Origin: Clostridium sp. 'deep sea' | Lineage (GTDB): Bacteria > Bacillota > UBA994 > PWPR01 | Assembly: GCF_014931565.1 (NCBI RefSeq) | Contig: NZ_CP063353.1 | Location: 1,178,001-1,242,000 of the forward strand | DNA: 64,000 nucleotides | Reading direction: 5' to 3' | In this document: positions 1 through 64,000 of the stretch, piece after piece | Numbering within the stretch: position 1 is the stretch's first letter | Layout: every line of letters starts with the position of its first letter | The notes under the pieces: generated by a model | Told to the model about the DNA's origin: nothing | Database searches by the model: none | Seen by the model: only the letters and a program-made list of their open reading frames with translations | Program-made: the position numbers and the translations under genes

Positions 1-115
1 ATACTAAATTTTCTTCGATTAAACATAACTCTTTAAGCAATGCAATTTCTACCTTTAACGGATTAGCTTTATTAGAAATATCATTCTTTATTGACTTTAG
101 TAAAGGTGTTAACAT
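1..115 (-). CDS. Partial CDS, N-terminus of an unknown protein
   Basis: An open frame starts at ATG (115-113) and runs off the left edge, giving about 38 residues that begin MLTPLLKSIKND. A strong GGAGGT ribosome binding site (plus-strand ACCTCC at 122-127) lies 7 bases upstream, which is why I accept this short piece as a real gene start. The visible part looks helical, with a conserved-looking KVEIALLKELCLIEENLV stretch. No domain is recognisable from so little sequence. Confidence 0.45.
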   Translation of the reverse strand, partial: MLTPLLKSIKNDISNKANPLKVEIALLKELCLIEENLV

Positions 116-193
116 ATTAATACCTCCATAAAATTTTAATTATTAATTTCTATATAAAAACTAAAATCCCTTTAATAACCAATTAATATCTAT

Positions 194-394
194 TTAATTA
201 CTTAACAACCTAATAATATAATTAGATAATAACAAACCAAAGATGTTTATAAATATAATTAAGCCTATAAACATCATAAAACTCATTTCGGAGTAGGTTT
301 TATTTTTTACTTCTTTAGGTAACATCTCCCACAGTATTATAGATACTAATAAGTAACAAGCTGCTCTTATTAGCAATATGGTTATTCCGCTCAA
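194..394 (-). CDS. Small membrane protein, unknown function
   Basis: The product is 66 residues with two hydrophobic segments (about 3-22 and 38-62) joined by a charged turn (PKEVKNKTYSE), as in a two-helix hairpin membrane protein. The start is TTG with a GGGGTG site 7 bases upstream; no ATG fits. I do not recognise a family. It stands alone on the minus strand between the edge gene and a YciI-like gene. Confidence 0.45.
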   Translation of the reverse strand: MSGITILLIRAACYLLVSIILWEMLPKEVKNKTYSEMSFMMFIGLIIFINIFGLLLSNYIIRLLSN

Positions 395-516
395 TTAATC
401 TACACCCCTTTTTTTACATGCTAGTTTGAGAAGATTTATATGAATTTTATGTAATTATAGTATTGTTTGGTTTTTTACACTAATAATATATCATATTTTT
501 AGATATTATTGTTACA

Positions 517-556
517 AAAAGGAGCTGTCTCTCAGAATTTGAGTAACAACTCCTTT
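517..556 (-). terminator. Rho-independent terminator of the YciI-like gene
   Basis: AAAGGAGCTGT (518-528) pairs with ACAACTCCTTT (546-556) through one G-T pair, and an inner CTCA/TGAG pair extends the stem. On the minus strand it is followed by a T-run. It lies 15 bases past the stop of the gene at 571-852. Confidence 0.75.
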
Positions 557-570
557 CAATTCTCTTACTT

Positions 571-852
571 TTAGTGAGAAGATAATACAATCTCCCACTC
601 TACTAATTCATATTTATACAAACCTCGTACTATTAGAGGGTCACCTTCGGCAACTTTTTTTGCCTCTAATAAATCTTTGGCAATAAAAATTATCATGCCA
701 CCAGGGTTATTTATAAAACCACCTCCGTAAAACTCAGTTTGTTCTGCTATATTTTTAAGGTAGTTAAGATGATCATTAAAATCTTCACTAGTTACTTTTT
801 TGCCTTCTACTTTATAATCAGTTCTCACAAAGTATTTTTTTCCCATTTTCAA
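571..852 (-). CDS. YciI-like (YCII-domain) protein
   Basis: The 93-residue protein fits the YCII fold, a small ferredoxin-like alpha/beta domain. It has the usual GGGFxNNPGGMIIF strand-turn-strand near residues 43-57 and the C-terminal pattern AEGDPLIVRGLYKYELVEW (residues 68-86). Family members are often annotated as possible dehydratases or muconolactone-isomerase-like enzymes, but the substrate is unknown. The first codon is TTG; an ATG two codons later is the alternative. The gene is monocistronic with its own terminator. Confidence 0.7.
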   Translation of the reverse strand: MKMGKKYFVRTDYKVEGKKVTSEDFNDHLNYLKNIAEQTEFYGGGFINNPGGMIIFIAKDLLEAKKVAEGDPLIVRGLYKYELVEWEIVLSSH

Positions 853-912
853 TACTACTCATCCCTTTATTGTATTTTTTTTATTACAGTTATATAATAA
901 GACCTTTTTGTC

Positions 913-1701
913 TTAAAATATTTCATAACCAAGCCTATAATTATCATATTTTTCTAAAACCTTTGCTTTAAACCCAGCAAAAGATAAATAGTTCAGCATA
1001 CCATTAATAGATAAGCTATCACCAGCTAATTGCTCTTTAATATGCTGGCTATTGCTTTCGTTTAGGTATTTTACAAACCAATAGCCTATAATATAATTTG
1101 ATAATGGCTCAGTTTGTAAACTTTGCTCATTATAATTTTTTAAAGTCTCTAGGGTACTATGTTTTACTTTTTGTATGTTTAGAATAGTTTCTAAAGTATT
1201 TAAGGTTAGGCCTTCTATTAACCATTGAGGATATTGGTACTTGTTTAAAGAATGGGTAATTAGTTCATGGATTACTAAGTGGGTTATAACCTCGTTATCG
1301 CCATTTTTTTTGTAAAAAATGGCACTCTCTTTATCTTTAGAATAATAATTATTTTTATGCTTCATAAGTGTAAGGTCTTTAATACCTATTATATATTTAT
1401 CATTATAGCTTTTACTCCAACCACCTATAGCTGGCCACAACTTTTTCATTTTGCGATTCAGTAACATTAAATGAAAACCCACAAAAGGCCATAAAAACAA
1501 GGGCGTAGACACATAAACAAATCCTTGCCAACTATTCATTATAAAAATTTTAAGATTTTGCGGAGGAACTAAATTATAGCTTATTTTCAGTTCTCTTGTT
1601 ACATTCTTAAAACTCTGTTTTACTAGATTTAAGGTTTTTATGTTTTTATCTTTATAATATATTTTACTGTTACACAATTTTTCTTTTTTGTAAAATAACA
1701 T
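913..1701 (-). CDS. Putative membrane-associated metallopeptidase-like protein with altered zinc motif
   Basis: From the ATG at 1701 (GGGGTGG site four bases upstream) the product is 262 residues; the frame also opens 20 codons earlier at an ATG with no good binding site. A hydrophobic stretch near residues 57-80 suggests membrane association. The segment THLVIHELITHSL followed by PQWLIEGL resembles peptidase-MA/gluzincin enzymes (HExxH then E). Here the first motif reads HELITH, that is HExxxH, one residue too long for the classic zinc site. It may be an inactive or variant peptidase. Family assignment is an inference from this motif only. Confidence 0.5.
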   Translation of the reverse strand: MLFYKKEKLCNSKIYYKDKNIKTLNLVKQSFKNVTRELKISYNLVPPQNLKIFIMNSWQGFVYVSTPLFLWPFVGFHLMLLNRKMKKLWPAIGGWSKSYNDKYIIGIKDLTLMKHKNNYYSKDKESAIFYKKNGDNEVITHLVIHELITHSLNKYQYPQWLIEGLTLNTLETILNIQKVKHSTLETLKNYNEQSLQTEPLSNYIIGYWFVKYLNESNSQHIKEQLAGDSLSINGMLNYLSFAGFKAKVLEKYDNYRLGYEIF

Positions 1702-2195
1702 GTTACCACCCCATGTATATAAAGTGCTTAAATCACCTTTATAATAAATTAGTGGTAACATAGCTAAAACCTTTTTTAAAAGTGTAAAAAATAATTTTCT
1801 TTAATGTAGCACATAAAATAATTTTCTTTACAAACCTTAGTGACTTATTGACACTACGTTGTGAACACGATACTATATAGTCTTTAAGACGCGCATCTAC
1901 AGATGCTTTACCTAAGTATTGTCTGCTCTTAAATAAAGTTATTAACATAGTTTTGCAAATATCCACAACTTATTCACATACTTTTTCACTTATTGGCAAC
2001 ATATACGATGGATTTGAATCTCAACATAAACTTGTTTTCCCAAAAAGTATGGTTTTAAAATTTATAGATAATGTTTCAAATAAAATAATTGAGTTAAAAC
2101 TTAATTAAGTATTCTAAAGGGTTGGCTAAACCAACCCCTCATCTCTTAAAATAGCTAAATTATTCTATGAATAAACAAGTTACGCAAACAATCTC
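1702..2195. other. Stretch without a convincing gene; possible coding remnant and a hairpin
   Basis: A 75-codon open frame on the minus strand (1739-1966) lacks a binding site and overlaps the start of its neighbour, so I do not call it. On the plus strand the end of an open frame with a protein-like C-terminus (KLVFPKSMVLKFIDNVSNK) stops at 2108 and has no start, which suggests a gene remnant. A hairpin GGGTTGG-ctaaa-CCAACCC occupies 2119-2137. Similar hairpins occur at 5147-5168 and, degraded, near 3628. Confidence 0.3.
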
Positions 2196-2445
2196 GCCAG
2201 TAATACGTTATGGAACGCAGTGGAATAAAATCGTTACATTAACTAACTAACAATATTCCCCGATAGCCCATTGCAGAGAGCTATCTCAAACCGCGTAGCT
2301 AAAGCAAGCAGCACTACGTAATTGCCAACAGCAATTACCCACCACGCAATGTCTAAAGGCCAGCACTATCTTCCGCAGCACTTTTTATACTTTTTACCAC
2401 TACCACAGGGGCAGGGTTCATTTCTGCCAATTTTTTTGCTTTTGA
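2196..2445. repeat. Direct repeat copy 1: 3' end and downstream region of SEC-C gene
   Basis: This block (non-coding downstream sequence plus the last ~25 codons of the SEC-C gene) recurs at about 3691-3940 with only scattered differences. Shared words include GGAACGCAGTGGAATAAAAT and GTAATTGC-caaca-GCAATTAC, a small hairpin. The two coding regions upstream are far more diverged than this block. Confidence 0.8.
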
Positions 2446-3430
2446 TTCCACTAAAGGGTGCTCCTGTTTGATTTAAAGCCAAATTACGTGTTTCATTAGG
2501 TGTATGTCCTCTGTTACTACAAATTCTTGAATTATTAACAACTCTTACAACCATACGTACAGTTTTATCAAATTGTTTTTCACTATTAAATACTACTCCA
2601 TAATCATCAATATATTTCATTATCTCTGATAACGTACCTTCAGTAGAAGAAATTATTTTTACATCATTAATTAATTCCTTTAAACTCTCTTCATTCCTTA
2701 TAAGCTTATTTTTTTTAAAGAAATTTTCTAATTCAGTAAGAAATTTTGCATTACTAATATAGTCAGATGTTGTGTATTGTAAGAATTCTTCTTTTTCGGG
2801 AATATAATAAGGTTTATCTGCTTGAGCTTTCAGGAGATTTTTATAATCTCCATACAAATCATTAACATATGCAGAGAATAAATGATTATCTTCAATATAT
2901 AAATCTACGAATTCTTCGGGATTTTGATGATAAACATTTACTAAATCTTCTCTATTTAGTGAACAGTCGTTTTGAGTGTTTATAATATAGGCTAATTTCT
3001 CCAATGGAATAACACCATATAAATTTACTGCAGCAAAAAAATAATCTGAGATAACTTGATCTAAAAGTACCTCTTTAAATGTATCTAACATTTCTATTGG
3101 AATTACATAGTTAGAGTCTATGTTTAAAATAAGACCTCTATCTAACCAAAAATTAAATGAATGCTCACAAATTGATTCAGATGTTTTAGATACCTCTAAT
3201 AATTCTTCTAGACTTAGTATTTCTGTTTGCTCTACCTCTATTAAACTCTCTAAGTACCTTTCAGTCCATATTAAAATAATTGAAATAATTAAATCAATTT
3301 TATTCATATAGCTTCTTTTAGGAATTCTAAGTACTTTTGCCATTTTACGTAACTCTTTAACACTCTGTTGTTTAAGAGCAATTATAAGATTGTCATGTTG
3401 AAGAGTCTTAACTTCAATTTTTTTTGTCAT
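2366..3430 (-). CDS. SEC-C zinc-motif protein, paralog 1
   Basis: The 354-residue protein ends in a textbook SEC-C motif ([19 protein letters not shown]), the CxCx8CC zinc-binding tail also found in SecA. The N-terminus has a SAP/Rho-N-like helix pair ([25 protein letters not shown]), often linked to nucleic-acid binding. The middle is helical and unassigned. I place the start at the sixth codon of the longest frame, because GGAG lies 9 bases before that ATG and the earlier ATG overlaps the binding site itself. A paralog lies immediately upstream at 3861-4922. Function unknown. Confidence 0.7.
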
Positions 3431-3690
3431 AATAATATTCTCCATACTTAATAATTAAATAATATATAATATTAGGCTTAATGTAAAGAGCTGAAGTATT
3501 TATACTTCCAGTCATAGTAATTTATACATTGTAAATAAAACAAGGTCGACATGGAAACCGACCTCTACAAACTAACTTAAACATTTATTATTATGAAATA
3601 GACTTTATTAAATGCGATTTAAATAGGGTCAACCCCTCGTTTCTTTAATAGTGTAATTATTTTTTTACACACAGTATGGTAAACAACTAC

Positions 3691-3940
3691 ACCGGTAATA
3701 CGTTTTATGGAACGCAGTGGAATAAAATCGTTACATTAACTAACCAACAATATTCCCCGATATCCCATTACGGAGTTATCTCAAACCGCGCAGTTAAAGC
3801 AAGCAGCACTACGTAATTGCCAACAGCAATTACCCACTACACGACATTCAAAGGCAAGCTCTATCGTCCGCAGCACTTTTTATACTTTTTACCACTACCG
3901 CAGGGGCAAGGTTCATTTCTACCTATTTTTTTGCTTTTAA
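3691..3940. repeat. Direct repeat copy 2: 3' end and downstream region of SEC-C gene
   Basis: This is the second copy of the block at 2196-2445, ending the upstream SEC-C gene. Small differences exist, for example GATATCCCATTACGG here against GATAGCCCATTGCAG. The offset between copies is about 1,495 bases, the length of one gene plus spacer, so the pair arose by tandem duplication. Confidence 0.8.
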
Positions 3941-4922
3941 TTGGTTTGGTATTGATATTTTGAGGTTTTTGACCTCTCATAATTCTTAATTCATTATCAC
4001 TAAAACCTCTGTTGGTATATATCCTAGTATTGTTTTGCACATTAGTAATATAAGGCACAATTTTTTTAAGTTGTTTAGCTGATTTAAACTGGATTTTATA
4101 TTTATAGAATGATTCTAAAATTACATCTAAACTAGCTTTAACACTGATTAATCCTTGAATATCATTCACTAAACTAGTTACTACTTCTTCGTCATTTGTA
4201 TAGTTTTTAACAATATAATTTCTTAGTTCTTCTAAATGAGGGCTATCATCGTAGTAAAAGTCGTCTGCATATTTAAGGTATAAATCTTGAGCTGGTATGT
4301 AATAAGGTTTATCACCTTGAGTTTCTAATACCTGCTCTATACTAAGGTTATCACTTACTAATATGTATTCGGCAACAATATAGTTATCTGTTAGCTTAAT
4401 ATACTCGATTTCTTGGCTATTAAAAATTGCTACAAAATCTTCTTTAGTTAACTTATTATCGTTTTGACTATTGTATATTTCAATAAACTTTTTAATAGAG
4501 ACTATTCCATATAAGTTTATTGCAGCGAGGCAATAGTCTTTAACAAGGCTATTAAGGGCTTTATCACTTACTATTTCGTTTTGATCTAAAGCTAAGTCTG
4601 CCGGAACAATTAAGCTTTTATCTTGATAAAATAAATAACCTTTATTTTGCCAAAAATCAACCGTATTTTGGCAAACTTCACTAACTAAAAGCTCACTAAA
4701 TGTTACTAGATTTTGCTCACTAGCTTGTTCATTTAAGGAACTAAGTATGTTAGGATTTTTAAGTTGAACTTCTAGGGCAGTAATTAATTCTTGTTTTTTC
4801 ATTTTACTTCTGTTTTTTAGCTTATGTGATTGGGCTAATGATTTTAGCTCACTCAGCTTTAGATTTGTTAAAATTTCACTTAGGTTTACGTTAATAATTT
4901 TCACATTACAATTTTCATTCAT
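3861..4922 (-). CDS. SEC-C zinc-motif protein, paralog 2
   Basis: The 353-residue protein has the same architecture as its downstream neighbour: an N-terminal SAP/Rho-N-like segment ([25 protein letters not shown]), a helical middle with a shared AINLYG motif, a [17 protein letters not shown] stretch, and an identical C-terminal SEC-C tail. GGAG sits 8 bases before the ATG. Outside the tail the two proteins are clearly homologous but much diverged. Function unknown; zinc binding by the cysteine tail is expected from the family. Confidence 0.7.
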
Positions 4923-5236
4923 AACTCTATCTCCATAAAATTGATATACCTATAATAAAGTAAAATGTTAATCTTGTCTATTAAATACTCTAAGATGGCT
5001 GAAAAAGTGCTCTTAAAATAACATATTAGTTGTATTTTAGGTGAACCGATAACAGATTTAACTAATAAGTAGTTTAAATCATATTTACTTGGTAAAAGTA
5101 TATAAAGAATTTCTGTGTTAGTATGTATTAATTTTAAAACGTAATAGGGTTGGACTAAAAACCAACCCCTAGTTACTTTAATTAAAGTTACTGTATGAAC
5201 TAAGTATGCTAAATAGCTTAAACAGTAAACCTAAAA
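4923..5236. other. Intergenic stretch with a GGGTTGG hairpin
   Basis: No gene is seen. The hairpin GGGTTGG-actaaaaa-CCAACCC (5147-5168) lies downstream of the membrane-protein gene at 5237 and resembles the one at 2119-2137. It may end transcription, though the T-run on the minus strand is poor. Confidence 0.4.
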
Positions 5237-5716
5237 TTATAATAAGCTATTAGAGTCCTTAGTTGAATTATTTACTTCTTCAATATTAGCCTTTACCATG
5301 GTATCTACAATTTTCATAGTACTTGGTCTGTTGGGGTCAAATAAAAATTTAACCATTACATAAAATGTTGTTATTATTTGACCCACTATGCTTACAATAT
5401 ATACCTTCACTATTTCATCGGAAAACACTAATTGTTTAAGTCCAAATTTAATCAATACAAAGCCAAAAAATGCTAACTCAAAAAAGAGTATTGCCATTGT
5501 AAAATTAGCAATTATTCTTTTTAGATTAAGCTCCTTAGCTGACTCCTCTAAAGCTTTTTGAAAAGCTAAATTTACTGACTCTGGAGTTAAAAGACCTGCT
5601 ATAGTTTGTTTACCCTCTAAAACACTTTGGGCAGTGCTTTTTACTTCTTCCTTGTGTTTTGTTAGTGTCTCTATTCCACCTGAACAACAGTCTTCTTCTC
5701 TAATAAACTTAGGCAT
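5237..5716 (-). CDS. Two-helix membrane protein paired with an ImmA/IrrE peptidase
   Basis: The 159-residue protein has a soluble N-terminal part (about 1-65), then two hydrophobic helices (about 71-92 and 104-125) and a short polar tail. Its start overlaps the end of the ImmA/IrrE gene by 8 bases, so the two are translationally coupled. I do not recognise a family. The coupling suggests it works with the peptidase, perhaps as substrate, anchor or sensor; that is inference. Confidence 0.6.
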   Translation of the reverse strand: MPKFIREEDCCSGGIETLTKHKEEVKSTAQSVLEGKQTIAGLLTPESVNLAFQKALEESAKELNLKRIIANFTMAILFFELAFFGFVLIKFGLKQLVFSDEIVKVYIVSIVGQIITTFYVMVKFLFDPNRPSTMKIVDTMVKANIEEVNNSTKDSNSLL

Positions 5717-6377
5717 TATCCAGGAGCCCTAAAGTATTTAATCGAGAGCCTATTTTTTTTGTTCCTACCCCAAAGTATTGTGATAACTTTAATAATAAAG
5801 ATTGTTTATAGATACTTTTACTATAGATCTTTTTATTGAGTTTAAATTCTTGACTTTTGCTAATATCTTTGTATTTTGTGGTTATTTTATCCTTATCCAT
5901 TAGTAAAGCCTCAGCAAACATATCTGCTTCAGCTTCATAATCGTTGTATTCTAAGCTATAATACATATCTATAATTTCATTTATTTTATCTTTATTATCA
6001 TTTTCAGCTTGCATATGCAAAAAATAGTGAGCTAACTCGTGTGCAACAATATAACGTTGGGCTATTAAACTATCTTTAATATTAACGTAAATTATTTTTT
6101 GGTTTTCTTTTATGGATATTGCTCCATAGATATTTGGGTCATTAAACTCAGCTGTAAATACTCTAAACCCTAGTTTATTAGCGAACTTAACCACTTGTAA
6201 AGGGTATTCATTGCTAATATTATATTGATCACGAATCTTTTTGACCATTTTTTCTATTTCTAATCGACTTCGCGGACTATAATTTTGACTTTTTATATCT
6301 GTCGTTATCTGAGTACTGGGTACAACCTTGGAGGACTTAAAACATTTATCATTACTGTTTACAGCCTTTGCGCTCAT
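5709..6377 (-). CDS. ImmA/IrrE-type metallopeptidase
   Basis: The 222-residue protein carries the zinc protease motif HELAHYFLH (from residue 113) and, about 30 residues later, YEAEADMFAEALLM, which supplies the third zinc ligand and the FAxxLLM signature of the ImmA/IrrE family. Such enzymes cleave or inactivate XRE-type repressors of mobile elements or stress genes. The C-terminal third is helical. GAGGGGG lies before the ATG. No XRE repressor gene is adjacent; the nearest are at 11.6-13.2 kb. A palindrome sits in its upstream region. Confidence 0.85.
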   Translation of the reverse strand: MSAKAVNSNDKCFKSSKVVPSTQITTDIKSQNYSPRSRLEIEKMVKKIRDQYNISNEYPLQVVKFANKLGFRVFTAEFNDPNIYGAISIKENQKIIYVNIKDSLIAQRYIVAHELAHYFLHMQAENDNKDKINEIIDMYYSLEYNDYEAEADMFAEALLMDKDKITTKYKDISKSQEFKLNKKIYSKSIYKQSLLLKLSQYFGVGTKKIGSRLNTLGLLDNA

Positions 6378-6420
6378 ACTAACCCCCTCATTAAATTATT
6401 TCATACTTCTTTAATAATAT

Positions 6421-6436
6421 ATTGTGTTGTCACAAT
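6421..6436. promoter_or_regulatory. Palindrome ATTGTG-ttgt-CACAAT upstream of the ImmA/IrrE gene
   Basis: A perfect 6-bp inverted repeat with a 4-base centre lies about 45 bases before the immA/irrE-like start codon, where an operator would be expected. No clear -10/-35 pair is resolved around it. An operator role is inferred from position only. Confidence 0.35.
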
Positions 6437-6935
6437 AATAATTCGTACCTTGACAGTATATTTTATTAAAAAAAGCATAGGTATGTTACACATAAAAACA
6501 TCGATATTAGGGTTTTATGTATGGTACTAAGCAACTTAGTTAGCCAAAGCTATAAATAATTAGTATTGATTTCTTTTAGTAAATAAGTAATAACTGTTTT
6601 ATATATAAATACTGCACTACCCCAATTAATGATATGTATCTTTAAGATACATGTTACTTAATCTATTAGTAACTTGCTTAAAACTTAACTTATGCTATGG
6701 CGTATTTATGTTCATATGACTTTTAATTTAAAACCCAAAATTCAAGACCCTTTGTTTAAAATTTAACTCTAAATAATGCTATATTCACAATCATTTCGTC
6801 AAATAATACCGATTAGCGCTTATTTTTGTCCAGTTTTTAAAAAAATGCACAAATTAGTCTTATATATGTTATTTTTATATTGTTAGTATCATTATTTATT
6901 TTACTTCACAAATTATTATAAAGGAGAGCACAAAT
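6437..6935. other. AT-rich intergenic region, no gene seen
   Basis: This divergent gap between the ImmA/IrrE gene and the plus-strand orphan gene must hold at least one promoter for the gene at 6936. I see no open frame with a binding site and no convincing hairpin. Confidence 0.4.
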
Positions 6936-7484
6936 ATGAATTTTAATTTATTTTCTGGCGACCATTTAGATGAGTATTTTGACCAAAAAAAATCGCAAAT
7001 AGTAAATACTATTAAACGCGAAAAAGTTGTACCCAATATTGATGCAATAACATACTCAAGCGATACCACTAGTAAATACAAAATCTCTCCCCTTAAGATC
7101 AACACACAAAACATCACTAAGGAATACACCACTGGCTCAAACAATCCAGATATTATTGTTGTTTTTGCAGACATTCCTGTTTCAGGTAACAAAGATTTGT
7201 TTCATTTATTTGCACCCGAGTTCAATGACATGAAACCTATACAAGGTATATTAAGAAAAGATACTATCCGACTAACTTTTACTGCTAATATTAATGATAC
7301 TCACGAGAGCAATGCAAAAAGATTTAGAGATACAATTTCATTGTTAAATAACTATGTTAACAAAATCAACACTGAAGTTAGTTTATTTAATAACTGGCTA
7401 GATAAAAATATAGGTCAATTAGTAAATGAGAGATTAATGAGAGAAAACAAAGTAAAAGAAACTGTAGCTAGCTTTAGAGTTTAA
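6936..7484 (+). CDS. Uncharacterised protein, possibly the N-terminal half of a larger family
   Basis: The 182-residue soluble protein starts MNFNLFSGDHLDEYFDQKK after an AAAGGAG site. It has a helical start, a beta-rich middle (about 60-125, with DIPVSGNKDLF and GILRKDTIRLTFTAN) and a helical end (NNYVNKINTEVSLFNNWLDKNIGQLVNERLMR). This layout reminds me of the N-terminal part of longer uncharacterised proteins that carry an effector-like C-terminal domain, from memory only. The stop at 7484 is clean and a terminator follows. Function unknown. Confidence 0.55.
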   Translation: MNFNLFSGDHLDEYFDQKKSQIVNTIKREKVVPNIDAITYSSDTTSKYKISPLKINTQNITKEYTTGSNNPDIIVVFADIPVSGNKDLFHLFAPEFNDMKPIQGILRKDTIRLTFTANINDTHESNAKRFRDTISLLNNYVNKINTEVSLFNNWLDKNIGQLVNERLMRENKVKETVASFRV

Positions 7485-7563
7485 CAAACAGCCTACTAAA
7501 AATTAGATAACTTTTAAATGCACTTAAAAAATTTTATAAATAATTGTAGAAATAAAGATAAAT

Positions 7564-7592
7564 AATAGCCGCTCTTTTAAAGAGCGGCTATT
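7564..7592. terminator. Strong bidirectional hairpin between convergent genes
   Basis: AATAGCCGCTC pairs perfectly with GAGCGGCTATT around a short T/A loop. It ends the plus-strand gene at 6936-7484 and, before the IS insertion, lay directly after the native stop (7603-7601, minus strand) of the gene now split from it by the IS256 element. Confidence 0.75.
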
Positions 7593-7612
7593 AAGTCAGT
7601 TTAGTCTGATTT

Positions 7613-9015
7613 GGCAGTGTAAAATAGATTGTGTAAATTATAAGTAGAGATAAGAGGCGCCGATTCTCACTTGTAATAACACAGTCTATTTTTTATAATG
7701 CAACTAGACAAGAGGAGAGAACATTATGGCACGAAAAAAAGAGATCCCCAAAAAATAGAATTTGCAAAGCAACTAATCCAATTATATAAACCTAAGACAA
7801 CGGATGATGTAGCAAACGCACTAAAAGACTTACTTGGTCCAATTATGGAAGATATGCTAGAAGAAGAAATGAATGAACATTTGGGATATGACAGATACTC
7901 TCATGAGGAAAAGGAAAATAGCAACAGAAGGAATGGAGTGCACAAAAAAAGCTTAAAATCATCTTATGGAGAATTTGATATTAATGTACCTAGAGATAGA
8001 GATGCCACATTTGAGCCTGAGATAGTTCCTAAAGGGAAGAAAGATATTTCTCAAATTGAGCAGAAAATTATTAATATGTATGCAAAGGGAACAAGTACAC
8101 GAGATATCTCAGATACAATAAATGATATGTATGGGGTTACAATGTCGCACGATACAATTAGTAATATTACTGATAAAATAATGGATCGAGTAATAGAATG
8201 GCAAAATAGAGACCTTAACCCTTGCTATCCATTTGTATTTGTAGATTGTATGTATCTTAAAGTTAAAGATGGCATTAAAACATCTAAAAGAGCTTTATAT
8301 ACCATTCTAGGATACGATTTAAGTGGTAAGAAGGATATTTTAGGTGTATGGATAGGTGAAGAAAGTGAAAGTGCACATTATTGGTTAAATATCTTTCAAG
8401 AGATAAAAGAACGTGGTGTAGAAGATATATTTATAATATCTATGGACGGTTTAACTGGACTAGAAGATGGCGTAAAGAATGTTTACCCACAAACACTAGT
8501 GCAGCGTTGCTTGGTACACTTAATTCGTAATTCACTCAAGTTTGTACCAAGTAAAGATTTTAAAGAATATACTAAAGATCTGAAAACAATATATAATGCT
8601 GTAAGTTTACAAGCTTCAGTAGCACAATTTGATAAGTTTAAGGAAAAGTGGTCTAGGTATAATGGAGCAATAAGTGTGTGGGAGCGCAATTGGATACATG
8701 TTGAGCAGCTCTTCCAGTTTTCGAAATATATTAGAAAGGTGATTTATACTACTAATGCCATAGAATCGATACACTCCTCATTTAGAAAGGTTACTAAAAA
8801 TAAAGGGGCATTTCCGAATGATCAGGCAGTCATCAAACTTATATATCTACGTATTCAAGATATTAAAAACAAATGGAATAATAGACCAATTGCTAATTGG
8901 GAAAAAATACTAAATGAATTTATGATGGTTGAAGATTTCAAAAGGCGAATTGAGATATACCTCTAATTCGCCAGATAAATTTAATAAATATTTACACAAA
9001 AAACTTGACAAGCCC
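7613..9015 (+). mobile_element. IS256-family insertion sequence with intact target duplication
   Basis: The element spans 1,403 bp. Its ends are imperfect inverted repeats: TGTAAAATAGATTGTGTAAAT (7618-7638, given here with one run of 21 split as TGTAAAATAGAT + TGTGTAAAT) against the reverse of 8990-9010, reading TGTCAAGTTTTT + TGTGTAAAT, each preceded by GG. It is flanked by an exact 8-bp duplication, TCTGATTT, at 7605-7612 and 9016-9023, as is usual for IS256-type transposition. The perfect duplication suggests a recent insertion. Confidence 0.88.
7698..8966 (+). CDS. IS256-family (mutator-type) transposase, 5' frame problem
   Basis: The frame encodes a DDE transposase: VDCMYLK (first D), SMDGLTGLEDGVKNVYPQ then QRCLVHLIRN (second D), and TTNAIESIHSSFRK (E), all IS256 hallmarks. 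The expected start is ATG at 7726, with GAGGAG upstream and product MARKK. That frame stops after ten codons because the A-run 7734-7740 holds seven A. Slippage by -1 at A-AAA-AAG, or one more A, would restore MARKKRDPQKIEF. The open frame can otherwise begin at ATG 7698, which lacks a binding site. Confidence 0.85.
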   Translation: MQLDKRREHYGTKKRDPQKIEFAKQLIQLYKPKTTDDVANALKDLLGPIMEDMLEEEMNEHLGYDRYSHEEKENSNRRNGVHKKSLKSSYGEFDINVPRDRDATFEPEIVPKGKKDISQIEQKIINMYAKGTSTRDISDTINDMYGVTMSHDTISNITDKIMDRVIEWQNRDLNPCYPFVFVDCMYLKVKDGIKTSKRALYTILGYDLSGKKDILGVWIGEESESAHYWLNIFQEIKERGVEDIFIISMDGLTGLEDGVKNVYPQTLVQRCLVHLIRNSLKFVPSKDFKEYTKDLKTIYNAVSLQASVAQFDKFKEKWSRYNGAISVWERNWIHVEQLFQFSKYIRKVIYTTNAIESIHSSFRKVTKNKGAFPNDQAVIKLIYLRIQDIKNKWNNRPIANWEKILNEFMMVEDFKRRIEIYL

Positions 9016-9590
9016 TCTGATTTTGTTTTAGGTAATACATTTTCACTATATTCTCTTAATGCATCTACATATAACTTAAAATTATCATTATTTTTATAGT
9101 ATTTAATCATATCTTTATTTACAAGGTTATTTATCTTTTCTTTATAGACATCATTTAACTCAGTTAAATAGATATCTAAACAATTTTCTTTGCTATTAAA
9201 CCCAATAAATTTTATGTTGTAATTTTCTAAATTATCTTTAAGTAGCTCAATAGATTTTATTAACTCGTTGTAGGAAAATTTTACATTATGGCATATTATA
9301 TTTTCATTATCTAATAACTTAATAAGTTTTTGTAGATTTTCTTCACCAACTATATTCACATTCAGATTATTGTCTTTATCTATGTAAGAACCACCATAAT
9401 GCTCAGCTAAATCGGCATTATTTTTTAAAATAGATCGTAATTGATCTTCACGAGATAAGCTTTTATGGTAAGCTATACTGTATTTTTTAGCTTTTGCCTG
9501 TTGTTTAAGATCCATTTTAATCATATAAGTAAATATGGCTACTGCTACAACTATTATTATTAACATTAGTTTTTTTAGTTTTTTATTCAT
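8910..9590 (-). CDS. Membrane-anchored paralog A, C-terminus replaced by IS sequence
   Basis: From the ATG at 9590 (GGGTG five bases upstream) the protein has an N-terminal signal-anchor (LMLIIIVVAVAIFTYMI) and an extracellular domain with YGGSYIDKDNNLNVNIVGE near residues 70-90. That strand pattern resembles alpha-lytic-protease prodomains. It is a paralog of the gene upstream at 9650-10153. The IS256 element begins in its final codons. Removing the IS and one TSCTGATTT-type duplication copy restores ...PKTKSD-stop with the stop at 7603-7601, so the last ~35 residues now read are IS-encoded. Exported function unknown. Confidence 0.6.
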   Translation of the reverse strand: MNKKLKKLMLIIIVVAVAIFTYMIKMDLKQQAKAKKYSIAYHKSLSREDQLRSILKNNADLAEHYGGSYIDKDNNLNVNIVGEENLQKLIKLLDNENIICHNVKFSYNELIKSIELLKDNLENYNIKFIGFNSKENCLDIYLTELNDVYKEKINNLVNKDMIKYYKNNDNFKLYVDALREYSENVLPKTKSEGLSSFLCKYLLNLSGELEVYLNSPFEIFNHHKFI

Positions 9591-9649
9591 AATTACACCC
9601 ATTTTTAAAAATTTAATTTGTGTTTACACTTAATTTTTTGCTTAATTGC

Positions 9650-10153
9650 TTAATAACCTTTTGCATTATAAAAGGTCACTGCAGAGTCTGTTAACAGTTT
9701 AAGAATATCTTCTTTTACTTGCTTGTTGTTTATTGCTAAATACACCTCTACTGTATTTTTAGCAATATTTAACTGTGCTTTTTTTATATTATACCTTGTT
9801 AAATTGTTACTAAGAGTATAAAGAGTATTTTGTAGTTGTTTGTATGTAAACTTTACACTATAACATTTAATTTGTTCATTATCTAAGATTTTCTTTAGTT
9901 GCTGACAATTGTTTTCGCCCACCATATAAACATGTAATATTCCTTTATCATCAATTAAATAACCTGCATAGTTTAAAGCTAATTGTGCATTGCTTTTAAT
10001 TGCTTCATTTAGGTTTTCTATTCTTAAGCAATTTTTATGATTTTGATCCTCAGATATATATTTACTTGTTATGTTATAAATAGGTTTATTAATAAGCAAA
10101 AAAATTATAAATATAAAACACAAAATAATCAATACTATTTTTTTGAACTTCAT
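9650..10153 (-). CDS. Membrane-anchored paralog B
   Basis: The 167-residue protein has a hydrophobic N-terminal anchor (residues 5-22) and an outside domain with YAGYLIDDKGILHVYMVGE, VKFTYKQLQNTL and a C-terminal YLAINNKQVKEDIL. It aligns along its length with paralog A. The family resembles the prodomain of alpha-lytic-type proteases without the protease, an inference from strand pattern. A GGGTAG site precedes the ATG. The two genes are 60 bases apart and probably co-transcribed. Confidence 0.6.
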   Translation of the reverse strand: MKFKKIVLIILCFIFIIFLLINKPIYNITSKYISEDQNHKNCLRIENLNEAIKSNAQLALNYAGYLIDDKGILHVYMVGENNCQQLKKILDNEQIKCYSVKFTYKQLQNTLYTLSNNLTRYNIKKAQLNIAKNTVEVYLAINNKQVKEDILKLLTDSAVTFYNAKGY

Positions 10154-10257
10154 AATCTACCCCACAAAATCTGTGATATTTTTATACATAATACAACATA
10201 TTTCACACCTACTACAACTAAACTGTTAAATTTACCTGCTATGTGCTATAAAAAATA

Positions 10258-10296
10258 AAAAAAGTCACTACAATTACCCTTGTAATTATGACTTTT
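10258..10296 (-). terminator. Rho-independent terminator
   Basis: AAAAGTCA-c-TACAATTA-ccc-TTGTAATT-a-TGACTTTT forms a long near-perfect hairpin. Read on the minus strand it ends in a T-run just after the stop of the gene at 10319-10636. Confidence 0.75.
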
Positions 10297-10318
10297 AAAT
10301 AGAAATATTAATTTACTG

Positions 10319-10636
10319 CTAGATTACATCATCTTTTTTTATGTTTATGTTAGAGGTTAATATTGCTACATAAGGATTCTCATACTTTATATAATGCGGA
10401 AAAATAATATTTAACTGACCAGTAGATAAACTAACAGCTTCTATTCTTACTATATGAGGCTGTGAATACTTAAAAAAGTCATCCTCAACATCTTTTATAA
10501 TTAACTTATGGTATCCAGTCCCTGTTTTTTCTTTACGATGAATATTTACAAATGTTTTTCCTTTATAATGCATTATTTTATTTCCAGGCCCATAAAACAC
10601 CATACTATTATAAATTTCATGTTTATGTGCATACAT
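10319..10636 (-). CDS. Small uncharacterised protein
   Basis: The 105-residue, mostly beta-predicted protein has no signal peptide or membrane segment. It contains GPGNKIMHYKGKTFVNIHR and a lysine/isoleucine-rich C-terminus. AAAGGAG sits 8 bases before the ATG and a terminator follows, so it looks like a real single-gene unit. I do not recognise a family. Confidence 0.5.
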   Translation of the reverse strand: MYAHKHEIYNSMVFYGPGNKIMHYKGKTFVNIHRKEKTGTGYHKLIIKDVEDDFFKYSQPHIVRIEAVSLSTGQLNIIFPHYIKYENPYVAILTSNINIKKDDVI

Positions 10637-10802
10637 AAAATAGCTCCTTTCGCAACTATTTTATTCGATTTATTATGCTTTAATTCCTCCATAAATTTTC
10701 TTAAAATAAATTAAAGTTTAGTTTAAATTTAATAATTATATTTTTACATAAATCATTAAATACGTTTTAATCTACTGTTATAAAACTTTTTTAATAAAAA
10801 AA

Positions 10803-10862
10803 GAGATTCGCTCAAAATGTAATCTTACCTCGCTGTTTTTGAGATTATAATTTGAGCGAACC
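10803..10862 (-). terminator. Long hairpin terminator of the BRCT-like/zinc-motif operon
   Basis: TTCGCTCAAA with TGTAATCT pairs across a ~20-base loop with AGATTATA and ATTTGAGCGAA. On the minus strand it finishes with CTCTTTTTTT, about 30 bases beyond the stop at 10891. Confidence 0.7.
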
Positions 10863-10890
10863 CCTATATAGGCTGGCCTTGTATAAGAAC

Positions 10891-11160
10891 TTATGTAGTA
10901 TTTCTAATAGCTAATATGCTATGTGCTATTTCTTGAGCACACTCATTACAAAGTATCATAAAAAATGTAGATTCCCCTCCTAATTTCGAAATGGTTAATC
11001 GATATAAGTCTTTATTTACACCACAGATTAAACAGCTTGCTGATTTATTGCTACATTTAAGCTTACATATTTGGCTATAAACTTTATTTTTAGGGATATC
11101 TATATTTTTAAGTTTTTTAATGAGAACTCGACTATCTACAGAATTATGTATATAAAACAA
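10891..11160 (-). CDS. Small zinc-motif (CxxC...CxxC) protein
   Basis: The 89-residue protein has two cysteine pairs, CLICG (about residue 43) and CNEC (about 71), as in a treble-clef or zinc-ribbon fold, plus a further CKLKC. The start is a TTG two bases after the stop of the BRCT-like gene, so translation is probably coupled. The product is unrecognised; zinc binding is inferred from the cysteines. Confidence 0.5.
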   Translation of the reverse strand: MFYIHNSVDSRVLIKKLKNIDIPKNKVYSQICKLKCSNKSASCLICGVNKDLYRLTISKLGGESTFFMILCNECAQEIAHSILAIRNTT

Positions 11161-11162
11161 TT

Positions 11163-11579
11163 TTAAGTAAGAACCTCATCTATTAGTTTATTTGCAGCTA
11201 TTTCTGCCTTAATAACATTTAAAATATGTAAAGTTTGCAATAAGGTAGTGTGACTTAAGCTCAGTAATTTTTGTATTCTTAAATCTACTGTAGATTCTGT
11301 AGTTTTATGCTCTGCTAGATTTACATTTAACTTTACATTTGCACACAAGCTGTCTAAAAAATCCTCCGCAACCAATAATGGAGCTTGTTGCTTTTGGAAT
11401 AAATCTTGTACTTGCATTATAATCTGTTCATTAAAATTATGCCCTACAACAACTATATTAGCTTTATTTATATCTTTTACAAATGTGTTGTTAGATTTGC
11501 TTATTATATTTTCTGCCTCTTGGTATGTAAAGTTATTTAACTGCCCTGTTATAAATATTTTGTTATTGCTTTTTGTCAA
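11163..11579 (-). CDS. BRCT-domain-like protein
   Basis: The 138-residue protein starts at TTG with GGAG seven bases upstream. Residues 7-80 (KIFITGQLNNFTYQEAENII then ANIVVVGHN, and LLVAEDFL) follow the BRCT pattern seen in bacterial DNA ligase C-termini and stand-alone BRCT proteins. The second half is helical. It leads a two-gene unit with a zinc-motif protein, behind a small XRE gene that has the same 12-base word in its promoter. BRCT assignment is moderate; a role in DNA metabolism is only suggested. Confidence 0.5.
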   Translation of the reverse strand: MTKSNNKIFITGQLNNFTYQEAENIISKSNNTFVKDINKANIVVVGHNFNEQIIMQVQDLFQKQQAPLLVAEDFLDSLCANVKLNVNLAEHKTTESTVDLRIQKLLSLSHTTLLQTLHILNVIKAEIAANKLIDEVLT

Positions 11580-11624
11580 TTTAATCTCCTTTACTATACT
11601 TTTTTTGCATTATATACTTTCACA

Positions 11625-11636
11625 TCTCCCTCATGG
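11625..11636. promoter_or_regulatory. Candidate operator TCTCCCTCATGG before the BRCT-like operon
   Basis: This 12-mer is the exact reverse complement of 11882-11893 in the promoter of the XRE gene. It lies about 45 bases before the BRCT-like start and just upstream of a TATAAT on the minus strand. The small XRE protein between the two copies is the obvious candidate binder. Confidence 0.5.
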
Positions 11637-11640
11637 AGGT

Positions 11641-11835
11641 TTAAAGTTTAAAAAAAATATCCTCAATAGATGTATTAAAGTAGTCTGCAATTGCTTTTGC
11701 CTCTACTAGCGTAAAACCTCTTTCACCAGCCTCTTTTTTATAGTATGCTCCAATGGTTTTTACTCCTATGAGCTTTGCTAGTTGGCTTACCTCTACATTA
11801 TGTAATTTACGTAAATTCCTTAATTTATGAAACAT
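11641..11835 (-). CDS. Small XRE-family (Cro/CI-type) regulator
   Basis: The 64-residue protein is essentially one helix-turn-helix domain: LRNLRKLHNVEVSQLAKLIGVKTIGAYYKKEAGERGFTL is split here as LRKLHNVEVSQLAKLIGV and GAYYKKEAGERGF, followed by EAKAIADYFNTSIEDIFF. A GGGGTG site precedes the ATG. Its promoter carries the 12-base word that recurs before the downstream BRCT-like operon, so it likely represses itself and that operon. Confidence 0.8.
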   Translation of the reverse strand: MFHKLRNLRKLHNVEVSQLAKLIGVKTIGAYYKKEAGERGFTLVEAKAIADYFNTSIEDIFFKL

Positions 11836-11871
11836 TTCACCCCACTACTTTCAATTTTTGTGCTTATATAC

Positions 11872-11900
11872 ATAATAATAGCCATGAGGGAGACTGTCAA
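11872..11900 (-). promoter_or_regulatory. Consensus promoter with operator word for the small XRE gene
   Basis: On the minus strand TTGACA (11900-11895), a 17-base spacer and TATTAT (11877-11872) make a near-perfect sigma-A promoter 37 bases before the start. The spacer contains TCTCCCTCATGG, the candidate operator repeated at 11625-11636. Confidence 0.7.
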
Positions 11901-11935
11901 GATATTTTTTAAATTTTATAACCTTTTTGGAGATA
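11882..11935. repeat. Regulatory block related to 12781-12833
   Basis: CCATGAGGGAGACTGTCAA...CCTTTTTGGAGA here matches CCATAAAGGAGATTGTAAA...CCTTTTTGGAGA upstream of the second tandem XRE gene. The CCTTTTTGGAGA word also occurs at 12114-12125. The three control regions therefore share ancestry. Confidence 0.6.
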
Positions 11936-12116
11936 TTTTTATTATTATCCATAAAATAAAAAGCTTAGTTAATGAAAAATGATATAATTTTTAATAAAAT
12001 ATTAGCTGTTTAATTTTTTTAATAAACTACAGGTATAACTCTTACTATTATACCTCTATACTATAACAAATGCCAGTTTGGATACTCTCTAACTCCGCTA
12101 AGGTTATTTTATAACC

Positions 12117-12160
12117 TTTTTGGAGATTAATTTGCAATTCTCCATTGTGGATAATAGAAT
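12117..12160 (+). promoter_or_regulatory. Promoter-operator of the first tandem XRE gene
   Basis: TTGCAA (12132-12137), 17 bases, TAGAAT (12155-12160) form a sigma-A promoter. The dyad TGGAGA-n12-TCTCCA overlaps the -35 and spacer, as expected for autorepression. The same layout recurs at 12826-12866. Confidence 0.65.
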
Positions 12161-12179
12161 TAAGCTAAGGAGTGAGAAT

Positions 12180-12551
12180 ATGTTTAAAGGAGACCGACTA
12201 AGAAATTTACGTAAAAATATTAGCATAACTCAAAAAGACTTAGCTAAAATATTAAAAATTTCTAAAGGCAATATATCACGCTACGAAACAGGCATTAGAG
12301 AGCCAGATTTAGATTTGTTAATTAAAATTGCTGATTTTTTTAAGGTAACTACCGATTATTTACTAGGATTAACTAACATTAAAAACTGTTCTGTAAATGA
12401 GTTTTATATTAATGATAAAAATAATGAATATAGTATTAATTTAAACGATATTAGTGAAGAGTATTTGTTATTAGCAAAAAAACTACAAGATGAGAAAATT
12501 GACCCTAAAGCTATTGAAACTATAATACCAGCATTAATAAAACAAAGCTAA
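12180..12551 (+). CDS. XRE-family regulator, tandem copy 1
   Basis: The 123-residue protein starts at the ATG after AAGGAG; the frame is open further upstream but without a binding site and across the promoter. Residues 1-66 are a Cro/CI-type helix-turn-helix (ITQKDLAKILKISKGNISRY then PDLDLLIKIADFFKVTTDYL and LLGLTN). The C-terminal tail ends YLLLAKKLQDEKIDPKAIE, helical and probably for dimerisation. It is a close paralog of the next gene. Likely a repressor acting on the shared TGGAGA/TCTCCA operators. Confidence 0.85.
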   Translation: MFKGDRLRNLRKNISITQKDLAKILKISKGNISRYETGIREPDLDLLIKIADFFKVTTDYLLGLTNIKNCSVNEFYINDKNNEYSINLNDISEEYLLLAKKLQDEKIDPKAIETIIPALIKQS

Positions 12552-12780
12552 TTTTTTTTAGATCATCTCTATTAATTAATAGAGATTTTTGTTTTAATTA
12601 TCCTTATTAGCTCCATATTTTGCCCTCTCATAGATAATTTATACCTCACTATATTTATACATAAGATTATTAATTTTTTAGCTACAAACACTATATACCT
12701 TAAGCCAGCTTTTAATTAGATTATTAACAATAATATATTAATATTTAGTTAGTATATCCTATTAATTTTGCATTAAATAT

Positions 12781-12866
12781 CCATAAAGGAGATTGTAAAT
12801 ATTTTTCAAATTTATCATATCCTTTTTGGAGAAACTGTTGCGATTCTCCATAATGGATAATAAAAT
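12781..12866 (+). promoter_or_regulatory. Promoter-operator of the second tandem XRE gene
   Basis: TTGCGA (12838-12843), 17 bases, TAAAAT (12861-12866) with TGGAGA-n12-TCTCCA over the -35 and spacer. The 5' part (12781-12833) is related to 11882-11935. Confidence 0.65.
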
Positions 12867-12886
12867 ATAGCTAAGGAGTTGAGTTT

Positions 12887-13243
12887 ATGTTTAAAGGAGA
12901 TAGGTTAAAAAGCCTACGTAAAGAACGTAATATAACCCAAAAATACTTAGCTGAAAAGCTGTTATTTTATAAGGGTAATATTTCTCGTTATGAAACCGGA
13001 ATAAGACAGCCAGATTTAGGGCTAGTTATTAAAATGGCTAACTATTTTAATGTAACTACTGACTATTTATTAGGTTTATCTAATTTGCCTAAAAATTTTT
13101 ATGTGCGAGATGAGCAAAAAAATTATTATTACATAGATATAAAAGAACAATACTTACAGCTAGCCAAAAAGCTCCAAGATAATAATATTGATCCCAAGGC
13201 AGTTGAGAGTATTATTCCTGCTTTACAAAAACTAAAAGAATAG
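12887..13243 (+). CDS. XRE-family regulator, tandem copy 2
   Basis: The 118-residue protein has the same start (MFKGDRL) and layout as copy 1: helix-turn-helix (ITQKYLAEKLLFYKGNISRY), a VTTDYLLGLSN end, and a tail YLQLAKKLQDNNIDPKAVES. AAGGAG precedes the ATG. The recognition helices differ slightly (KISKGNISRY against FYKGNISRY), so the targets may overlap but need not be identical. Confidence 0.85.
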   Translation: MFKGDRLKSLRKERNITQKYLAEKLLFYKGNISRYETGIRQPDLGLVIKMANYFNVTTDYLLGLSNLPKNFYVRDEQKNYYYIDIKEQYLQLAKKLQDNNIDPKAVESIIPALQKLKE

Positions 13244-13282
13244 ACCTAAAATAATACCTATAAAAATAAGTTGATAATTATA

Positions 13283-13320
13283 TAACAAGAGAACAACACT
13301 AGTTGCTGCTCTCTTGTTAT
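13283..13320. terminator. Terminator between convergent XRE and AraC genes
   Basis: AACAAGAGA pairs with TCTCTTGTT around an inner ACAAC/GTTG-type stem. It lies 40 bases after the second XRE gene and just beyond the end of the minus-strand metallophore operon, so it may serve both. Confidence 0.65.
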
Positions 13321-13354
13321 GTTAACAGTATCTATTTTATTACAAATTAAAACA

Positions 13355-14335
13355 TTACAATAACCTCTGTTGTGTATCTCTATACCGCTTAGGTGTTATG
13401 CCATACCTTTTTTTAAATATACCTGCAAAGTGTCCCGAATTACGATAACCAACTTTTAAAGCAATTTCTTTTATACTATAATTGGTTTCATTTAATAATT
13501 GTAGAGCATAATTCATTCGCAAGTTTTTAAAATATTCGTAAAGTGTAGTTTTATATTGTTGTTTAAAAGCCAATTGAAATCTAGTCTCACTCATATTTGC
13601 AACCTTAGCTAACTTTGATATAGATGGATATGCTGCGTAGTTGTCTTTAAGATATTTAATTACTCGTTTTAAAGCATTAATATCTTTTTTATTTAACTTA
13701 ACATTTTGGGTACTTGCTAATGTTTTGTTATAGCTCTCTGCTGCTAAACCCAATACCTCCATAACCTTTCCTTCTAAGTAAATAAATAGAAATTTACCCA
13801 CCGCACTACAGCTTTCAATCTGCTGAAATGCAAAGCTTAACTCTGGAATATTGGGACTCATAGCTAGGTATTTAATTATTTTTTTTACTTCATTAACCTC
13901 GGTGCTAAAGCTATTTGATAAGTAGTGTTTATAATAGTCTTCAGTAACTATAATTTTAGTAAATTTTACGGGTTGATCTTTTTTGCAATATACTATTATT
14001 TTTTTGCTATTATTAATGTATGAAAATATACCAGTATTTACTTTGCGTGTTTTGGTTTTTCCTAGTTTAAATGAACTTGAAGCGGTACTAAACTGGCACA
14101 TTTCCAGATAGTTTTCATTAATAATTGATGTTTTTTCAAAGTCAATATAAGGAGTATAGTCTGCAATAATAATTAAGAATTTATTTTCACAAACAATAAA
14201 CCTCATACTACCCTTGCCATACTTTTCTGCTACTTTATAGTAATAATCATTGGGATGAGATAGCTCAGGCACTAGTATAAAATTCATATCCTCTATTGAG
14301 TTTAAGTAGTATTGATATACTGTGTCATAAATCAT
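13355..14335 (-). CDS. AraC-family transcriptional regulator of the metallophore locus
   Basis: The 326-residue protein has a C-terminal AraC DNA-binding domain with two helix-turn-helices (about 225-320: SISKLAKVANMSETRFQLAF then YSIKEIALKVGYRNSGHFAG and FKKRYGITPKRYR). The N-terminal ~200 residues are an unassigned ligand domain. It is the last gene of the nine-gene operon, 21 bases after the MATE gene. AraC regulators that sense imported siderophores (YbtA, PchR type) are a known theme beside YbtPQ-like transporters; that role here is inferred. Confidence 0.85.
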   Translation of the reverse strand: MIYDTVYQYYLNSIEDMNFILVPELSHPNDYYYKVAEKYGKGSMRFIVCENKFLIIIADYTPYIDFEKTSIINENYLEMCQFSTASSSFKLGKTKTRKVNTGIFSYINNSKKIIVYCKKDQPVKFTKIIVTEDYYKHYLSNSFSTEVNEVKKIIKYLAMSPNIPELSFAFQQIESCSAVGKFLFIYLEGKVMEVLGLAAESYNKTLASTQNVKLNKKDINALKRVIKYLKDNYAAYPSISKLAKVANMSETRFQLAFKQQYKTTLYEYFKNLRMNYALQLLNETNYSIKEIALKVGYRNSGHFAGIFKKRYGITPKRYRDTQQRLL

Positions 14336-14356
14336 CTTATTATCCCTTTTATGTTA

Positions 14357-15733
14357 TTAACAGCTTACACTGCTTGTTTTTATATCATCTTGTTTGCTTT
14401 TTAATATTCTATTTATTTTAGCTGCAAAATAAACTGTTATTAAAGTAAGTATAACATCTGTTACTGATTGGGCAAATATTACTCCATTAAGCTTGTACAT
14501 GTTAGACATTATTAAGATAACAGGAATTAAGATAAAACCTTGCCTACCAATGTTTAAAAACCCTCCTGCTAAAGCCTTACCAATAGATAAATATAGGGTT
14601 GCATAGGTAAACTGAAAACCAAAGCTTACAAACATTAAACTATTAACTTTTAAGGCCCTTGCTCCAATTTTAATTACCTCTGAGTCATTAATTAATAAGC
14701 CTATTATCTGCTCAGAGAATATCATAACTATAATTGTCCATAACATACAATAAACCGTAGACCACTTAATAGCAACTTTAGTTGTATCTATGATGCGCTG
14801 ATAGTTCTTGGCACCATAATTATAGCCAACTATAGGCTGATATCCCTTCATAAATCCAAATACCACATTGGTACCAAGAGTTACTACTCTTAAAACTATT
14901 CCTAATGCGGCAACAGCAGCATCACCATAAATACTTGCTTTTTGAATGATTAAGCTCATAGAAACACCAGCAAGTACCTGTAACAATAACATCGATAAAC
15001 CAATTTTAATTATTTGAGCATATATGCTAACTTGAGGTTTAAACATTTTAAGCCCTAAATCTAGATAGTTTTGAGCTAAAAAAAAGAATGTTAGGTAAAT
15101 TATTAAGGTTACAATTTGAGATATTAGGGTAGCTATAGCTGCTCCTTGAATGCCCATATGTAATCCATATATTAGCAAGGGGTCTAAAATCATATTTAAA
15201 ACTGCTCCACTAATCATGGCTTTTAGAGTTATATTACTAGCCCCTTGAGCTATAGCAATATTACCAATAGCAATATTAATAGCACTAAATAAAGTGCTAA
15301 TAACAAATACTTTAGCATACTGCAATGAATAAGGCATGATAGTACTAGTTGCACCCATAAATTTTAATATGCCTTTTAAGTTCAGCAATGATACTATCGC
15401 CATTAGTGCTGATAATATTATTACAGTGTAAAAAGCTGTGGCACCAACTTGATTAGCCTTTTTATGCTGTTTAGAGCCTAAAAGTCTGGATATATATGAA
15501 CCAGCTCCCACTCCAAAGGTTAATCCTAAACCAGAAAAATAAAGGCTTAAAGGGAATGCTACCGAAACTGCTCCCGATTGTTGTAATCCTAAACTAGATA
15601 CAAAATAGGTATCTACAACATTATATAATGCTGTAACTAACATAGTTATTATCATAGGAATACCAAGTTTAAAAAGTGATTTTGTTACATTGCCCTGTTT
15701 TATGAGCATAATTTTTTCATTTTGTTTGTTCAT
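14357..15733 (-). CDS. MATE-family multidrug/metabolite exporter
   Basis: The 458-residue protein has about 12 membrane helices in two halves, with family motifs such as GIPMIITMLVTALYNVVDTYFV at the start (split GIPMIITMLV, ALYNVVDTYFV) and FGFMKGYQPIVGYNYGAKNY in the second half. I start it at the ninth codon of the longest frame, where an AGAGGG site sits 7 bases before an ATG; the earlier start is a TTG inside the ABC gene. MATE proteins export small molecules by H+ or Na+ antiport. In this operon it could export a metallophore or clear it after metal release. Confidence 0.85.
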   Translation of the reverse strand: MNKQNEKIMLIKQGNVTKSLFKLGIPMIITMLVTALYNVVDTYFVSSLGLQQSGAVSVAFPLSLYFSGLGLTFGVGAGSYISRLLGSKQHKKANQVGATAFYTVIILSALMAIVSLLNLKGILKFMGATSTIMPYSLQYAKVFVISTLFSAINIAIGNIAIAQGASNITLKAMISGAVLNMILDPLLIYGLHMGIQGAAIATLISQIVTLIIYLTFFFLAQNYLDLGLKMFKPQVSIYAQIIKIGLSMLLLQVLAGVSMSLIIQKASIYGDAAVAALGIVLRVVTLGTNVVFGFMKGYQPIVGYNYGAKNYQRIIDTTKVAIKWSTVYCMLWTIIVMIFSEQIIGLLINDSEVIKIGARALKVNSLMFVSFGFQFTYATLYLSIGKALAGGFLNIGRQGFILIPVILIMSNMYKLNGVIFAQSVTDVILTLITVYFAAKINRILKSKQDDIKTSSVSC

Positions 15734-15744
15734 TTTTAGGCCCT

Positions 15745-17469
15745 CTATACCTGCCAAGCTAAAGCTTGTTCTTGTTGTTTTATCATTTTATAATAATAAC
15801 CTTGTTTATTAATTAGATTATTATGATTACCCATTTCTGCTATAACACCATCGTTTAAAACAATGATATTATCTGCATTTTTTATAGTGCTTAATCTATG
15901 GGCTATTACAAATACTGTTTTGTTTTTCATTAGTAAATCTAATGCTGAGTTTATATTCTGCTCATTATCTGGATCTAAAGAAGCAGTCGATTCGTCAAGT
16001 AATAGGATAGGGGCATCTTTTAATATAGCTCTAGCTATGGCTATACGTTGCCTCTCTCCCCCTGATAAAGAGGCTCCTAATTCAGATATTACCGTGTCAT
16101 AACCATCAGGTAGCTGTATTATAAAGTCATGAGCATATGCTATCTTTGCGGCCTCTATTACCTCATTTTTTGAGGCATTAGCTCTGCCAATTTTTATATT
16201 GTTGTAGATTGAATCATTCAACAAAATATTATCTTGGAACACCTCACTAATATATTTTAATACCTCATTTGGATTGACTTGCTTAATGTTGATTTCACCA
16301 ATCTTAATCTGACCTCTGTTAACATCCCAGAACCTAGCAATCAGGTTTACTATAGTTGTTTTTCCAGATCCCGAAGGTCCTATTAAAGCAGTTTTACTGC
16401 CTTGTGGTGCCTTAAAACTTACGTTATGTAAAACCTGCTTATTTTTTTCATAACTAAAAGATACATTTTGGAAACTAATATTATAATTAGTGGGACTAAA
16501 AGTACTCTGTGTAAAGGGCAAAGCTTTTAACTCTTTAACACTATTTAAGTTTTTAACAGCTAGCTTTAATTGCTGTAACATTAAGTAGTAACCTTCAAAT
16601 GCCATTAGCAAGGTTGTTAAAGCTAAACTCATTATTAAAACTGCTATAAATTGCTCAGCATCTATACTCTGTTGATATAGTAAAAAACCTCCCGCTGCTA
16701 ACACCAAGGGGGTACAAAAGCTAACTACTATTTTGTACATAGAATTAGGAAAAGCCAATTTTTTTTCAGCCTTTATACTTGTTTTTCTTTCACTCTCCAT
16801 AGAGTCTAAAAGCCTAGAAAACTGTTTTCCAATTAAATTATGAGATTTAAATACCTTAATTCCTGACAAATACTCCATAACCGTACTTACCATATTATTC
16901 ATAGCTAATCGTTTATTATTACTACAAGATGTTACTTGTTTACCGCTCCATTTTAAAATTGGTAAAGCAAAACAGATTACAACAATTTGTATTATGGCTA
17001 GTTTTAAACTAATAAACAGCATACCTAGTAGAATTAAGACACTTACTACTAGAGTTTTAATGCAAAAAGGCAATGCATGTGATAACACACCTTCAAAACT
17101 TGCTAAATCATTGGTTAAGGTACTTAACAAATAACCTCTACTATTTTTATTAAAATAGCCTAAATTGAGTTTAGTTATCTGTTCACCTATTTCAGCTCGC
17201 ACCTCTTCTGCTATTTGAAAGCCAATAGTAAAACAAGATAAATAGCCAACTCGATAAATAACAACTCTAAATATTATGCTAATAAAACAAACTACTGAAT
17301 AAATTGCTAAACTCTTAGCTGTTAAAGTTTGATTATATAAATCCATTATAAAAAGAAAAAGAATATAATATACTGCCATAGAACCTATAGCATCAAGAGA
17401 TGTTAATATTATGGGTTTATATAAATCTTTATAGCTATTTTGGATTAAAATTTTTAAGTTCTTAAGCAT
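15745..17469 (-). CDS. ABC half-transporter (permease-ATPase), YbtQ-like partner 2
   Basis: The 574-residue protein has six membrane helices (1-300) and an ATPase domain (about 330-574) with Walker A GPSGSGKTT, signature LSGGERQRIAIARA, Walker B ILLLDESTASLD and H-loop IAHRLSTI. It begins one base after the companion at 17471 ends. The coupling-helix segment LNLGYFNKNSRGYLLSTLTN resembles exporter-fold siderophore importers (YbtPQ, IrtAB type). Direction of transport cannot be read from sequence; context favours metallophore import or recycling. Confidence 0.85.
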   Translation of the reverse strand: MLKNLKILIQNSYKDLYKPIILTSLDAIGSMAVYYILFLFIMDLYNQTLTAKSLAIYSVVCFISIIFRVVIYRVGYLSCFTIGFQIAEEVRAEIGEQITKLNLGYFNKNSRGYLLSTLTNDLASFEGVLSHALPFCIKTLVVSVLILLGMLFISLKLAIIQIVVICFALPILKWSGKQVTSCSNNKRLAMNNMVSTVMEYLSGIKVFKSHNLIGKQFSRLLDSMESERKTSIKAEKKLAFPNSMYKIVVSFCTPLVLAAGGFLLYQQSIDAEQFIAVLIMSLALTTLLMAFEGYYLMLQQLKLAVKNLNSVKELKALPFTQSTFSPTNYNISFQNVSFSYEKNKQVLHNVSFKAPQGSKTALIGPSGSGKTTIVNLIARFWDVNRGQIKIGEINIKQVNPNEVLKYISEVFQDNILLNDSIYNNIKIGRANASKNEVIEAAKIAYAHDFIIQLPDGYDTVISELGASLSGGERQRIAIARAILKDAPILLLDESTASLDPDNEQNINSALDLLMKNKTVFVIAHRLSTIKNADNIIVLNDGVIAEMGNHNNLINKQGYYYKMIKQQEQALAWQV

Positions 17470-17470
17470 A

Positions 17471-19195
17471 TTATTCTACCCCCTCTCGATATGAACTTAT
17501 AAAGATTTGCCACATACTGTGGTATACTGCATTTTTAGATAATAGTTCGCTATGTTTTCCGTGTTCAACTATTTTTCCTTTATCAAAAACAACAATGTTA
17601 TCAGCATTTTGAATGGTATTTAATCTATGTGCTATCATTATTACAATTTTATTTTTTAGTAAATTTTGCAGTGCTAATTGTATTTTTCGCTCGTTTTCAA
17701 TATCCGAAAAAGAGGTAGCTTCATCTAATACAACAATTGCAGAGTCTTTTAAAATAGCTCTAGCTATTGAAATTCTTTGCATTTGTCCGCCCGATAGCTT
17801 TATTCCTGTTACCTTAGTTTGATAACCATCAGGTAAGCTTACTATAAAGTCATGTATTTGGGCCTCTTTAGCCGCCTTTATAACTAGCTGTTTACTGTAT
17901 GAACAACCCATTGTTATATTTTCGTAGATTGAAGCCTGCAACATAAATTGCTCTTGAAATACAAAGGATGTTAAATCCATTAAAGACTCTTCTTTAAGTT
18001 CATTTATATTAATGCCGTTAATTTTAATGGCTCCCTTAGTAGCTACCCAGTATTTTCCTATGAGTTGGGCTGCAGTAGTTTTACCTGCTCCAGAGGCCCC
18101 CACAAAAGCTGTAACCGTATTGGGTTTACAAATAAGATTAATATTATTAAGAACCTCATCTTCATCATACTTAAAGCAAAGTTTTTTAAACTCTAGTACT
18201 TCAACCTCATTTTTACTAACAGTTTTATTGCCACTAACTATAGGTTTTAGAGCCAATATTTCATCTATGTTAGCCAGTCCACTATTTAGCTCCATCATAC
18301 CCATTCTAATAGTCATAAGGCTTTGCAAATTACTATATAAACACATAGATAAAAGCCCAAACAATAATAAGGTAGCGGCTTCAATTTGTCCATTTAAGTA
18401 GAGCAATCCTCCAATTGGAATAGTAAAAAGCAAAGATGAATCTAAGACAACTACAGTAATAGCAATGGGCTTACAAGACATTTTTGCCATTGTAATTAGT
18501 GTATTAACATATGTTTTTACAGCAGATGTATATCGCTTAAATTTAGTAGCCGTTATGTTAAACATTTTTAAGGTTTTTATGCAATTAACCATTTCATTGC
18601 TTGAGGCATTTAGTTCTTCAATTGATTTTGTAAACTGGTTTGTTAATTGGGGGTATTTTTTCATTTTGCGCATAGGCAAAACTACACCTAAAATGCCTGG
18701 AATCAATACACATATTGTTAAAATAGGTTGCATTACAAATAAAACAATAATTAAACCAATAGGAACTACCAAAGCCTGAGTTAATTGAATAATATTATGG
18801 GCAATAAAATTCTCGAGCCTACCAATATCATCAAAAAGGGTAGTTTTTAGGCTACCCTTATTTTTATTATTAAAAAAACCTAAGTTAAGCTTACTCATAT
18901 GCTCAATTACCTGTAATCTCAACCTATGCATGGCATTAAAGGCAACTGTATGGGTTAAAAAACTTGCCATTGTAATACTTAGTGTTCTAAATACAACAGT
19001 AATTAAAGTAATACTTGCCCACATCATTAGTTGCTGATATGTTAGCGTTTTGTTCATTAACTGAACAATGACTTTATAAACTGCAAAATAAGGAATATAG
19101 GATAATGCTGAGTTTAAAATTGTTAATAATATTCCTAATATAATTTTAAATCTACCAGTATCTTTAATAAGTTTAAAAAGTTTTTTATTTTTCAT
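17471..19195 (-). CDS. ABC half-transporter (permease-ATPase), YbtP-like partner 1
   Basis: The 574-residue protein has an exporter-type membrane domain and an ATPase domain with Walker A GASGAGKTT, signature LSGGQMQRISIARA and Walker B VVLDEATSFSDIENE. The DEATSFSDxENE form and the LNLGFFNNKNKGSLKTTLFD / LENFIAHN segment are, from memory, typical of YbtP-like siderophore transporters rather than drug pumps. It forms the expected heterodimer with the next gene, one base away. It lies 39 bases downstream of the substrate-binding protein gene. Confidence 0.85.
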   Translation of the reverse strand: MKNKKLFKLIKDTGRFKIILGILLTILNSALSYIPYFAVYKVIVQLMNKTLTYQQLMMWASITLITVVFRTLSITMASFLTHTVAFNAMHRLRLQVIEHMSKLNLGFFNNKNKGSLKTTLFDDIGRLENFIAHNIIQLTQALVVPIGLIIVLFVMQPILTICVLIPGILGVVLPMRKMKKYPQLTNQFTKSIEELNASSNEMVNCIKTLKMFNITATKFKRYTSAVKTYVNTLITMAKMSCKPIAITVVVLDSSLLFTIPIGGLLYLNGQIEAATLLLFGLLSMCLYSNLQSLMTIRMGMMELNSGLANIDEILALKPIVSGNKTVSKNEVEVLEFKKLCFKYDEDEVLNNINLICKPNTVTAFVGASGAGKTTAAQLIGKYWVATKGAIKINGININELKEESLMDLTSFVFQEQFMLQASIYENITMGCSYSKQLVIKAAKEAQIHDFIVSLPDGYQTKVTGIKLSGGQMQRISIARAILKDSAIVVLDEATSFSDIENERKIQLALQNLLKNKIVIMIAHRLNTIQNADNIVVFDKGKIVEHGKHSELLSKNAVYHSMWQIFISSYREGVE

Positions 19196-19234
19196 CTCTA
19201 TCCTTCTCTCTCAAATCTACTCCAAATAATATAC

Positions 19235-20860
19235 TTAATTGAGCTTTATTGAGGCTACATTTATAGACATAGGTAAACTGTAAAACTCATATTTAGCTAT
19301 TTTTGCTGTTGAGAACAAAACAAGCTCTTTTTTATTTGTAATAGGTAGCAAAGAAGCTGTATTATGCAATTCATTTAAGATTATTTTAAACTGATTTTGA
19401 ATGTTATTATCTTCAATCATGCAGTTTAAATCAGCAATTAATTTATTTGCTTCTTTAACACCTGCAAGTCCCTGGGCCATAAAGTTGTCCCTAATAGGCT
19501 GGCTACCTAAAATACTTATAAATAAATACGGATCATAAGGTAATCCATAGGTTTCTTGCAATGCTAAATCATACTCACCATTGGCTATAGCACTATAGTG
19601 GCTATGACCCTCCATACGTTTTGCTGTAATTTTTATTCCTATTTGCGCTAAATCAGTGGCAATTTTAATTGCTAAGCTATCTAAATCTGCTATGCCACCA
19701 AAATATAAAAGATCTCCCTCTAAGGTTTGACCATCTTTTTCTAAAATGCCATTACTATTTATAATCCAACCATTGTTATTAAGTATTTCTTTAGCTTTTT
19801 CTATATTAAACTCATAAGGCTGCAAATCTACATTACAATAAGGTAAGTGCTGGCTTAATACTGAATTAGCTACTGATTCAATATTGTAAAACAGATTATT
19901 ACAAATAGATTTTTTATCTAGAGCATGTGCTATAGCAATTCTTACATTTTTATCATTAAAAGCATCTTTAGCAGCATTTATACCTAATAGCCTTGTTACA
20001 TTACTGCGCTCTGCTACTTCACCTTTAATCTGCTCACTATTTTCTAGACTTTTAAAGCTATCATACAATATATTAGTTGAACCCACGATGATATCTATTT
20101 CATTGTTTTTTAAGGCTAGTAATTTAGCATCATTATTTTCAATAACTTTAACTATAAATTTATCGACTTCTGGTTTTTCTCCACTATAATAAGGATTTCG
20201 AACAAAGGTATAAGTTAAGTTAGCTTTTTCTCCCTGATACATATAAGGACCAGTTCCATATGTCGCTTGTTTGCTATTGTCATTTAAACTACCGTCTTCG
20301 TTATAGGCAGCTAAGCTCATTATTCCAAAGGTATTAAGTGTTGCAAAATCATGTAATGCTCCATAATAGGGAGTTTTTAAATTAATAATTACGGTATAAT
20401 CATCTGGTGTTTCAATATCGCTAAGCAAAGTACTAGTTAGTCCATATGAGCCATTATAACGCCCTAATAATTTAGGTACATTTTCCACCGATTTTTTAAC
20501 AGCTGCAGAAGTTAAGTCACTACCATCGCTAAATTTAACATTTTTTTTCAAGGTAAAAGTATAGCTTTTTCCATCCTCTGAGATAAGCCATTTTTCAGCT
20601 AAACTTGGCACAATTACACCGTTTTCATATTTAACTAGGGCTTCATAAAAGTTCGGTAAAAATCGATATAAGCCAAAATTTTTGCTTATATTTGGTGCAA
20701 AAACACTATGAAAACCACTTTCAAAATTCCAACTCTCACAAAGTCTTATAACTTTTTTACTGCTTGGATTATTACTATATTGGCTACTATTTTGGCAACC
20801 ACTTACTAATAAAATACTTATCAAAAACAATACCAATAACTTTGTTTTATTGCTTTTCAT
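19235..20860 (-). CDS. Extracellular solute-binding lipoprotein, peptide/nickel (SBP_bac_5) family
   Basis: The 541-residue protein has a lipoprotein signal (LVSGC lipobox, Cys about 22). Its family-5 features include YEALVKYENGVIVPSLAEKW, FTLKKNVKFSDGSDLTSAAV and YGTGPYMY. Length and pattern match NikA, CntA and OppA. It supplies ligand to the NikBCDE-like permease encoded just upstream. With a Fur-type control site and YbtPQ-like partners, a metal-metallophore complex is the most likely cargo, as for CntA with staphylopine; peptides remain possible. Confidence 0.85.
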   Translation of the reverse strand: MKSNKTKLLVLFLISILLVSGCQNSSQYSNNPSSKKVIRLCESWNFESGFHSVFAPNISKNFGLYRFLPNFYEALVKYENGVIVPSLAEKWLISEDGKSYTFTLKKNVKFSDGSDLTSAAVKKSVENVPKLLGRYNGSYGLTSTLLSDIETPDDYTVIINLKTPYYGALHDFATLNTFGIMSLAAYNEDGSLNDNSKQATYGTGPYMYQGEKANLTYTFVRNPYYSGEKPEVDKFIVKVIENNDAKLLALKNNEIDIIVGSTNILYDSFKSLENSEQIKGEVAERSNVTRLLGINAAKDAFNDKNVRIAIAHALDKKSICNNLFYNIESVANSVLSQHLPYCNVDLQPYEFNIEKAKEILNNNGWIINSNGILEKDGQTLEGDLLYFGGIADLDSLAIKIATDLAQIGIKITAKRMEGHSHYSAIANGEYDLALQETYGLPYDPYLFISILGSQPIRDNFMAQGLAGVKEANKLIADLNCMIEDNNIQNQFKIILNELHNTASLLPITNKKELVLFSTAKIAKYEFYSLPMSINVASIKLN

Positions 20861-20927
20861 TTTAATCTCCTTAGTCTTTTATCTTCCTGTAGTTTAAAAA
20901 TGAACCTTACCAGCTTTAGTTTTTTTC

Positions 20928-21686
20928 TTAACAGCTTTGGCAATATTGCTGAGCAATAAGCTTTTTACTATAACTATGTTTAAACTCGTTGTCGTCATTA
21001 ACACTTGCATCTTCAACAATAATTCCATTCTTCATAAAAACAATTCTTTCTGAAATATATAAAGCTACATCAAGGTCATGAGTAATAAATAAAAAGGTAC
21101 ATTTAGCCTCTTGTTGAATGTTTTTTAATAAATCTAAAAGCCTTTTTCTTACTATTACATCTTGGCTACCCAAAGCTTCATCAAAAATAATTAGCTGAGG
21201 GCTTACCCCTATTGCTCTAGCAATGTTTACTCTTTTTTGCTCACCTCCACTTAGTTGATAGGGTTTTTTAGTTAAATAAGTTAACGGCAGTTCTACCTGA
21301 TTCATTAGCTTAGTTACATAGTTGTAACTGTTGGCATTAGTTATATTAATAATATTTTTTAAGGGCTCCATTATTAATTGTTTTACACTTTTACAAGGAT
21401 CAAGAGCACTTTTACCATCTTGTAACACTAACTGAATATCTTTTCTTTTTTTTAGAATTTGTTTTTTTGTAAGACCAATAATACTCTTATTTTTATAAAG
21501 GATATCGCCACTACTCGGTTTTTCAATTAAGCTAATCATTCTGGCTAATGTGCTTTTACCGCTACCACTTTCCCCTACTAAAGAGTAAATTTTATTTTTT
21601 TGTAGGATAAAATCTACATTATTTACTGCTGTGAATTTTTCACCATTAACATAATAGTTTTTTGTAAGCTTTTTTATCTTAATCAT
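20928..21686 (-). CDS. ABC importer ATPase, NikE/OppF-type
   Basis: The 252-residue ATPase has Walker A GESGSGKSTLA, Q-loop VLQDG, signature QLSGGEQKRVNIARAI, Walker B LIIFDEALGSQD and switch FITHDLD. It pairs with the NikD-like ATPase whose stop is one base before its start. The short length, without the long OppF C-terminal extension, resembles NikE/CntF-type subunits. Confidence 0.88.
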   Translation of the reverse strand: MIKIKKLTKNYYVNGEKFTAVNNVDFILQKNKIYSLVGESGSGKSTLARMISLIEKPSSGDILYKNKSIIGLTKKQILKKRKDIQLVLQDGKSALDPCKSVKQLIMEPLKNIINITNANSYNYVTKLMNQVELPLTYLTKKPYQLSGGEQKRVNIARAIGVSPQLIIFDEALGSQDVIVRKRLLDLLKNIQQEAKCTFLFITHDLDVALYISERIVFMKNGIIVEDASVNDDNEFKHSYSKKLIAQQYCQSC

Positions 21687-22487
21687 TTAACTCTCCCCGT
21701 TTAAAATACTGGCTCTTAACAGTCTTTTAGTGTATTGCTTTTGAGGATTAAACATAATTTTTTTCAAGCTACCACTCTCTACTAATACACCTTGCTCTAA
21801 AACAATTACTTTGTTCGCAATTTGTTTTAGTGCCTGAAAATCGTGGCTTATAAATATTAGGCTTACTCCTTGTGCATTTAGAGACTTTAGAAGATTTAGA
21901 GCCACATTTTTATTTTCAGCATCAATAGCAGTAGTAATTTCATCTGCTATAATTAGCCTACTTTCAAGCAAAGTAATTAAGGCAATCATAACTCGCTGCA
22001 ACATGCCTCCACTAAGTTCATAAGGATAACTCTCCATAATTTTAGTGGCATTTATTAACCCCAAATTTTCTAGTTGCTTTATACACTTGTCCTTAATATC
22101 TTGCTTTGAATAAGGGTAATTTGAGCGTATTATTGATGACAATTGCTTTAATATTTTAGTTGAAGGGTCAAAGGCTGTCATAGGGTTTTGAGTGATTAAA
22201 GACATCTCTTTACCCAATAAAAGTGACCTTTTTTGAGGTGATAATGCAGTAATATCTTCACCCTTGTAAAACACACTGCCAGTTACCGTAAATTCATTTT
22301 TATTTAATAAACCTAAAATACCCATAGTTAAAATACTTTTACCACTTCCACTTTGACCAATAATGCCTACAACATCTCCAGAATTAACCTCAAATGAAAT
22401 GTTATTAACTATTATTCTTTTATTTTGCAAACTTATTGTTAAGTTTTTTACTTGTAATAGTTTCATTTTAGTTACCTCTCGGTGCAA
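21687..22487 (-). CDS. ABC importer ATPase, NikD/OppD-type
   Basis: The 266-residue ATPase has Walker A GQSGSGKSILTMG, signature ELSGGMLQRVMIA, Walker B LIIADEITTAID and switch FISHDFQ. The ADExTTAxD Walker B is characteristic of the OppD/NikD branch. Its start overlaps the end of the NikC-like gene by 20 bases; an internal ATG seven codons in (MKLLQVKNL) is an alternative start. Confidence 0.88.
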   Translation of the reverse strand: MHREVTKMKLLQVKNLTISLQNKRIIVNNISFEVNSGDVVGIIGQSGSGKSILTMGILGLLNKNEFTVTGSVFYKGEDITALSPQKRSLLLGKEMSLITQNPMTAFDPSTKILKQLSSIIRSNYPYSKQDIKDKCIKQLENLGLINATKIMESYPYELSGGMLQRVMIALITLLESRLIIADEITTAIDAENKNVALNLLKSLNAQGVSLIFISHDFQALKQIANKVIVLEQGVLVESGSLKKIMFNPQKQYTKRLLRASILNGES

Positions 22488-23283
22488 AAATATCTTTTAA
22501 GGCTTCTCCTAATAAGTTAAAACCTGTTGCTGTATATAAAATACATAAACCCGGATAAACTATTAATGCTTTACTTGCATATAAGTATGTTTTGCCATTA
22601 CTTAGCATAGAACCCCACTCGGGTGTATTTGTGTCTAAACCAACTCCTAAAAAGGCGTAGCCCGATAACATTAAAATTAATGCTCCAATACTGGTGCTAA
22701 AATAAACAACTAATGATGGGGCTATATTAGGTAAAATGTGATTAAAGATAATTTGTTTATCACTGCAACCAGCTAGCCTAGAGGAGATAATATAATCTTT
22801 ATTTTTTTCTATTAAAACATAGCTTCTAATCACCTTTACAAACCACACCCACATAGATAAAACAAAGGAGATTATTAGGCTTTTGATACTGCTGCCTAAA
22901 AAACCTGATAAAGCTAATACCACTACTAGTGGTGGAAAACAAATAAATATATTACAAATGCTTTGAAAAATATAATCTACTATGCCTCCAAAGTAAGCAG
23001 TTGTTATTCCTAAAGTAACGCTAATTATTATTAAAATTATTAAAACTGTAAGTGCTATAAATAGTGAAAACCTTGCCCCATACATTAATCTTGAAATTAT
23101 ACATCTACCTAATTGATCTGTTCCTAATGGAAATTTATCATTGCCCTCTAAAAATTTGTGACTTATATCAACCTCATTAGGATTATTAGGTGCTATATAG
23201 GGTGCCAAAACTGCCACTATTATTACTGTTAATATCATTACTAAACCAATTAAACCCTGTTTATTCTTAAGAATATTTCTCAT
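22468..23283 (-). CDS. ABC importer permease, NikC/OppC-type
   Basis: The 271-residue protein has an N-terminal helix (LIGLVMILTVIIVAVLAPYIAP region) followed by LGTDQLGRCIISRLMYGARFSL, the hallmark of the second permease of family-5 importers (split LGTDQLGRC, RLMYGARFSL). The EAA loop contains RLAGCSDKQIIFNHILPN. It is 2 bases downstream of the NikB-like gene. Confidence 0.88.
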   Translation of the reverse strand: MRNILKNKQGLIGLVMILTVIIVAVLAPYIAPNNPNEVDISHKFLEGNDKFPLGTDQLGRCIISRLMYGARFSLFIALTVLIILIIISVTLGITTAYFGGIVDYIFQSICNIFICFPPLVVVLALSGFLGSSIKSLIISFVLSMWVWFVKVIRSYVLIEKNKDYIISSRLAGCSDKQIIFNHILPNIAPSLVVYFSTSIGALILMLSGYAFLGVGLDTNTPEWGSMLSNGKTYLYASKALIVYPGLCILYTATGFNLLGEALKDIFAPRGN

Positions 23284-23285
23284 AA

Positions 23286-24212
23286 TTATTTAACCCCTTG
23301 CATGCTAAGTTTTGGCATAAGAAGTTTATTTATAATACTAGCCAAGCTATTACAAGCAATAAATATTAAAGAAATAATCAATACACAACCTGAGATTGCT
23401 GGTAAATCTAATTGCATAATGGCATTAAGTAAATACATACCTAGCCCAGGCCAAGAAAAAACGCTTTCTACAATAGCACTACCACCTATCATTAAACCAA
23501 TGTTTTGAAAAAAGAGAGTTATAACAGGTGGCAAAGAGTTTTTTAACACACTACTAAATATTATTTTGCTCTCCGATTTTCCACTTGCCCTAGCAAAAAT
23601 AAAGTAATCTTTATTAATTTCACTTAACATATTGCTCCTTAAGAGCCTAACTAATGTTGCTGTTGTTGGTATAGCTAAAGTTAGTGATGGTAAAATAAGT
23701 CCTTTTAAGGTTCCAAAATCCATAACATTAAATATTTTAAGATTTACTGCAAATACATATAAAAAGATAAAACCCAACCAAAAACTTGGCACTGATATAC
23801 CCAAAATAACAAATAATCTTACAAGATGATCTACAAATCTATTTCTAAACTTAACTGCCAGGCAGGCTAAAAATATTGTTAAAGTAATAATCCAAACACA
23901 ACTACAACCTATTAGTTTTAAGGTTTCTTTAAGCGTTAAACATATATCTTTAATTACCCTATTATTAGTTACCAAAGATTTACCTAAATCGCCTTTACCT
24001 AGCTTAACTAAATAGTTAAAGTATTGTTGATAAAGTGGTTGATCATAACCAAGCTCCAGCCTAATACTATTAATCTCTTCTTGAGTTGGATTTATATAAA
24101 TTCTGCGAGCATATACCTCTGCAGGGTCTGCTTCTGTTAAGCTAAGTAACACAAAAGTAATTATAGTAACCCCAATAATTAGCGTTAGTAAACTTACAAT
24201 TTTTTTAATCAT
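23286..24212 (-). CDS. ABC importer permease, NikB/OppB-type, first gene of the operon
   Basis: The 308-residue protein shows the DppB/OppB features: an N-terminal helix with TFVLLSLTEADPAEV, LGYDQPLYQQYFNYLVKLGKGDLGKS (split LGYDQPLYQQY, GKGDLGKS), and the EAA loop ARASGKSESKIIFSSVLKNS. It is the first gene after the Fur-box-like promoter; GGGAGAG lies about 11 bases before the ATG. All nine genes follow on the same strand with gaps of at most about 70 bases. Confidence 0.88.
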   Translation of the reverse strand: MIKKIVSLLTLIIGVTIITFVLLSLTEADPAEVYARRIYINPTQEEINSIRLELGYDQPLYQQYFNYLVKLGKGDLGKSLVTNNRVIKDICLTLKETLKLIGCSCVWIITLTIFLACLAVKFRNRFVDHLVRLFVILGISVPSFWLGFIFLYVFAVNLKIFNVMDFGTLKGLILPSLTLAIPTTATLVRLLRSNMLSEINKDYFIFARASGKSESKIIFSSVLKNSLPPVITLFFQNIGLMIGGSAIVESVFSWPGLGMYLLNAIMQLDLPAISGCVLIISLIFIACNSLASIINKLLMPKLSMQGVK

Positions 24213-24260
24213 TATTTAGTGCTCTCCCAATGTCTTTATCTTTATCATTGTTCGACTGCT

Positions 24261-24289
24261 AGTATATATTTGTTGATAACTATTATCAA
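24261..24289 (-). promoter_or_regulatory. Sigma-A promoter overlapped by a Fur-box-like palindrome
   Basis: On the minus strand TTGATA (24289-24284), a 17-base spacer and TATACT (24266-24261) form a promoter about 50 bases before the nikB-like start. TTGATAA-cta-TTATCAA, at 24273-24289, is a perfect palindrome. Its core TGATAACTATTATCA differs from the Firmicute Fur 7-1-7 consensus TGATAATnATTATCA at one position. Fur-iron binding would cover the -35 and block transcription. Confidence 0.75.
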
Positions 24290-24636
24290 TACAGCAATAT
24301 TTACAATCATCCTATCTTTTTTTGTTATTATAATAGAGTTTTTTAAGTATAATAAAAAAAATATCAACAATATTGTGATATAAAAATAAAATATAGTGAT
24401 ATGATTTGAGACAATTTTTAAAATAAAAAAGTCACTGTATTTAATTAACTAAGCTAAAAATAAAACTGATTGTTAGCTTGAGATATAAATACAAGTGAAT
24501 TATCTTTTTAGGTGTAAATATTAATTTTAAACTAAGCATAACTTACAATATCAATAATTTGATATAAGTAGTAGTTAAACGGACTTGCTGACATATAGGA
24601 GAGTAATTTTATCTACTACTTAATAAAGTTAAGTTA
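24290..24636. other. AT-rich intergenic region, no gene seen
   Basis: The region between the metallophore operon promoter and the end of the next minus-strand gene holds no open frame with a binding site. No strong hairpin was recognised. Confidence 0.4.
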
Positions 24637-24900
24637 TTATATTTTAAACAAATGCCACACACACTGATTAACATAAAAACGCATTTCAAAAAGCTTTAGC
24701 TGATTTCTAATAATGCTTTGACATACATATTTATAGACCCGTTCTCCCCTAATTTTAATTTCTTCTATACTATTTACTTTTATGTTTTTTATAACAATCT
24801 CTTCTTGCTCATTATTCTGCACTAAAAAACGTAAGGGCTTAGGAACACCATCTTTGCTATAGTGAGCCAAGACTTTTACAGGCATAGCACAAACCTTCAC
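24637..24900 (-). CDS. Small conserved-looking protein under a LexA-box promoter
   Basis: I start the protein at GTG 24900, with GGGGGTGG five bases upstream, giving 87 residues (MKVCAMPVKVLAHYSKDG...); the frame extends 18 codons further but across the promoter. It has PVKVLAHYSKDGVPKPLRF, RGERVYKYVCQSI and a C-terminal FYVNQCVWHLFKI. From memory this resembles small beta-rich proteins of Clostridia often found beside DNA polymerase Y-family genes, none of which is next to it here. The SOS-type promoter supports a DNA-damage link. Function unknown. Confidence 0.6.
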   Translation of the reverse strand: MKVCAMPVKVLAHYSKDGVPKPLRFLVQNNEQEEIVIKNIKVNSIEEIKIRGERVYKYVCQSIIRNQLKLFEMRFYVNQCVWHLFKI

Positions 24901-24939
24901 AATAACCACCCCCATTAATAGTATACTAATATCTATTTC

Positions 24940-24968
24940 ATTGTATGCGAACATACGTTTGTAGTCAA
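24940..24968 (-). promoter_or_regulatory. Promoter with a LexA (SOS) box-like spacer
   Basis: On the minus strand TTGACT (24968-24963), a 17-base spacer and TACAAT (24945-24940) form a strong promoter. Reading the plus strand at 24948-24961, CGAAC-atac-GTTTG matches the Gram-positive LexA/DinR box CGAACRNRYGTTYC except at the last base. LexA bound there would sit between -35 and -10. Confidence 0.7.
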
Positions 24969-25366
24969 CGAGTATATTTTGGTAAGCTAGGTAGTTATGT
25001 AGAAATATGTATACTCTGATTAAACCGCTTATATTTAATAATAATAGGTTGGTGGTTTAACTTACTATAAATCTATTTAACTACACATAAAAGAAACAGG
25101 TGCGTTTAGAGTTAAATATATTTTGCCGTAGCAGTAAGTTTATAATTAATAATAAGAGACTATTTTACTTATTATTAATTATTAAAAGTTGATATTATTA
25201 GTATTATTTAGTAAAATATTGGGGTGTATATGAATACTTTTACTAGATTTTAGAGGTTTAATTTAAACGTATAGAATAATCTTTAAAAGTCTTATATATA
25301 CTTAATATCATCAAAATAAACAATAAAGGTTTAAAAAGTAACTTTTTGAAAGGAGCTGTTTAGATA

Positions 25367-25408
25367 ATGAAAAAAACATTTAGAATCAAAAAGGTGGTTC
25401 TTGTTTAA
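25367..25408 (+). CDS. Possible 13-residue leader peptide before the GNAT gene
   Basis: AAAGGAG is followed 11 bases later by an ATG and 13 codons (MKKTFRIKKVVLV) ending at TAA. It lies 50 bases before the acetyltransferase start. AGGTGG inside it (25392-25397) can pair with CCACCT (25423-25428), which could instead pair with the AGGTG ribosome binding site (25441-25445) of the next gene. A translational attenuator is possible but the stems are short. Confidence 0.3.
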   Translation: MKKTFRIKKVVLV

Positions 25409-25457
25409 ACAAAATACAATTTCCACCTACTAATTTTGAAAGGTGAAAAATTATATA

Positions 25458-26606
25458 ATGTTTATTGAATTAAAAAGTAATGATTACTATAAAGTAGCGA
25501 AACTATTCAAAATAAACTTTAGTTTAGAAATAGCATCAATTATTAAAAAAAAATGTGGCCAAATATTTGTTGATAATGAACTAAATCCCCAAACAGCCTG
25601 CATTTTTAACAACTATCATAATTTTTATATAGCCGGAAAAACAAATAACTCAAGTTTCAACAATGATTTTTCTAATCATTTGTTAAATTCTATATCTCCT
25701 ACTATGCGTAAAAGCAATTGTTTAGACTTTTATATACATTATGGCGACCTGAATGCATGGTCAGAATTATTAGAAAATATACTAAAAAAACATCATGTTA
25801 ACAAAATTAATTGGAGATATTATGTATATAATAAAATGAAAACTGATTTAAATATTGAATTACCTAGTGGCTATATTTTAAAGAAAATTGATGCTGAATT
25901 ATTAAAGCAAGCAGATTTAAAAAATATAAATAAAATTAATACATGGTTATCAGAGACATGGTTAAATCAACAAGACTTTTTGCTAAATGGTTTTGGTTTT
26001 TGTATTATTAATGATAATTGTATAGTAAGTTGGTGTCTAGCTGATTTCGTTATTAAAAACAAATGTGAAATTGGAATTGAAACCGATAAAGATTATAGAC
26101 AAAAAGGATTTGCTACTAAAACACTTTTGGCCTGTGTGAAATATTGCTTATCTATTGGCATAAACTATATCGGGTGGCGCTGTTTAGAATCTAATATAGG
26201 CTCTCAAAAAACAGCCGAAAAAGTTGGTTTTAGGTTGGCAAAGAATTACAGTGTTATATTTGGTTGGTATAATCGTTTTGATAATTACTTAGTTCATGCA
26301 TATAGTTATTATTGTAAACAAAATTATTTACAGGCATCTTTATTATATGAAAAAGCATTTGAATTAATGGCCTTAAATAAAGAAGAAGTACATATATCTC
26401 AGATTTGTAACAGTAAAAATAAATTTTGGTTTTACTTCAATGCAGCACGAGTTTATGCCCAGCTTGGTAATATTGAGGCATCAGTAAGTAAATTAAAACT
26501 ATCATTTAAAATGGGTTTATCTAAAAATATGTTTATTAAAGAAAAATCGTTTAAAGTACTTAATAATCACAAAGAGTTAACTAAACTTCTTAATGAATAT
26601 AATTAG
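25458..26606 (+). CDS. GNAT-family acetyltransferase with a C-terminal TPR-like tail
   Basis: The frame gives about 382 residues from the ATG at 25458 (a GTG at 25443 is the alternative, but it lies in the AAAGGTG binding site). Residues about 195-285 match the GNAT_acetyltran pattern: CEIGIETDKDYRQKGFATKT, then YIGWRCLESNIGSQKTAEKVGF. The RQKGFA segment is the acetyl-CoA pyrophosphate loop. The C-terminal ~100 residues look like TPR helices (YLQASLLYEKAFEL, YFNAARVYAQLGNIEASVSKL), an unusual addition. Substrate unknown. Confidence 0.75.
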   Translation: MFIELKSNDYYKVAKLFKINFSLEIASIIKKKCGQIFVDNELNPQTACIFNNYHNFYIAGKTNNSSFNNDFSNHLLNSISPTMRKSNCLDFYIHYGDLNAWSELLENILKKHHVNKINWRYYVYNKMKTDLNIELPSGYILKKIDAELLKQADLKNINKINTWLSETWLNQQDFLLNGFGFCIINDNCIVSWCLADFVIKNKCEIGIETDKDYRQKGFATKTLLACVKYCLSIGINYIGWRCLESNIGSQKTAEKVGFRLAKNYSVIFGWYNRFDNYLVHAYSYYCKQNYLQASLLYEKAFELMALNKEEVHISQICNSKNKFWFYFNAARVYAQLGNIEASVSKLKLSFKMGLSKNMFIKEKSFKVLNNHKELTKLLNEYN

Positions 26607-26619
26607 TATATAATTTTGT

Positions 26620-26659
26620 AAAAGTAAAACACTACCTTAAGAGGTAGTGTTTTACTTTT
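26620..26659. terminator. Bidirectional terminator between GNAT and gltS genes
   Basis: AAAAGTAAAACACTACCT pairs perfectly with AGGTAGTGTTTTACTTTT around a 4-base loop. T-rich tails occur on both strands, fitting the convergent genes. Confidence 0.88.
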
Positions 26660-26690
26660 AGAGAGTAGTTTTTAGAGTTACAGTATTACA

Positions 26691-27878
26691 CTATTTAAAG
26701 AAATTCATAAATATTAAAATAGTTCCTGAGTTAAAAAAGTCTATAAATAAGCTACCGATTAACGGTATTACAAAGAATGCCTTTTGAGATATCCCATATT
26801 TGCCAGAAAGAGCATTCATGTTTGCCATGGCATTAGGAGTAGCACCCATACCAAATCCACAGTGTCCACAGGCCATAACAGCAGCGTCGTAGTCTTTACC
26901 CATAATATTAAAGGTTACAAAGTAAGCAAATAGCCCCATTAATAATGCTTGAGCCAGTAACATTACAATTAGAGGAACAGCTAAGTCTGCTAATTGCCAT
27001 AACTTTAAACCCATTAAAGCCATTGCTAAAAACAAAAACAATGAGGTATGACCAATAATATCTATTTCTTTATTAAGTACATTTAATTTTTTTGTAAAAT
27101 CTGAAATATTTCTCAAAATTGCTGCTACAAACATCGAGCCAAGATATGATGGAAACTTCATGCCTGTTTTTTCGAGCAGATAAGATACTATTGTACCTAT
27201 GCCCATAGCAATAACTATTTGACATGTCGCTAACATAAAAGACTTGCTATCTAAGGTTTTACTCTTAAATTCTTCTGTGACTTGTTTTTTAACATATTGT
27301 TGATCTTGTTGTAAATTATTTTTTTCGATTAGTCTTTTACCCAATGGTCCACCTATCATCGACCCTATAATTAATCCAAATGTTGCAGATGCCAAAGCCA
27401 CAGTCGTAGCTCCAACAGCACCCGCTTGCTCAAACAACGGAGCAAACGAACCCGATGTTCCGTGTCCACCAGTCATAGGCACCGAACCAGTACTTAAACC
27501 AATAAGTGGGTTAATATTAAATACCTTAGCTAAACCTACCCCCACTACATTTTGCAAGGCTACTAAAACTACTGCAATTACTAAAAATACTATAACCTGT
27601 ACTCCTCCTTTTTTTAGTAGTTTAAAACTAGCTGTAAAACCTACTGTAGTAAAAAAGGCATTCATAAATACATTTTTTAAAGTCATATCCATATTAATTA
27701 CTAAAAAATCTGTTTGCTTTGCGATAAGTATAAAAATTGCAAATAAAATTCCACCAATTACCGGTGCTGGTATGCAAAAGTTTTCAAGAAATTTAACTCT
27801 CTTTTTAATACCCATACCAATAAGTAAAACTACAACAGCAAGTGCAAGCGTTTGCACAATATCTAAGTTTAATACCAT
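26691..27878 (-). CDS. gltS: Sodium/glutamate symporter
   Basis: The 395-residue membrane protein matches GltS in length and motifs: FLENFCIPAPVIGGILFAIF early (split FLENFCIPAPVIGG), GLSTGSVPMTGGHGTSGSFAPLFE near residue 130 (split VPMTGGHGTSG, FAPLFE) and the repeat-half counterpart MACGHCGFGMGATPNAMANM. These re-entrant GGHGT and GFGxGATPNA loops form the substrate/Na+ site. GGGGGGA precedes the ATG. A GlnK/GlnL-like two-component system lies just upstream and probably controls it. Confidence 0.92.
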   Translation of the reverse strand: MVLNLDIVQTLALAVVVLLIGMGIKKRVKFLENFCIPAPVIGGILFAIFILIAKQTDFLVINMDMTLKNVFMNAFFTTVGFTASFKLLKKGGVQVIVFLVIAVVLVALQNVVGVGLAKVFNINPLIGLSTGSVPMTGGHGTSGSFAPLFEQAGAVGATTVALASATFGLIIGSMIGGPLGKRLIEKNNLQQDQQYVKKQVTEEFKSKTLDSKSFMLATCQIVIAMGIGTIVSYLLEKTGMKFPSYLGSMFVAAILRNISDFTKKLNVLNKEIDIIGHTSLFLFLAMALMGLKLWQLADLAVPLIVMLLAQALLMGLFAYFVTFNIMGKDYDAAVMACGHCGFGMGATPNAMANMNALSGKYGISQKAFFVIPLIGSLFIDFFNSGTILIFMNFFK

Positions 27879-27963
27879 AAATATCCCCCCATATAATAAT
27901 ATTTCAAGTAAATAAACTCTCTTTTATTATATGGACGTACGACAATATCCCCCATGTTACGAC

Positions 27964-28010
27964 AAAAACACCCAGTTATTATTTAAATTTTTTAATAACC
28001 AAGGTGTTTT
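27964..28010 (-). terminator. Terminator of the glnKL-like operon
   Basis: AAACACC with TTATTA pairs with TAATAA and GGTGTTT, leaving T-runs on both strands. It lies 20 bases beyond the response-regulator stop, separating it from gltS. Confidence 0.7.
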
Positions 28011-28029
28011 TTATATTATTTTTTATTTA

Positions 28030-28914
28030 TTAATATTTTAGCTTAGCTATAAAGCCTTCTAAAAACTTTTTAATAGATATTTTGCCATGCTCGAGATTAG
28101 GATTATCAATATATCTTATTTCTTGTTTTACCTGTTTATAATTAAATAAAAGTGAACTATACTCTGTAAATTTAAGGCTATAGTAGTCATCATAACCATG
28201 AGCAGCTAGGTTTCTCAAGGCCTTTTGAATAACTCTACGTATCCGTTTTTCTATAGAACGTTTACTTATATTGATATTGTTATTAAAACTAGCCTCCTCA
28301 GCAATGCTCTCATAGAGACTTTGTAATTGGTACTTTTGATTTGGTGAAATTTTCTTTAATTTAATGATTTTAAACAACAGCTTTTTAAGCTCATTACTAC
28401 CCGTTTCACCTGTAATACCAAGGTCTTTAAATATTTTAGTAATTTGAGTATTTAAACTCTCTTCTAGTGATGGAATTACATCACTAGAAACTTTAATATC
28501 TAATACTGCATTTTTAATTAAGGCAACAGATTGCTCTAAATCTATGTTTTTACAGACGCCTTTAATAACATTAAAAGCCTCAATATTGTTAATTGGTTTG
28601 TTAATAAAAAATATTATGCCACTTTCGTAAGCCTTAGATATCATCTTTTCATCCTCTACCTGAGATATCATAATGAACTTACCTTTAAAGCCTCTACCTC
28701 TGGCTAGGTTTATTATTTCTATTCCATCTTTATAAGGCAATAGTAGATCTATTAAAACTATATCGGGGTTAAATAATAGTATTTCATCAACAGCATATTG
28801 TCCTGAGTGCAGCTCCTCAACTACCCTTCCTAAGCTATTCTTTTTTATTAAATAGGCAAGCATTTTGCATATGTTTATATCATCGTCTACAATTAAAAAT
28901 TTTTTATTTGCCAT
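28030..28914 (-). CDS. Response regulator, GlnL/YcbB-like
   Basis: The 294-residue protein has an N-terminal receiver domain (1-120) with acidic pocket DDD (10-12), phosphoacceptor D56 (VLIDLLLP) and conserved lysine in FINKPI. The C-terminal ~150 residues (KISPNQKYQLQSLYESIAEE, NISKRSIEKRIRRVIQKALR, NLAAHGYDDY) match the YcbB DNA-binding domain of B. subtilis GlnL, not OmpR or NarL types. GlnKL responds to glutamine in Bacillus; here the adjacent target is plausibly gltS. Its ATG overlaps the kinase stop by one base. Confidence 0.88.
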   Translation of the reverse strand: MANKKFLIVDDDINICKMLAYLIKKNSLGRVVEELHSGQYAVDEILLFNPDIVLIDLLLPYKDGIEIINLARGRGFKGKFIMISQVEDEKMISKAYESGIIFFINKPINNIEAFNVIKGVCKNIDLEQSVALIKNAVLDIKVSSDVIPSLEESLNTQITKIFKDLGITGETGSNELKKLLFKIIKLKKISPNQKYQLQSLYESIAEEASFNNNINISKRSIEKRIRRVIQKALRNLAAHGYDDYYSLKFTEYSSLLFNYKQVKQEIRYIDNPNLEHGKISIKKFLEGFIAKLKY

Positions 28915-30149
28915 TATTTATCACCTGTTATTAACTTTTTGGGTATTTTAATTGTTACACTAGTACCTTTATTAAGCTCAGATTCAATGTTCATTTCGCC
29001 TTGCAACTCATCCAAGATATTTTTAACATGCGACAATCCAATACCAGTAGAGGCTTTGCCTGTAACACTATCAAATTTTGTTGTAAAACCAGGATTAATA
29101 ATATACGGTAAGATATCGTTATCTATGCCCTCACCAGTGTCTGTAACCTGAAAATAAACAATATCTTTTATTACATATTGATAAACGTTTATACTATCAT
29201 TTTCTTTACAGGATTGAATGCTATTAATTATTAAATTATTAAGTATAGAAAATAAAGAGTAATAGGTTGATAAAGTCATATCACTTTCACTAAAAAAGGT
29301 TAACTTAATATTTAACTTGTTTTCTTTAATATATCTTAGGGTGTTATCTTTTATTATTGTAAAAATATCCGAGATTTTCATGCTATCATCTTTTTCAAAG
29401 TTATTTAAAAAGCTTTCAAATCCTTTTATTACTCGGTAATAGTCTTTTTTAATTTCATGGACCTCTCTGGAGATATCGAGAGTTAATTCTTTGAGTTTTG
29501 GCTTACTCTTAGTGTTTTCATATAAATTATAACTTTTACTCATTACCTGCTCTATATCATTCATAGATTTTTTTAAGTAAAACATTTCTGCCTGAATATC
29601 CGAAACGAGCTTATTAAGCTGAGTATAACGTTTTTGATGCTCCACTGCTTGAACATAAATAGCCTGTTTACGATAAAACCAGTATAATATGTAAGCAAAA
29701 AAACTACGAGCAAAGCCAACTACTAAAATAACCTTAATATGTGGTACAGTAAGATTATTTCTTATTAAAGCCTCAATAATATTGCTTATAGAATCTACAA
29801 AGGTTAAAAGAGTAAGAGTTGCTAAAAAATTATCTTTATGCTTGCGAAAATTAATTAAATAGGCGATTATTCCATAAACCAAGTAGTACAACATAGCTGG
29901 GTAGTTTAGCTGAATTGCTGCTATGAATCCATAAGATTTAAAGGTGACTGCAACAATACTTCTAAAAGCCAATACCGAAATTCCACATAAAACCGTAACA
30001 ACAGGTATTGAAAAATCATCTACTAGTAAAATAAAAAAGCCTAAGGCAACTACTCCTGCCGAAAACCTTAAAGGGCTAGCAAAAGGATAAAAATATAGTT
30101 CACTTAATAACGTAACAGCAATAGTTACTAGTAAATATCTTTTTTTAAT
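28914..30149 (-). CDS. Sensor histidine kinase, GlnK/YcbA-like, likely ATT start
   Basis: The frame from TTG 29972 gives 352 residues, but the same frame is open upstream with no ATG/GTG/TTG until a stop. The extension reads like this family's N-terminus (LLSELYFYPFASPLRFSAG) and restores a full set of membrane helices. ATT at 30149-30147, 8 bases after AGGGGG, yields MKKRYLLVT and 411 residues. The C-terminal half has the H-box REVHEIKKDY, N-box NNLIINSIQSC, DTGEGID and GIGLSH, so it is a complete kinase. It is co-transcribed with the response regulator. Confidence 0.8.
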   Translation of the reverse strand: MKKRYLLVTIAVTLLSELYFYPFASPLRFSAGVVALGFFILLVDDFSIPVVTVLCGISVLAFRSIVAVTFKSYGFIAAIQLNYPAMLYYLVYGIIAYLINFRKHKDNFLATLTLLTFVDSISNIIEALIRNNLTVPHIKVILVVGFARSFFAYILYWFYRKQAIYVQAVEHQKRYTQLNKLVSDIQAEMFYLKKSMNDIEQVMSKSYNLYENTKSKPKLKELTLDISREVHEIKKDYYRVIKGFESFLNNFEKDDSMKISDIFTIIKDNTLRYIKENKLNIKLTFFSESDMTLSTYYSLFSILNNLIINSIQSCKENDSINVYQYVIKDIVYFQVTDTGEGIDNDILPYIINPGFTTKFDSVTGKASTGIGLSHVKNILDELQGEMNIESELNKGTSVTIKIPKKLITGDK

Positions 30150-30392
30150 TTTAATAACCCCCTATAGCTAGTATGTTCTAATTAAAGTAGGTTAATAACT
30201 ATTATAAATTGCAATTAGCTAGGGGGCAAGCTGGCAATAAAAATTTATTATATTGAGAACTTTTAATTGATAGATTTCACTCATGCTGAGCAAAATATTC
30301 TATGAAATATGTTAATAAATCTATTATTAATGTGTGTTCTTTATAAACCACCAAGATAGCTAAAACTACAAAGGTTTTATATAACTATAGGT

Positions 30393-31037
30393 TTATGTTC
30401 GATATTTTAAAGCTTGTTTTAAGGCTAACAATAATAAGGGCATATACATACTTGCCAATAATAACCGTTGCCACAATCCACTTAAACCAATTATAGAGTT
30501 CTGAAAGGTCTCTCTTTCAGACATAATAAATAATACAAAAAGTACTACACTTAGTAAAAAGAAAACAACTGAAATTATTCCAAATAAACTATTGCCTTCT
30601 TTAAAGAATACTGCCCCAACTACTAAAGGAATAAAGGTTAAAGCCATAAAACCTAAGCCTGCACCTATTCCATGAATTTTTGAAGCCACTGTTTCTATCT
30701 CTTTAACTTCATTTACACTAAATAATCCAGCTAATATTCCTGCACCTATTCCAAACATTAATAATATTATAGCTCCTGCACAAGCATATGCTTTTGAAAC
30801 TCCTGAATAAACAATATAGAAGTTTACTGCTGAAAAACATATTAATATACCTAAAATAATTAACCAAAGATTATAAAAAAATGCTACTGGACTTTTAGGG
30901 TTTCCTAAAACGCTCATAACTTGTTTGCTATGACTATAGCTAGGATAAAACAAAGCTAAAGCATATGCTGCCACAAAATCTCCAACTATTGCTATTGTTA
31001 ACAATATCCAACTCAATTTAGAGCCCCATAAATTCAT
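30393..31037 (-). CDS. DUF998-family membrane protein
   Basis: The 214-residue protein has six predicted membrane helices with features of DUF998: an acidic/aromatic first loop (YPSYSHSKQVMSVLGNPKSP) and KIHGIGAGLGFMALTFIPLV in the second half. AAGGAG sits before the ATG. The function of the family is unknown. It is a single gene on the minus strand. Confidence 0.78.
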   Translation of the reverse strand: MNLWGSKLSWILLTIAIVGDFVAAYALALFYPSYSHSKQVMSVLGNPKSPVAFFYNLWLIILGILICFSAVNFYIVYSGVSKAYACAGAIILLMFGIGAGILAGLFSVNEVKEIETVASKIHGIGAGLGFMALTFIPLVVGAVFFKEGNSLFGIISVVFFLLSVVLFVLFIMSERETFQNSIIGLSGLWQRLLLASMYMPLLLLALKQALKYRT

Positions 31038-31329
31038 AAACTTTCTCCTTCTTGATGTCCCATTACTCCATACTAATTTAATATACCTTGAGACAGCTAT
31101 TATTACACAATATTCAATAACAAATAATTATATTTAATTATATATATTAATTATTAAATAAGTATTTGTAAAAAAATTAATTTTATTAATATTAACTTTC
31201 ACAAGTCAAGTATAACATATTTGCAATGATTTAAGGAAGTTAGCTTATCTATTTTTTTATAAAACCCATAAAAAAATATAAAACTATTTATTAAATCACT
31301 TACATAAAATAACACCAAAACTAACATAA

Positions 31330-31365
31330 AAAAGTTCTAAATACCCAATAGGCGTTTAGAACTTT
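31330..31365 (-). terminator. Terminator of the PII-like/antiporter operon
   Basis: AAAGTTCTAAA-n13-TTTAGAACTTT makes a perfect 11-bp stem, with a T-run on the minus strand. It lies about 35 bases after the stop of the PII-like gene. Confidence 0.8.
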
Positions 31366-31397
31366 AGCACTTTATAAAAAATATAGTTACACTATCA

Positions 31398-31751
31398 CTA
31401 ATAATAAGTTTTTGGTAATCCAGCAACATTATCAATAGGTATAGTAAACATAATACCCATGCCTGGTTGATGTAAATCTCCTAAAATATCTTCAGCACCT
31501 TTAAATGCTGGCTCTACTAAGCTATCATCTATTACAGATAGTATAGTTTTGTTATAGGGTCGACCTCCATCTATCACCCTACGCAAGGAGTGCATTAATG
31601 CAAAACTAGCGGTTGAATGATGATAAGCCATAGTACGCCCTACCCCCATACTATCAAGTACTGTTGCACCTTTAATACCAATTGAATTAAATTTATGGAG
31701 TACGTCTTCTAAGTATGATGTCTTATTCAGTATTAATACCAACAACTTCAT
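31398..31751 (-). CDS. PII-like small regulatory protein
   Basis: The 117-residue protein begins MKLLVLILNKTSYLEDVLHK and has GIKGATVLDSMGVGR, the beta-alpha-beta pattern of PII-like trimers; the middle is DGGRPYNKTILSVIDDS. It lies 20 bases downstream of the antiporter gene. PII-like proteins bind nucleotides and gate the membrane proteins encoded beside them, so it likely regulates the antiporter. The ligand is unknown. Confidence 0.75.
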   Translation of the reverse strand: MKLLVLILNKTSYLEDVLHKFNSIGIKGATVLDSMGVGRTMAYHHSTASFALMHSLRRVIDGGRPYNKTILSVIDDSLVEPAFKGAEDILGDLHQPGMGIMFTIPIDNVAGLPKTYY

Positions 31752-31771
31752 AATATGACCCCCAATTTGTT

Positions 31772-32947
31772 TTAATAAGACGAACTTTGCTGATTAACTT
31801 CTCCGGCTTTGGTAATAGCATACTTGGCACAAAATGGACCAATTATTTCAAAAAAAACAACCCCACCTAATACTATTGTCATCAACTGTGATCCTATATT
31901 TGGAAATGCACTATTAGCTAAAGTCCCTAGTCCTATAGCTACACCTGCTTGAGGCAATAAGCCTAAACCTAAGTATTTTACAATGGTTTTTGGCGCTGCT
32001 GTAGATTTAGCCCCTAGAGCTGCTCCTAAAACTTTGCCAAGAGTTCTGGCAACAAGATAAGCAATACCTAAATAACCTATATGTGATAATTCTCTAAGAT
32101 GTAGTGTTGCTCCTGCTACCGTAAAAAATAATAAGTAGAGCGGTGGGCAAAAACAGTTTGCTAAATGAAATATGCGTTTTCTATCTCCTAGTAAGTTAGC
32201 AACAGTTGCTCCAATCATCATACAAGCTAATAAGGCAGATAAATTAAAGATAATTGCAATGCCAGAAGTCATTATAACTAAACCTAATATGGCAATTAAG
32301 GTCTCTTCATCACTCCTAAAGTATTTGTGACTAATTGTAAATATAAACCCTGCAATTAAGCCAAGTAATAACGATGCAGAAATCTCAATAAATGGTTGCC
32401 ATATCATATGACTTACAGATAAAACTTCATTACTAACTGAGGTTTTAGATAAAGACAATGAAATGCCAAAAACAATAATACAAATTGCATCATCTATGGC
32501 TACCACTGGCAGCAAAGTTCTTACTAGTGGCCCATCTGCTTTATACTGTTTTATTACCATTATTGTTGCTGCAGGTGCTGTAGCACATGAAATTGCACCC
32601 AGTAATAAACTAAAAGCTAAGCTCTTACTAAATAAAAAAAAGCAGATACTAAATACAAAAGCAAAGGTTAATAATGCTTGGGTTACTGTAATTATAAAAA
32701 TATTTTTACCCAGTGTTTTTAACCTTTTAAAATTAAACTCTGATCCTATGGTGAAAGCTATTAATGCTAACGCCATTTCACTAACAACAGCCATATTACC
32801 TAATACGGACTGATTAACAATATTTAATACCGCAGGTCCTACAAGAATACCAGCCAGCAAATACCCCGTAACCGATGGTGCCTTAAGCACTCTTGCCAGT
32901 TTCCCTCCCAACATTCCAGCCACAATTAAGAGCCCGATGTAAAACAT
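31772..32947 (-). CDS. CPA2-type cation:proton antiporter
   Basis: The 391-residue protein has about 11-12 membrane helices and a Na_H_Exchanger fold: PSVTGYLLAGILVGPAVL at the N-terminus, AFTIGSEFNF, and VVAIDDAICIIVFGISLS with the acidic DD pair in the unwound helix. There is no C-terminal RCK/TrkA domain, unlike Kef; the neighbouring PII-like protein may take that regulatory role. Transported ion unknown (K+ or Na+). Confidence 0.88.
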   Translation of the reverse strand: MFYIGLLIVAGMLGGKLARVLKAPSVTGYLLAGILVGPAVLNIVNQSVLGNMAVVSEMALALIAFTIGSEFNFKRLKTLGKNIFIITVTQALLTFAFVFSICFFLFSKSLAFSLLLGAISCATAPAATIMVIKQYKADGPLVRTLLPVVAIDDAICIIVFGISLSLSKTSVSNEVLSVSHMIWQPFIEISASLLLGLIAGFIFTISHKYFRSDEETLIAILGLVIMTSGIAIIFNLSALLACMMIGATVANLLGDRKRIFHLANCFCPPLYLLFFTVAGATLHLRELSHIGYLGIAYLVARTLGKVLGAALGAKSTAAPKTIVKYLGLGLLPQAGVAIGLGTLANSAFPNIGSQLMTIVLGGVVFFEIIGPFCAKYAITKAGEVNQQSSSY

Positions 32948-33211
32948 AAGTCAGCCTTCTCTCTTAATAGACATATTACACTAAGCATATACATTCATGT
33001 CATAAATATACTTATTTTTTGAAGTATGATATGCTTTATAAAATTATATATAATAATTACAATCTGCTATATTCTACAATTGATAATTAATCTCCTCTAA
33101 GTTACTTGGATTTTATTGCCTAATTATAAAATTAATTTTAGGACTACTTATAAGTAATACAATGATTTAATCTATCCTTATCCATTAAAATTTTAAACTG
33201 TTTAAATCCTA

Positions 33212-33241
33212 TTGACATAATTATTATGAGAGTGTTATAAT
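33212..33241 (+). promoter_or_regulatory. Promoter of tRNA-Ala
   Basis: TTGACA (33212-33217), an 18-base spacer and TATAAT (33236-33241) match the sigma-A consensus. The tRNA begins 33 bases further on. Confidence 0.8.
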
Positions 33242-33273
33242 TCATTTTGCGTTACAAAAAAACAACATAATAT

Positions 33274-33349
33274 GGGGGTATAGCTCAGCTGGGAGAGCGC
33301 TTGACTGGCAGTCAAGAGGTCAACGGTTCGATCCCGTTTATCTCCACCA
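33274..33349 (+). tRNA. tRNA-Ala (anticodon GGC)
   Basis: The 76-base gene folds as a complete cloverleaf. Acceptor GGGGGTA pairs with TATCTCC before an encoded CCA, the D-arm is AGCTCAGCTGGGAGAGC, the anticodon stem CTTGA/TCAAG encloses loop CTGGCAG with anticodon GGC, and the T-arm is CGGTTCGATCCCG. It is preceded by a consensus promoter and followed by a terminator. Confidence 0.93.
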
Positions 33350-33420
33350 TAGATAAAGGTTCTAAGTACAACGAAAATTACTTAGGACTTTTTTATTTAT
33401 AATAGAACCGATTGACCTCG
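33315..33420 (+). repeat. tRNA 3'-half plus terminator, copy 1
   Basis: This segment (end of the tRNA, its terminator, and ACCGATTGACCTCG) recurs almost identically at 33555-33662. Its two ends, GAGGTCAACGGT and ACCGATTGACCTC, are also nearly complementary to each other. Confidence 0.8.
33359..33394 (+). terminator. Terminator after tRNA-Ala
   Basis: GTTCTAAGTA pairs with TACTTAGGAC (one G-T) and is followed by TTTTTT. The duplicate copy at about 33603-33638 keeps the same hairpin. Confidence 0.8.
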
Positions 33421-33429
33421 GTTAAAATA

Positions 33430-33554
33430 GATGATTTTCGAGAATGTTCCTCAATCAAGGCACTAGTCATATTTTAGAATTAGGCAATACAACAGTATAC
33501 CTAATTCTAAAATATGGCGTATAACGAAGAGTGAGGTCATTCTCGGAAATCATC
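33430..33554. repeat. Palindromic element 1 (intact)
   Basis: Outer arms GATGATTTTCGAGAATG (33430-33446) and CATTCTCGGAAATCATC (33538-33554) pair with one wobble. Inner arms CATATTTTAGAATTAGG (33468-33484) and CCTAATTCTAAAATATG (33500-33516) pair perfectly. The loop is CAATACAACAGTATA. It sits between the tRNA terminator and the second partial tRNA copy, and codes for nothing visible. Confidence 0.8.
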
Positions 33555-33662
33555 AGAGGTCAACGGTTCGATTCCGTTTACCATCTCCACCATAGATAAA
33601 GGTTCTAAGTACAACGAAAGTTACTTAGGACTTTTTTATTTACAATAGACCGATTGACCTCG
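33555..33662 (+). pseudogene. Partial tRNA-Ala 3' end with terminator, copy 2
   Basis: AGAGGTCAACGGTTCGAT onward repeats the T-arm, acceptor 3' strand and CCA of the tRNA-Ala, with TTTACCATCTCCACCA in place of TTTATCTCCACCA, followed by the same terminator. The 5' half of a tRNA is missing; palindromic element 1 lies where it should be. It cannot form a tRNA. Confidence 0.75.
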
Positions 33663-33797
33663 ATAAAGCTGAAGTTCGAGAATGTTTCCTGCGGCGCTAG
33701 CTTAATTTTATATTTTGGTAATACGAGCTGAACTGATCCTCCCAAAGTAGACACGTAATTAATTAAAATTACAAGACTACAATGGGAGGTTTATAAA

Positions 33798-34507
33798 ATG
33801 ACAAGAAAATATAAATATAGTAAAGAAGAAAAAATAGCAGCATGTAAAAAATACATTGAAGGAAACATGGGATACAGAGGGGTAGCCAAGGAGTATGGTT
33901 GTAACCATATGATGCTAAGACAGTGGTGTTTGACGTATAAGATTCATGGAGAAAAAGCATTCGATCCTAAAGAAAAGAATAGACAGTATACAAAAGGATT
34001 CAAAGAATCAGTAATTAAAGAATATCAAACAGGAGAATATGGGCTGCAGGATTTAAGTGCAAAATACGATATAACATCTACAACTATTTCTAAGTGGATC
34101 AGTAAGTATTATAATGGTATAGATTTAAGAAATTATAAGACTAAAGGAGAAATCTGTACCATGAAATCTCATAAAACTACCTTTGATGAACGGTTAGAAA
34201 TAGTTAAGTGGGTTATTGAGAATGGAATGAACTATAAAGAGGCTACAAAGAAGTTTAATAATGCCTACCATAATATATACAATTGGACTCAGTCTTATTT
34301 AAAAATGGTGCAGATGGACTTAGACATCAGAAGCGTGGTCCAAAAAAATTAGAAGACATAGATTTATCTAAACTAAGTGAGGTAGAGAGATTAAAGCTTG
34401 AGCTTAAAATGGAGAGAGAGCTTAGAAAAAGACGAGAATTTGAGATTGAAGTACTCAAAAAAAAGAGGAGTTTCAAAAAAATATACTCTCTCAAAAGTAA
34501 GAAATGA
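33798..34507 (+). pseudogene. IS3-family orfA (HTH protein), frameshifted
   Basis: The start MTRKYKYSKEEKIAACKKYI follows GGGAGG. Three helix-turn-helix units follow (for example GYRGVAKEYGCNHMMLRQW and LQDLSAKYDITSTTISKWI), as in IS150-type OrfA. At the A-run 34301-34305 the frame changes: the true continuation (NGADGLRHQKRGPKKLEDID and the leucine-zipper-like ERLKLELKMERELRKRREFE) lies in another frame to 34507. One extra A would rejoin them. Confidence 0.75.
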
Positions 34508-35371
34508 ATCTAGTTACAAAACAGTAAAATATTACAGTGAAAAGGGTTATAAAGTAAGCATAATCTGTAATGTCTTAGGAATCTCACGAAGTGCATATTA
34601 CAAACATAGGAATAGAGAAAAATCTATAAAAGAAAAGAACGATGAATTAGTATGTACTTTAATAAAAGAGTACCATTCAACCTTTGACGGTATTCTGGGC
34701 TATAGAAGAATGACCATGTTTATAAATAGGCTTAACCATAAGTCTTATTCAAAGGGATATATTCATCGCTTAATGAAATTTCTAGGCATCAAAGCTAGAA
34801 TTAGGTTGAAGAAAGTAAGTCGCAAAATAGTTGAACCCAATTACACTAAGGATAATGTGTTAGCTAGGAATTTTAAAGCAGAAAAACCAAATGAAAAATG
34901 GCTCACTGATGTAACAGAGTTTAGTATTCCTAATGACAGTCGTAAACTCTTTTGAGTCCTATAATGGATCTATATGATAATAGCATTATTGAATATAAGT
35001 TATCCTTTAGGAATAATAACCAACTAGTGTTTAGCATGTTTGATAATGCGATAAAAAAATATCCTAATGCTAAACCAATATTTCATAGCGATAGAGGTTT
35101 TCAATACACTACAAGTCTTTTTAAGAAAAGAATTAAGGATTCTGAGATGATTCAAAGTATGTCACGTGTTGGTAAGTGTATTGACAATGGTCCAATGGAA
35201 TGCTTCTTTGGCATACTTAAAACAGAGATGTTCTATGGTAAAAAGTTTAATTCATTAGAAGAGTTAAAATCTAAGATTATTAGCTATATTAAGTTTTACA
35301 ATGAGAAAAGGTTTCAAAAAAAGCTAAGGTGCTTAGCTCCTTTAGAGTTTAGAAGACAAGCACCTATTTGA
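34398..35371 (+). pseudogene. IS3-family orfB (DDE integrase), frameshifted
   Basis: The frame reads YTLSKVRNESSYKTVKYYSE, GISRSAYYKHRN and GYRRMTMFINR, then the rve core with first D in WLTDVTEF. It stops at 34953-34955 after a T-run (34950-34953). The rest (SPIMDLYDNSIIEYKLS, FHSDRGFQY with second D, NGPMECFFGILKTE with E) continues in another frame to 35371. One extra T would restore it, so the element is probably inactive. Confidence 0.78.
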
Positions 35372-35567
35372 TTTTATTTATTGTCTACTTTCAATGGGTC
35401 AGTTCAAGCAGTATACCTAAATATAAAATTAAGCGTACAACGCAGAGAGGGAGCATTCTCGAGGTTCAGCAGAATGAGTTTAAGTAGATTAATTTCTTTT
35501 TAGCTTACTTTTATTAGTTACTTTACTACAATTTTTGTAAATATTCTTTATTTCAATAATAAGCTAT

Positions 35568-36662
35568 TTAACTATATTCAGTTTGGAGTTCTTGTCGTTT
35601 TCTATTACAATCTTCCACAGCAATTTCGATTACCTTTATTATTGATTCATCTTTATATTTTTTAATTCCAAGAACCCATGGAAATTTTGTAAAATGCTCA
35701 AACATTGAGTATTCTCTCTCTCCCTCTAGGATTAACGGTTGTACAATTACTGATGGATTATTTGGAACTATTGTCTTTAACTCATGTCCTATACTTTTAG
35801 CATCTGTTAAATCTGCAATAATGTATTTAGACATACTTGCTAAAACTTGCACTGTTTCAGTTATATCAATTGTACTTGGACCATTAAAATCATATAATAT
35901 TGGTACATAATTATACTTTCTTAATTCGCTTTTTATCTTACGAAGAATAGTTATTCTCTTTTGTGTGAAACGTCCCAAAATTAAGACTGTCTTTGTTGTT
36001 AAAGTCTCAAGTACAAACCTTAAATTTGCATTATTAATAATTAAATATAAGAATTGAGCCATTTCAATGTTATCAACTGTGATAGGGTTTTCATCCTCAT
36101 TATCAGTTATTATTAAGTCTCTCTGGATTGTATTCTTTAGCACCAAATCCCATGAAGATATGCCATATACTCTACAGTTTAATAAACTAGAATTACTAAA
36201 GTCAGTTTTTACAAAATTAATATAACTCATGTTACAATTCACTAATTTACAGTTGAGAAATTTTGTCTCTTTTGCAGAGCAATATGAAAAATCAACTGAT
36301 TCAAAAGAACAGTTCTCAAATGTAGTTGAGCCTAATTTGGATACCCTCATTCTTACATTTTTAAACTTACAGTTTATAAAATTTGCATAACATACATCAA
36401 TAAAGTTCATTGATGCATATCCAAATGTACAATCAAGAAATGTTCCATCTCTCATAGTTGCTTCACTAAAATTGGTCTCATCAAAATTGTATCCTTCTAA
36501 ATGAAACATTTCATATTTCTCAATGTGTTCCTTTTCATTATAGAAATTGTAGTTTCTCAAATTAGGTTTTATTGCTGGATTCTCAGTTCTCCATTTATTC
36601 CATTTAACTTTACCTTCTCTGAACACTTTAAAGTTCTTCTGATTCTTCACTATATACACCAA
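35568..36662 (-). CDS. Pentapeptide-repeat protein with TIR/Rossmann-like C-terminal domain
   Basis: The 364-residue protein has pentapeptide repeats over about residues 55-170 (A/C-N/D-F pattern: NFDETNFSEATMRDGTF, NFINCKFKNV, DFSNSSLLNC), forming a right-handed beta-helix. Residues 222-350 form an alpha/beta domain: KTVLILGRFTQKRITILRKI, YVPILYDF, SKYIIADLTDAKSIGHEL, VIVQPLILEGE. From memory such domains are grouped near TIR or nucleotide-processing folds and follow pentapeptide repeats in other bacteria. The setting among insertion elements suggests an accessory role, possibly defence; unproven. Confidence 0.65.
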   Translation of the reverse strand: MVYIVKNQKNFKVFREGKVKWNKWRTENPAIKPNLRNYNFYNEKEHIEKYEMFHLEGYNFDETNFSEATMRDGTFLDCTFGYASMNFIDVCYANFINCKFKNVRMRVSKLGSTTFENCSFESVDFSYCSAKETKFLNCKLVNCNMSYINFVKTDFSNSSLLNCRVYGISSWDLVLKNTIQRDLIITDNEDENPITVDNIEMAQFLYLIINNANLRFVLETLTTKTVLILGRFTQKRITILRKIKSELRKYNYVPILYDFNGPSTIDITETVQVLASMSKYIIADLTDAKSIGHELKTIVPNNPSVIVQPLILEGEREYSMFEHFTKFPWVLGIKKYKDESIIKVIEIAVEDCNRKRQELQTEYS

Positions 36663-37230
36663 CCCTATATTTAAATTGCTAAACTAATTTCTATTACATA
36701 ATTTTAAAAGTACAACAGAAATCTTTGTTAAATGAGATACTTAATTTATCCATCTGTATGTAATCCATCTATTCTATTAAACAATCCTCCTGTATCAATG
36801 GCATTTACTATAATTTTATTCGTCATAGAATGGAGTAAACCTTAAGCTTGAATAAATCATAAACTAGTGTACATCACAAAACTGACCATGACTTAAAGAT
36901 TTAATTACAAAAAGTATACATTGAAATTTAGTACTTTTTTTATTAAACATTATGTAGAACTCTTCTGTTATTTGTACTATTACTATGAAAAGCGTGCTTT
37001 TTTCTTACAAATTCTTAATACTATTAATAATAAACAATTTTAATAAATATCCTATTAAATACACTTTATATGAGAGTATATTTAATGTCAATATATTACA
37101 TAATATCTCTTACATATTGCTATGTAAACTTCATTACAAGCCAAGAAATTCAATAAATACTCATGTAAGCCCTACAATACTTTTTAATTACATCAACTCA
37201 GCCTATTCTTAATTTCTTACTTAACAAGAC
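36663..37230. other. AT-rich stretch without a convincing gene
   Basis: A 26-codon minus-strand frame (36746-36826, MTNKIIVNAIDTGGLFNRID) has protein-like composition but no binding site, so it may be a remnant. The 75-codon plus-strand frame at 36985-37212 lacks a binding site and has low-complexity content. No hairpin stands out. Confidence 0.35.
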
Positions 37231-37274
37231 TTGCAATAATTATTTACAAGTGTTAATATATTTACATGTGTAAA
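37231..37274 (+). promoter_or_regulatory. Promoter and twin operators of the TetR gene, leaderless layout
   Basis: TTGCAA (37231-37236), 17 bases, TAATAT (37254-37259) place the transcription start at about the ATG (37266). TTTACATGTGTAAA (37261-37274) is a perfect palindrome over the start codon, and TTTACAAGTGTTAA (37243-37256) is a near copy over the -10. These are likely TetR operators. Confidence 0.6.
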
Positions 37275-37928
37275 GAAATTTCATTAAGACAAAAAAACAA
37301 AGCTCGAATTAAGTTGAATGTGTTAGACAGTATGTTGTTACTACTTGAGGATTGCTCATTTGAGGAGCTAAAAGTCAGTGACATATGTGAACGTGCAGCT
37401 GTATCTAGGGTTACTTTTTACAGCTATTTTCCAAAAAAGGAGGATTTATTAGGATATTATGTAACAGTATGGTGTTTTAAACTTGCTGTGAACCTGTTTA
37501 TTAATCCTAAAAGAGGTAAACATGCACTTTTGTGTTTTTTTGAAGAAGTCGTAGAGACTCCTAAAGTGCTAATACTGACTATAATGAGATTTTTGGCTAA
37601 TGGAGCATATGAGAATTATAATAAGCTGAGCGATGCCGAAAAGGCTCTAATGTACCCAAATAAACAGTATGTGTTCGATATAAGGATTCTTGGGTTAGAT
37701 GAAATCTTTAGAAAACACATTTCAGAAGCAATTACTGATGGTGAACTAGATCCTAGAACTAACCCTGCAGAGACAGCCATCATGTTAAACTCTGTACTAT
37801 TTGGAACAGTATTATCAGCTCATATGTACGGTATTACAGATGTACATTCTCTATATAAGAAAAACCTTGATATGTTGTACTTAGGTGCTAAGAACATAAT
37901 AAGTACAAAAGATGAGGAACATGATTAA
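37266..37928 (+). CDS. TetR/AcrR-family regulator
   Basis: The 220-residue protein has an N-terminal TetR helix-turn-helix (residues about 15-60: LEDCSFEELKVSDICERAAV then SRVTFYSYFPKKEDLLGYYV) and a helical ligand domain. There is no Shine-Dalgarno before the ATG, and the promoter is so close that the mRNA may be leaderless. It is followed 38 bases later by a MATE exporter, which it probably represses together with itself. Confidence 0.9.
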   Translation: MCKEISLRQKNKARIKLNVLDSMLLLLEDCSFEELKVSDICERAAVSRVTFYSYFPKKEDLLGYYVTVWCFKLAVNLFINPKRGKHALLCFFEEVVETPKVLILTIMRFLANGAYENYNKLSDAEKALMYPNKQYVFDIRILGLDEIFRKHISEAITDGELDPRTNPAETAIMLNSVLFGTVLSAHMYGITDVHSLYKKNLDMLYLGAKNIISTKDEEHD

Positions 37929-37966
37929 GAGATATAAATTAATTAATTCATTAGGAGGAAGGGTGT

Positions 37967-39361
37967 ATGCGTAAGCGTGATTTAACAAAAGGAAGCGTAA
38001 TAAATAATCTGTTATTCATGGCTTTACCTGCAATGCTTGGCTTGTTCACCAATACACTATATGACATTGTAGACATGATGTGGATTGGTAGAATATCTGC
38101 AACTGCAGTGGCCTCTGTAACGGTGTTTTGTACTATTCTAGGGCTAATTTCTGTTCTAAATAGTATCATAGGTAATGGTTCAGTTCCTGTTTTGGCTCAA
38201 AGTTTTGGTTCTGCTGATCTAGAGAAGTCTCGCAAGGCAGTTGCCAACACTTTTGCATTTAAGCTAATAGTTGGACTTGTTGGAGCACTATTACTCTACC
38301 TAATTTTAAAACCCACTATTAGTCTCTTTACAAAAGACGTAAATATGCTAAATGGAGCACTAGAGTACGGACGCATTAGAACTATTTTCTTACCTATTAT
38401 GTTTTCATCTTATACTGTTAGCACAGCACTAAGATGTAGTGGAGACTCTAAGAGCCCTATGTATATAGCAATACTCGCTTCGGTATTAAATATAGTATTA
38501 GACCCCATTTTTATTTTTAGTAGAATACCCATTTTAGGAATAAAAGGGTTAGGTCTCGGTATATTTGGTGCTGCACTGGCAACAGTAATCTCCACAACTG
38601 TATCATTCTTGATTGGCTTTTGGATTCTCTTCGGTCCTAAGAGTAAGCTTAGCCTGCGTATAAGTGACCTCTTTAAAATTGATTGGACTGTAGCAATGAA
38701 AATTACTCGTATTGGTGGTCCGCAGGCTTTAGCAAATTTACTTAGAAATATGGCTAATGTTATTATTCTAGGATTCGTAACTTTATATGGGACTATGGCT
38801 GTAGCAGCATTCGGTATTTTGGGTAGAATTATGGGTCTTATGGTTATGCCAAGTAATGGTCTTGTGCAGGGTGGAGGCGCAGTGGTTGGGCAAAACGTAG
38901 GTTGTGGAAAAATTGAACGTGCTGAGAAAACTGCACTTATTGCTGGAAAGCTAGGTGGAGGCATTATGATAGTTGTGAGTGCACTTGGTTTTGTATTCGC
39001 ACCACAAATAATGGGACTATTCTCTAATGAGATTGAGGTATTAGCAATTGGTATTCCAGCCTTTAGAATTGCTTTTCTATGCCTGCCAATCTTGGGTTTT
39101 TCTCAAGGTATAGCTACTCTGTTTATTGGTACAGGTTATACGCTACCATTCTTTATAGGTGGCATAGTTGGTCAATGGTTAATTCAGGTTCCCTTCCTAT
39201 ACTTGGTGTCTCGAGTATTACATTTACCATTTACCTATATAGCAGCAAGCTTCATTGTATATGCAATTGGTGAGGGATTAGTTACCTTATATTATTATAG
39301 AAGTGGTAAATGGAGAAATACAATTGAACATAATGTTTCTAGTTTGGCTGCAAGTAGTTAA
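37967..39361 (+). CDS. MATE-family multidrug efflux protein
   Basis: The 464-residue, 12-helix protein starts after TAGGAGGAAGGG. It shows MATE features in both halves: MALPAMLGLFTNTLYDIVDM with MWIGRISATAVASV, and NGLVQGGGAVVGQNVGCGKI. It is most like the DinF/NorM-VmrA branch. The upstream TetR gene suggests drug- or metabolite-induced expression. It is not closely similar to the MATE protein at 14357-15733. Confidence 0.9.
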   Translation: MRKRDLTKGSVINNLLFMALPAMLGLFTNTLYDIVDMMWIGRISATAVASVTVFCTILGLISVLNSIIGNGSVPVLAQSFGSADLEKSRKAVANTFAFKLIVGLVGALLLYLILKPTISLFTKDVNMLNGALEYGRIRTIFLPIMFSSYTVSTALRCSGDSKSPMYIAILASVLNIVLDPIFIFSRIPILGIKGLGLGIFGAALATVISTTVSFLIGFWILFGPKSKLSLRISDLFKIDWTVAMKITRIGGPQALANLLRNMANVIILGFVTLYGTMAVAAFGILGRIMGLMVMPSNGLVQGGGAVVGQNVGCGKIERAEKTALIAGKLGGGIMIVVSALGFVFAPQIMGLFSNEIEVLAIGIPAFRIAFLCLPILGFSQGIATLFIGTGYTLPFFIGGIVGQWLIQVPFLYLVSRVLHLPFTYIAASFIVYAIGEGLVTLYYYRSGKWRNTIEHNVSSLAASS

Positions 39362-39481
39362 GTTTATTATATGATCACAACCCAAAAGACTATAATTTGA
39401 TAATACATAAACACCAATCTCCAAAAATGGGAGATAAATAAATATTATAGTGAAAAATAAAAGAATATATTATGAGAGTAG

Positions 39482-39504
39482 GGGGCGATTTCCAAACCGC
39501 CCCG
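39482..39504. terminator. Possible hairpin terminator between MATE and flavin reductase genes
   Basis: GGGGCG pairs with CGCCCC around a 10-base loop. T-runs on both sides are weak, so this is tentative. Confidence 0.4.
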
Positions 39505-39560
39505 TTGTTTGAAATTAACTGAGAGTGAATTTGAAATATAAAAATTTACCACTTAGCAAA

Positions 39561-40097
39561 TTAAAAACTTAAACCAATTTCATAAGCCTGTTTTAAGGCT
39601 TCTTTATTTTGCAGTATTTCACCCTTTTTATGGGCGCTAATCACTAGTGGTTTAAGCTGTTTTATTCCTAAAGCAGTAAATGCCATATCGAACATATCTA
39701 TAGTAGGTTGAGCGACTTTCATTTTAGTATCACCCATGGTTATTAGTAAAGCTACTTTTTTATTACTACAATCCATGGCTTTATAAAAGCTATACCAACG
39801 ATCAACCATTAGTTTTAATTGGGCTGATGGTCCCCACCAATAAATAGGGGTTGCTATAATCCACACATCTGCTTCTTGTAGTTTACGGTAGATTAGCTGC
39901 ATATCATCATTTATGATACATTTATGGCCATTGCTGCGGCAAAAGTCACAGGCTTTACAAGGAGAGATTACTTTTAGGTCTAAATAGATTTTTTCTACCT
40001 CTGCACCCTTTTCACGAGCTGCTTTAAGGCATTCATTTAATAATAAATCTGAGTTACCATTTATACGTGGGCTACCAGCAAATGCTATTACTTTCAT
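39561..40097 (-). CDS. NAD(P)H-dependent FMN reductase / iron-sulfur flavoprotein family
   Basis: The 178-residue flavodoxin-fold protein begins KVIAFAGSPRINGNSDLLLN, the FMN phosphate-binding loop, followed by CKACDFCRSNGHKC, a cysteine cluster as in iron-sulfur flavoproteins, and ATPIYWWGPSAQLKLMVDRW, the isoalloxazine loop. It probably reduces flavin, quinone or another acceptor. It stands alone on the minus strand. Confidence 0.85.
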   Translation of the reverse strand: MKVIAFAGSPRINGNSDLLLNECLKAAREKGAEVEKIYLDLKVISPCKACDFCRSNGHKCIINDDMQLIYRKLQEADVWIIATPIYWWGPSAQLKLMVDRWYSFYKAMDCSNKKVALLITMGDTKMKVAQPTIDMFDMAFTALGIKQLKPLVISAHKKGEILQNKEALKQAYEIGLSF

Positions 40098-40192
40098 TAA
40101 TGCTACACCTCTATTTATCTTTTTACGTTTATATTATAACAAATAATCAAACTCATAATATAATTTTAAAAAATAAGAGGCTAAACAATCTC

Positions 40193-40405
40193 TTATTTGG
40201 CTTTAGCTACTGTTCCATCACTTAAAGTAAGCTGCCCGATTATTTTAGTATTTTTTATTTGCAAAATCATTAAATCTATCATGTCTAATTCATTTGTAAT
40301 ATTACCAGATACTTCAGTATTGTTTAGCCATAAAAAACGTAAACTTTTTAATGATTTTAGGCAATTAATATCACCTTTAACTGTAGTATCGCTTAAATCA
40401 ATTCC
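40193..40405 (-). pseudogene. Leucine-rich-repeat protein remnant (C-terminal piece)
   Basis: A 70-codon frame without a start reads LSDTTVKGDINCLKSL, LRFLWLNNTEVSGNI, LMILQIKNTKIIGQL and ends at TAA 40195-40193. The L-x-x-L-x-L-xN-T-x-x-xG spacing is a leucine-rich repeat. An in-frame TGA (40408-40406) closes it upstream and no binding site is present, so it is the tail of a lost gene. Confidence 0.5.
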
Positions 40406-40637
40406 TCATTTTAATATACCTCAAACAGCTATTTTTGTAAATGATTTTTACTTGTTGGTTGTTTAGTAAACTTCAAAACAAAACAACAAATAAGTTGAAC
40501 GGCACGGAAACACGTTTACTACGATTTTTAACAAAACGTTAGTTAAAAAATTATGCTGTAGGTAGTCACATACGTATAATTCCGTTATGGATACTTAAGC
40601 AACACTTTAAAAGTTTTAAACTATATAAATAACAAAT

Positions 40638-40676
40638 GGGCAATCGGTTTAAAAAATTCACCGATTGCCCTTTTTT
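40638..40676. terminator. Hairpin terminator after the methyltransferase gene
   Basis: GGGCAATCGGT pairs with ACCGATTGCCC around a 12-base loop, perfect over 11 bp. T6 follows on the plus strand and T-rich sequence on the minus strand. It lies just past the stop of the methyltransferase at 40682. Confidence 0.65.
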
Positions 40677-40681
40677 AGTTT

Positions 40682-41548
40682 TTATTTAGTTGCCTTTTTA
40701 AGTTCCTCTATTAACTGCTCTACCGTAGTAATGTTTGGTAGCTGTAATACCTGCTTTAAGCTTTGCTCTTTATTTATATCAGCAGGTAAATATTTAATAT
40801 CTTTTTGATCCTTTTTATAAGCAACGAATTGAATTCTATCACTGCTTTCTGTTGGTGGATCAAACGTAAAAGCATCATATGCTTTTATGCTTTTAAACCC
40901 TGTCTCCACTAAAGCTGCTACTATTTCGGTTATAGACCATGCTCGCTGATAATGCTCTTCATCACAACGATAGTACAAACCTGTTTCTTCATATGGCATA
41001 AAAAAAGTTATTTGCATATTTAATATATTAGACTCATCATCAAAAAAATTATCCCAAATATAACCTACATCATTGGTTATATCCGAAAAATTATTATTTC
41101 CTAGGAAATTTTTTAGTTTATTATAACTGCTTATGTCGAATAAAAACACTCCATCATAATCTAAATGATCGTAAATTCTAGTTAGTGTTTTTAATAACTC
41201 TTTTTCAGTTGTTATGTAATTAAATACGTCACATGTACTAATTATTACATCATACTCCCGTGACAAATTTAATTGCTGAATGTTTTGATGTACAAATTGA
41301 AGTTGGGGTTTTACATGTTTCCATGCCATATTTAGCATTGCAGTAGATGAATCTACACCTGTAACTGTAAACCCTTGCTTAGCCATTAAATTGCTTATAG
41401 TGCCTGTACCACAGCCTGCATCCAGTAATTTAATGCCCTTTGGGTTTTTATTAATCAGCTCTATAAGGTAGCTACTCCAATTATTATAGTCAACATTCAT
41501 AAGTGTGTCGTAGCATACCGCTAAATGTTGGTAAGCGGTTGTAGTCAT
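40682..41548 (-). CDS. Class I SAM-dependent methyltransferase
   Basis: The 288-residue protein has motif I LLDAGCGTGTISNLMA (about residues 40-55), motif II VTGVDSSTAML, and a motif IV-like YDVIISTCDVFNY. These define a Rossmann methyltransferase with a C-terminal ~40-residue extension. It starts one base after the rsfS stop and is last in the ribosome/envelope gene run. The substrate is unknown; methyltransferases commonly follow rsfS in Firmicutes. Confidence 0.8.
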   Translation of the reverse strand: MTTTAYQHLAVCYDTLMNVDYNNWSSYLIELINKNPKGIKLLDAGCGTGTISNLMAKQGFTVTGVDSSTAMLNMAWKHVKPQLQFVHQNIQQLNLSREYDVIISTCDVFNYITTEKELLKTLTRIYDHLDYDGVFLFDISSYNKLKNFLGNNNFSDITNDVGYIWDNFFDDESNILNMQITFFMPYEETGLYYRCDEEHYQRAWSITEIVAALVETGFKSIKAYDAFTFDPPTESSDRIQFVAYKKDQKDIKYLPADINKEQSLKQVLQLPNITTVEQLIEELKKATK

Positions 41549-41893
41549 TTATAACACCTCAGTTATTTCTGCATCTGACCAAAGTCTTTCTAAATCATAA
41601 TAATCTCTTGCTTTATCATTAAATACATGAACAATGAAATCAGCGTAATCAAGAAGAATCCAATTACATTCTTTATCTCTCTCTATGGTAGTAGCCAATA
41701 ACTCATCATTATCTTTAAACGACTTAGATATATGCTCCGCTATCGCCTCTACTTGTTTAGTATTTGTTGCACTTAAAATTACAAAATAGTCCGTCATGGC
41801 AGTTAGTTTACGTAAATCCATTAGTACAGGTCTATTTGCTTTTTTTTCTTGTGCGTATTCAATAGCTTTTAATGCTCTCTCTTTAATTTGCAA
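41549..41893 (-). CDS. rsfS: Ribosome silencing factor
   Basis: The 114-residue protein matches RsfS/Iojap: IEYAQEKKANRPVLMDLRKL, TDYFVILSATNTKQVEAIAE and the conserved WILLDYADFIVHVFNDKARDYYDLERLW (split WILLDYADFIVHVF, ARDYYDLERLW). It binds uL14 (L14) and blocks subunit joining under starvation. It follows nadD-yqeK-lcp in the usual Firmicute order. Confidence 0.93.
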   Translation of the reverse strand: MQIKERALKAIEYAQEKKANRPVLMDLRKLTAMTDYFVILSATNTKQVEAIAEHISKSFKDNDELLATTIERDKECNWILLDYADFIVHVFNDKARDYYDLERLWSDAEITEVL

Positions 41894-42243
41894 AATTTAG
41901 CCTCCTATTATCTGTTATTATTATTGTAGCTTTATTTTTGTGTTCTATCCAGTTCAAAGCAGTTATTTTTGCATTTTTCTTATTAAACAGCTTATTTAGG
42001 CTAGCTTTTTAACATTTTACTTTATTCTCTGGCTTTTTTAAATAGTAAAGTGAGTAGTTTAGGAATTTAAATTGTAGCAAATTAAGAGTTGTTTATTTTT
42101 ATTGTAGTATTCTATTATATTATGTTAGCCTGTATTGTGTGACAATATTTTAATAATAAACACGTAAAAAGCAACCATTCATTTAAAATAGACAGCTAAT
42201 AAAAACTGACCTTTTTTATAATAGCACTTTATTACTTAATATA
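41894..42243. other. Intergenic stretch before rsfS
   Basis: AT-rich sequence without open frames. It should contain the rsfS promoter because a strong terminator closes the LCP gene upstream, but I cannot single one out with confidence. Confidence 0.4.
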
Positions 42244-42276
42244 AAAAATAAACTGCCAAACACAGTTTATTTTTTT
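42244..42276 (-). terminator. Terminator overlapping the end of the second LCP gene
   Basis: AAAATAAACTG-n6-CAGTTTATTTT forms an 11-bp stem with T-runs on the minus strand; the last codons of the LCP gene lie inside it. Confidence 0.8.
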
Positions 42277-43496
42277 ATATAATCTTTTCCTAAAACTATT
42301 ACAATATCATCTGTTACGCTTTCCTCTTTACCACTATATATATTATATTCTGCGTTTACTAAAGATGCTATATATTTAGCTATGTTATCTTCGGTATAGC
42401 TAATGACTTGGCTTACTGCAATATTCTTTTGAGCATTATCTCCTGCTGTTGCACTTATATTAGGATAGTTATTCAATTTTTTTGCAACATCAGTAGCTAA
42501 ATTATTTACAGTAGTACCATTAAGCACCCTTATGTTAAGTGTTTTAGTTATATCTGGAGCATAGTGTTTCTGCAATATTGTATCAAGTTCTGCTCTGTTC
42601 TGCTCCGATACTTCATAATTATTACCTACAGTTTCGCCTGGCAGGGTAATAATATTTATATCATTTTCTAGATCAAACCCCATGACAACTTCTGTAAACA
42701 TTTTAAACATAAACGATGCTGTCATATTGGTAGTTACACCCTCTGCTAAGATATCCTCTATTTGCCCTATGTTTAAGATAGTATTGAGTTTTAAGGCTTG
42801 ATTTATAGCAGAATTCATGTATTTTTTTTGCCGCTGTATTCTACCTATATCCCCCAGTGGATCACAGGTATGGTCATTATTTTTGCGCCATCTTAAGTAC
42901 TCTTCAGATTGCTGTCCATTAAGCACATAATCTCCCGGGGTAAAATGAATATGAAGGTTCCCTACCTTATCATCCCAATCCATGTATCTCTCTATCTTAA
43001 TAGGTACTCCACCAATAGCATCAACTAGTTTATGCAATACTGTATAGTTAATTCTAGCATAATAATGAATATTGGTGTTTAATAAACGTTCTACTGTTTC
43101 AATAGCTAATGGTAAACCTCTATAGGCATGGGCAGCATTTATTTTGTTTATTCCATAGGGTTTGCCTGTATATTTAAAATGGCCTGGTATAAAAGCCTGT
43201 GTATCTCTTGGAATAAACATTACTAAAACCTTACCAGTTGTTGGATTATAGCTAGCAAATATATTGGTATCTGCTCTTGACCCAAATTTATCTATACCAA
43301 TAATTAAAGCATTTATGTTTTCATTGTCTACTGGTTTTTCAATAATGCTAAAGTCTGAATTATTTAATTTATTTAAAAATGACCATACTCGGTATCCTGC
43401 ATAACCCGCAGACACTGCAAGTATTAGTAAAACTACAAACAGAATCTTTAGCCACAGTTTTTTAGGCTGTTTTGTATTTATTATTTGGGAACTCAT
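42267..43496 (-). CDS. LytR-CpsA-Psr (LCP) family wall-polymer ligase, copy 2
   Basis: The 409-residue protein has a short cytoplasmic start, one membrane helix (about 15-35), an LCP domain (about 60-230) with FIPRDTQAFIPG, KINAAHAYRGLPLAIETVERLL (split KINAAHAYRGLP) and YLRWRKNNDHTCDPLGDIGRIQRQ (split YLRWRKNN, GDIGRIQRQ), and a C-terminal LytR_C domain (about 320-400). LCP enzymes attach wall teichoic acids or other glycopolymers to peptidoglycan. It is a paralog of the gene upstream at 43645. Confidence 0.9.
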   Translation of the reverse strand: MSSQIINTKQPKKLWLKILFVVLLILAVSAGYAGYRVWSFLNKLNNSDFSIIEKPVDNENINALIIGIDKFGSRADTNIFASYNPTTGKVLVMFIPRDTQAFIPGHFKYTGKPYGINKINAAHAYRGLPLAIETVERLLNTNIHYYARINYTVLHKLVDAIGGVPIKIERYMDWDDKVGNLHIHFTPGDYVLNGQQSEEYLRWRKNNDHTCDPLGDIGRIQRQKKYMNSAINQALKLNTILNIGQIEDILAEGVTTNMTASFMFKMFTEVVMGFDLENDINIITLPGETVGNNYEVSEQNRAELDTILQKHYAPDITKTLNIRVLNGTTVNNLATDVAKKLNNYPNISATAGDNAQKNIAVSQVISYTEDNIAKYIASLVNAEYNIYSGKEESVTDDIVIVLGKDYIKK

Positions 43497-43610
43497 TTAT
43501 TCTCTCCACTTATGTACTTTTTTTATTTATGCTAACTATTTTATACTTAAAATGTTATTGCGTCAAAATTCCACCTTTTTAGTTGTAAGTACTATCTACA
43601 ATTATTTAAC

Positions 43611-43641
43611 AAAGGCTCTCCCTAGTTTTTGGAGAGCCTTT
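43611..43641 (-). terminator. Terminator between the two LCP genes
   Basis: AAAGGCTCTCC-n9-GGAGAGCCTTT is a perfect 11-bp stem immediately after the stop of the first LCP gene. The second LCP gene may thus be expressed separately or by read-through. Confidence 0.75.
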
Positions 43642-43644
43642 AGT

Positions 43645-44886
43645 TTATTTGGTTTTAAAGTCTTCACCAATAATAATTACAATATCATCAGTGGTATTTT
43701 CATCTGTACCACGGTAAATGTTATATTCACCATCTACCATACCAGCTACATATTTTGCAATGGTATCTTCTGTATAACTTATAACCTCAGTTACTGTTAC
43801 ATCTTTAGTTTTATAATCACCAGCTGTAGCTTTAACATGAGGGTATTTGTTTAAATTCTCAGCAACCTTACTAGCTAAACCGGTTTTAGAAGTACCATTA
43901 AGTACTCTTACATTCACTGTTTCTTTTATATCTGGAGCCAAATGATTTTGTAACATGGTGCCTAACTTAGCTCTGTTTTCATCGTTTACAATCCAATATG
44001 AGGCTCCGCCTTCCGAAAATTCACCAGGAACTGTTGTAAAGGTTAAATCATTATCAAAGTCAAAACCCCATACAACATCTTTTAACATTTTTATCATAAA
44101 TGATGCAGTCATATTTGTATCTATGCTATCTGATACTATTTCTTCCATTTTTCCTAAATTCATTAGGTTACTTACTTTTAAAAACTGGTTTAAGGCAGAT
44201 TTCAAGAATTCTTGTTGACGCTGAACTCTTCCCAAATCACCTAATCCATCACCTGTTCCATCAGTATTTTTACGCCACCTTAAAAACTCTTCGGCCTTTT
44301 GACCGTCAAGGGTAACTTTTCCAGGCTTAAAATCAATATGCAAATTACCAGCATTGTCATCATATTTCATTCTAAATTTTATATCTACTGGTACCCCACC
44401 AACTGCATCAACTAGCTTATGCAATGCAGAATAGTCTAAACGAGCATAATAGTGGATATCTACCCCTAAAAATCTTTTAACTGTATCAACCGCTAGGGGT
44501 ATTCCCCCAAAAGAGTGCGCTGCATTAATTTTTTGTAAGCCATATGGTTTACCACTGCTTTTCCAATATCCTGGTACAAATGTTTTTGTATCACGAGGTA
44601 TCGACATTGCTAACACTTTTTCTGTATTAGGGTTATAGCTTACAAAAATTAAGGTATCTGACCTGCCAGGTAAATGATCTACACCCATTATTAATAGATT
44701 TATGGTTTCATTATCTGCTGGTTTATCTATAAGTTCTAAGTCTAAGCCATCATTTAGCCCCTGTAAAAAGGCCCAAGCGCGGTATCCTGTATAACTTACA
44801 GCCAATATTACTGATAATAATATTATTAGTAATATTCTTCTCCAGCGTTTTTTGGGTTTACGGCTTTTACTACGCTCATTATTCAT
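43645..44886 (-). CDS. LytR-CpsA-Psr (LCP) family wall-polymer ligase, copy 1
   Basis: The 413-residue protein has a basic N-terminus (RSKSRKPKKRWRR), one membrane helix, an LCP domain (SIPRDTKTFVPG, KINAAHSFGGIPLAVDTVKRFL split KINAAHSFGGIP, FLRWRKNTDGTGDGLGDLGR) and a LytR_C domain near the C-terminus (VNVRVLNGTSKTGLASKVAE). The conserved arginines and aspartates of the polyprenyl-phosphate site are present. It begins one base after yqeK ends, so it belongs to the nadD-yqeK unit. Confidence 0.9.
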   Translation of the reverse strand: MNNERSKSRKPKKRWRRILLIILLSVILAVSYTGYRAWAFLQGLNDGLDLELIDKPADNETINLLIMGVDHLPGRSDTLIFVSYNPNTEKVLAMSIPRDTKTFVPGYWKSSGKPYGLQKINAAHSFGGIPLAVDTVKRFLGVDIHYYARLDYSALHKLVDAVGGVPVDIKFRMKYDDNAGNLHIDFKPGKVTLDGQKAEEFLRWRKNTDGTGDGLGDLGRVQRQQEFLKSALNQFLKVSNLMNLGKMEEIVSDSIDTNMTASFMIKMLKDVVWGFDFDNDLTFTTVPGEFSEGGASYWIVNDENRAKLGTMLQNHLAPDIKETVNVRVLNGTSKTGLASKVAENLNKYPHVKATAGDYKTKDVTVTEVISYTEDTIAKYVAGMVDGEYNIYRGTDENTTDDIVIIIGEDFKTK

Positions 44887-44887
44887 T

Positions 44888-45487
44888 TTATCTCTCCATC
44901 TTCCCCACTTGTTTCTTTATTTTAGTATATATTTGGTTACGGGCTTTTATTGTGTGGGTATCAATAATAAGATTATTATTTATCAAGTACTTTAATACAC
45001 TATCCATTACCTTAACTGTTAAGCTGTTAAGAGGCTCTCCTACCAAATTCCTTAACTCTGTTACTCCATAAAAACTTCTACTGGGCTCTATAATATCGGC
45101 AATATATATAATTTTTTCGAGCTTACTCATATTTTCTCTACCTGTTGTGTGATAATATATGGCATTTATAATATTTTTATTTAGCTCAGGATAATATTCT
45201 AAAGCTAAATGAGCCCCAACAGGCCCATGCAGTAATTGAGGCTCTATTCGCCATATATCATTTATTATAATATCAAATTTTTCTGCTTTAAGCAACAATT
45301 CTTCATTTTTAAGATTCTTAGCACAGTCATGCAAAAGCCCAGCAATTTCTGCACTTTTTGTATTTACATTATAAATCGTTGCCAATTTTACGGCTGTATT
45401 TGCAACTGCAATGCTATGTTTAAAACGTTGTGCAGACAAATTTTGTTCCATTAATTTTGTTATTTCTTTAATATTCATTAACATCAC
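44888..45487 (-). CDS. yqeK: YqeK-family HD-domain symmetrical Ap4A hydrolase
   Basis: The 199-residue protein is an HD phosphohydrolase: RFKHSIAVANTAVKLA, GLLHDCAKN (HD motif), LLHGPVGAHLA, YYHTTGRENMSKLEKIIYIADIIEPSRSFYG (split YYHTTGRENMS, KIIYIADIIEPSR). This is the YqeK signature; YqeK splits Ap4A into two ADP. It sits between nadD and the LCP gene, the standard Firmicute order. Confidence 0.92.
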   Translation of the reverse strand: MMLMNIKEITKLMEQNLSAQRFKHSIAVANTAVKLATIYNVNTKSAEIAGLLHDCAKNLKNEELLLKAEKFDIIINDIWRIEPQLLHGPVGAHLALEYYPELNKNIINAIYYHTTGRENMSKLEKIIYIADIIEPSRSFYGVTELRNLVGEPLNSLTVKVMDSVLKYLINNNLIIDTHTIKARNQIYTKIKKQVGKMER

Positions 45488-45495
45488 CTAATATT

Positions 45496-46104
45496 TTAAT
45501 AGAGGTTATTTTTTTCTATATATATTTCTACTTTATTTGGTAATAAGTACTTTATACTCTTACCATCTTTAATGTTATTTCTTATACCAGTAGAAGAAAT
45601 TTTAATAGGCATTAAATTTATTAAAGATAAATTGGCAATATTTTTCTGTAATAAAGTACTATTCTTAACGATTTCTTTTAAGCTGTAACTAGGTCTGGCT
45701 ACCGCAATAAAGTTGTTATTAGCAAGCAAATCACTTGCCTTATACCAATTAGGCATATCCGCTAACATATCTGCCCCACAAATAAAGTAAATTTGAAAAT
45801 CCTCTCCATACAAATCCTTTAATTGCTTTAGTGTTTCTACTGTGTAAGATAAACCTTTACGTTTAATTTCAAGGTCTGAGACCTCAAAATATTCATTTTC
45901 TTGGGTAGCTAAATTACACATTTCTAATCTATGACTAGCCTCAGAAATGTGTTTTGTTTGTTTATGGGGGGGGATAGCAGAAGGCATAAATATCACTTTA
46001 GATAATTTATGTTTTAACCTAGCATTTTCTGCTATATATAAATGCCCGTTGTGAATTGGGTCAAAGGTTCCTCCGAAAATACCTATTTTTGTTTTTGACT
46101 TCAT
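45496..46104 (-). CDS. nadD: Nicotinate-nucleotide adenylyltransferase
   Basis: From the ATG at 46104 (AAGGAAG upstream) the protein has 202 residues; the longer frame from 46161 would overlap obg and adds no conserved sequence. IGIFGGTFDPIHNGHLYIAE holds the GTFDPxHxGH nucleotidyltransferase site, and PSAIPPHKQ and the C-terminal ISSTGIRN complete the family signature. It makes deamido-NAD from nicotinate mononucleotide and ATP. Confidence 0.93.
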   Translation of the reverse strand: MKSKTKIGIFGGTFDPIHNGHLYIAENARLKHKLSKVIFMPSAIPPHKQTKHISEASHRLEMCNLATQENEYFEVSDLEIKRKGLSYTVETLKQLKDLYGEDFQIYFICGADMLADMPNWYKASDLLANNNFIAVARPSYSLKEIVKNSTLLQKNIANLSLINLMPIKISSTGIRNNIKDGKSIKYLLPNKVEIYIEKNNLY

Positions 46105-46117
46105 AATGGTACTTCCT

Positions 46118-47413
46118 TTACTCTCCATCATCGTCATAATAATCGAATAAGAGATTCTCAAATTTTACGGAATCTCCTTCTTGTATACCTGCATCTTTTA
46201 AGGCTTTTATGATTCCTGTTTTCTTTAGTAATCTTTGAAATCTTTGAACCGCTACTCTGTTTTCAAAGTCTGTAATAGCGGCTAATCGTTTAGCTGTTGG
46301 TCCACTTACTACAAATACTTCCTCTTCTATCTTAACGGTAAAAGGTTCTTCTTCTTTCACTGGTACAGTAATTATTAGTGGAATATCCTCTTCACTGTCA
46401 CTTGGGTTGTTTTCCTCTATTTCCTTTAACTGAATATAGGCCTCACGCATTAATGCTGGTACACCTTTACCAGTTACTGCCGATATTAAAAACACTTTAT
46501 AACCCTGCTCTGTAAAATAGTCAATAACATCTTGTACTAGTTCTTGTTCATTTATTAAATCAAATTTGTTTAGAGCTATAATTTGAGGCCTTAGAGAAAG
46601 GCTTTTATCGTACTCTTTTAGTTCTTTATTGATAGCTTGAAAATCCTCTATAGGATCTCTACCTTCATAACCAGATACATCTATTACATGAATAAAAAGC
46701 TTTGTTCGCTCTACATGTCGTAAAAATTCATGGCCTAAACCTTGGCCTTGTGCTGCCCCTTTTATTAAGCCAGGAATATCTGCCATTACAAAGCTTTGAC
46801 CCTGCTCTAAATATATGGTTCCGAGCTTAGGCTTTAGGGTTGTAAAATGATACCCTGCTATTTTAGGCTTAGCTGCTGATACAGTTGATAGTAGGGTAGA
46901 TTTTCCAACATTAGGGTAGCCTACTAAACCAACATCAGCTAAAAGCTTCATCTCTAAACGAAGGGTTCGCTCTTCTCCAGGCAAACCATTCTCCGAAAGT
47001 GCAGGGGCTCTGTGAACCGAGGTAACAAAGCTAGCATTACCCCTACCCCCTCTGCCACCATTGGCAGCAATGAATTTTTGTCCTTCAATAAGTAAGTCTG
47101 CTAACATGGTATTACTATCATCGTCATATACAACTGTTCCGGGTGGAACTTTTACAGTAATATCTAAACCATTTTTACCGTGTTTTTTAGAGCCCTCACC
47201 GTGTTTACCACGATCAGCTACATACTTTCTTTGATATCTTAAATCTATAAGTGTACGTAATCCTTTATCTACTTCAAGGATTACACTTCCACCATTACCA
47301 CCGTTACCCCCTGCAGGGCCACCTAGTGGTACATATTTTTCTCGTCGATATGCTACAATGCCATTGCCCCCTGCACCGCCTGCTACATATATTTTTGCTT
47401 TATCATAAAACAT
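46118..47413 (-). CDS. obgE: Obg-family GTPase
   Basis: The 431-residue protein has the glycine-rich Obg fold (1-158: VAGGAGGNGIVAYRREKYVP, GGPAGGNGGNGGSVI), the G domain (GYPNVGKSTLL, DIPGLIKGA, NKFD, and SA in LISAVTGKG) and the C-terminal OCT domain (about 360-431). It acts in 50S subunit assembly and stress/sporulation signalling. It lies between spo0B-like and nadD, as in Bacillus. Confidence 0.95.
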   Translation of the reverse strand: MFYDKAKIYVAGGAGGNGIVAYRREKYVPLGGPAGGNGGNGGSVILEVDKGLRTLIDLRYQRKYVADRGKHGEGSKKHGKNGLDITVKVPPGTVVYDDDSNTMLADLLIEGQKFIAANGGRGGRGNASFVTSVHRAPALSENGLPGEERTLRLEMKLLADVGLVGYPNVGKSTLLSTVSAAKPKIAGYHFTTLKPKLGTIYLEQGQSFVMADIPGLIKGAAQGQGLGHEFLRHVERTKLFIHVIDVSGYEGRDPIEDFQAINKELKEYDKSLSLRPQIIALNKFDLINEQELVQDVIDYFTEQGYKVFLISAVTGKGVPALMREAYIQLKEIEENNPSDSEEDIPLIITVPVKEEEPFTVKIEEEVFVVSGPTAKRLAAITDFENRVAVQRFQRLLKKTGIIKALKDAGIQEGDSVKFENLLFDYYDDDGE

Positions 47414-47437
47414 TGGGCATAGCTCCTTTCAATCCTG

Positions 47438-47965
47438 TTATATTATTAATGTAATTTGCTGAGAAACCTCATCTTCGTTAATAATAATGTTATTTTGATT
47501 CTTGAATATATTAAGTAGTGAATCTTTAGGAGCATAAAGAAAACAGAGTTTTAATGTGCCATTTTCTCCTTGCTCTAAATCTATAAATTTATCATCACAA
47601 GCTATTAAGGTACTGTTTTCAATCAGTAACTCTACAATTTCTTCTACTCTATCAATATTTTTAGGTAAAAAATCTTCTTTACTATTCTCGTCATTATAGG
47701 ACATTCTAAACCCTGCTGAAATAAGTCTTAAAAACATAGATTGTACTTTAAGGTTATAAATAATACTAAACGTGCTGGCTAATCTTCTTACATGCTTTAA
47801 ACTAGATGATAATTCTTCGATATAGGAAATTATTTCGTTTGGATTTTTACCAAGCTGAATTCTTAATGAAATATCGTGCAAATAGTTTATATACTCATGA
47901 CCTAAAGAGCGCCAACATTTATTAACTTCACGTTCTAATTCAGAACTATATTCGTAACTACTCAT
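47438..47965 (-). CDS. Spo0B-like sporulation phosphotransferase/histidine-domain protein
   Basis: I start at ATG 47965, with AGGAGG upstream, giving 175 residues. LGHEYINYLHDISLRIQLGK followed by EIISYIEELSSSLKHVRRL matches the Spo0B four-helix dimerisation domain, with the histidine in GHEYIN at the phosphotransfer position. The C-terminal ~80 residues would be the degenerate ATPase-like part. Position directly before obg is the spo0B position of Bacillus (rpmA-spo0B-obg). Whether it acts in a Spo0A phosphorelay is inferred. Confidence 0.65.
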   Translation of the reverse strand: MSSYEYSSELEREVNKCWRSLGHEYINYLHDISLRIQLGKNPNEIISYIEELSSSLKHVRRLASTFSIIYNLKVQSMFLRLISAGFRMSYNDENSKEDFLPKNIDRVEEIVELLIENSTLIACDDKFIDLEQGENGTLKLCFLYAPKDSLLNIFKNQNNIIINEDEVSQQITLII

Positions 47966-48126
47966 AAAGTACCTCCTATATATCATACATAACTTATTTT
48001 ATAATGAAAACAGGGGTTAAGCAAATATAATATAATTGTAAGACAATTGTAAAGCCATTAACGAAAATTCATGTGCAAATAATATTAAAATAGCTTAATA
48101 AAACCATTTTTCTTAGTGTTATACAA

Positions 48127-48153
48127 AAAAAGACTTGCATTTAAGCAAGTCTT
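48127..48153 (-). terminator. Terminator of the rplU-prp-rpmA operon
   Basis: AAAAGACTTGC-n5-GCAAGTCTTTT is a perfect stem followed by T7 on the minus strand, 12 bases after the L27 stop. Confidence 0.9.
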
Positions 48154-48165
48154 TTGTGATTAAAT

Positions 48166-48459
48166 TTAGTCAGCAATTTGCTCTAAAGGTTGAATGCAAA
48201 CTTTTTTGCGTCTTTTACCCATATGTTGATAAGCAACTACACCATCCATTAATGCGAATAATGTATCATCTCCGCCACGACCAACATTTTTACCAGGGTG
48301 AATTTTAGTGCCTCTTTGGCGCACTAAAATAGTACCTGCTTGAACAAATTGACCATCGTGTCTTTTAACGCCTAAACGTTTTGCTTCACTATCTCGACCG
48401 TTACGAGAACTACCTACACCTTTTTTATGTGCGAATAGTTGTATGTTCATTCTTAGCAT
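48166..48459 (-). CDS. rpmA: Ribosomal protein bL27 (with cleavable N-terminal extension)
   Basis: The 97-residue product starts at ATG 48459, preceded by GGAGGTG; an upstream in-frame GTG lies in the binding site. It begins [14 protein letters not shown], the Firmicute L27 extension cut between F and A by Prp, followed by [20 protein letters not shown], the L27 signature. The gene start lies within the 3' end of prp, whose product performs this cut. Confidence 0.95.
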
Positions 48460-48811
48460 CGTGTTCACCTCCCGAATTGGATAAGGTTATTAATTTTAAT
48501 TTTATGTTATCAGGGTATTCATCATGTAAAGCTTTGAAACCCAAATGTAGTGTTTTTAATAAAACTTGCGTCAGTTTTTTGTTTTCACTTGATATATTGA
48601 TTGGTAATTCAATTAACATATCACCATCTTCTATGATGCAATCAACTGGAATTCCTATAACTTCAGTTAAACCGTTAACTGTACTCAAAGCCATTGCTGA
48701 TGCGGCAGCACATACTATATCGCTACCAGCTTCACTTAAACCCGAGTGCCCATTAACACTGAACTTAAAGATGTGCTTCTGTGGATTTTGCCAGAAAACT
48801 GCTCTAATCAT
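48425..48811 (-). CDS. prp: Prp, cysteine protease for L27 maturation (YsxB)
   Basis: The 128-residue protein has [18 protein letters not shown] with catalytic His22 and Cys34, the same numbering as in S. aureus Prp. It lies between rplU and rpmA, the standard place, and overlaps the start of rpmA by 35 bases. It removes the N-terminal extension of L27, which is essential where L27 carries one. Confidence 0.92.
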
Positions 48812-48815
48812 TTAA

Positions 48816-49127
48816 CTAACCTTCTATTGATGTAATTTCAATCAATGTATATGGCTGACGGTGACCTTGTTTACGACGTGAATCTTTTTTAGGACGATAT
48901 CTTAAGATAACAACCTTTTTATTCTTGCCGTGTTCTACAACATTAGCGTTTACTGTAGCTCCTTCAACAAAAGGATGACCAACTTTTAGATCTGAACCAT
49001 TGTTAACCATTAACACTTTATCAAAACTAACTTGGCTACCAGCTTCAGCTGCTAATAATTCAACTTTAATCTTATCACCAACTGCTACACGATGTTGTCT
49101 TCCGCCTGCTTCTATAATTGCGTACAT
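48816..49127 (-). CDS. rplU: Ribosomal protein bL21
   Basis: The 103-residue protein begins MYAIIEAGGRQHRVAVGDKI and ends KKDSRRKQGHRQPYTLIEI, the L21 signature. GGGAGGTG lies before the ATG. It is the first gene after a structured leader and promoter. Confidence 0.95.
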   Translation of the reverse strand: MYAIIEAGGRQHRVAVGDKIKVELLAAEAGSQVSFDKVLMVNNGSDLKVGHPFVEGATVNANVVEHGKNKKVVILRYRPKKDSRRKQGHRQPYTLIEITSIEG

Positions 49128-49129
49128 TC

Positions 49130-49221
49130 CTGCACCTCCCTGTCTGAGACTCGCCGATATGCAGGTAGTCGTTACGACATTTATGGAACCTGTTACGTGC
49201 GGTTTTGACGAAGCACCTCGA
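49130..49221 (-). ncRNA. L21 leader RNA (ribosomal protein autoregulatory leader)
   Basis: The untranslated leader of rplU in Firmicutes often folds as the L21 leader. Here the RNA between the promoter and start reads CGAGGTGCTTCGTCAAAACC...GTCGTAACGACTACCTGC..., containing local inverted repeats such as GTCGT/ACGAC, and ends at the GGGAGGTG binding site. Assignment rests on position and structure; a covariance-model search would settle it. Confidence 0.6.
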
Positions 49222-49227
49222 ATAAAT

Positions 49228-49256
49228 ATAATAGCAGTTTTTGCATATTATTTCAA
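49228..49256 (-). promoter_or_regulatory. Promoter of the rplU operon
   Basis: On the minus strand TTGAAA (49256-49251), a 17-base spacer and TATTAT (49233-49228) predict a start near 49221, at the beginning of the leader. It begins right after the stop of rng. Confidence 0.7.
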
Positions 49257-49259
49257 GGG

Positions 49260-50957
49260 TTAATGAACAATTTGTGAAATTCCATAGGTTCTATTAGTTT
49301 TTACAACCTCTAAACGTACTCTTTTGCCTACAAAGTTTCCACCCTCTGGTACTTGAAGCACATAGCCATTCACACGTGCTATACCCATAGATGGATTATT
49401 TTGATGTTGTTCCTCTATAAATACAGATAAACGATCACCTTCACTAACTGGCAAAGCTTGCATTTGCACATTTTCAGAAGTACCAGCACTGATAATAGTC
49501 CAGTCACTAACGTGTCTGTTTTCCGCACCTCTTATAAAAATTGTGCCTCTACATTCTTTTTCCAGTCTATTTAGGTTAGAACCCCCAGAACCTATTAAAA
49601 CGGCGGCAACTAAAGGGTTAACTTCTATTAATATAGCTTCAGTACTATATGATGAAAAGTATTTTTTTATTTCGTTTTCTAAATAGCTGCACATAGCTTC
49701 TTCTGAAATAACCCTTCCTGAACCTTCGCAATAAGGACAGTTTTTTTGCATTATTTCACTTAAACCAGAGCTAACTTTTTTACGTGTCATTTCAACCAAG
49801 CCTAAACTGGTTATGCCCAGTACCGTAGGCTGAGCTCTATCATCGATAATTGCCTCATCAAGAGCTGTTAAAACCTTCATTTGATTTACTTCTGTTTCCA
49901 TATCTATAAAGTCAATTATTATTATTCCGCCAATATCTCTTAAACGTAATTGGCGTGCTATCTCTGTAGCTGCTTCGAGATTTGTTTTAAGAATAGTATC
50001 AGCTAAATTCTTTTTACCAACAAATTTGCCAGTATTAACATCAATTACGGTCATGGCTTCTGTTCTATCTATAATTAAATATCCGCCACATTTTAGCCAA
50101 ACTTTTCTTTTTAAGGCTTTGTTTATTTCTGTTTCTACGCCAAATGTATCAAAAATATCTCTTTTTTGAGTGTAATGAAAAACTCTGTCTATACAATCTG
50201 GAGCTAAATCACTTGCTATAGATAATACCCTTTTATAAACCTTGCTATCATCAATTATAAACTGATCTATATCAATGCCAAAAAAGTCTCTTACAGATCT
50301 AAAAATTAAATCTGCGTCGTGATGTAGTAATGCTGGGGCCTTTAATTTGCGAGATTTTTCTTTAATACTTTCCCATAATAGTTTTAAAAATCTATAGTCC
50401 CGTTTTAATTCTCTATTGCTTACCCCATTTGCAGCAGTTCTAACAATTAATCCTTCCCCATTTTGACAGACTTCATTTGCCAATTTACGAAGCCGTTTAC
50501 GCTCTTTTTCACCATCAACTCTATGAGATATACCTATGTGACTATCCATTGGAGTTAATACCATGTAGCGTCCGGGTAAAGATATTTTGGAGGTAATTCG
50601 TGCACCCTTAGTGCCAATTGGCTCTTTAGTTATTTGAACTATAACACTTTGATTTGGGTGTAAAATCTCATTTATTCTTTTTCTTTTCTTTTTTCGTTTT
50701 CCATTTCCGGTCAGCACAGTTTCTATGGGTAATGCGTTTGATACATATAAGTAGGCATTTTTTTCAAGCCCTATATCTATAAATGCTGCTTGCATTCCAG
50801 GTAAAACATTTATTACTTTACCTTTATAAATGTTACCTGCTATTCGCTGCTGCTCAGGCTTTTCAACATATATTTCTTGAAGATTGCCGTTCTCCATTAA
50901 GGCTAGCCTTATTTCCCGAGCATTAACATTTACTACTATTTCATTTCCCAATAACAT
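49260..50957 (-). CDS. rng: Ribonuclease G/E family protein
   Basis: The 565-residue protein has an N-terminal S1 domain (about 35-125: IYKGKVINVLPGMQAAFIDI), the catalytic region with IDVNTGKFVGKKN and IIIDFIDMET (metal-binding aspartates), and a zinc-link CPYCEGSGRV. The C-terminus has a TRAM-like beta domain (GDRLSVFIEEQHQNNPSMGI). It lacks the long RNase E scaffold. RNase G/E matures 16S rRNA 5' ends and decays mRNA. Confidence 0.93.
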   Translation of the reverse strand: MLLGNEIVVNVNAREIRLALMENGNLQEIYVEKPEQQRIAGNIYKGKVINVLPGMQAAFIDIGLEKNAYLYVSNALPIETVLTGNGKRKKKRKRINEILHPNQSVIVQITKEPIGTKGARITSKISLPGRYMVLTPMDSHIGISHRVDGEKERKRLRKLANEVCQNGEGLIVRTAANGVSNRELKRDYRFLKLLWESIKEKSRKLKAPALLHHDADLIFRSVRDFFGIDIDQFIIDDSKVYKRVLSIASDLAPDCIDRVFHYTQKRDIFDTFGVETEINKALKRKVWLKCGGYLIIDRTEAMTVIDVNTGKFVGKKNLADTILKTNLEAATEIARQLRLRDIGGIIIIDFIDMETEVNQMKVLTALDEAIIDDRAQPTVLGITSLGLVEMTRKKVSSGLSEIMQKNCPYCEGSGRVISEEAMCSYLENEIKKYFSSYSTEAILIEVNPLVAAVLIGSGGSNLNRLEKECRGTIFIRGAENRHVSDWTIISAGTSENVQMQALPVSEGDRLSVFIEEQHQNNPSMGIARVNGYVLQVPEGGNFVGKRVRLEVVKTNRTYGISQIVH

Positions 50958-50964
50958 CCCTCCT

Positions 50965-51645
50965 TTACAAAATTTTTAATAATTGTTCTGGTGAAATTAA
51001 CTCACCATTATAGTCACCTAAAAGTTCAACTCTAATTGCTTTACTATCTGCAAGCTTTATATTTGAAGCTAGCTCCATAACTTCAATAAACTGGCTTACT
51101 TTTAGGTTTCCTTTTTGACCTGTTTGCAAACTAACTTGTAGAGTATTATCATCTATAAGGTTAAGGTCACTAAATAGGTCTTTAGCATTAATTTGCTTAG
51201 TAGTTCTTTTACTACGTTTGGTAATAATAATTTCATCCTGCTTATTAATATCGCCAATAATTTGCAATAATAACCCTTCATTAAAGCAAGATGACTGTAT
51301 TTGGTAAATGCCACGCTCCAGCCAGGCCATTAATTTAGGCACTTTTTTAATTACCTTGTTACAGCTAATAACATTAAAGCCTGGTGGTAAATGAGTTTGA
51401 AAAGCTTTTATTAATTCGCTTTCAGTTAAATCTTCTGTTAAATGTATATCCATATACTCTGATTTACTGGCTACCCCTAACTCTAATGGAGAAGAAAAAG
51501 ATATCAACGCATGTGGATTAAAACCTTGGGAATAACCAACTGGAACGTCTGCCCTTTTTGTGGTTCGAGTCATAACTTTTAACATATCACGGTGTGAAAT
51601 AAATTGCTGTAAATTCTCTTTGGTAAATCTTATCCAGTACCGCAT
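50965..51645 (-). CDS. DUF2344 / TIGR03936-type protein, partner of radical SAM protein
   Basis: The 226-residue protein begins MRYWIRFTKENLQQFISHRD, then MTRTTKRADVPVGYSQGFNPHALISFSSPLELGV (split VPVGYSQGFNPHALISF) and LPPGFNV. This matches the family found next to, or fused with, the TIGR03960 radical SAM protein. It begins one base after that gene. The exact reaction of the pair is not established to my knowledge; a tRNA or ribosomal modification has been suspected. Confidence 0.85.
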   Translation of the reverse strand: MRYWIRFTKENLQQFISHRDMLKVMTRTTKRADVPVGYSQGFNPHALISFSSPLELGVASKSEYMDIHLTEDLTESELIKAFQTHLPPGFNVISCNKVIKKVPKLMAWLERGIYQIQSSCFNEGLLLQIIGDINKQDEIIITKRSKRTTKQINAKDLFSDLNLIDDNTLQVSLQTGQKGNLKVSQFIEVMELASNIKLADSKAIRVELLGDYNGELISPEQLLKIL

Positions 51646-51646
51646 G

Positions 51647-53488
51647 TTATTCTCCTTTTGTTAACATAACACTTGTTTTTAAGTTTGGGCAAACCCCACA
51701 GTCAGTACAAACATCGTGACGACAATCTGGAGTAACTGTAGCCTTTAAGGCCTGTTGATACTCACTCCACAGATGTTCTTTATTTACACCACAACTTAGG
51801 TGATCCCATGGTAAAATCTCACTAAATTCACGTTCTCTATTTGCATAAAACGCTGGATCCACATTACATTCATTAAATGCATTAAGCCAAATGTTCCAAT
51901 CAAAATGTTCATCCCAGCTATCTAGTTTAGCACCATTGTTGATAGCAGTAGCAATAACCTTACCAACACGGCGATCACCACGAGCTAACACAGCCTCTAA
52001 AAAGCTGGTAATGGCATCATGATAATTAAACTTAATATAACGGTGACGCTTAAATGAGCTTAAAATATGTTGCTGTTTTTCTTGTAACTGCTCTACAGTA
52101 TTTTGGGCCACCCATTGAAATGGGGTGTAAGGTTTTGGTACAAAACCTGCTGCACTTACGGTAACATTAATAGGGCCATGTTTACCTAACTTAGCAGTAT
52201 TTAACGCCATATTATATATACCATTAAGGTCTTCTTCTTGTTCCGTCGGCAAACCAATCATAAAGTAAAGTTTTGCTCTCTTCCATCCTGCTTCAATTGC
52301 CTTAGCAACAGTAGTGTAGAGATCGTTTTCTGTTACCTGCTTATTTATTACATCACGTAATCGTTGAGTACCTGCCTCGGGTGCTAAAGTTAACCCACTA
52401 CGCCGTACTCTTTGCACCTCTTTAGCTAGCTCTATATCGTAATTATCTACCCGTAAGGATGGCAAAGATATACTCACTTTTTCGGGTATTAATATTTCAT
52501 TAAGATCCTTTATTAATTCGTGTATGCATGTGTAGTCACTACTGCTTAGTGACATTAATGATACCTCATCATATCCTGTGTTTTTTATTAGCTGTTTTAC
52601 TTGCTGTTTAAGTGTTTCTACACTGCGTTCCCGAACAGGTCTATATACAAAGCCAGCTTGACAAAACCTACAGCCACGCAAACAGCCTCTAAATAATTCT
52701 AGTACTACTCGCTCATGGGGTACCTCAATAAAAGGAACAATTGGCTTTAAAGGATAAGCAATCTTGTCCATATCGCTTATTATTCTTTTCTCAACAACCT
52801 CAGGAGCAGCTTTATTTAAAACCTTTACTTCTTTTATGGTGCCATCATTGTGATAGCTAAACTCATAAAATGCTGGTATATAAACACCCTTAAAAGAGGC
52901 AATAGTCTGTAGAAACTCTACACGGCTAGCCCCTTGCTTTTTCCACTCACTGTGAGCGTTCAAAATCTCAACTAAAACCTCTTCACCTTCACCTAATACC
53001 ACTATATCTAAAAAATCAGCTATAGGCTCTGGATTGTAAGCACATGGTCCTCCGGTAATAACAAAAGGATCTTTCACACAACGGTCTTTGCTTAAAAGCG
53101 GTATATTAGCAAGCTTAATCATATTTAAAACACCAGAATAGCTAAGCTCATACTGCAAAGTAAAACCTAAAAAGTCATACTCATTTACAGCCCTATGCTC
53201 TTCTAATGTAAATAACGGTATATTGTTCTCTTTCATTAACTTTTCCATATCAACATAAGGCTCAAATACCCTTGCTGCCAAAGCATTATCTTGGCTGTTA
53301 ACTATATTATATAAAATTTGAAAGCCAGGGTGGGACATGGCTATATCATATATATCTGGAAAAGCCAATGCCATGGTGGTATCAACTTTATTAAAATCTT
53401 TATGCACACTATTTACTTCGTTTCCTATATAACGTGCAGGACGTTGCACAAAAGGTAATAATTTCTCTATTTTATCTCTATAAATCAT
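51647..53488 (-). CDS. Radical SAM protein with B12-binding-like N-terminus (TIGR03960 type)
   Basis: The 613-residue protein has an N-terminal Rossmann part (about 1-230: VDTTMALAFPDIYDIAMSHP, VLGEGEEVLVEIL), the radical SAM cluster CLRGCRFCQAGFVYRPVRER (CxxxCxxC, about residue 270) and a C-terminal cysteine-rich tail (CRHDVCTDCGVCPN). This is the TIGR03960 family, uncharacterised. It precedes the DUF2344 gene and rng, a common Clostridial order. The gap to the M50 protease gene upstream holds an unusual palindrome array. Confidence 0.88.
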   Translation of the reverse strand: MIYRDKIEKLLPFVQRPARYIGNEVNSVHKDFNKVDTTMALAFPDIYDIAMSHPGFQILYNIVNSQDNALAARVFEPYVDMEKLMKENNIPLFTLEEHRAVNEYDFLGFTLQYELSYSGVLNMIKLANIPLLSKDRCVKDPFVITGGPCAYNPEPIADFLDIVVLGEGEEVLVEILNAHSEWKKQGASRVEFLQTIASFKGVYIPAFYEFSYHNDGTIKEVKVLNKAAPEVVEKRIISDMDKIAYPLKPIVPFIEVPHERVVLELFRGCLRGCRFCQAGFVYRPVRERSVETLKQQVKQLIKNTGYDEVSLMSLSSSDYTCIHELIKDLNEILIPEKVSISLPSLRVDNYDIELAKEVQRVRRSGLTLAPEAGTQRLRDVINKQVTENDLYTTVAKAIEAGWKRAKLYFMIGLPTEQEEDLNGIYNMALNTAKLGKHGPINVTVSAAGFVPKPYTPFQWVAQNTVEQLQEKQQHILSSFKRHRYIKFNYHDAITSFLEAVLARGDRRVGKVIATAINNGAKLDSWDEHFDWNIWLNAFNECNVDPAFYANREREFSEILPWDHLSCGVNKEHLWSEYQQALKATVTPDCRHDVCTDCGVCPNLKTSVMLTKGE

Positions 53489-53515
53489 CTATTTTCACCC
53501 CAGATATTAATTATA

Positions 53516-53872
53516 CCTTATCGTAAGGGGAAAAGATAGTCGGGGATTTTCTGTGAAAATGGGGTGGTGATTGCCTACTAGGCAATCAGGGGTGGGCAAC
53601 CCTTTAGGTTGCGGGGTGGATTTGAGCTTCGCTCTACATGGAGTTGATAACCCTGCGGGTTATGGGGTATACTCGCCTTTGGCTTCGTGGTAAATCACGT
53701 AAGCGAAGCAAAACGTATAACTCCTATTTGCGTAGCAAATCTATACCGCGAACGAAGTGAGCCCACTCCGTTTTGACTTGTCAAAACCCACCCCACGCAG
53801 GCGTCAGCCGAGTCCACCCCGTATTTGATTTATCAAATACCCACCCCACGATGCTGTAGGCGAGTCCACCCC
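53516..53872. repeat. Array of short palindromes joined by GGGGTGG / CCACCCC words
   Basis: The left half carries GGGGTGG at 53561, 53589 and 53613; the right half carries CCACCCC at 53788, 53814, 53841 and 53866. Between them are short perfect hairpins: TGATTGCC/GGCAATCA (53568-53588), GCAACC/GGTTGC (53596-53612), GAGC/GCTC, ATAACCC/GGGTTAT, ATTTGC/GCAAAT, GTTTTGA/TCAAAAC and GTATTTGA/TCAAATAC (53821-53840). The words face each other so the region could also fold as one large structure. It is more GC-rich than its surroundings and has no gene. Confidence 0.75.
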
Positions 53873-54738
53873 TATATATCTTTTAACCGAACAGTTGGTC
53901 CAAACTTACGAACCGCTCGCATTATTTGGGTTTCGGATAATCTTCCTACTACGTTACCACTAAAGCCTATTAGCACCACTATATTAAATTTACCGGGTAT
54001 AAATTGATTAATAACTTTTTTAGCTACTGTATTCTCTGAGGCGGTTAGGGTATTGGTATTCCATACTTTTTTTTGTACTGGGTTTTCTTTTATAAGATAG
54101 TGTTTAATAAATTGCAGGCGGTAGGTTCTGTACTCTAAAAAAAAGTTTAGCAACAAAAATAATCCCATAATTAATAGGGTTATGTTTACCAATTTAAATA
54201 TTATGCCAATTACTGAACCTATTATTAAAATCACTATTATTACTATACTTATTAACAAAATATATTTAGTAGCGTTAATGTAACCGCGGCTTTTTACTAA
54301 CATAGCTCTGTAAACTCTGCCACCGTCTAGGGGTAATATAGGTAGTAGATTAAATAGTACTAAAAGGACATTGCCCTTAACAAATATTTGGGTCACAGAT
54401 TGCCAATGTAAAGGAATAATACTGTTGCCTAGAATAGCAAATGCTAACATTAATATGTTGACAATGGGTCCTGCCATTGCAAGTTTAATTTCTTTATTAG
54501 GCTCTATTTCATTACCACTAGCTATACGTACTCTGCCCCCCAAGGGTAGCAAATTAATCTCATACACGTTTAGTTTAAGGTATAATGCCATTATTATGTG
54601 CCCTATTTCATGGGCTAAAACCAATACAAAAAAAATCGAAATAGCCATTAATTGAGCATTAACTGCAGCAAACGTTAGTAAAATAAAAAAAAGAGGGCTT
54701 ATTTTTATTTTTACCCCCGCCAATTGGCCTAATGTCAT
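53872..54738 (-). CDS. SpoIVFB-like M50 intramembrane metalloprotease
   Basis: The 288-residue protein has HEIGH (about residue 43) in a membrane helix and NLLPILPLDGGRVYRAML (second metal motif, D in PLDGG), the site-2-protease signature. A C-terminal CBS-like part follows. In Bacillus SpoIVFB activates pro-sigma-K; here it lies one base after a SpoIVFA-like gene, which supports that role. The stop codon overlaps the last CCACCCC word of the repeat array. Confidence 0.85.
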   Translation of the reverse strand: MTLGQLAGVKIKISPLFFILLTFAAVNAQLMAISIFFVLVLAHEIGHIIMALYLKLNVYEINLLPLGGRVRIASGNEIEPNKEIKLAMAGPIVNILMLAFAILGNSIIPLHWQSVTQIFVKGNVLLVLFNLLPILPLDGGRVYRAMLVKSRGYINATKYILLISIVIIVILIIGSVIGIIFKLVNITLLIMGLFLLLNFFLEYRTYRLQFIKHYLIKENPVQKKVWNTNTLTASENTVAKKVINQFIPGKFNIVVLIGFSGNVVGRLSETQIMRAVRKFGPTVRLKDI

Positions 54739-54739
54739 G

Positions 54740-55402
54740 TTATTTCCCCGCTAGTATATTTTTAGTATCTATAACTTTACCATTAAGTCTTATTGTAAAA
54801 CTAACGCCACTTGTATTGTTAAATTTACCAGTATAACCTATTATAGTTCCCTGTTGTATCTCTTCATTAGGCTTGATTGCAACCGCTTGTAAATATGTAT
54901 AAATAGTTGTAAGACCTTTGCCGTGATCGATTTCAACCTCCATGCTTTGATTAGCCTGTCTAACTGCTAAAACCTTGCCTTCCAGCACTGCTACAACTGG
55001 GTAACCTTCGGGGGCTGTTATAATTACACCCTTATCTGCTGTTGTTTCCTCTGCTAACTGCCCAATAACTGGCAAACTAATTGCTGGTAAGGTGTCTAGG
55101 GTATAGTTATCTTCACCCGAAACCACTGGAGTAATTTCGGATTTTGTAAATATTTTGCCGGCTACTTCTTTAACATCATCGAATGTGATATGGGTTAAAA
55201 ATACTTTCTCTAAAAAAGCTTTGTTTTTGCCAACCCAAGTATCTTTTAAAATAACAGGTAAAATAACTAATAATAGTATTAAAGAACAGGCTATAAGCTT
55301 ATGGCTTAGCTTAAAATTGAGTGTATTATGGCCTTTATTGTTTTGCCTTCCCCGGTATGATTTATACTTTTCGTAATACTTTGGCTTTTTTCTTTGATAC
55401 AC
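54740..55402 (-). CDS. SpoIVFA-like M23-fold membrane protein, degenerate peptidase
   Basis: The 220-residue protein has a basic N-terminus, one membrane helix (about 35-52) and an outside LytM/M23 domain (about 125-215: ITAPEGYPVVAVLEGKVLAV, VEIDHGKGLTTIYTYLQAVA, GTIIGYTGKF). The HxH of active M23 enzymes is absent: where IDHGxGLxTxYAHL is expected the sequence has YTYL. That fits SpoIVFA, a non-catalytic regulator of SpoIVFB, encoded next. Confidence 0.8.
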   Translation of the reverse strand: MYQRKKPKYYEKYKSYRGRQNNKGHNTLNFKLSHKLIACSLILLLVILPVILKDTWVGKNKAFLEKVFLTHITFDDVKEVAGKIFTKSEITPVVSGEDNYTLDTLPAISLPVIGQLAEETTADKGVIITAPEGYPVVAVLEGKVLAVRQANQSMEVEIDHGKGLTTIYTYLQAVAIKPNEEIQQGTIIGYTGKFNNTSGVSFTIRLNGKVIDTKNILAGK

Positions 55403-56001
55403 AATTTCACCCCCTACTTAACTGTATGCAGTTAGGTTTAAAATAAACCTAATTCAAAATATATTTAACAACCTAAAACCAGTAAACAGCTGACTTAATA
55501 GCTCTTAACTAGTCCTTGATTATATATATTATGCTTGTATCTAAGTTATGTCTTTAAATTAGGAGTTTGCTGAGAAGTAAACCTAAAAACATCAGGCTAT
55601 GCTTACGGTGGGGTCTGGCCTCTTTTACTCTACCTTGACTTAGTTAATATTTACAAATCAATTTACATAGGTAGATTTGACATAAGCAAGAGGCCTGACC
55701 CCTGTTCAGAATTTACCTAAGAGATTGTCAGTTAATGTTGTAGTTGTTATGGTAACTACGTAATGCCACACCGGGATGCATAAAATGCATCCCCTACATG
55801 TGCACAATCACTATAAGTTACAGGAATAATTTTAGATATATATCCAAAGTTTCTTTGATGGTTGGCGTTTAGTTATGTACCAAAAAAGTGCTGTAAGGGA
55901 GTTTTTAAGAAGAGTCTTTTTATGAACTAGCGTAATGATCCATCAGAACGCATGTAATACCTTCCCAACAACAGAAGGTTGGTATTGTACTACAAAAAAA
56001 A
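55403..56001. other. 600-base intergenic region with several inverted repeats
   Basis: No gene is seen. It holds GGGGTCTGGCCTCTT (55610-55624) paired with AAGAGGCCTGACCCC (55688-55702), with inner TCTACCT/AGGTAGA; GGGATGCAT-aaa-ATGCATCCC (55773-55793); and GTAGTT/AACTAC just before it. The promoter for the spoIVFA-like gene should lie here, but I cannot place it. Confidence 0.5.
55610..55702. repeat. Inverted-repeat element
   Basis: Fifteen-base arms GGGGTCTGGCCTCTT and AAGAGGCCTGACCCC (one mismatch, the T/T centre) enclose 63 bases with a second internal pairing TCTACCT/AGGTAGA. It could be a MITE-like remnant or a folded RNA. It has no coding potential. Confidence 0.55.
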
Positions 56002-56025
56002 CAATTTTAGCTAACGCTAAAATTG
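56002..56025 (-). terminator. Terminator of the mre-min-rodA operon
   Basis: CAATTTTAGC-taac-GCTAAAATTG is a perfect stem followed by T7 on the minus strand. The rodA stop codon lies inside the hairpin, so the operon ends right at rodA. Confidence 0.85.
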
Positions 56026-57168
56026 AATTTTTTTATGTCTCATACCTATATTCAATATTATGCCTAACGCAATGGTATTGGCTAAAAATGAGGAACCTCC
56101 TAAACTTATAAACGGTAGAGGAAGACCTGTTACAGGCATTAAACCTAGGTTCATACCGATATTCTCTAGTATGTGAAATAAAAACATTGCTGATAAACCA
56201 GATACCACTAAAGCACCATATAGGTCTTTAGCCTTCATTGCTATTTTAACAGATTTATATACTAGTGTTAAAAATAGAATTACTATTAAGGCTGAACCTA
56301 AAAATCCAAACCCCTCACCTAAGGCAGAGAAAATAAAGTCTGTATATTGAAAAGGTATAAATTTTAATCCTGTCATACTATCAGGAGAAAACAAACCCTT
56401 TCCTGTTACATTGTATACATAGGTTCCTGTTTCTGTTAGGCGTTGCCAGTTGCCTGAGCCTATGGCAATTCGGGATTGAATAACATTATAGGCTGAGCCA
56501 AATTTATCTCTTTCGGGATTCAAAAACGTTAGTATTCTATTTTTCTGATAGTCTCTCATAAATATCCAGGCTATTGGGGCAGCTACTACGCTACCTATAC
56601 CTGCTATAGTTATATACTTCCAAGGCAAGCCTGCTACAAAAAACATAACAGCTACAATAAACAATACCACCAAGCTTGTACCTAAATCTGGTTCTTTTAA
56701 TATAAGTACTATTGGCACTAATGCAAACCCTAAAAACATACCTAAACCTACTATATCATGCAGTCTATCTCTTTTTTGAGACAAAAGTCTCGCTAAGCTT
56801 AATACAATGGCTATTTTGGCAAATTCCGAGGGCTGTATTTGAATACCAGCTATTATTATCCATCTACGAGCACCATTTCTGCTAACCCCAATCACAAATA
56901 CAGCTATTAACACTAATATTGTTACAGCATATATAAGATAAGCGGCGTTATTGAAAAAATGATAGTCAATACATAAGATAACAATTAGAGCTACTAGGCT
57001 TATAGCAATCCACATAACTTGTCTTTTAACAGAGGAGGTGAATTGTAAACCTTGTCCTCCAGATGTAGTTGCTGATATAGCCAAGAGCCCTACTATTGTT
57101 AATATAATAAATATTACAACAATTCCCCAGTCTACATTTTTTAATAATCTTTTTTCAAAATCAAACAC
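56017..57168 (-). CDS. rodA: Rod-shape peptidoglycan polymerase RodA (SEDS family)
   Basis: The 383-residue protein has about 10 membrane helices with SEDS motifs: ARRWIIIAGIQIQPSEFAKI (split RRWI, QPSEFAKIAI), LKEPDLGTSLVVL, GFLGSALIVILF and LPLPFISLGGSSFLAN. The catalytic aspartate region is the EPDLGT loop. It works with the class B PBP encoded four genes upstream in elongation. It is the last gene of the mreBCD-mrdA-minCDE run. Confidence 0.94.
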   Translation of the reverse strand: MFDFEKRLLKNVDWGIVVIFIILTIVGLLAISATTSGGQGLQFTSSVKRQVMWIAISLVALIVILCIDYHFFNNAAYLIYAVTILVLIAVFVIGVSRNGARRWIIIAGIQIQPSEFAKIAIVLSLARLLSQKRDRLHDIVGLGMFLGFALVPIVLILKEPDLGTSLVVLFIVAVMFFVAGLPWKYITIAGIGSVVAAPIAWIFMRDYQKNRILTFLNPERDKFGSAYNVIQSRIAIGSGNWQRLTETGTYVYNVTGKGLFSPDSMTGLKFIPFQYTDFIFSALGEGFGFLGSALIVILFLTLVYKSVKIAMKAKDLYGALVVSGLSAMFLFHILENIGMNLGLMPVTGLPLPFISLGGSSFLANTIALGIILNIGMRHKKIQF

Positions 57169-57173
57169 TTTTT

Positions 57174-57428
57174 TTACCTTTTTTTCAATTGTTTTATAGG
57201 CACTGTAGTAGATAACGTTACTGTACCAGAATTATTATTAAGTTCTAAAATAACTCCTTCATCGTCAATCTCAACATACTGATTTAAAGATTCTAGTATT
57301 TTAACCTTAATTTGATCAGCAATTTCTGGCGAAACCTTTAGTCGATCAGTTATTAAAATATTACGCAACCTAGCTTTAGCCAAGTTACTACTGCTTTTCT
57401 GATTACTTTTCATGAAATTAAACAGCAT
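57174..57428 (-). CDS. minE: Cell division topological specificity factor MinE
   Basis: The 84-residue protein has the N-terminal MinD-interacting region with a short amphipathic start (MLFNFMK), KARLRNILITDRLKVSPE and a C-terminal domain with YVEIDDEGVILELNNN. This is the MinE pattern. It follows minD and shows that the organism uses MinE oscillation rather than DivIVA alone. Confidence 0.9.
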   Translation of the reverse strand: MLFNFMKSNQKSSSNLAKARLRNILITDRLKVSPEIADQIKVKILESLNQYVEIDDEGVILELNNNSGTVTLSTTVPIKQLKKR

Positions 57429-57444
57429 TTACCTAGCCCCCATT

Positions 57445-58242
57445 CTACTTACCACCGAAAAGCTCTCGGATTGAGGCAAAGAACCCCTTAGGTTTTATTT
57501 TTAGACTAAGGAAAGGTACGTTTTCTCCTAACACTCTTCTGGTAATGTTGCTCATTGCTTGTCCTGCTAGCGAATCTTTTTCATTTATTACAGGTTCGCC
57601 ACGGTTTGTAGATATTACTATATAATCATCATTAGGTATTACTCCCACAAGCTTTATTGCCAAGATATCACAAACATCTTCTACAGATAACATATTTCCC
57701 TGTTCAATAAGCTCTGGTCTTACACGATTAAGAATTAAACCAACATCATTAATTCCTTTAGACTCAACTAAACCAATAACCCGGTCAGCATCACGTACAG
57801 CTGATACCTCTGGAGTAGTAACAATTAGTACTTTATTTGCACCAGCTACAGCATTTTTAAATCCTTGCTCTATGCCAGCGGGGCAATCAATTATTACATA
57901 ATCATGGTCTTTTTTAAGTTCCTCACAAAGATCTATCATTTGCTGTGGAGACACCGCATCCTTTTCTCTTGTTTGGGCCGCTGGCAAGAGGTATAATCCC
58001 TCAAAGCGTTTATCTCTAATTAAGGCTGATCGTAGCTTGCATTTGCCTTCTACATAATCAACTATGTCAAATACTATTCTATTCTCAAGCCCTAATACTA
58101 CGTCTAGGTTTCTTAATCCTATATCTGCATCTATTAATACTACTGATTTACCCATTTGAGCCAATCCAGCACCTAAATTCGCAGTGGTTGTTGTTTTACC
58201 AACTCCTCCTTTACCCGAAGTAATGGTAATTATTTGTCCCAT
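57445..58242 (-). CDS. minD: Septum site-determining ATPase MinD
   Basis: The 265-residue protein has the deviant Walker A GKGGVGKTTTTANLG, DADIGLRNLD, VIIDCPAGIEQGF and a C-terminal amphipathic membrane-targeting helix (PFLSLKIKPKGFFASIRELF split FFASIRELFGG). It recruits MinC to the membrane and is driven by MinE. Confidence 0.95.
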   Translation of the reverse strand: MGQIITITSGKGGVGKTTTTANLGAGLAQMGKSVVLIDADIGLRNLDVVLGLENRIVFDIVDYVEGKCKLRSALIRDKRFEGLYLLPAAQTREKDAVSPQQMIDLCEELKKDHDYVIIDCPAGIEQGFKNAVAGANKVLIVTTPEVSAVRDADRVIGLVESKGINDVGLILNRVRPELIEQGNMLSVEDVCDILAIKLVGVIPNDDYIVISTNRGEPVINEKDSLAGQAMSNITRRVLGENVPFLSLKIKPKGFFASIRELFGGK

Positions 58243-58265
58243 GGTTATCCCCCTCAGCGTTACCT

Positions 58266-58907
58266 TTATTCTTTAGTCAGTACTACTATATTATCATCTT
58301 CTATGCGGGCAATCTCTAATCCTGCCGTATTTTTAATATTGCTTTCTTTTTCTGCCCTTACAATTAAGTCAGCTATGCGTATTTGAGCTTGTGGGGCATC
58401 AAACTTTTTACAGCTAATAAAAGTCTCCTTATCTCCATTAATCCCAGCATGAACTGTACCCCTAATTACACCCATAACACAAATATTACCGTCTGCTTCA
58501 ACTTGAGCACCACTATTTAAATCACCCATTACCACTACATTACCTTTATGTTTTAGGTATTGCCCAGAGCGTATGTTTCCCATGTGAAATTGAGTTGGCA
58601 GTACTATATATTTTTCTTTTACTTCATTAGTTAATTTTGGTACACTATTAAGGTACTGTTGATAATTGTTAATACTTGCTATTGATGTGTTATTAGCCAT
58701 TGCACTAGCTATGATTTTAAACTGCCCTTCATTTATTATTTCGAGTGTATTGCTCTCTAACTTTATAGCTGCACCCTTAAAAAACTTAGTATTTTGAATA
58801 AATTTCTTCTCTAAGTCTTGTAAAATTTCATTAAATGTAAATGTAGCGTTAATTAAGATTATAATTCCGCATTTTCCACCTTTAATAGTTAAAGCCTGTG
58901 TTGCCAA
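58266..58907 (-). CDS. minC: Septum site-determining protein MinC
   Basis: The 213-residue protein starts at TTG, with GGAAGGTG upstream. It has an N-terminal MinC_N domain (1-100) and a C-terminal beta-helix MinC_C domain (GNIRSGQYLKHKGNVVVMGD, VNSGAQVEADGN-like LNSGAQVEADGNICVMG, RGTVHAG). It inhibits FtsZ assembly away from mid-cell. Confidence 0.92.
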   Translation of the reverse strand: MATQALTIKGGKCGIIILINATFTFNEILQDLEKKFIQNTKFFKGAAIKLESNTLEIINEGQFKIIASAMANNTSIASINNYQQYLNSVPKLTNEVKEKYIVLPTQFHMGNIRSGQYLKHKGNVVVMGDLNSGAQVEADGNICVMGVIRGTVHAGINGDKETFISCKKFDAPQAQIRIADLIVRAEKESNIKNTAGLEIARIEDDNIVVLTKE

Positions 58908-58946
58908 ATTTACTCACCTTCCATTTAATATACATTGTTCTTAATT

Positions 58947-61034
58947 TTATTTTGATGCAATATATGCTGCAATCTCTTCTTTAAAGTATTCCTCATAAAT
59001 TTGGCGGGCTACAGGGGCAACTGTTCTACCTCCAGATAAACCCTGCTCCATTAAAACAACTACCGCAATCTCTGGTTTTTCATAGGGAGCATATGAGATA
59101 AACCAACCGTGGTTTTCCCAACCATAATCTTGGGCTGTTCCTGTTTTTCCAGCAACTTCAAATGGCAATATCTGCTTATAACCTAGCCTATAATCATATT
59201 TATGAAATGCCCAAAAACCAGATCCTGTATGTCCATCAGCACCACCCTTTTCTTGGGTTACTTTACGCATACCCTCTCTAACTAAATCTAGGGCTTTTTT
59301 TTCTATTGTTTGTTTGTCTAATACTTCAGGTTCTGCTTGGTAAATTATTTCACCGTTAGTATTTGTAACTTTATCAACAATGTATGGTTTATTTCTAAAT
59401 ACTGTGTAGGTTCCATCTTCTTGCAACGTACCATTTGCCAACATAGATGTATAAGTGGCAATTTGCAAAGGTGTTACTCGATAGTCACCTTGGCCAATTC
59501 CAGCCTGAGCAAGTTGCCCTCCAGTAGGTTTGCTTTTATGAATATCTATAAACTTCTCTAAATCTACTACTAAGCCTTTGCTTAAACTAGTAGCATTAGC
59601 TATACTCTCCTCACCATCACTATTGACTGTTTTATATGTTAAATCTGTAAACTCAGGTGATACTCCAAAACCAAATTTACTATAATATGTTCCAATATTC
59701 TCTATTCCTAACTTTTCACCCAGTGGGTAGAAGTAGAGATTGCATGAGTTTTTTAGTCCAGCAGTTAAGTCAATAGGCCCTCCATGACCAGATTTATCCC
59801 AGCAAAAAAGTCTTGAACCACGCCAGTTATTATATAAACCTCGATAAACAGCATTACAGTATATAGTGGTATTTTCATCGATAACTCCCGTTTCAATTCC
59901 AGCTATACCGATTAAAGGTTTTAAGATTGATCCAGGTGGCCTTGAAGCACCAGTAGCTCTGTTTGTACCTGGCTTAAATCTTTTAACGAAGGGGTCGTCC
60001 TCATTCCAAATATCTGCATAGTTATCTCTATCTACCTGTGGAAAAGAAGCTATAGCCTTAATTGCTCCGGTATTCACATCCATAACTACAACTGCTCCCG
60101 AATAAGGCAAATCTTTTTCGGCAGTGGAGTAACGTTTATATTTAGCCTCTCTTAGTATACGATCACGGGTTTCTTGCATAGCATCTAGCAAAGCATCTTC
60201 GGCAACCTTTTGCAGATCTTTATCTAAGGTTAAATGTAAATTATCTCCTTGCTCAGGAGGAATTACCTCAAGTTCATTGGTTGGCCTGTTGTATCTATTT
60301 ACCTCTACTAAACGCTTGCCATCTTTACCCTTTAAATACTCATCATAGGATTTTTCTAAACCCTCTCTACCAACTCTATCTATTTCATTTATGCCTCCTA
60401 AAATATGAAAGCCATAGTTGCCTAATTTATACTGTCGTTCAGGGTATACCTCTACCATAATATTAGGTAGATCTGCACGCATACCCTCAATTGAGGCAAC
60501 TATTTCAAGCGAAATATGATTAACTGTTTTACGATTAATGGGTGCTAGCCTAATTGGCTCAAATTGTCTAAATAATCTACGAGCCTCGGCTATTTCAACC
60601 ATAGTGTCTATTAACTCTTGTAAAAGGCGTTGCTCATTAGCTAGTTTATAAGCACTTAAGCTTTGTTCCTTATTAATATTGCTTGCTGGATCTTCCTTGT
60701 ATTGTTTTTCGAATTCCTCAGTTATTTTTTGAGGCAATAGTATTTTAGCTATTTGCTCAATTGATTTTAGGTTTTCTTCGGCGTTTACATAGGTCATAGA
60801 AATTACATATCCACTTTTACTATTAACTATTACTTCGCCCTTGGCATCATATATTACCCCACGACTTGCAGGTATAGTTAATTGACGAACACTCCTATTT
60901 CTAGCTTTATCTGCATTCGCTTTACCATTAATTAGTTGAAGCCAAATAAGGCCCCCAATTAAATAGGCGCCTACAAAAAAAATTATGAGGATTAAAACTC
61001 TCCATCTTTGTTTTTCTATATTATTTTCTTTCAT
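58947..61034 (-). CDS. mrdA: Penicillin-binding protein 2 (class B transpeptidase, elongation)
   Basis: The 695-residue protein has one N-terminal membrane helix, a dimerisation domain (about 60-300: RGVIYDAKGEVIVNSKSGY) and a transpeptidase domain with SILKPL (active Ser, in PPGSILKPLIGI), SCN in KNSCNLYFY and KTGTAQ in GKTGTAQDYG. It is a class B PBP that works with RodA. It overlaps mreD by 14 bases. Confidence 0.94.
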   Translation of the reverse strand: MKENNIEKQRWRVLILIIFFVGAYLIGGLIWLQLINGKANADKARNRSVRQLTIPASRGVIYDAKGEVIVNSKSGYVISMTYVNAEENLKSIEQIAKILLPQKITEEFEKQYKEDPASNINKEQSLSAYKLANEQRLLQELIDTMVEIAEARRLFRQFEPIRLAPINRKTVNHISLEIVASIEGMRADLPNIMVEVYPERQYKLGNYGFHILGGINEIDRVGREGLEKSYDEYLKGKDGKRLVEVNRYNRPTNELEVIPPEQGDNLHLTLDKDLQKVAEDALLDAMQETRDRILREAKYKRYSTAEKDLPYSGAVVVMDVNTGAIKAIASFPQVDRDNYADIWNEDDPFVKRFKPGTNRATGASRPPGSILKPLIGIAGIETGVIDENTTIYCNAVYRGLYNNWRGSRLFCWDKSGHGGPIDLTAGLKNSCNLYFYPLGEKLGIENIGTYYSKFGFGVSPEFTDLTYKTVNSDGEESIANATSLSKGLVVDLEKFIDIHKSKPTGGQLAQAGIGQGDYRVTPLQIATYTSMLANGTLQEDGTYTVFRNKPYIVDKVTNTNGEIIYQAEPEVLDKQTIEKKALDLVREGMRKVTQEKGGADGHTGSGFWAFHKYDYRLGYKQILPFEVAGKTGTAQDYGWENHGWFISYAPYEKPEIAVVVLMEQGLSGGRTVAPVARQIYEEYFKEEIAAYIASK

Positions 61035-61509
61035 CTTCTGACCACATCTTTACTTTAGTTAAAACAAAATGAATAAGAATACAAATTAAAACATTATATA
61101 AAATTGTAAAAAATATAACTTTTATATTTATCATATTAAAATTAACACTTATAAATATTTGAAAAATTTTTATAAATAAATATTTAAGTGTAGTTGATAC
61201 AATTGTAAATACTAGTGCTATTTGCACGTTTGAATAAAAAAAATTATGTCTAAAATAACCAATTACATAACCTACAGTTACATAAAATATACTATATAAA
61301 CCAATGTAATCGGCAAAAAGTATGTCGTACATTAATCCTACAACTAAACCTGTTATTAAGGCCGGCTTATTTCCTTGTTGTAGTGCTAAACATACTATGT
61401 AAACTAAAACTAAGTCTGGGACAACTCCATTAATTTCAAAAAGCTGACCCAAATAGGTTTGAACTACGGCAATAAAAAAGCCTATTAATACATAATATCT
61501 TTGCTTCAT
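61021..61509 (-). CDS. mreD: Rod shape-determining protein MreD
   Basis: The 162-residue protein has about five membrane helices, with VVPDLVLVYIVCLALQQGNK and GLVVGLMYDILFADYIGLYS, typical of MreD. It lies between mreC and mrdA and overlaps mrdA, as in other Firmicutes. Confidence 0.9.
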   Translation of the reverse strand: MKQRYYVLIGFFIAVVQTYLGQLFEINGVVPDLVLVYIVCLALQQGNKPALITGLVVGLMYDILFADYIGLYSIFYVTVGYVIGYFRHNFFYSNVQIALVFTIVSTTLKYLFIKIFQIFISVNFNMINIKVIFFTILYNVLICILIHFVLTKVKMWSEDERK

Positions 61510-61511
61510 TA

Positions 61512-62471
61512 CTATTGTCCTACTACTTTTTGGGGTTTAGGGTTGGTAATTATGATAACTTCTTGTAATCTGCCTAAATCTATATGGGGTTTAATAATAG
61601 CCCTCTGAAGCAATCCGTAGGCATCCTTTTTTAGTTCTTTAACCACACCTACTGGTATATCTGGTATGTAATAGCCTCCTAAGCCTGTAGTCACTACCGT
61701 AGAGCCAAGCTCAATTTGAGCCTCGTGAGTAAGATAAATCATCTCCATCATACCTGGGTTTTTTGTACTACCTTCAATTACTCCTTGGTACCACAATATG
61801 GGCTCTTCTTTTGGTACATCTGGCACTGCTTCTTCATCTGTTACCATAGAAGGATTTGGCTTATCAGCTATTTTAGTTGGTAAAACTTTATTGGACACAT
61901 GTGCGGCAGCCGCAATGTTTTTAGCTGGGTCAACTAATAAATGTACTTTAGAGGTGTACTTATACACCTCTTCTACAATACCTACTAATCCAATTTGTTT
62001 ATCTTGTATAGAAACTACAGTCATACCTTTAGTTATGCCTGAGGAGCTTCCTATATCTACGGTTACACCTTTATACCAATCTGAGGGATCACGCATAACT
62101 ACGCGAGAGAAGGCCATAGTTAACTCTGTATTTTTTTGCTTATAATTTAAGGCCTCTAACAGGCTTTTGTTTTCCCTTTTAAGCTCTTGATTTTCGCTCT
62201 GAAACTTCTTTAACTGTGCTATTTCAAAAAGCAATTCATCTCGCTGATTTTGAACATTTTTAAAGTCTTTAATATTTTGCATAGTTTTAGTTCCAAAGTT
62301 ACTAATGCTTTTAAATATCACTTGAATAGGATAAAAAGCTCTATCGGCAACACTAGCTATACCTCTGTGATAATTACTGCCTATAGTAAGCACCATTAAC
62401 ACCAAAAGTATAGAAATACTAATAATAATTGTTATATGTTTTTTCCACTTCTCCCACATAGTATACTCCAA
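61512..62471 (-). CDS. mreC: Rod shape-determining protein MreC
   Basis: The 319-residue protein has a short cytoplasmic start, one membrane helix (about 14-30), a coiled coil (about 65-108: QRDELLFEIAQLKKFQSENQELKRENKSLLEAL, split here as QRDELLFEIAQLKKFQSENQ) and a beta-rich MreC domain (RDPSDWYKGVTVDIGSSSGI, GMTVVSIQDKQIGLVGIVEE). An acidic insert near 200-220 (EEAVPDVPKEEP) is a small variation. It scaffolds the elongasome. Confidence 0.93.
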   Translation of the reverse strand: MEYTMWEKWKKHITIIISISILLVLMVLTIGSNYHRGIASVADRAFYPIQVIFKSISNFGTKTMQNIKDFKNVQNQRDELLFEIAQLKKFQSENQELKRENKSLLEALNYKQKNTELTMAFSRVVMRDPSDWYKGVTVDIGSSSGITKGMTVVSIQDKQIGLVGIVEEVYKYTSKVHLLVDPAKNIAAAAHVSNKVLPTKIADKPNPSMVTDEEAVPDVPKEEPILWYQGVIEGSTKNPGMMEMIYLTHEAQIELGSTVVTTGLGGYYIPDIPVGVVKELKKDAYGLLQRAIIKPHIDLGRLQEVIIITNPKPQKVVGQ

Positions 62472-62474
62472 ATT

Positions 62475-63494
62475 TTATTTTTCAGATTTTTTACCCTTTG
62501 AAACATAATCTAAATATTTACCAGCTCCAATAGCTACTGCAGTTAAAGGGTTTTCGGCTAAAAACACAGGCATATGAGTAGTCTCACTTATGCGTATGTC
62601 TAAACCTTTTAGTAATGATCCACCACCACTTAGTAGTAAACCTCTATCCATTAAATCCGCGGCTAATTCAGGTGGGGTACGTTCAAGAGTAAATTTTACA
62701 GCATCAATTATTGACTCTATACACCAGTCAAGGGCTTCTCTAATATCTTTTGAAGTGACCTGTATTGTTTTAGGTAATCCTGTAAGTAAATCTCTACCCC
62801 TTACATTCATTTCAATATTCTCTTCGTTTTCTACGGGTATTGCTGAACCAATACTTATCTTAATATTTTCTGCAGTTCTGGCACCTATGGCTAAGTTAAA
62901 GTTACGTTTAATATAACTAATTATGGCTTCGTCCATCTTATCTCCGCCAACACGTACAGAACGAAACTTAACAATGCCTCCAAGTGATATTAAGGCAACC
63001 TCAGTTGTTCCACCGCCTATATCTATTACCAAATTACCTTCTGCTTCCATAACTGGCAAATTAGCTCCAATTGCTGCAGCCATAGGTTCTTCTATTGTTA
63101 AGGCCTCTCGTGCACCGGCTTGAACAACAGCCTCTTTCACGGCACGCTCTTCTACCTCTGTGATTCCACATGGTACACACACCACTACTCGTGGTTTTAC
63201 AAATCCTCTATTTTTATAAACTTTTTTTATAAAGTCAGCAATCATTTTTTGGGTAACATCAAAGTCTGCTATTACACCATCTACCAAAGGTCTTATTGCT
63301 GTTATGTTACCAGGAGTTCTACCAATCATTTTTTTGGCATCGTTTCCTACAGCCATTATCTCTCCGGTGTTTTTTCTTATTGCTATAACTGAAGGCTCTT
63401 GTAAGACAATACCCTTACCATGTACATACACTAGAGTATTGGCAGTTCCTAAATCTATACTAATATCTTTCGAAAAACTGTTTAAAAAACTCAT
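62475..63494 (-). CDS. mreB: Rod shape-determining protein MreB
   Basis: The 339-residue actin-like protein has phosphate-binding loops [37 protein letters not shown] and [13 protein letters not shown], and an N-terminal amphipathic start. It polymerises beneath the membrane and organises cell-wall elongation. It follows radC by 31 bases; AAAGGAG precedes the ATG. Confidence 0.95.
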
Positions 63495-63525
63495 TATGGT
63501 TGGGCTCCTTTCTGTGACTGATATA

Positions 63526-64000
63526 CTATAGTATGCCCTCCCTTTTAAAACTTAAAAAGGAGTTATGCCCAATTATTAAATGATCTATTATGTTTATTCC
63601 TATTATTTCGCCAACTTGTACTAATCTTCTTGTAATACCTAAATCTTCACCGCTTGGAGTGGTATCTCCACTAGGGTGATTGTGTGCCAAAATACAGGAT
63701 ACAGCGCTATGACGAATAGCCTCTCTAAACACCTCTCGAGGATGTACTAACGAGGCATTTACTGTTCCAACATGAACCTCACAACATTTTATAACCTTAT
63801 TTTTTGAGTCTAATAAAACTGCTAAAAAGTACTCTTTAGCTCTGTACCTCAAACGTGGTATCAAAAAATTTGCTGCTGATTCAGGACTTGTTATTGCATA
63901 TTGGTCTGCTTCTGTTTTGATTGCAATTCGGCGAGAAATCTCTAAAGCTGCTTTTAAACGAGTAGCTTTAGCTACACCTACACCATGTATTTCTAAAAGT
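63526..64000 (-). CDS. radC: RadC family (JAB1/MPN-type) protein, partial
   Basis: The frame runs off the right edge; the 158 visible C-terminal residues include a helix-hairpin-helix tail ([20 protein letters not shown]), [20 protein letters not shown], and the JAMM zinc motif [20 protein letters not shown] with the upstream S/H residues. RadC is widely conserved upstream of mreB; its old link to DNA repair is doubtful. The N-terminal part of the HhH region is outside the window. Confidence 0.92.

Follow-up and report, generated by a model that had tools for sequence, protein, structure and literature searches.

What is the G+C-rich array of short hairpins that lies between a spoIVFB-like gene and a radical-SAM gene in the window (the whole 64,000-nt stretch of DNA that was analysed), and how did it come to be there? 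The original prediction described three GGGGTGG words facing four CCACCCC words, and the word positions bear this out: GGGGTGG occurs on the plus strand at 53561, 53589 and 53613 and, read as CCACCCC, on the minus strand at 53788, 53814, 53841 and 53866. The window contains 9 GGGGTGG/CCACCCC matches compared with 1.32 expected, a number reached in none of 100 shuffles. The inserts between the words are hairpins of 15–21 nt, unlike one another in sequence and similar in size, as had been described. Variant linkers (GGAGTTG at 53640, GGGGTAT at 53664 and CCACTCC at 53763) lengthen both arms towards the core and, when these are counted, the array has more than seven units. Its G+C content is 0.52, compared with 0.31 for the window. 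Two classes of hairpin can be told apart: class A is a perfect palindrome of variable sequence, and in class B, two outer pairs and an inner stem that varies are separated by an internal loop of the TC or TT / (N)TC type. The features of the locus, with the basis of each assignment in parentheses, are as follows.

51647–53488, minus strand: host gene encoding a radical SAM protein (PF19864/PF04055)
53541–53872, about 332 bp, no strand assigned: whole element, read as inserted: a core flanked by two hairpin arrays that face each other (alignment to the empty site of the same-genus genome G001; fold z)
53546–53560, plus strand: outermost hairpin of the plus-strand arm, ATTTTC-TGT-GAAAAT (sequence)
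53561–53567, plus strand: first GGGGTGG linker (word match)
53568–53588, plus strand: class A hairpin TGATTGCCTACTAGGCAATCA (hairpin classification)
53589–53595, plus strand: second GGGGTGG linker (word match)
53596–53612, plus strand: class A hairpin GCAACCCTTTAGGTTGC, with an identical hairpin in two other genomic copies (hairpin classification)
53613–53619, plus strand: third GGGGTGG linker (word match)
53620–53639, plus strand: class B (internal-loop) hairpin ATTTGAGCTTCGCTCTACAT (same insert classed as B in copy L070)
53640–53670, plus strand: variant linker GGAGTTG, class A hairpin ATAACCCTGCGGGTTAT and variant linker GGGGTAT (sequence)
53671–53688, plus strand: class B hairpin ACTCGCCTTTGGCTTCGT (same insert in copy L059)
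53689–53762, no strand assigned: core, CACGTAAGCGAAGC...ATTTGCGTAGCAAAT...GCGAACGAAGTGAGC (other copies have similar segments, some in one orientation and some in the other)
53763–53769, minus strand: GGAGTGG linker, CCACTCC on the plus strand (sequence, pattern search)
53770–53787, minus strand: class A hairpin GTTTTGACAAGTCAAAAC (hairpin classification)
53788–53794, minus strand: GGGGTGG linker (word match)
53795–53813, minus strand: class B hairpin ACTCGGCTGACGCCTGCGT (hairpin classification)
53814–53820, minus strand: GGGGTGG linker (word match)
53821–53840, minus strand: class A hairpin GTATTTGATAAATCAAATAC (hairpin classification)
53841–53847, minus strand: GGGGTGG linker (word match)
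53848–53865, minus strand: class B-like hairpin ACTCGCCTACAGCATCGT, inner stem mutated and left unclassified by the script (hairpin classification)
53866–53872, minus strand: terminal GGGGTGG linker, the first G of which (53872) completes the TAG stop of spoIVFB (sequence, gene coordinates, alignment)
53872–54738, minus strand: host gene encoding a SpoIVFB-like M50 peptidase (PF02163, 9.3e-17)

Alignment with related genomes identifies the array as an insertion into a site that is empty in relatives. In G001, a genome of the same genus, the array is absent, the spoIVFB product (66% identical) ends in ...VKIKNIE* and the radical-SAM gene (70% identical) begins ∼50 nt past the end of spoIVFB; this is the one site compared at base level, with flanking proteins 66–70% identical. 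The segment 53488–53540, common to the window and G001 (ACTATCTTTTC...TAAGGTATAATTAATAT.TGGGGTGA), holds the TATAAT-like box and the RBS of the radical-SAM gene and, because this flank is conserved, the left end of the insert is placed at about 53541. At the opposite end, the GAA TAA of G001 (last codon and stop) is replaced by TAG in the window spoIVFB. Since the last G of this TAG is supplied by the terminal GGGGTGG, the insert begins at the last codon of spoIVFB. The array had been delimited as 53516–53872, and by the empty-site comparison the right end of that interval stands while the left end does not; the array does overlap the spoIVFB stop, by a single base. In G003 (same class) and in Thermoanaerobacter thermocopriae only ∼60 nt separate the spoIVFB and radical-SAM matches, which polarises the change as a gain. 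A decayed gene had been named as one finding that would speak against the prediction, and the comparison returned a short empty interval in G001 with no decayed gene in it. No target-site duplication was seen at the single empty site compared (window versus G001). Immediately outside the element, AAAAGATA (53531–53538) and TATCTTTT (53877–53884) are 8-bp inverted copies of each other on opposite sides of the insertion. One of the two lies in coding sequence, and the pair may be due to chance or may be part of the target.

The unit is by no means confined to this locus, and the second outcome named as contrary to the prediction, a lack of recurrence, did not arise. A search of the 3.83-Mb single-contig genome for other such arrays, as had been proposed, gave 58 matches to the pattern GGRGTGG–insert–GGRGTGG compared with 1 in a reversed control, and blastn with the array interval found dozens of further places in the same genome. 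From the ∼40 loci read we count roughly 35–45 scattered copies, a figure that rests on the pattern and BLAST searches. A typical full copy is 200–500 bp long and consists of an arm of linkers and hairpins, a core and a mirror-image arm. The linker consensus is GGNNTGG, with GGGGTGG the commonest form, followed by GGTTTGG, GGAGTGG and GGTGTGG. According to a motif tally, the core is partly conserved among copies and occurs in either orientation; for the window core, the supporting blastn match is 81% identical over 153 nt to positions 897803–897956 of the same genome. A motif search for a universal core gave patchy results, and no identical recent copies were seen among those in this genome. 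Four tandem copies of a half-element with a period of ∼265 bp, starting CCCGCGCCAGCCC, lie at about 643.5–644.5 kb (L052, 4840–5830), and CCCGCGCCAGCCC is a recurrent inner box that is present in other copies too. Beyond this genome, a triple linker word was matched in 6 of 398 genomes of the phylum and had hairpin inserts only in this genome and in G001, although the triple-word pattern leaves out the longer units of G046, which were seen by a separate search. Plasmid and phage collections contained no match to the array; viral contigs often matched the bare triple word, yet the inserts there were not hairpins.

These distributions bear on two of the alternatives. Regular alternation of constant and variable parts could recall a decayed CRISPR array, an integron array or a decayed coding gene. 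A CRISPR array should consist of identical repeats of about 21–48 nt that alternate with unique, non-palindromic spacers and keep one orientation. The constant part here, however, is only 7 nt long, the inserts are palindromic and occur genome-wide, the orientation flips in mid-array and the interval is empty in G001; we reject these identities as scarcely credible, in agreement with the initial view that the array does not follow a CRISPR plan. Alternatively, the arrays could have arisen locally, as replication slipped and switched templates between short inverted repeats, without dedicated mobility. Template-switch repair would fit the perfect palindromes, the tandem duplications (L052, L068) and the variation of hairpin sequences between copies, but unlinked loci have the same linkers, alternation and core segments in common, as well as some identical hairpins, which requires copying between sites. 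We regard growth in place as very improbable. The simplest account of the same tag, the alternation, the common core segments, the occasional identical hairpins and the empty site is a non-autonomous mobile family with structured ends.

The inserts follow a grammar of their own. Among 130 linker–insert–linker units from 30 loci, 46% of the inserts form flush stems of 5 or more pairs, as against 0.8% of inserts after shuffling; the sequences of 51 of the 60 strong-stem inserts are distinct. When 116 distinct inserts were considered, the left half was complementary to the right half of the same insert at 5.0 of 7 positions, compared with 2.39 for shuffled partners (maximum of 2.77 in 2000 shuffles); this own-partner pairing of insert halves is covariation. 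The two hairpin classes alternate along the arms: B was never found next to B (5.0 expected, P = 0.002) and AB or BA neighbours numbered 30 (19.3 expected, P = 0.0009), in a test that is partly post hoc, the classes having been set after the sequences were viewed, though by pairing and not by neighbours. Pairs in the strong hairpins comprise 431 Watson–Crick, 1 G–T, 4 A–C and 12 other combinations, a low G–T count that was drawn from hairpins pre-filtered for Watson–Crick pairing and for which calibration on terminators (G–T versus A–C) was too noisy. Stems that are selected as RNA usually tolerate G–U, and the near-absence of G–T pairs therefore points to maintenance at the DNA level, although for the hairpins as a whole this is suggestive only.

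Facing arms with complementary linkers would also allow the element to fold as a unit. The window interval has a predicted folding energy of −157 kcal/mol, and its z-score is −9.0 for the minus strand and −6.7 for the plus strand. Each of the 19 two-armed copies tested is predicted, for either strand, to fold at energies well below those of dinucleotide shuffles (z from −2.6 to −13.4). In the minimum free energy structures of the 19 copies, 41 of 61 forward linkers are paired with a linker of the opposite arm. The predicted shape is thus a stem of linker duplexes from which hairpins project on both sides, and the models support the proposal that the mirror layout permits one large fold.

We then considered where the copies sit. 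The gene context of 36 copies is convergent in 15 cases, co-directional in 19 and divergent in 2; many of the 36 start within 20 nt of a stop codon, 20 have a terminator-like site within ∼80 nt and many are placed beyond an intrinsic terminator. On a larger scale, 23 of 24 pattern-defined GGRGTGG clusters fall at 0.33–1.69 Mb, which is 36% of the chromosome (P = 7e-10 for a uniform distribution). Among the loci sampled, GC skew switches sign at two places, near 0.55 and 2.5 Mb, so that 0.33–1.69 Mb would correspond roughly to the origin-distal half. Both the 3′-end bias and the chromosome-half bias could reflect target choice or purifying selection.

A position at 3′ ends is also what would be expected of a cis-acting RNA, that is, a structure in a 3′ UTR or between cistrons that has a role in the termination, protection or processing of mRNA (e.g. 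through RNase III) and is kept for the benefit of the host. Such a role would agree with folds that are very stable on both strands and with the setting of the window copy, whose neighbouring genes run in the same direction and are not separated by a terminator. It is harder to reconcile with cores found in both orientations, with the many copies past an intrinsic terminator, with the scarcity of G–T pairs in the strong hairpins and with the relatives that lack an array at this site, and a search of Rfam with the array gave no match, even at an E-value of 5. The early hint that the array acts as transcribed RNA finds no support in the same pairing counts and terminator positions, and we consider a cis-acting RNA improbable.

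If the arrays are mobile DNA, which protein might move them? One copy, at 1430.7–1431.6 kb (L065), carries between its arms an intact gene for a 117-residue S23 protein, the protein of 23S rRNA intervening sequences (IVS) (PF05635, 3.7e-35; TIGR02436; solved relative 2gsc). It is the only one of ∼36 copies to do so, and the window copy has no S23 gene. Complementary flanks were nevertheless found at 12 of 17 S23 loci from this and other genomes, compared with 1.8% of mismatched pairs, when 150 nt on each side of the gene were searched for a complementary stretch scoring at least 11. At the S23 loci of other genomes, which are outside rRNA, the flanks consist of differing short tandem repeats that are complementary between the two sides; typically, GACAGGAGTCAGGAGACAGGAG lies upstream of the gene, with its complement on the downstream side. 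The other S23 gene in this genome (∼1.92 Mb) lies near hairpin arrays with another linker and failed to score in the flank test. Those arrays, with ATGAAGT facing ACTTCAT and hairpin inserts, constitute a second family that is also present in G001. We rank S23 first as the candidate mover because it is the only gene inside an arm pair here and generally lies between complementary repeats.

The tie to a particular gene is loose, since CCACCCC arrays of other lineages adjoin DUF559 genes instead. In G046 and G120, two other Firmicutes, amplified GGGGTGG/CCACCCC hairpin arrays adjoin DUF559 endonuclease genes, one of which, in G046, starts immediately inside the array. DUF559 was rejected as a partner gene in the present genome, where it occurs only as a domain of a 1350-aa protein outside any array. 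In the literature on S23 or DUF559, of which our coverage is incomplete, we found no description of such elements with flanking hairpin repeats. We know of no mechanism for S23 proteins.

The main competing explanation retains a non-autonomous repeat but has it moved, through single-stranded DNA hairpins, by a Y1/HUH tyrosine transposase of the RAYT/TIRYT type, as has been proposed for REPs and REPINs, with S23 as a passenger. Enzymes of the Y1/HUH kind work on DNA hairpins in other systems. The genome encodes 9 Y1_Tnp genes, and class B hairpins, which have a conserved internal loop and are flanked by a constant tag, are reminiscent of the bulged hairpins and tags that RAYTs cut; placement at 3′ ends likewise agrees with REPs (PMC3733652). 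However, the 8 Y1 genes inspected all lie outside GGNNTGG arrays, an IS200-like Y1 gene that abuts an array has separate ends, the long Y1 genes have terminal repeats of their own and GTAG is absent as a constant tag of the arrays. A Y1-driven repeat is thus possible but unlikely. The RAYT-like Y1 genes themselves (∼290–320 aa; L113, L114, L115 and L118), with terminal inverted repeats such as GGGGTCAGGC...GCCTGACCCC and GGGACGGTTCT, resemble published TIRtrons.

On balance, we favour the interpretation, by a modest margin over doubt, that the window array is a gene-less copy of a dispersed, S23-linked, IVS/REP-like mobile element that folds as DNA; its mobility, its folding in vivo and the part played by S23 are what we infer from the comparisons above. 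When single-stranded, the arms of such an element would zip together via their complementary linkers, and the hairpins would branch off the stem at a series of junctions. Recognition may then be of this folded form, most likely as DNA, which would be copied or inserted with a preference for sites just past gene 3′ ends. The elements would be non-autonomous, and the mechanism would involve a protein acting in trans, for which the S23 family is the likeliest source. The window copy would have landed on the last codon of spoIVFB and supplied a new stop codon, leaving the upstream signals of the radical-SAM gene intact, and little effect on the host would be expected.

A bolder proposal, which we put forward tentatively and hold to be rather doubtful, is that these copies represent an unrecorded class of mobile DNA whose ends, in place of simple inverted repeats, are facing arrays of alternating A and B hairpins with a 7-nt tag and whose branched single-stranded DNA is recognised by an S23-family (four-helix-bundle) protein. 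If this were true, a single kind of element would embrace the intervening sequences of rRNA, those S23 genes that lie outside rRNA and many of the Firmicutes ‘hairpin repeats’, and S23 would gain a function. Should S23 genes generally lie between complementary arms outside rRNA, as the flank test suggests, the rRNA IVS would be a special case of a wider type. The mirrored tag/A/tag/B grammar, an empty site at base level and a gene-bearing copy together offer a system for finding the enzyme that recognises the fold.

How does this family compare with known systems? The original prediction held that the array does not match REP or MITE plans, and this view has to be revised: the array is a dispersed, lineage-specific, extragenic palindromic insert and therefore belongs with REP-, MITE- and IVS-type repeats, although its internal grammar is unusual. 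REPs, BIMEs and REPINs are short tagged palindromes found at extragenic 3′ ends in tens of copies and in inverted pairs, and have been proposed to be miniature mobile DNA (PMC3733652). The arrays resemble them in being extragenic, in lying at gene 3′ ends (34 of 36 copies are not divergent) and in being dispersed in tens and paired in inverse orientation. Unlike REPs and REPINs, they lack the defining GTAG or CGTC end tag (the constant tag is GGNNTGG and, while a few inserts begin with GTAG, most do not), and their arms consist of several alternating A and B hairpins around a core, varying in sequence by unit, instead of one or two near-constant REPs. Nor was a cognate Y1 gene flanked by the repeat found at the 8 of 9 Y1_Tnp loci inspected.

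The IVS of Coxiella rRNA is a selfish element with complementary termini (a 28-bp terminal stem) and an S23 gene, the transposition of which is only hypothesised (PMC4990558). As in the 23S rRNA IVS, one array copy carries PF05635 between complementary arms, but the ∼36 copies are intergenic and not in rRNA, the arms are hairpin arrays and not a simple stem, and most copies are gene-less. MITEs likewise are short, non-coding inverted-repeat inserts present in many copies, and the window site is empty in G001, G003 and Thermoanaerobacter; here, however, the ends are complementary linker arrays, with no perfect TIR common to all copies and no matching IS. The DUF559-associated repeats of G046 and G120 share the linker word, the hairpins between linkers, a small accessory gene beside or inside the array and, in G046, the facing arms. 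They differ in having longer, near-identical tandem units, in carrying DUF559 and not S23 and in belonging to other lineages; we note the likeness without claiming homology. Finally, the stem–loop-containing sequence families of Cozzuto et al. 2008 (PMC2267715) are, in the parts of that study available to us, intergenic repeated stem–loops of bacterial genomes whose members share sequence, and the genomes listed there do not include this lineage; the arrays described here share structure and grammar more than sequence. The array family looks like a bacterial mobile element of undescribed design.
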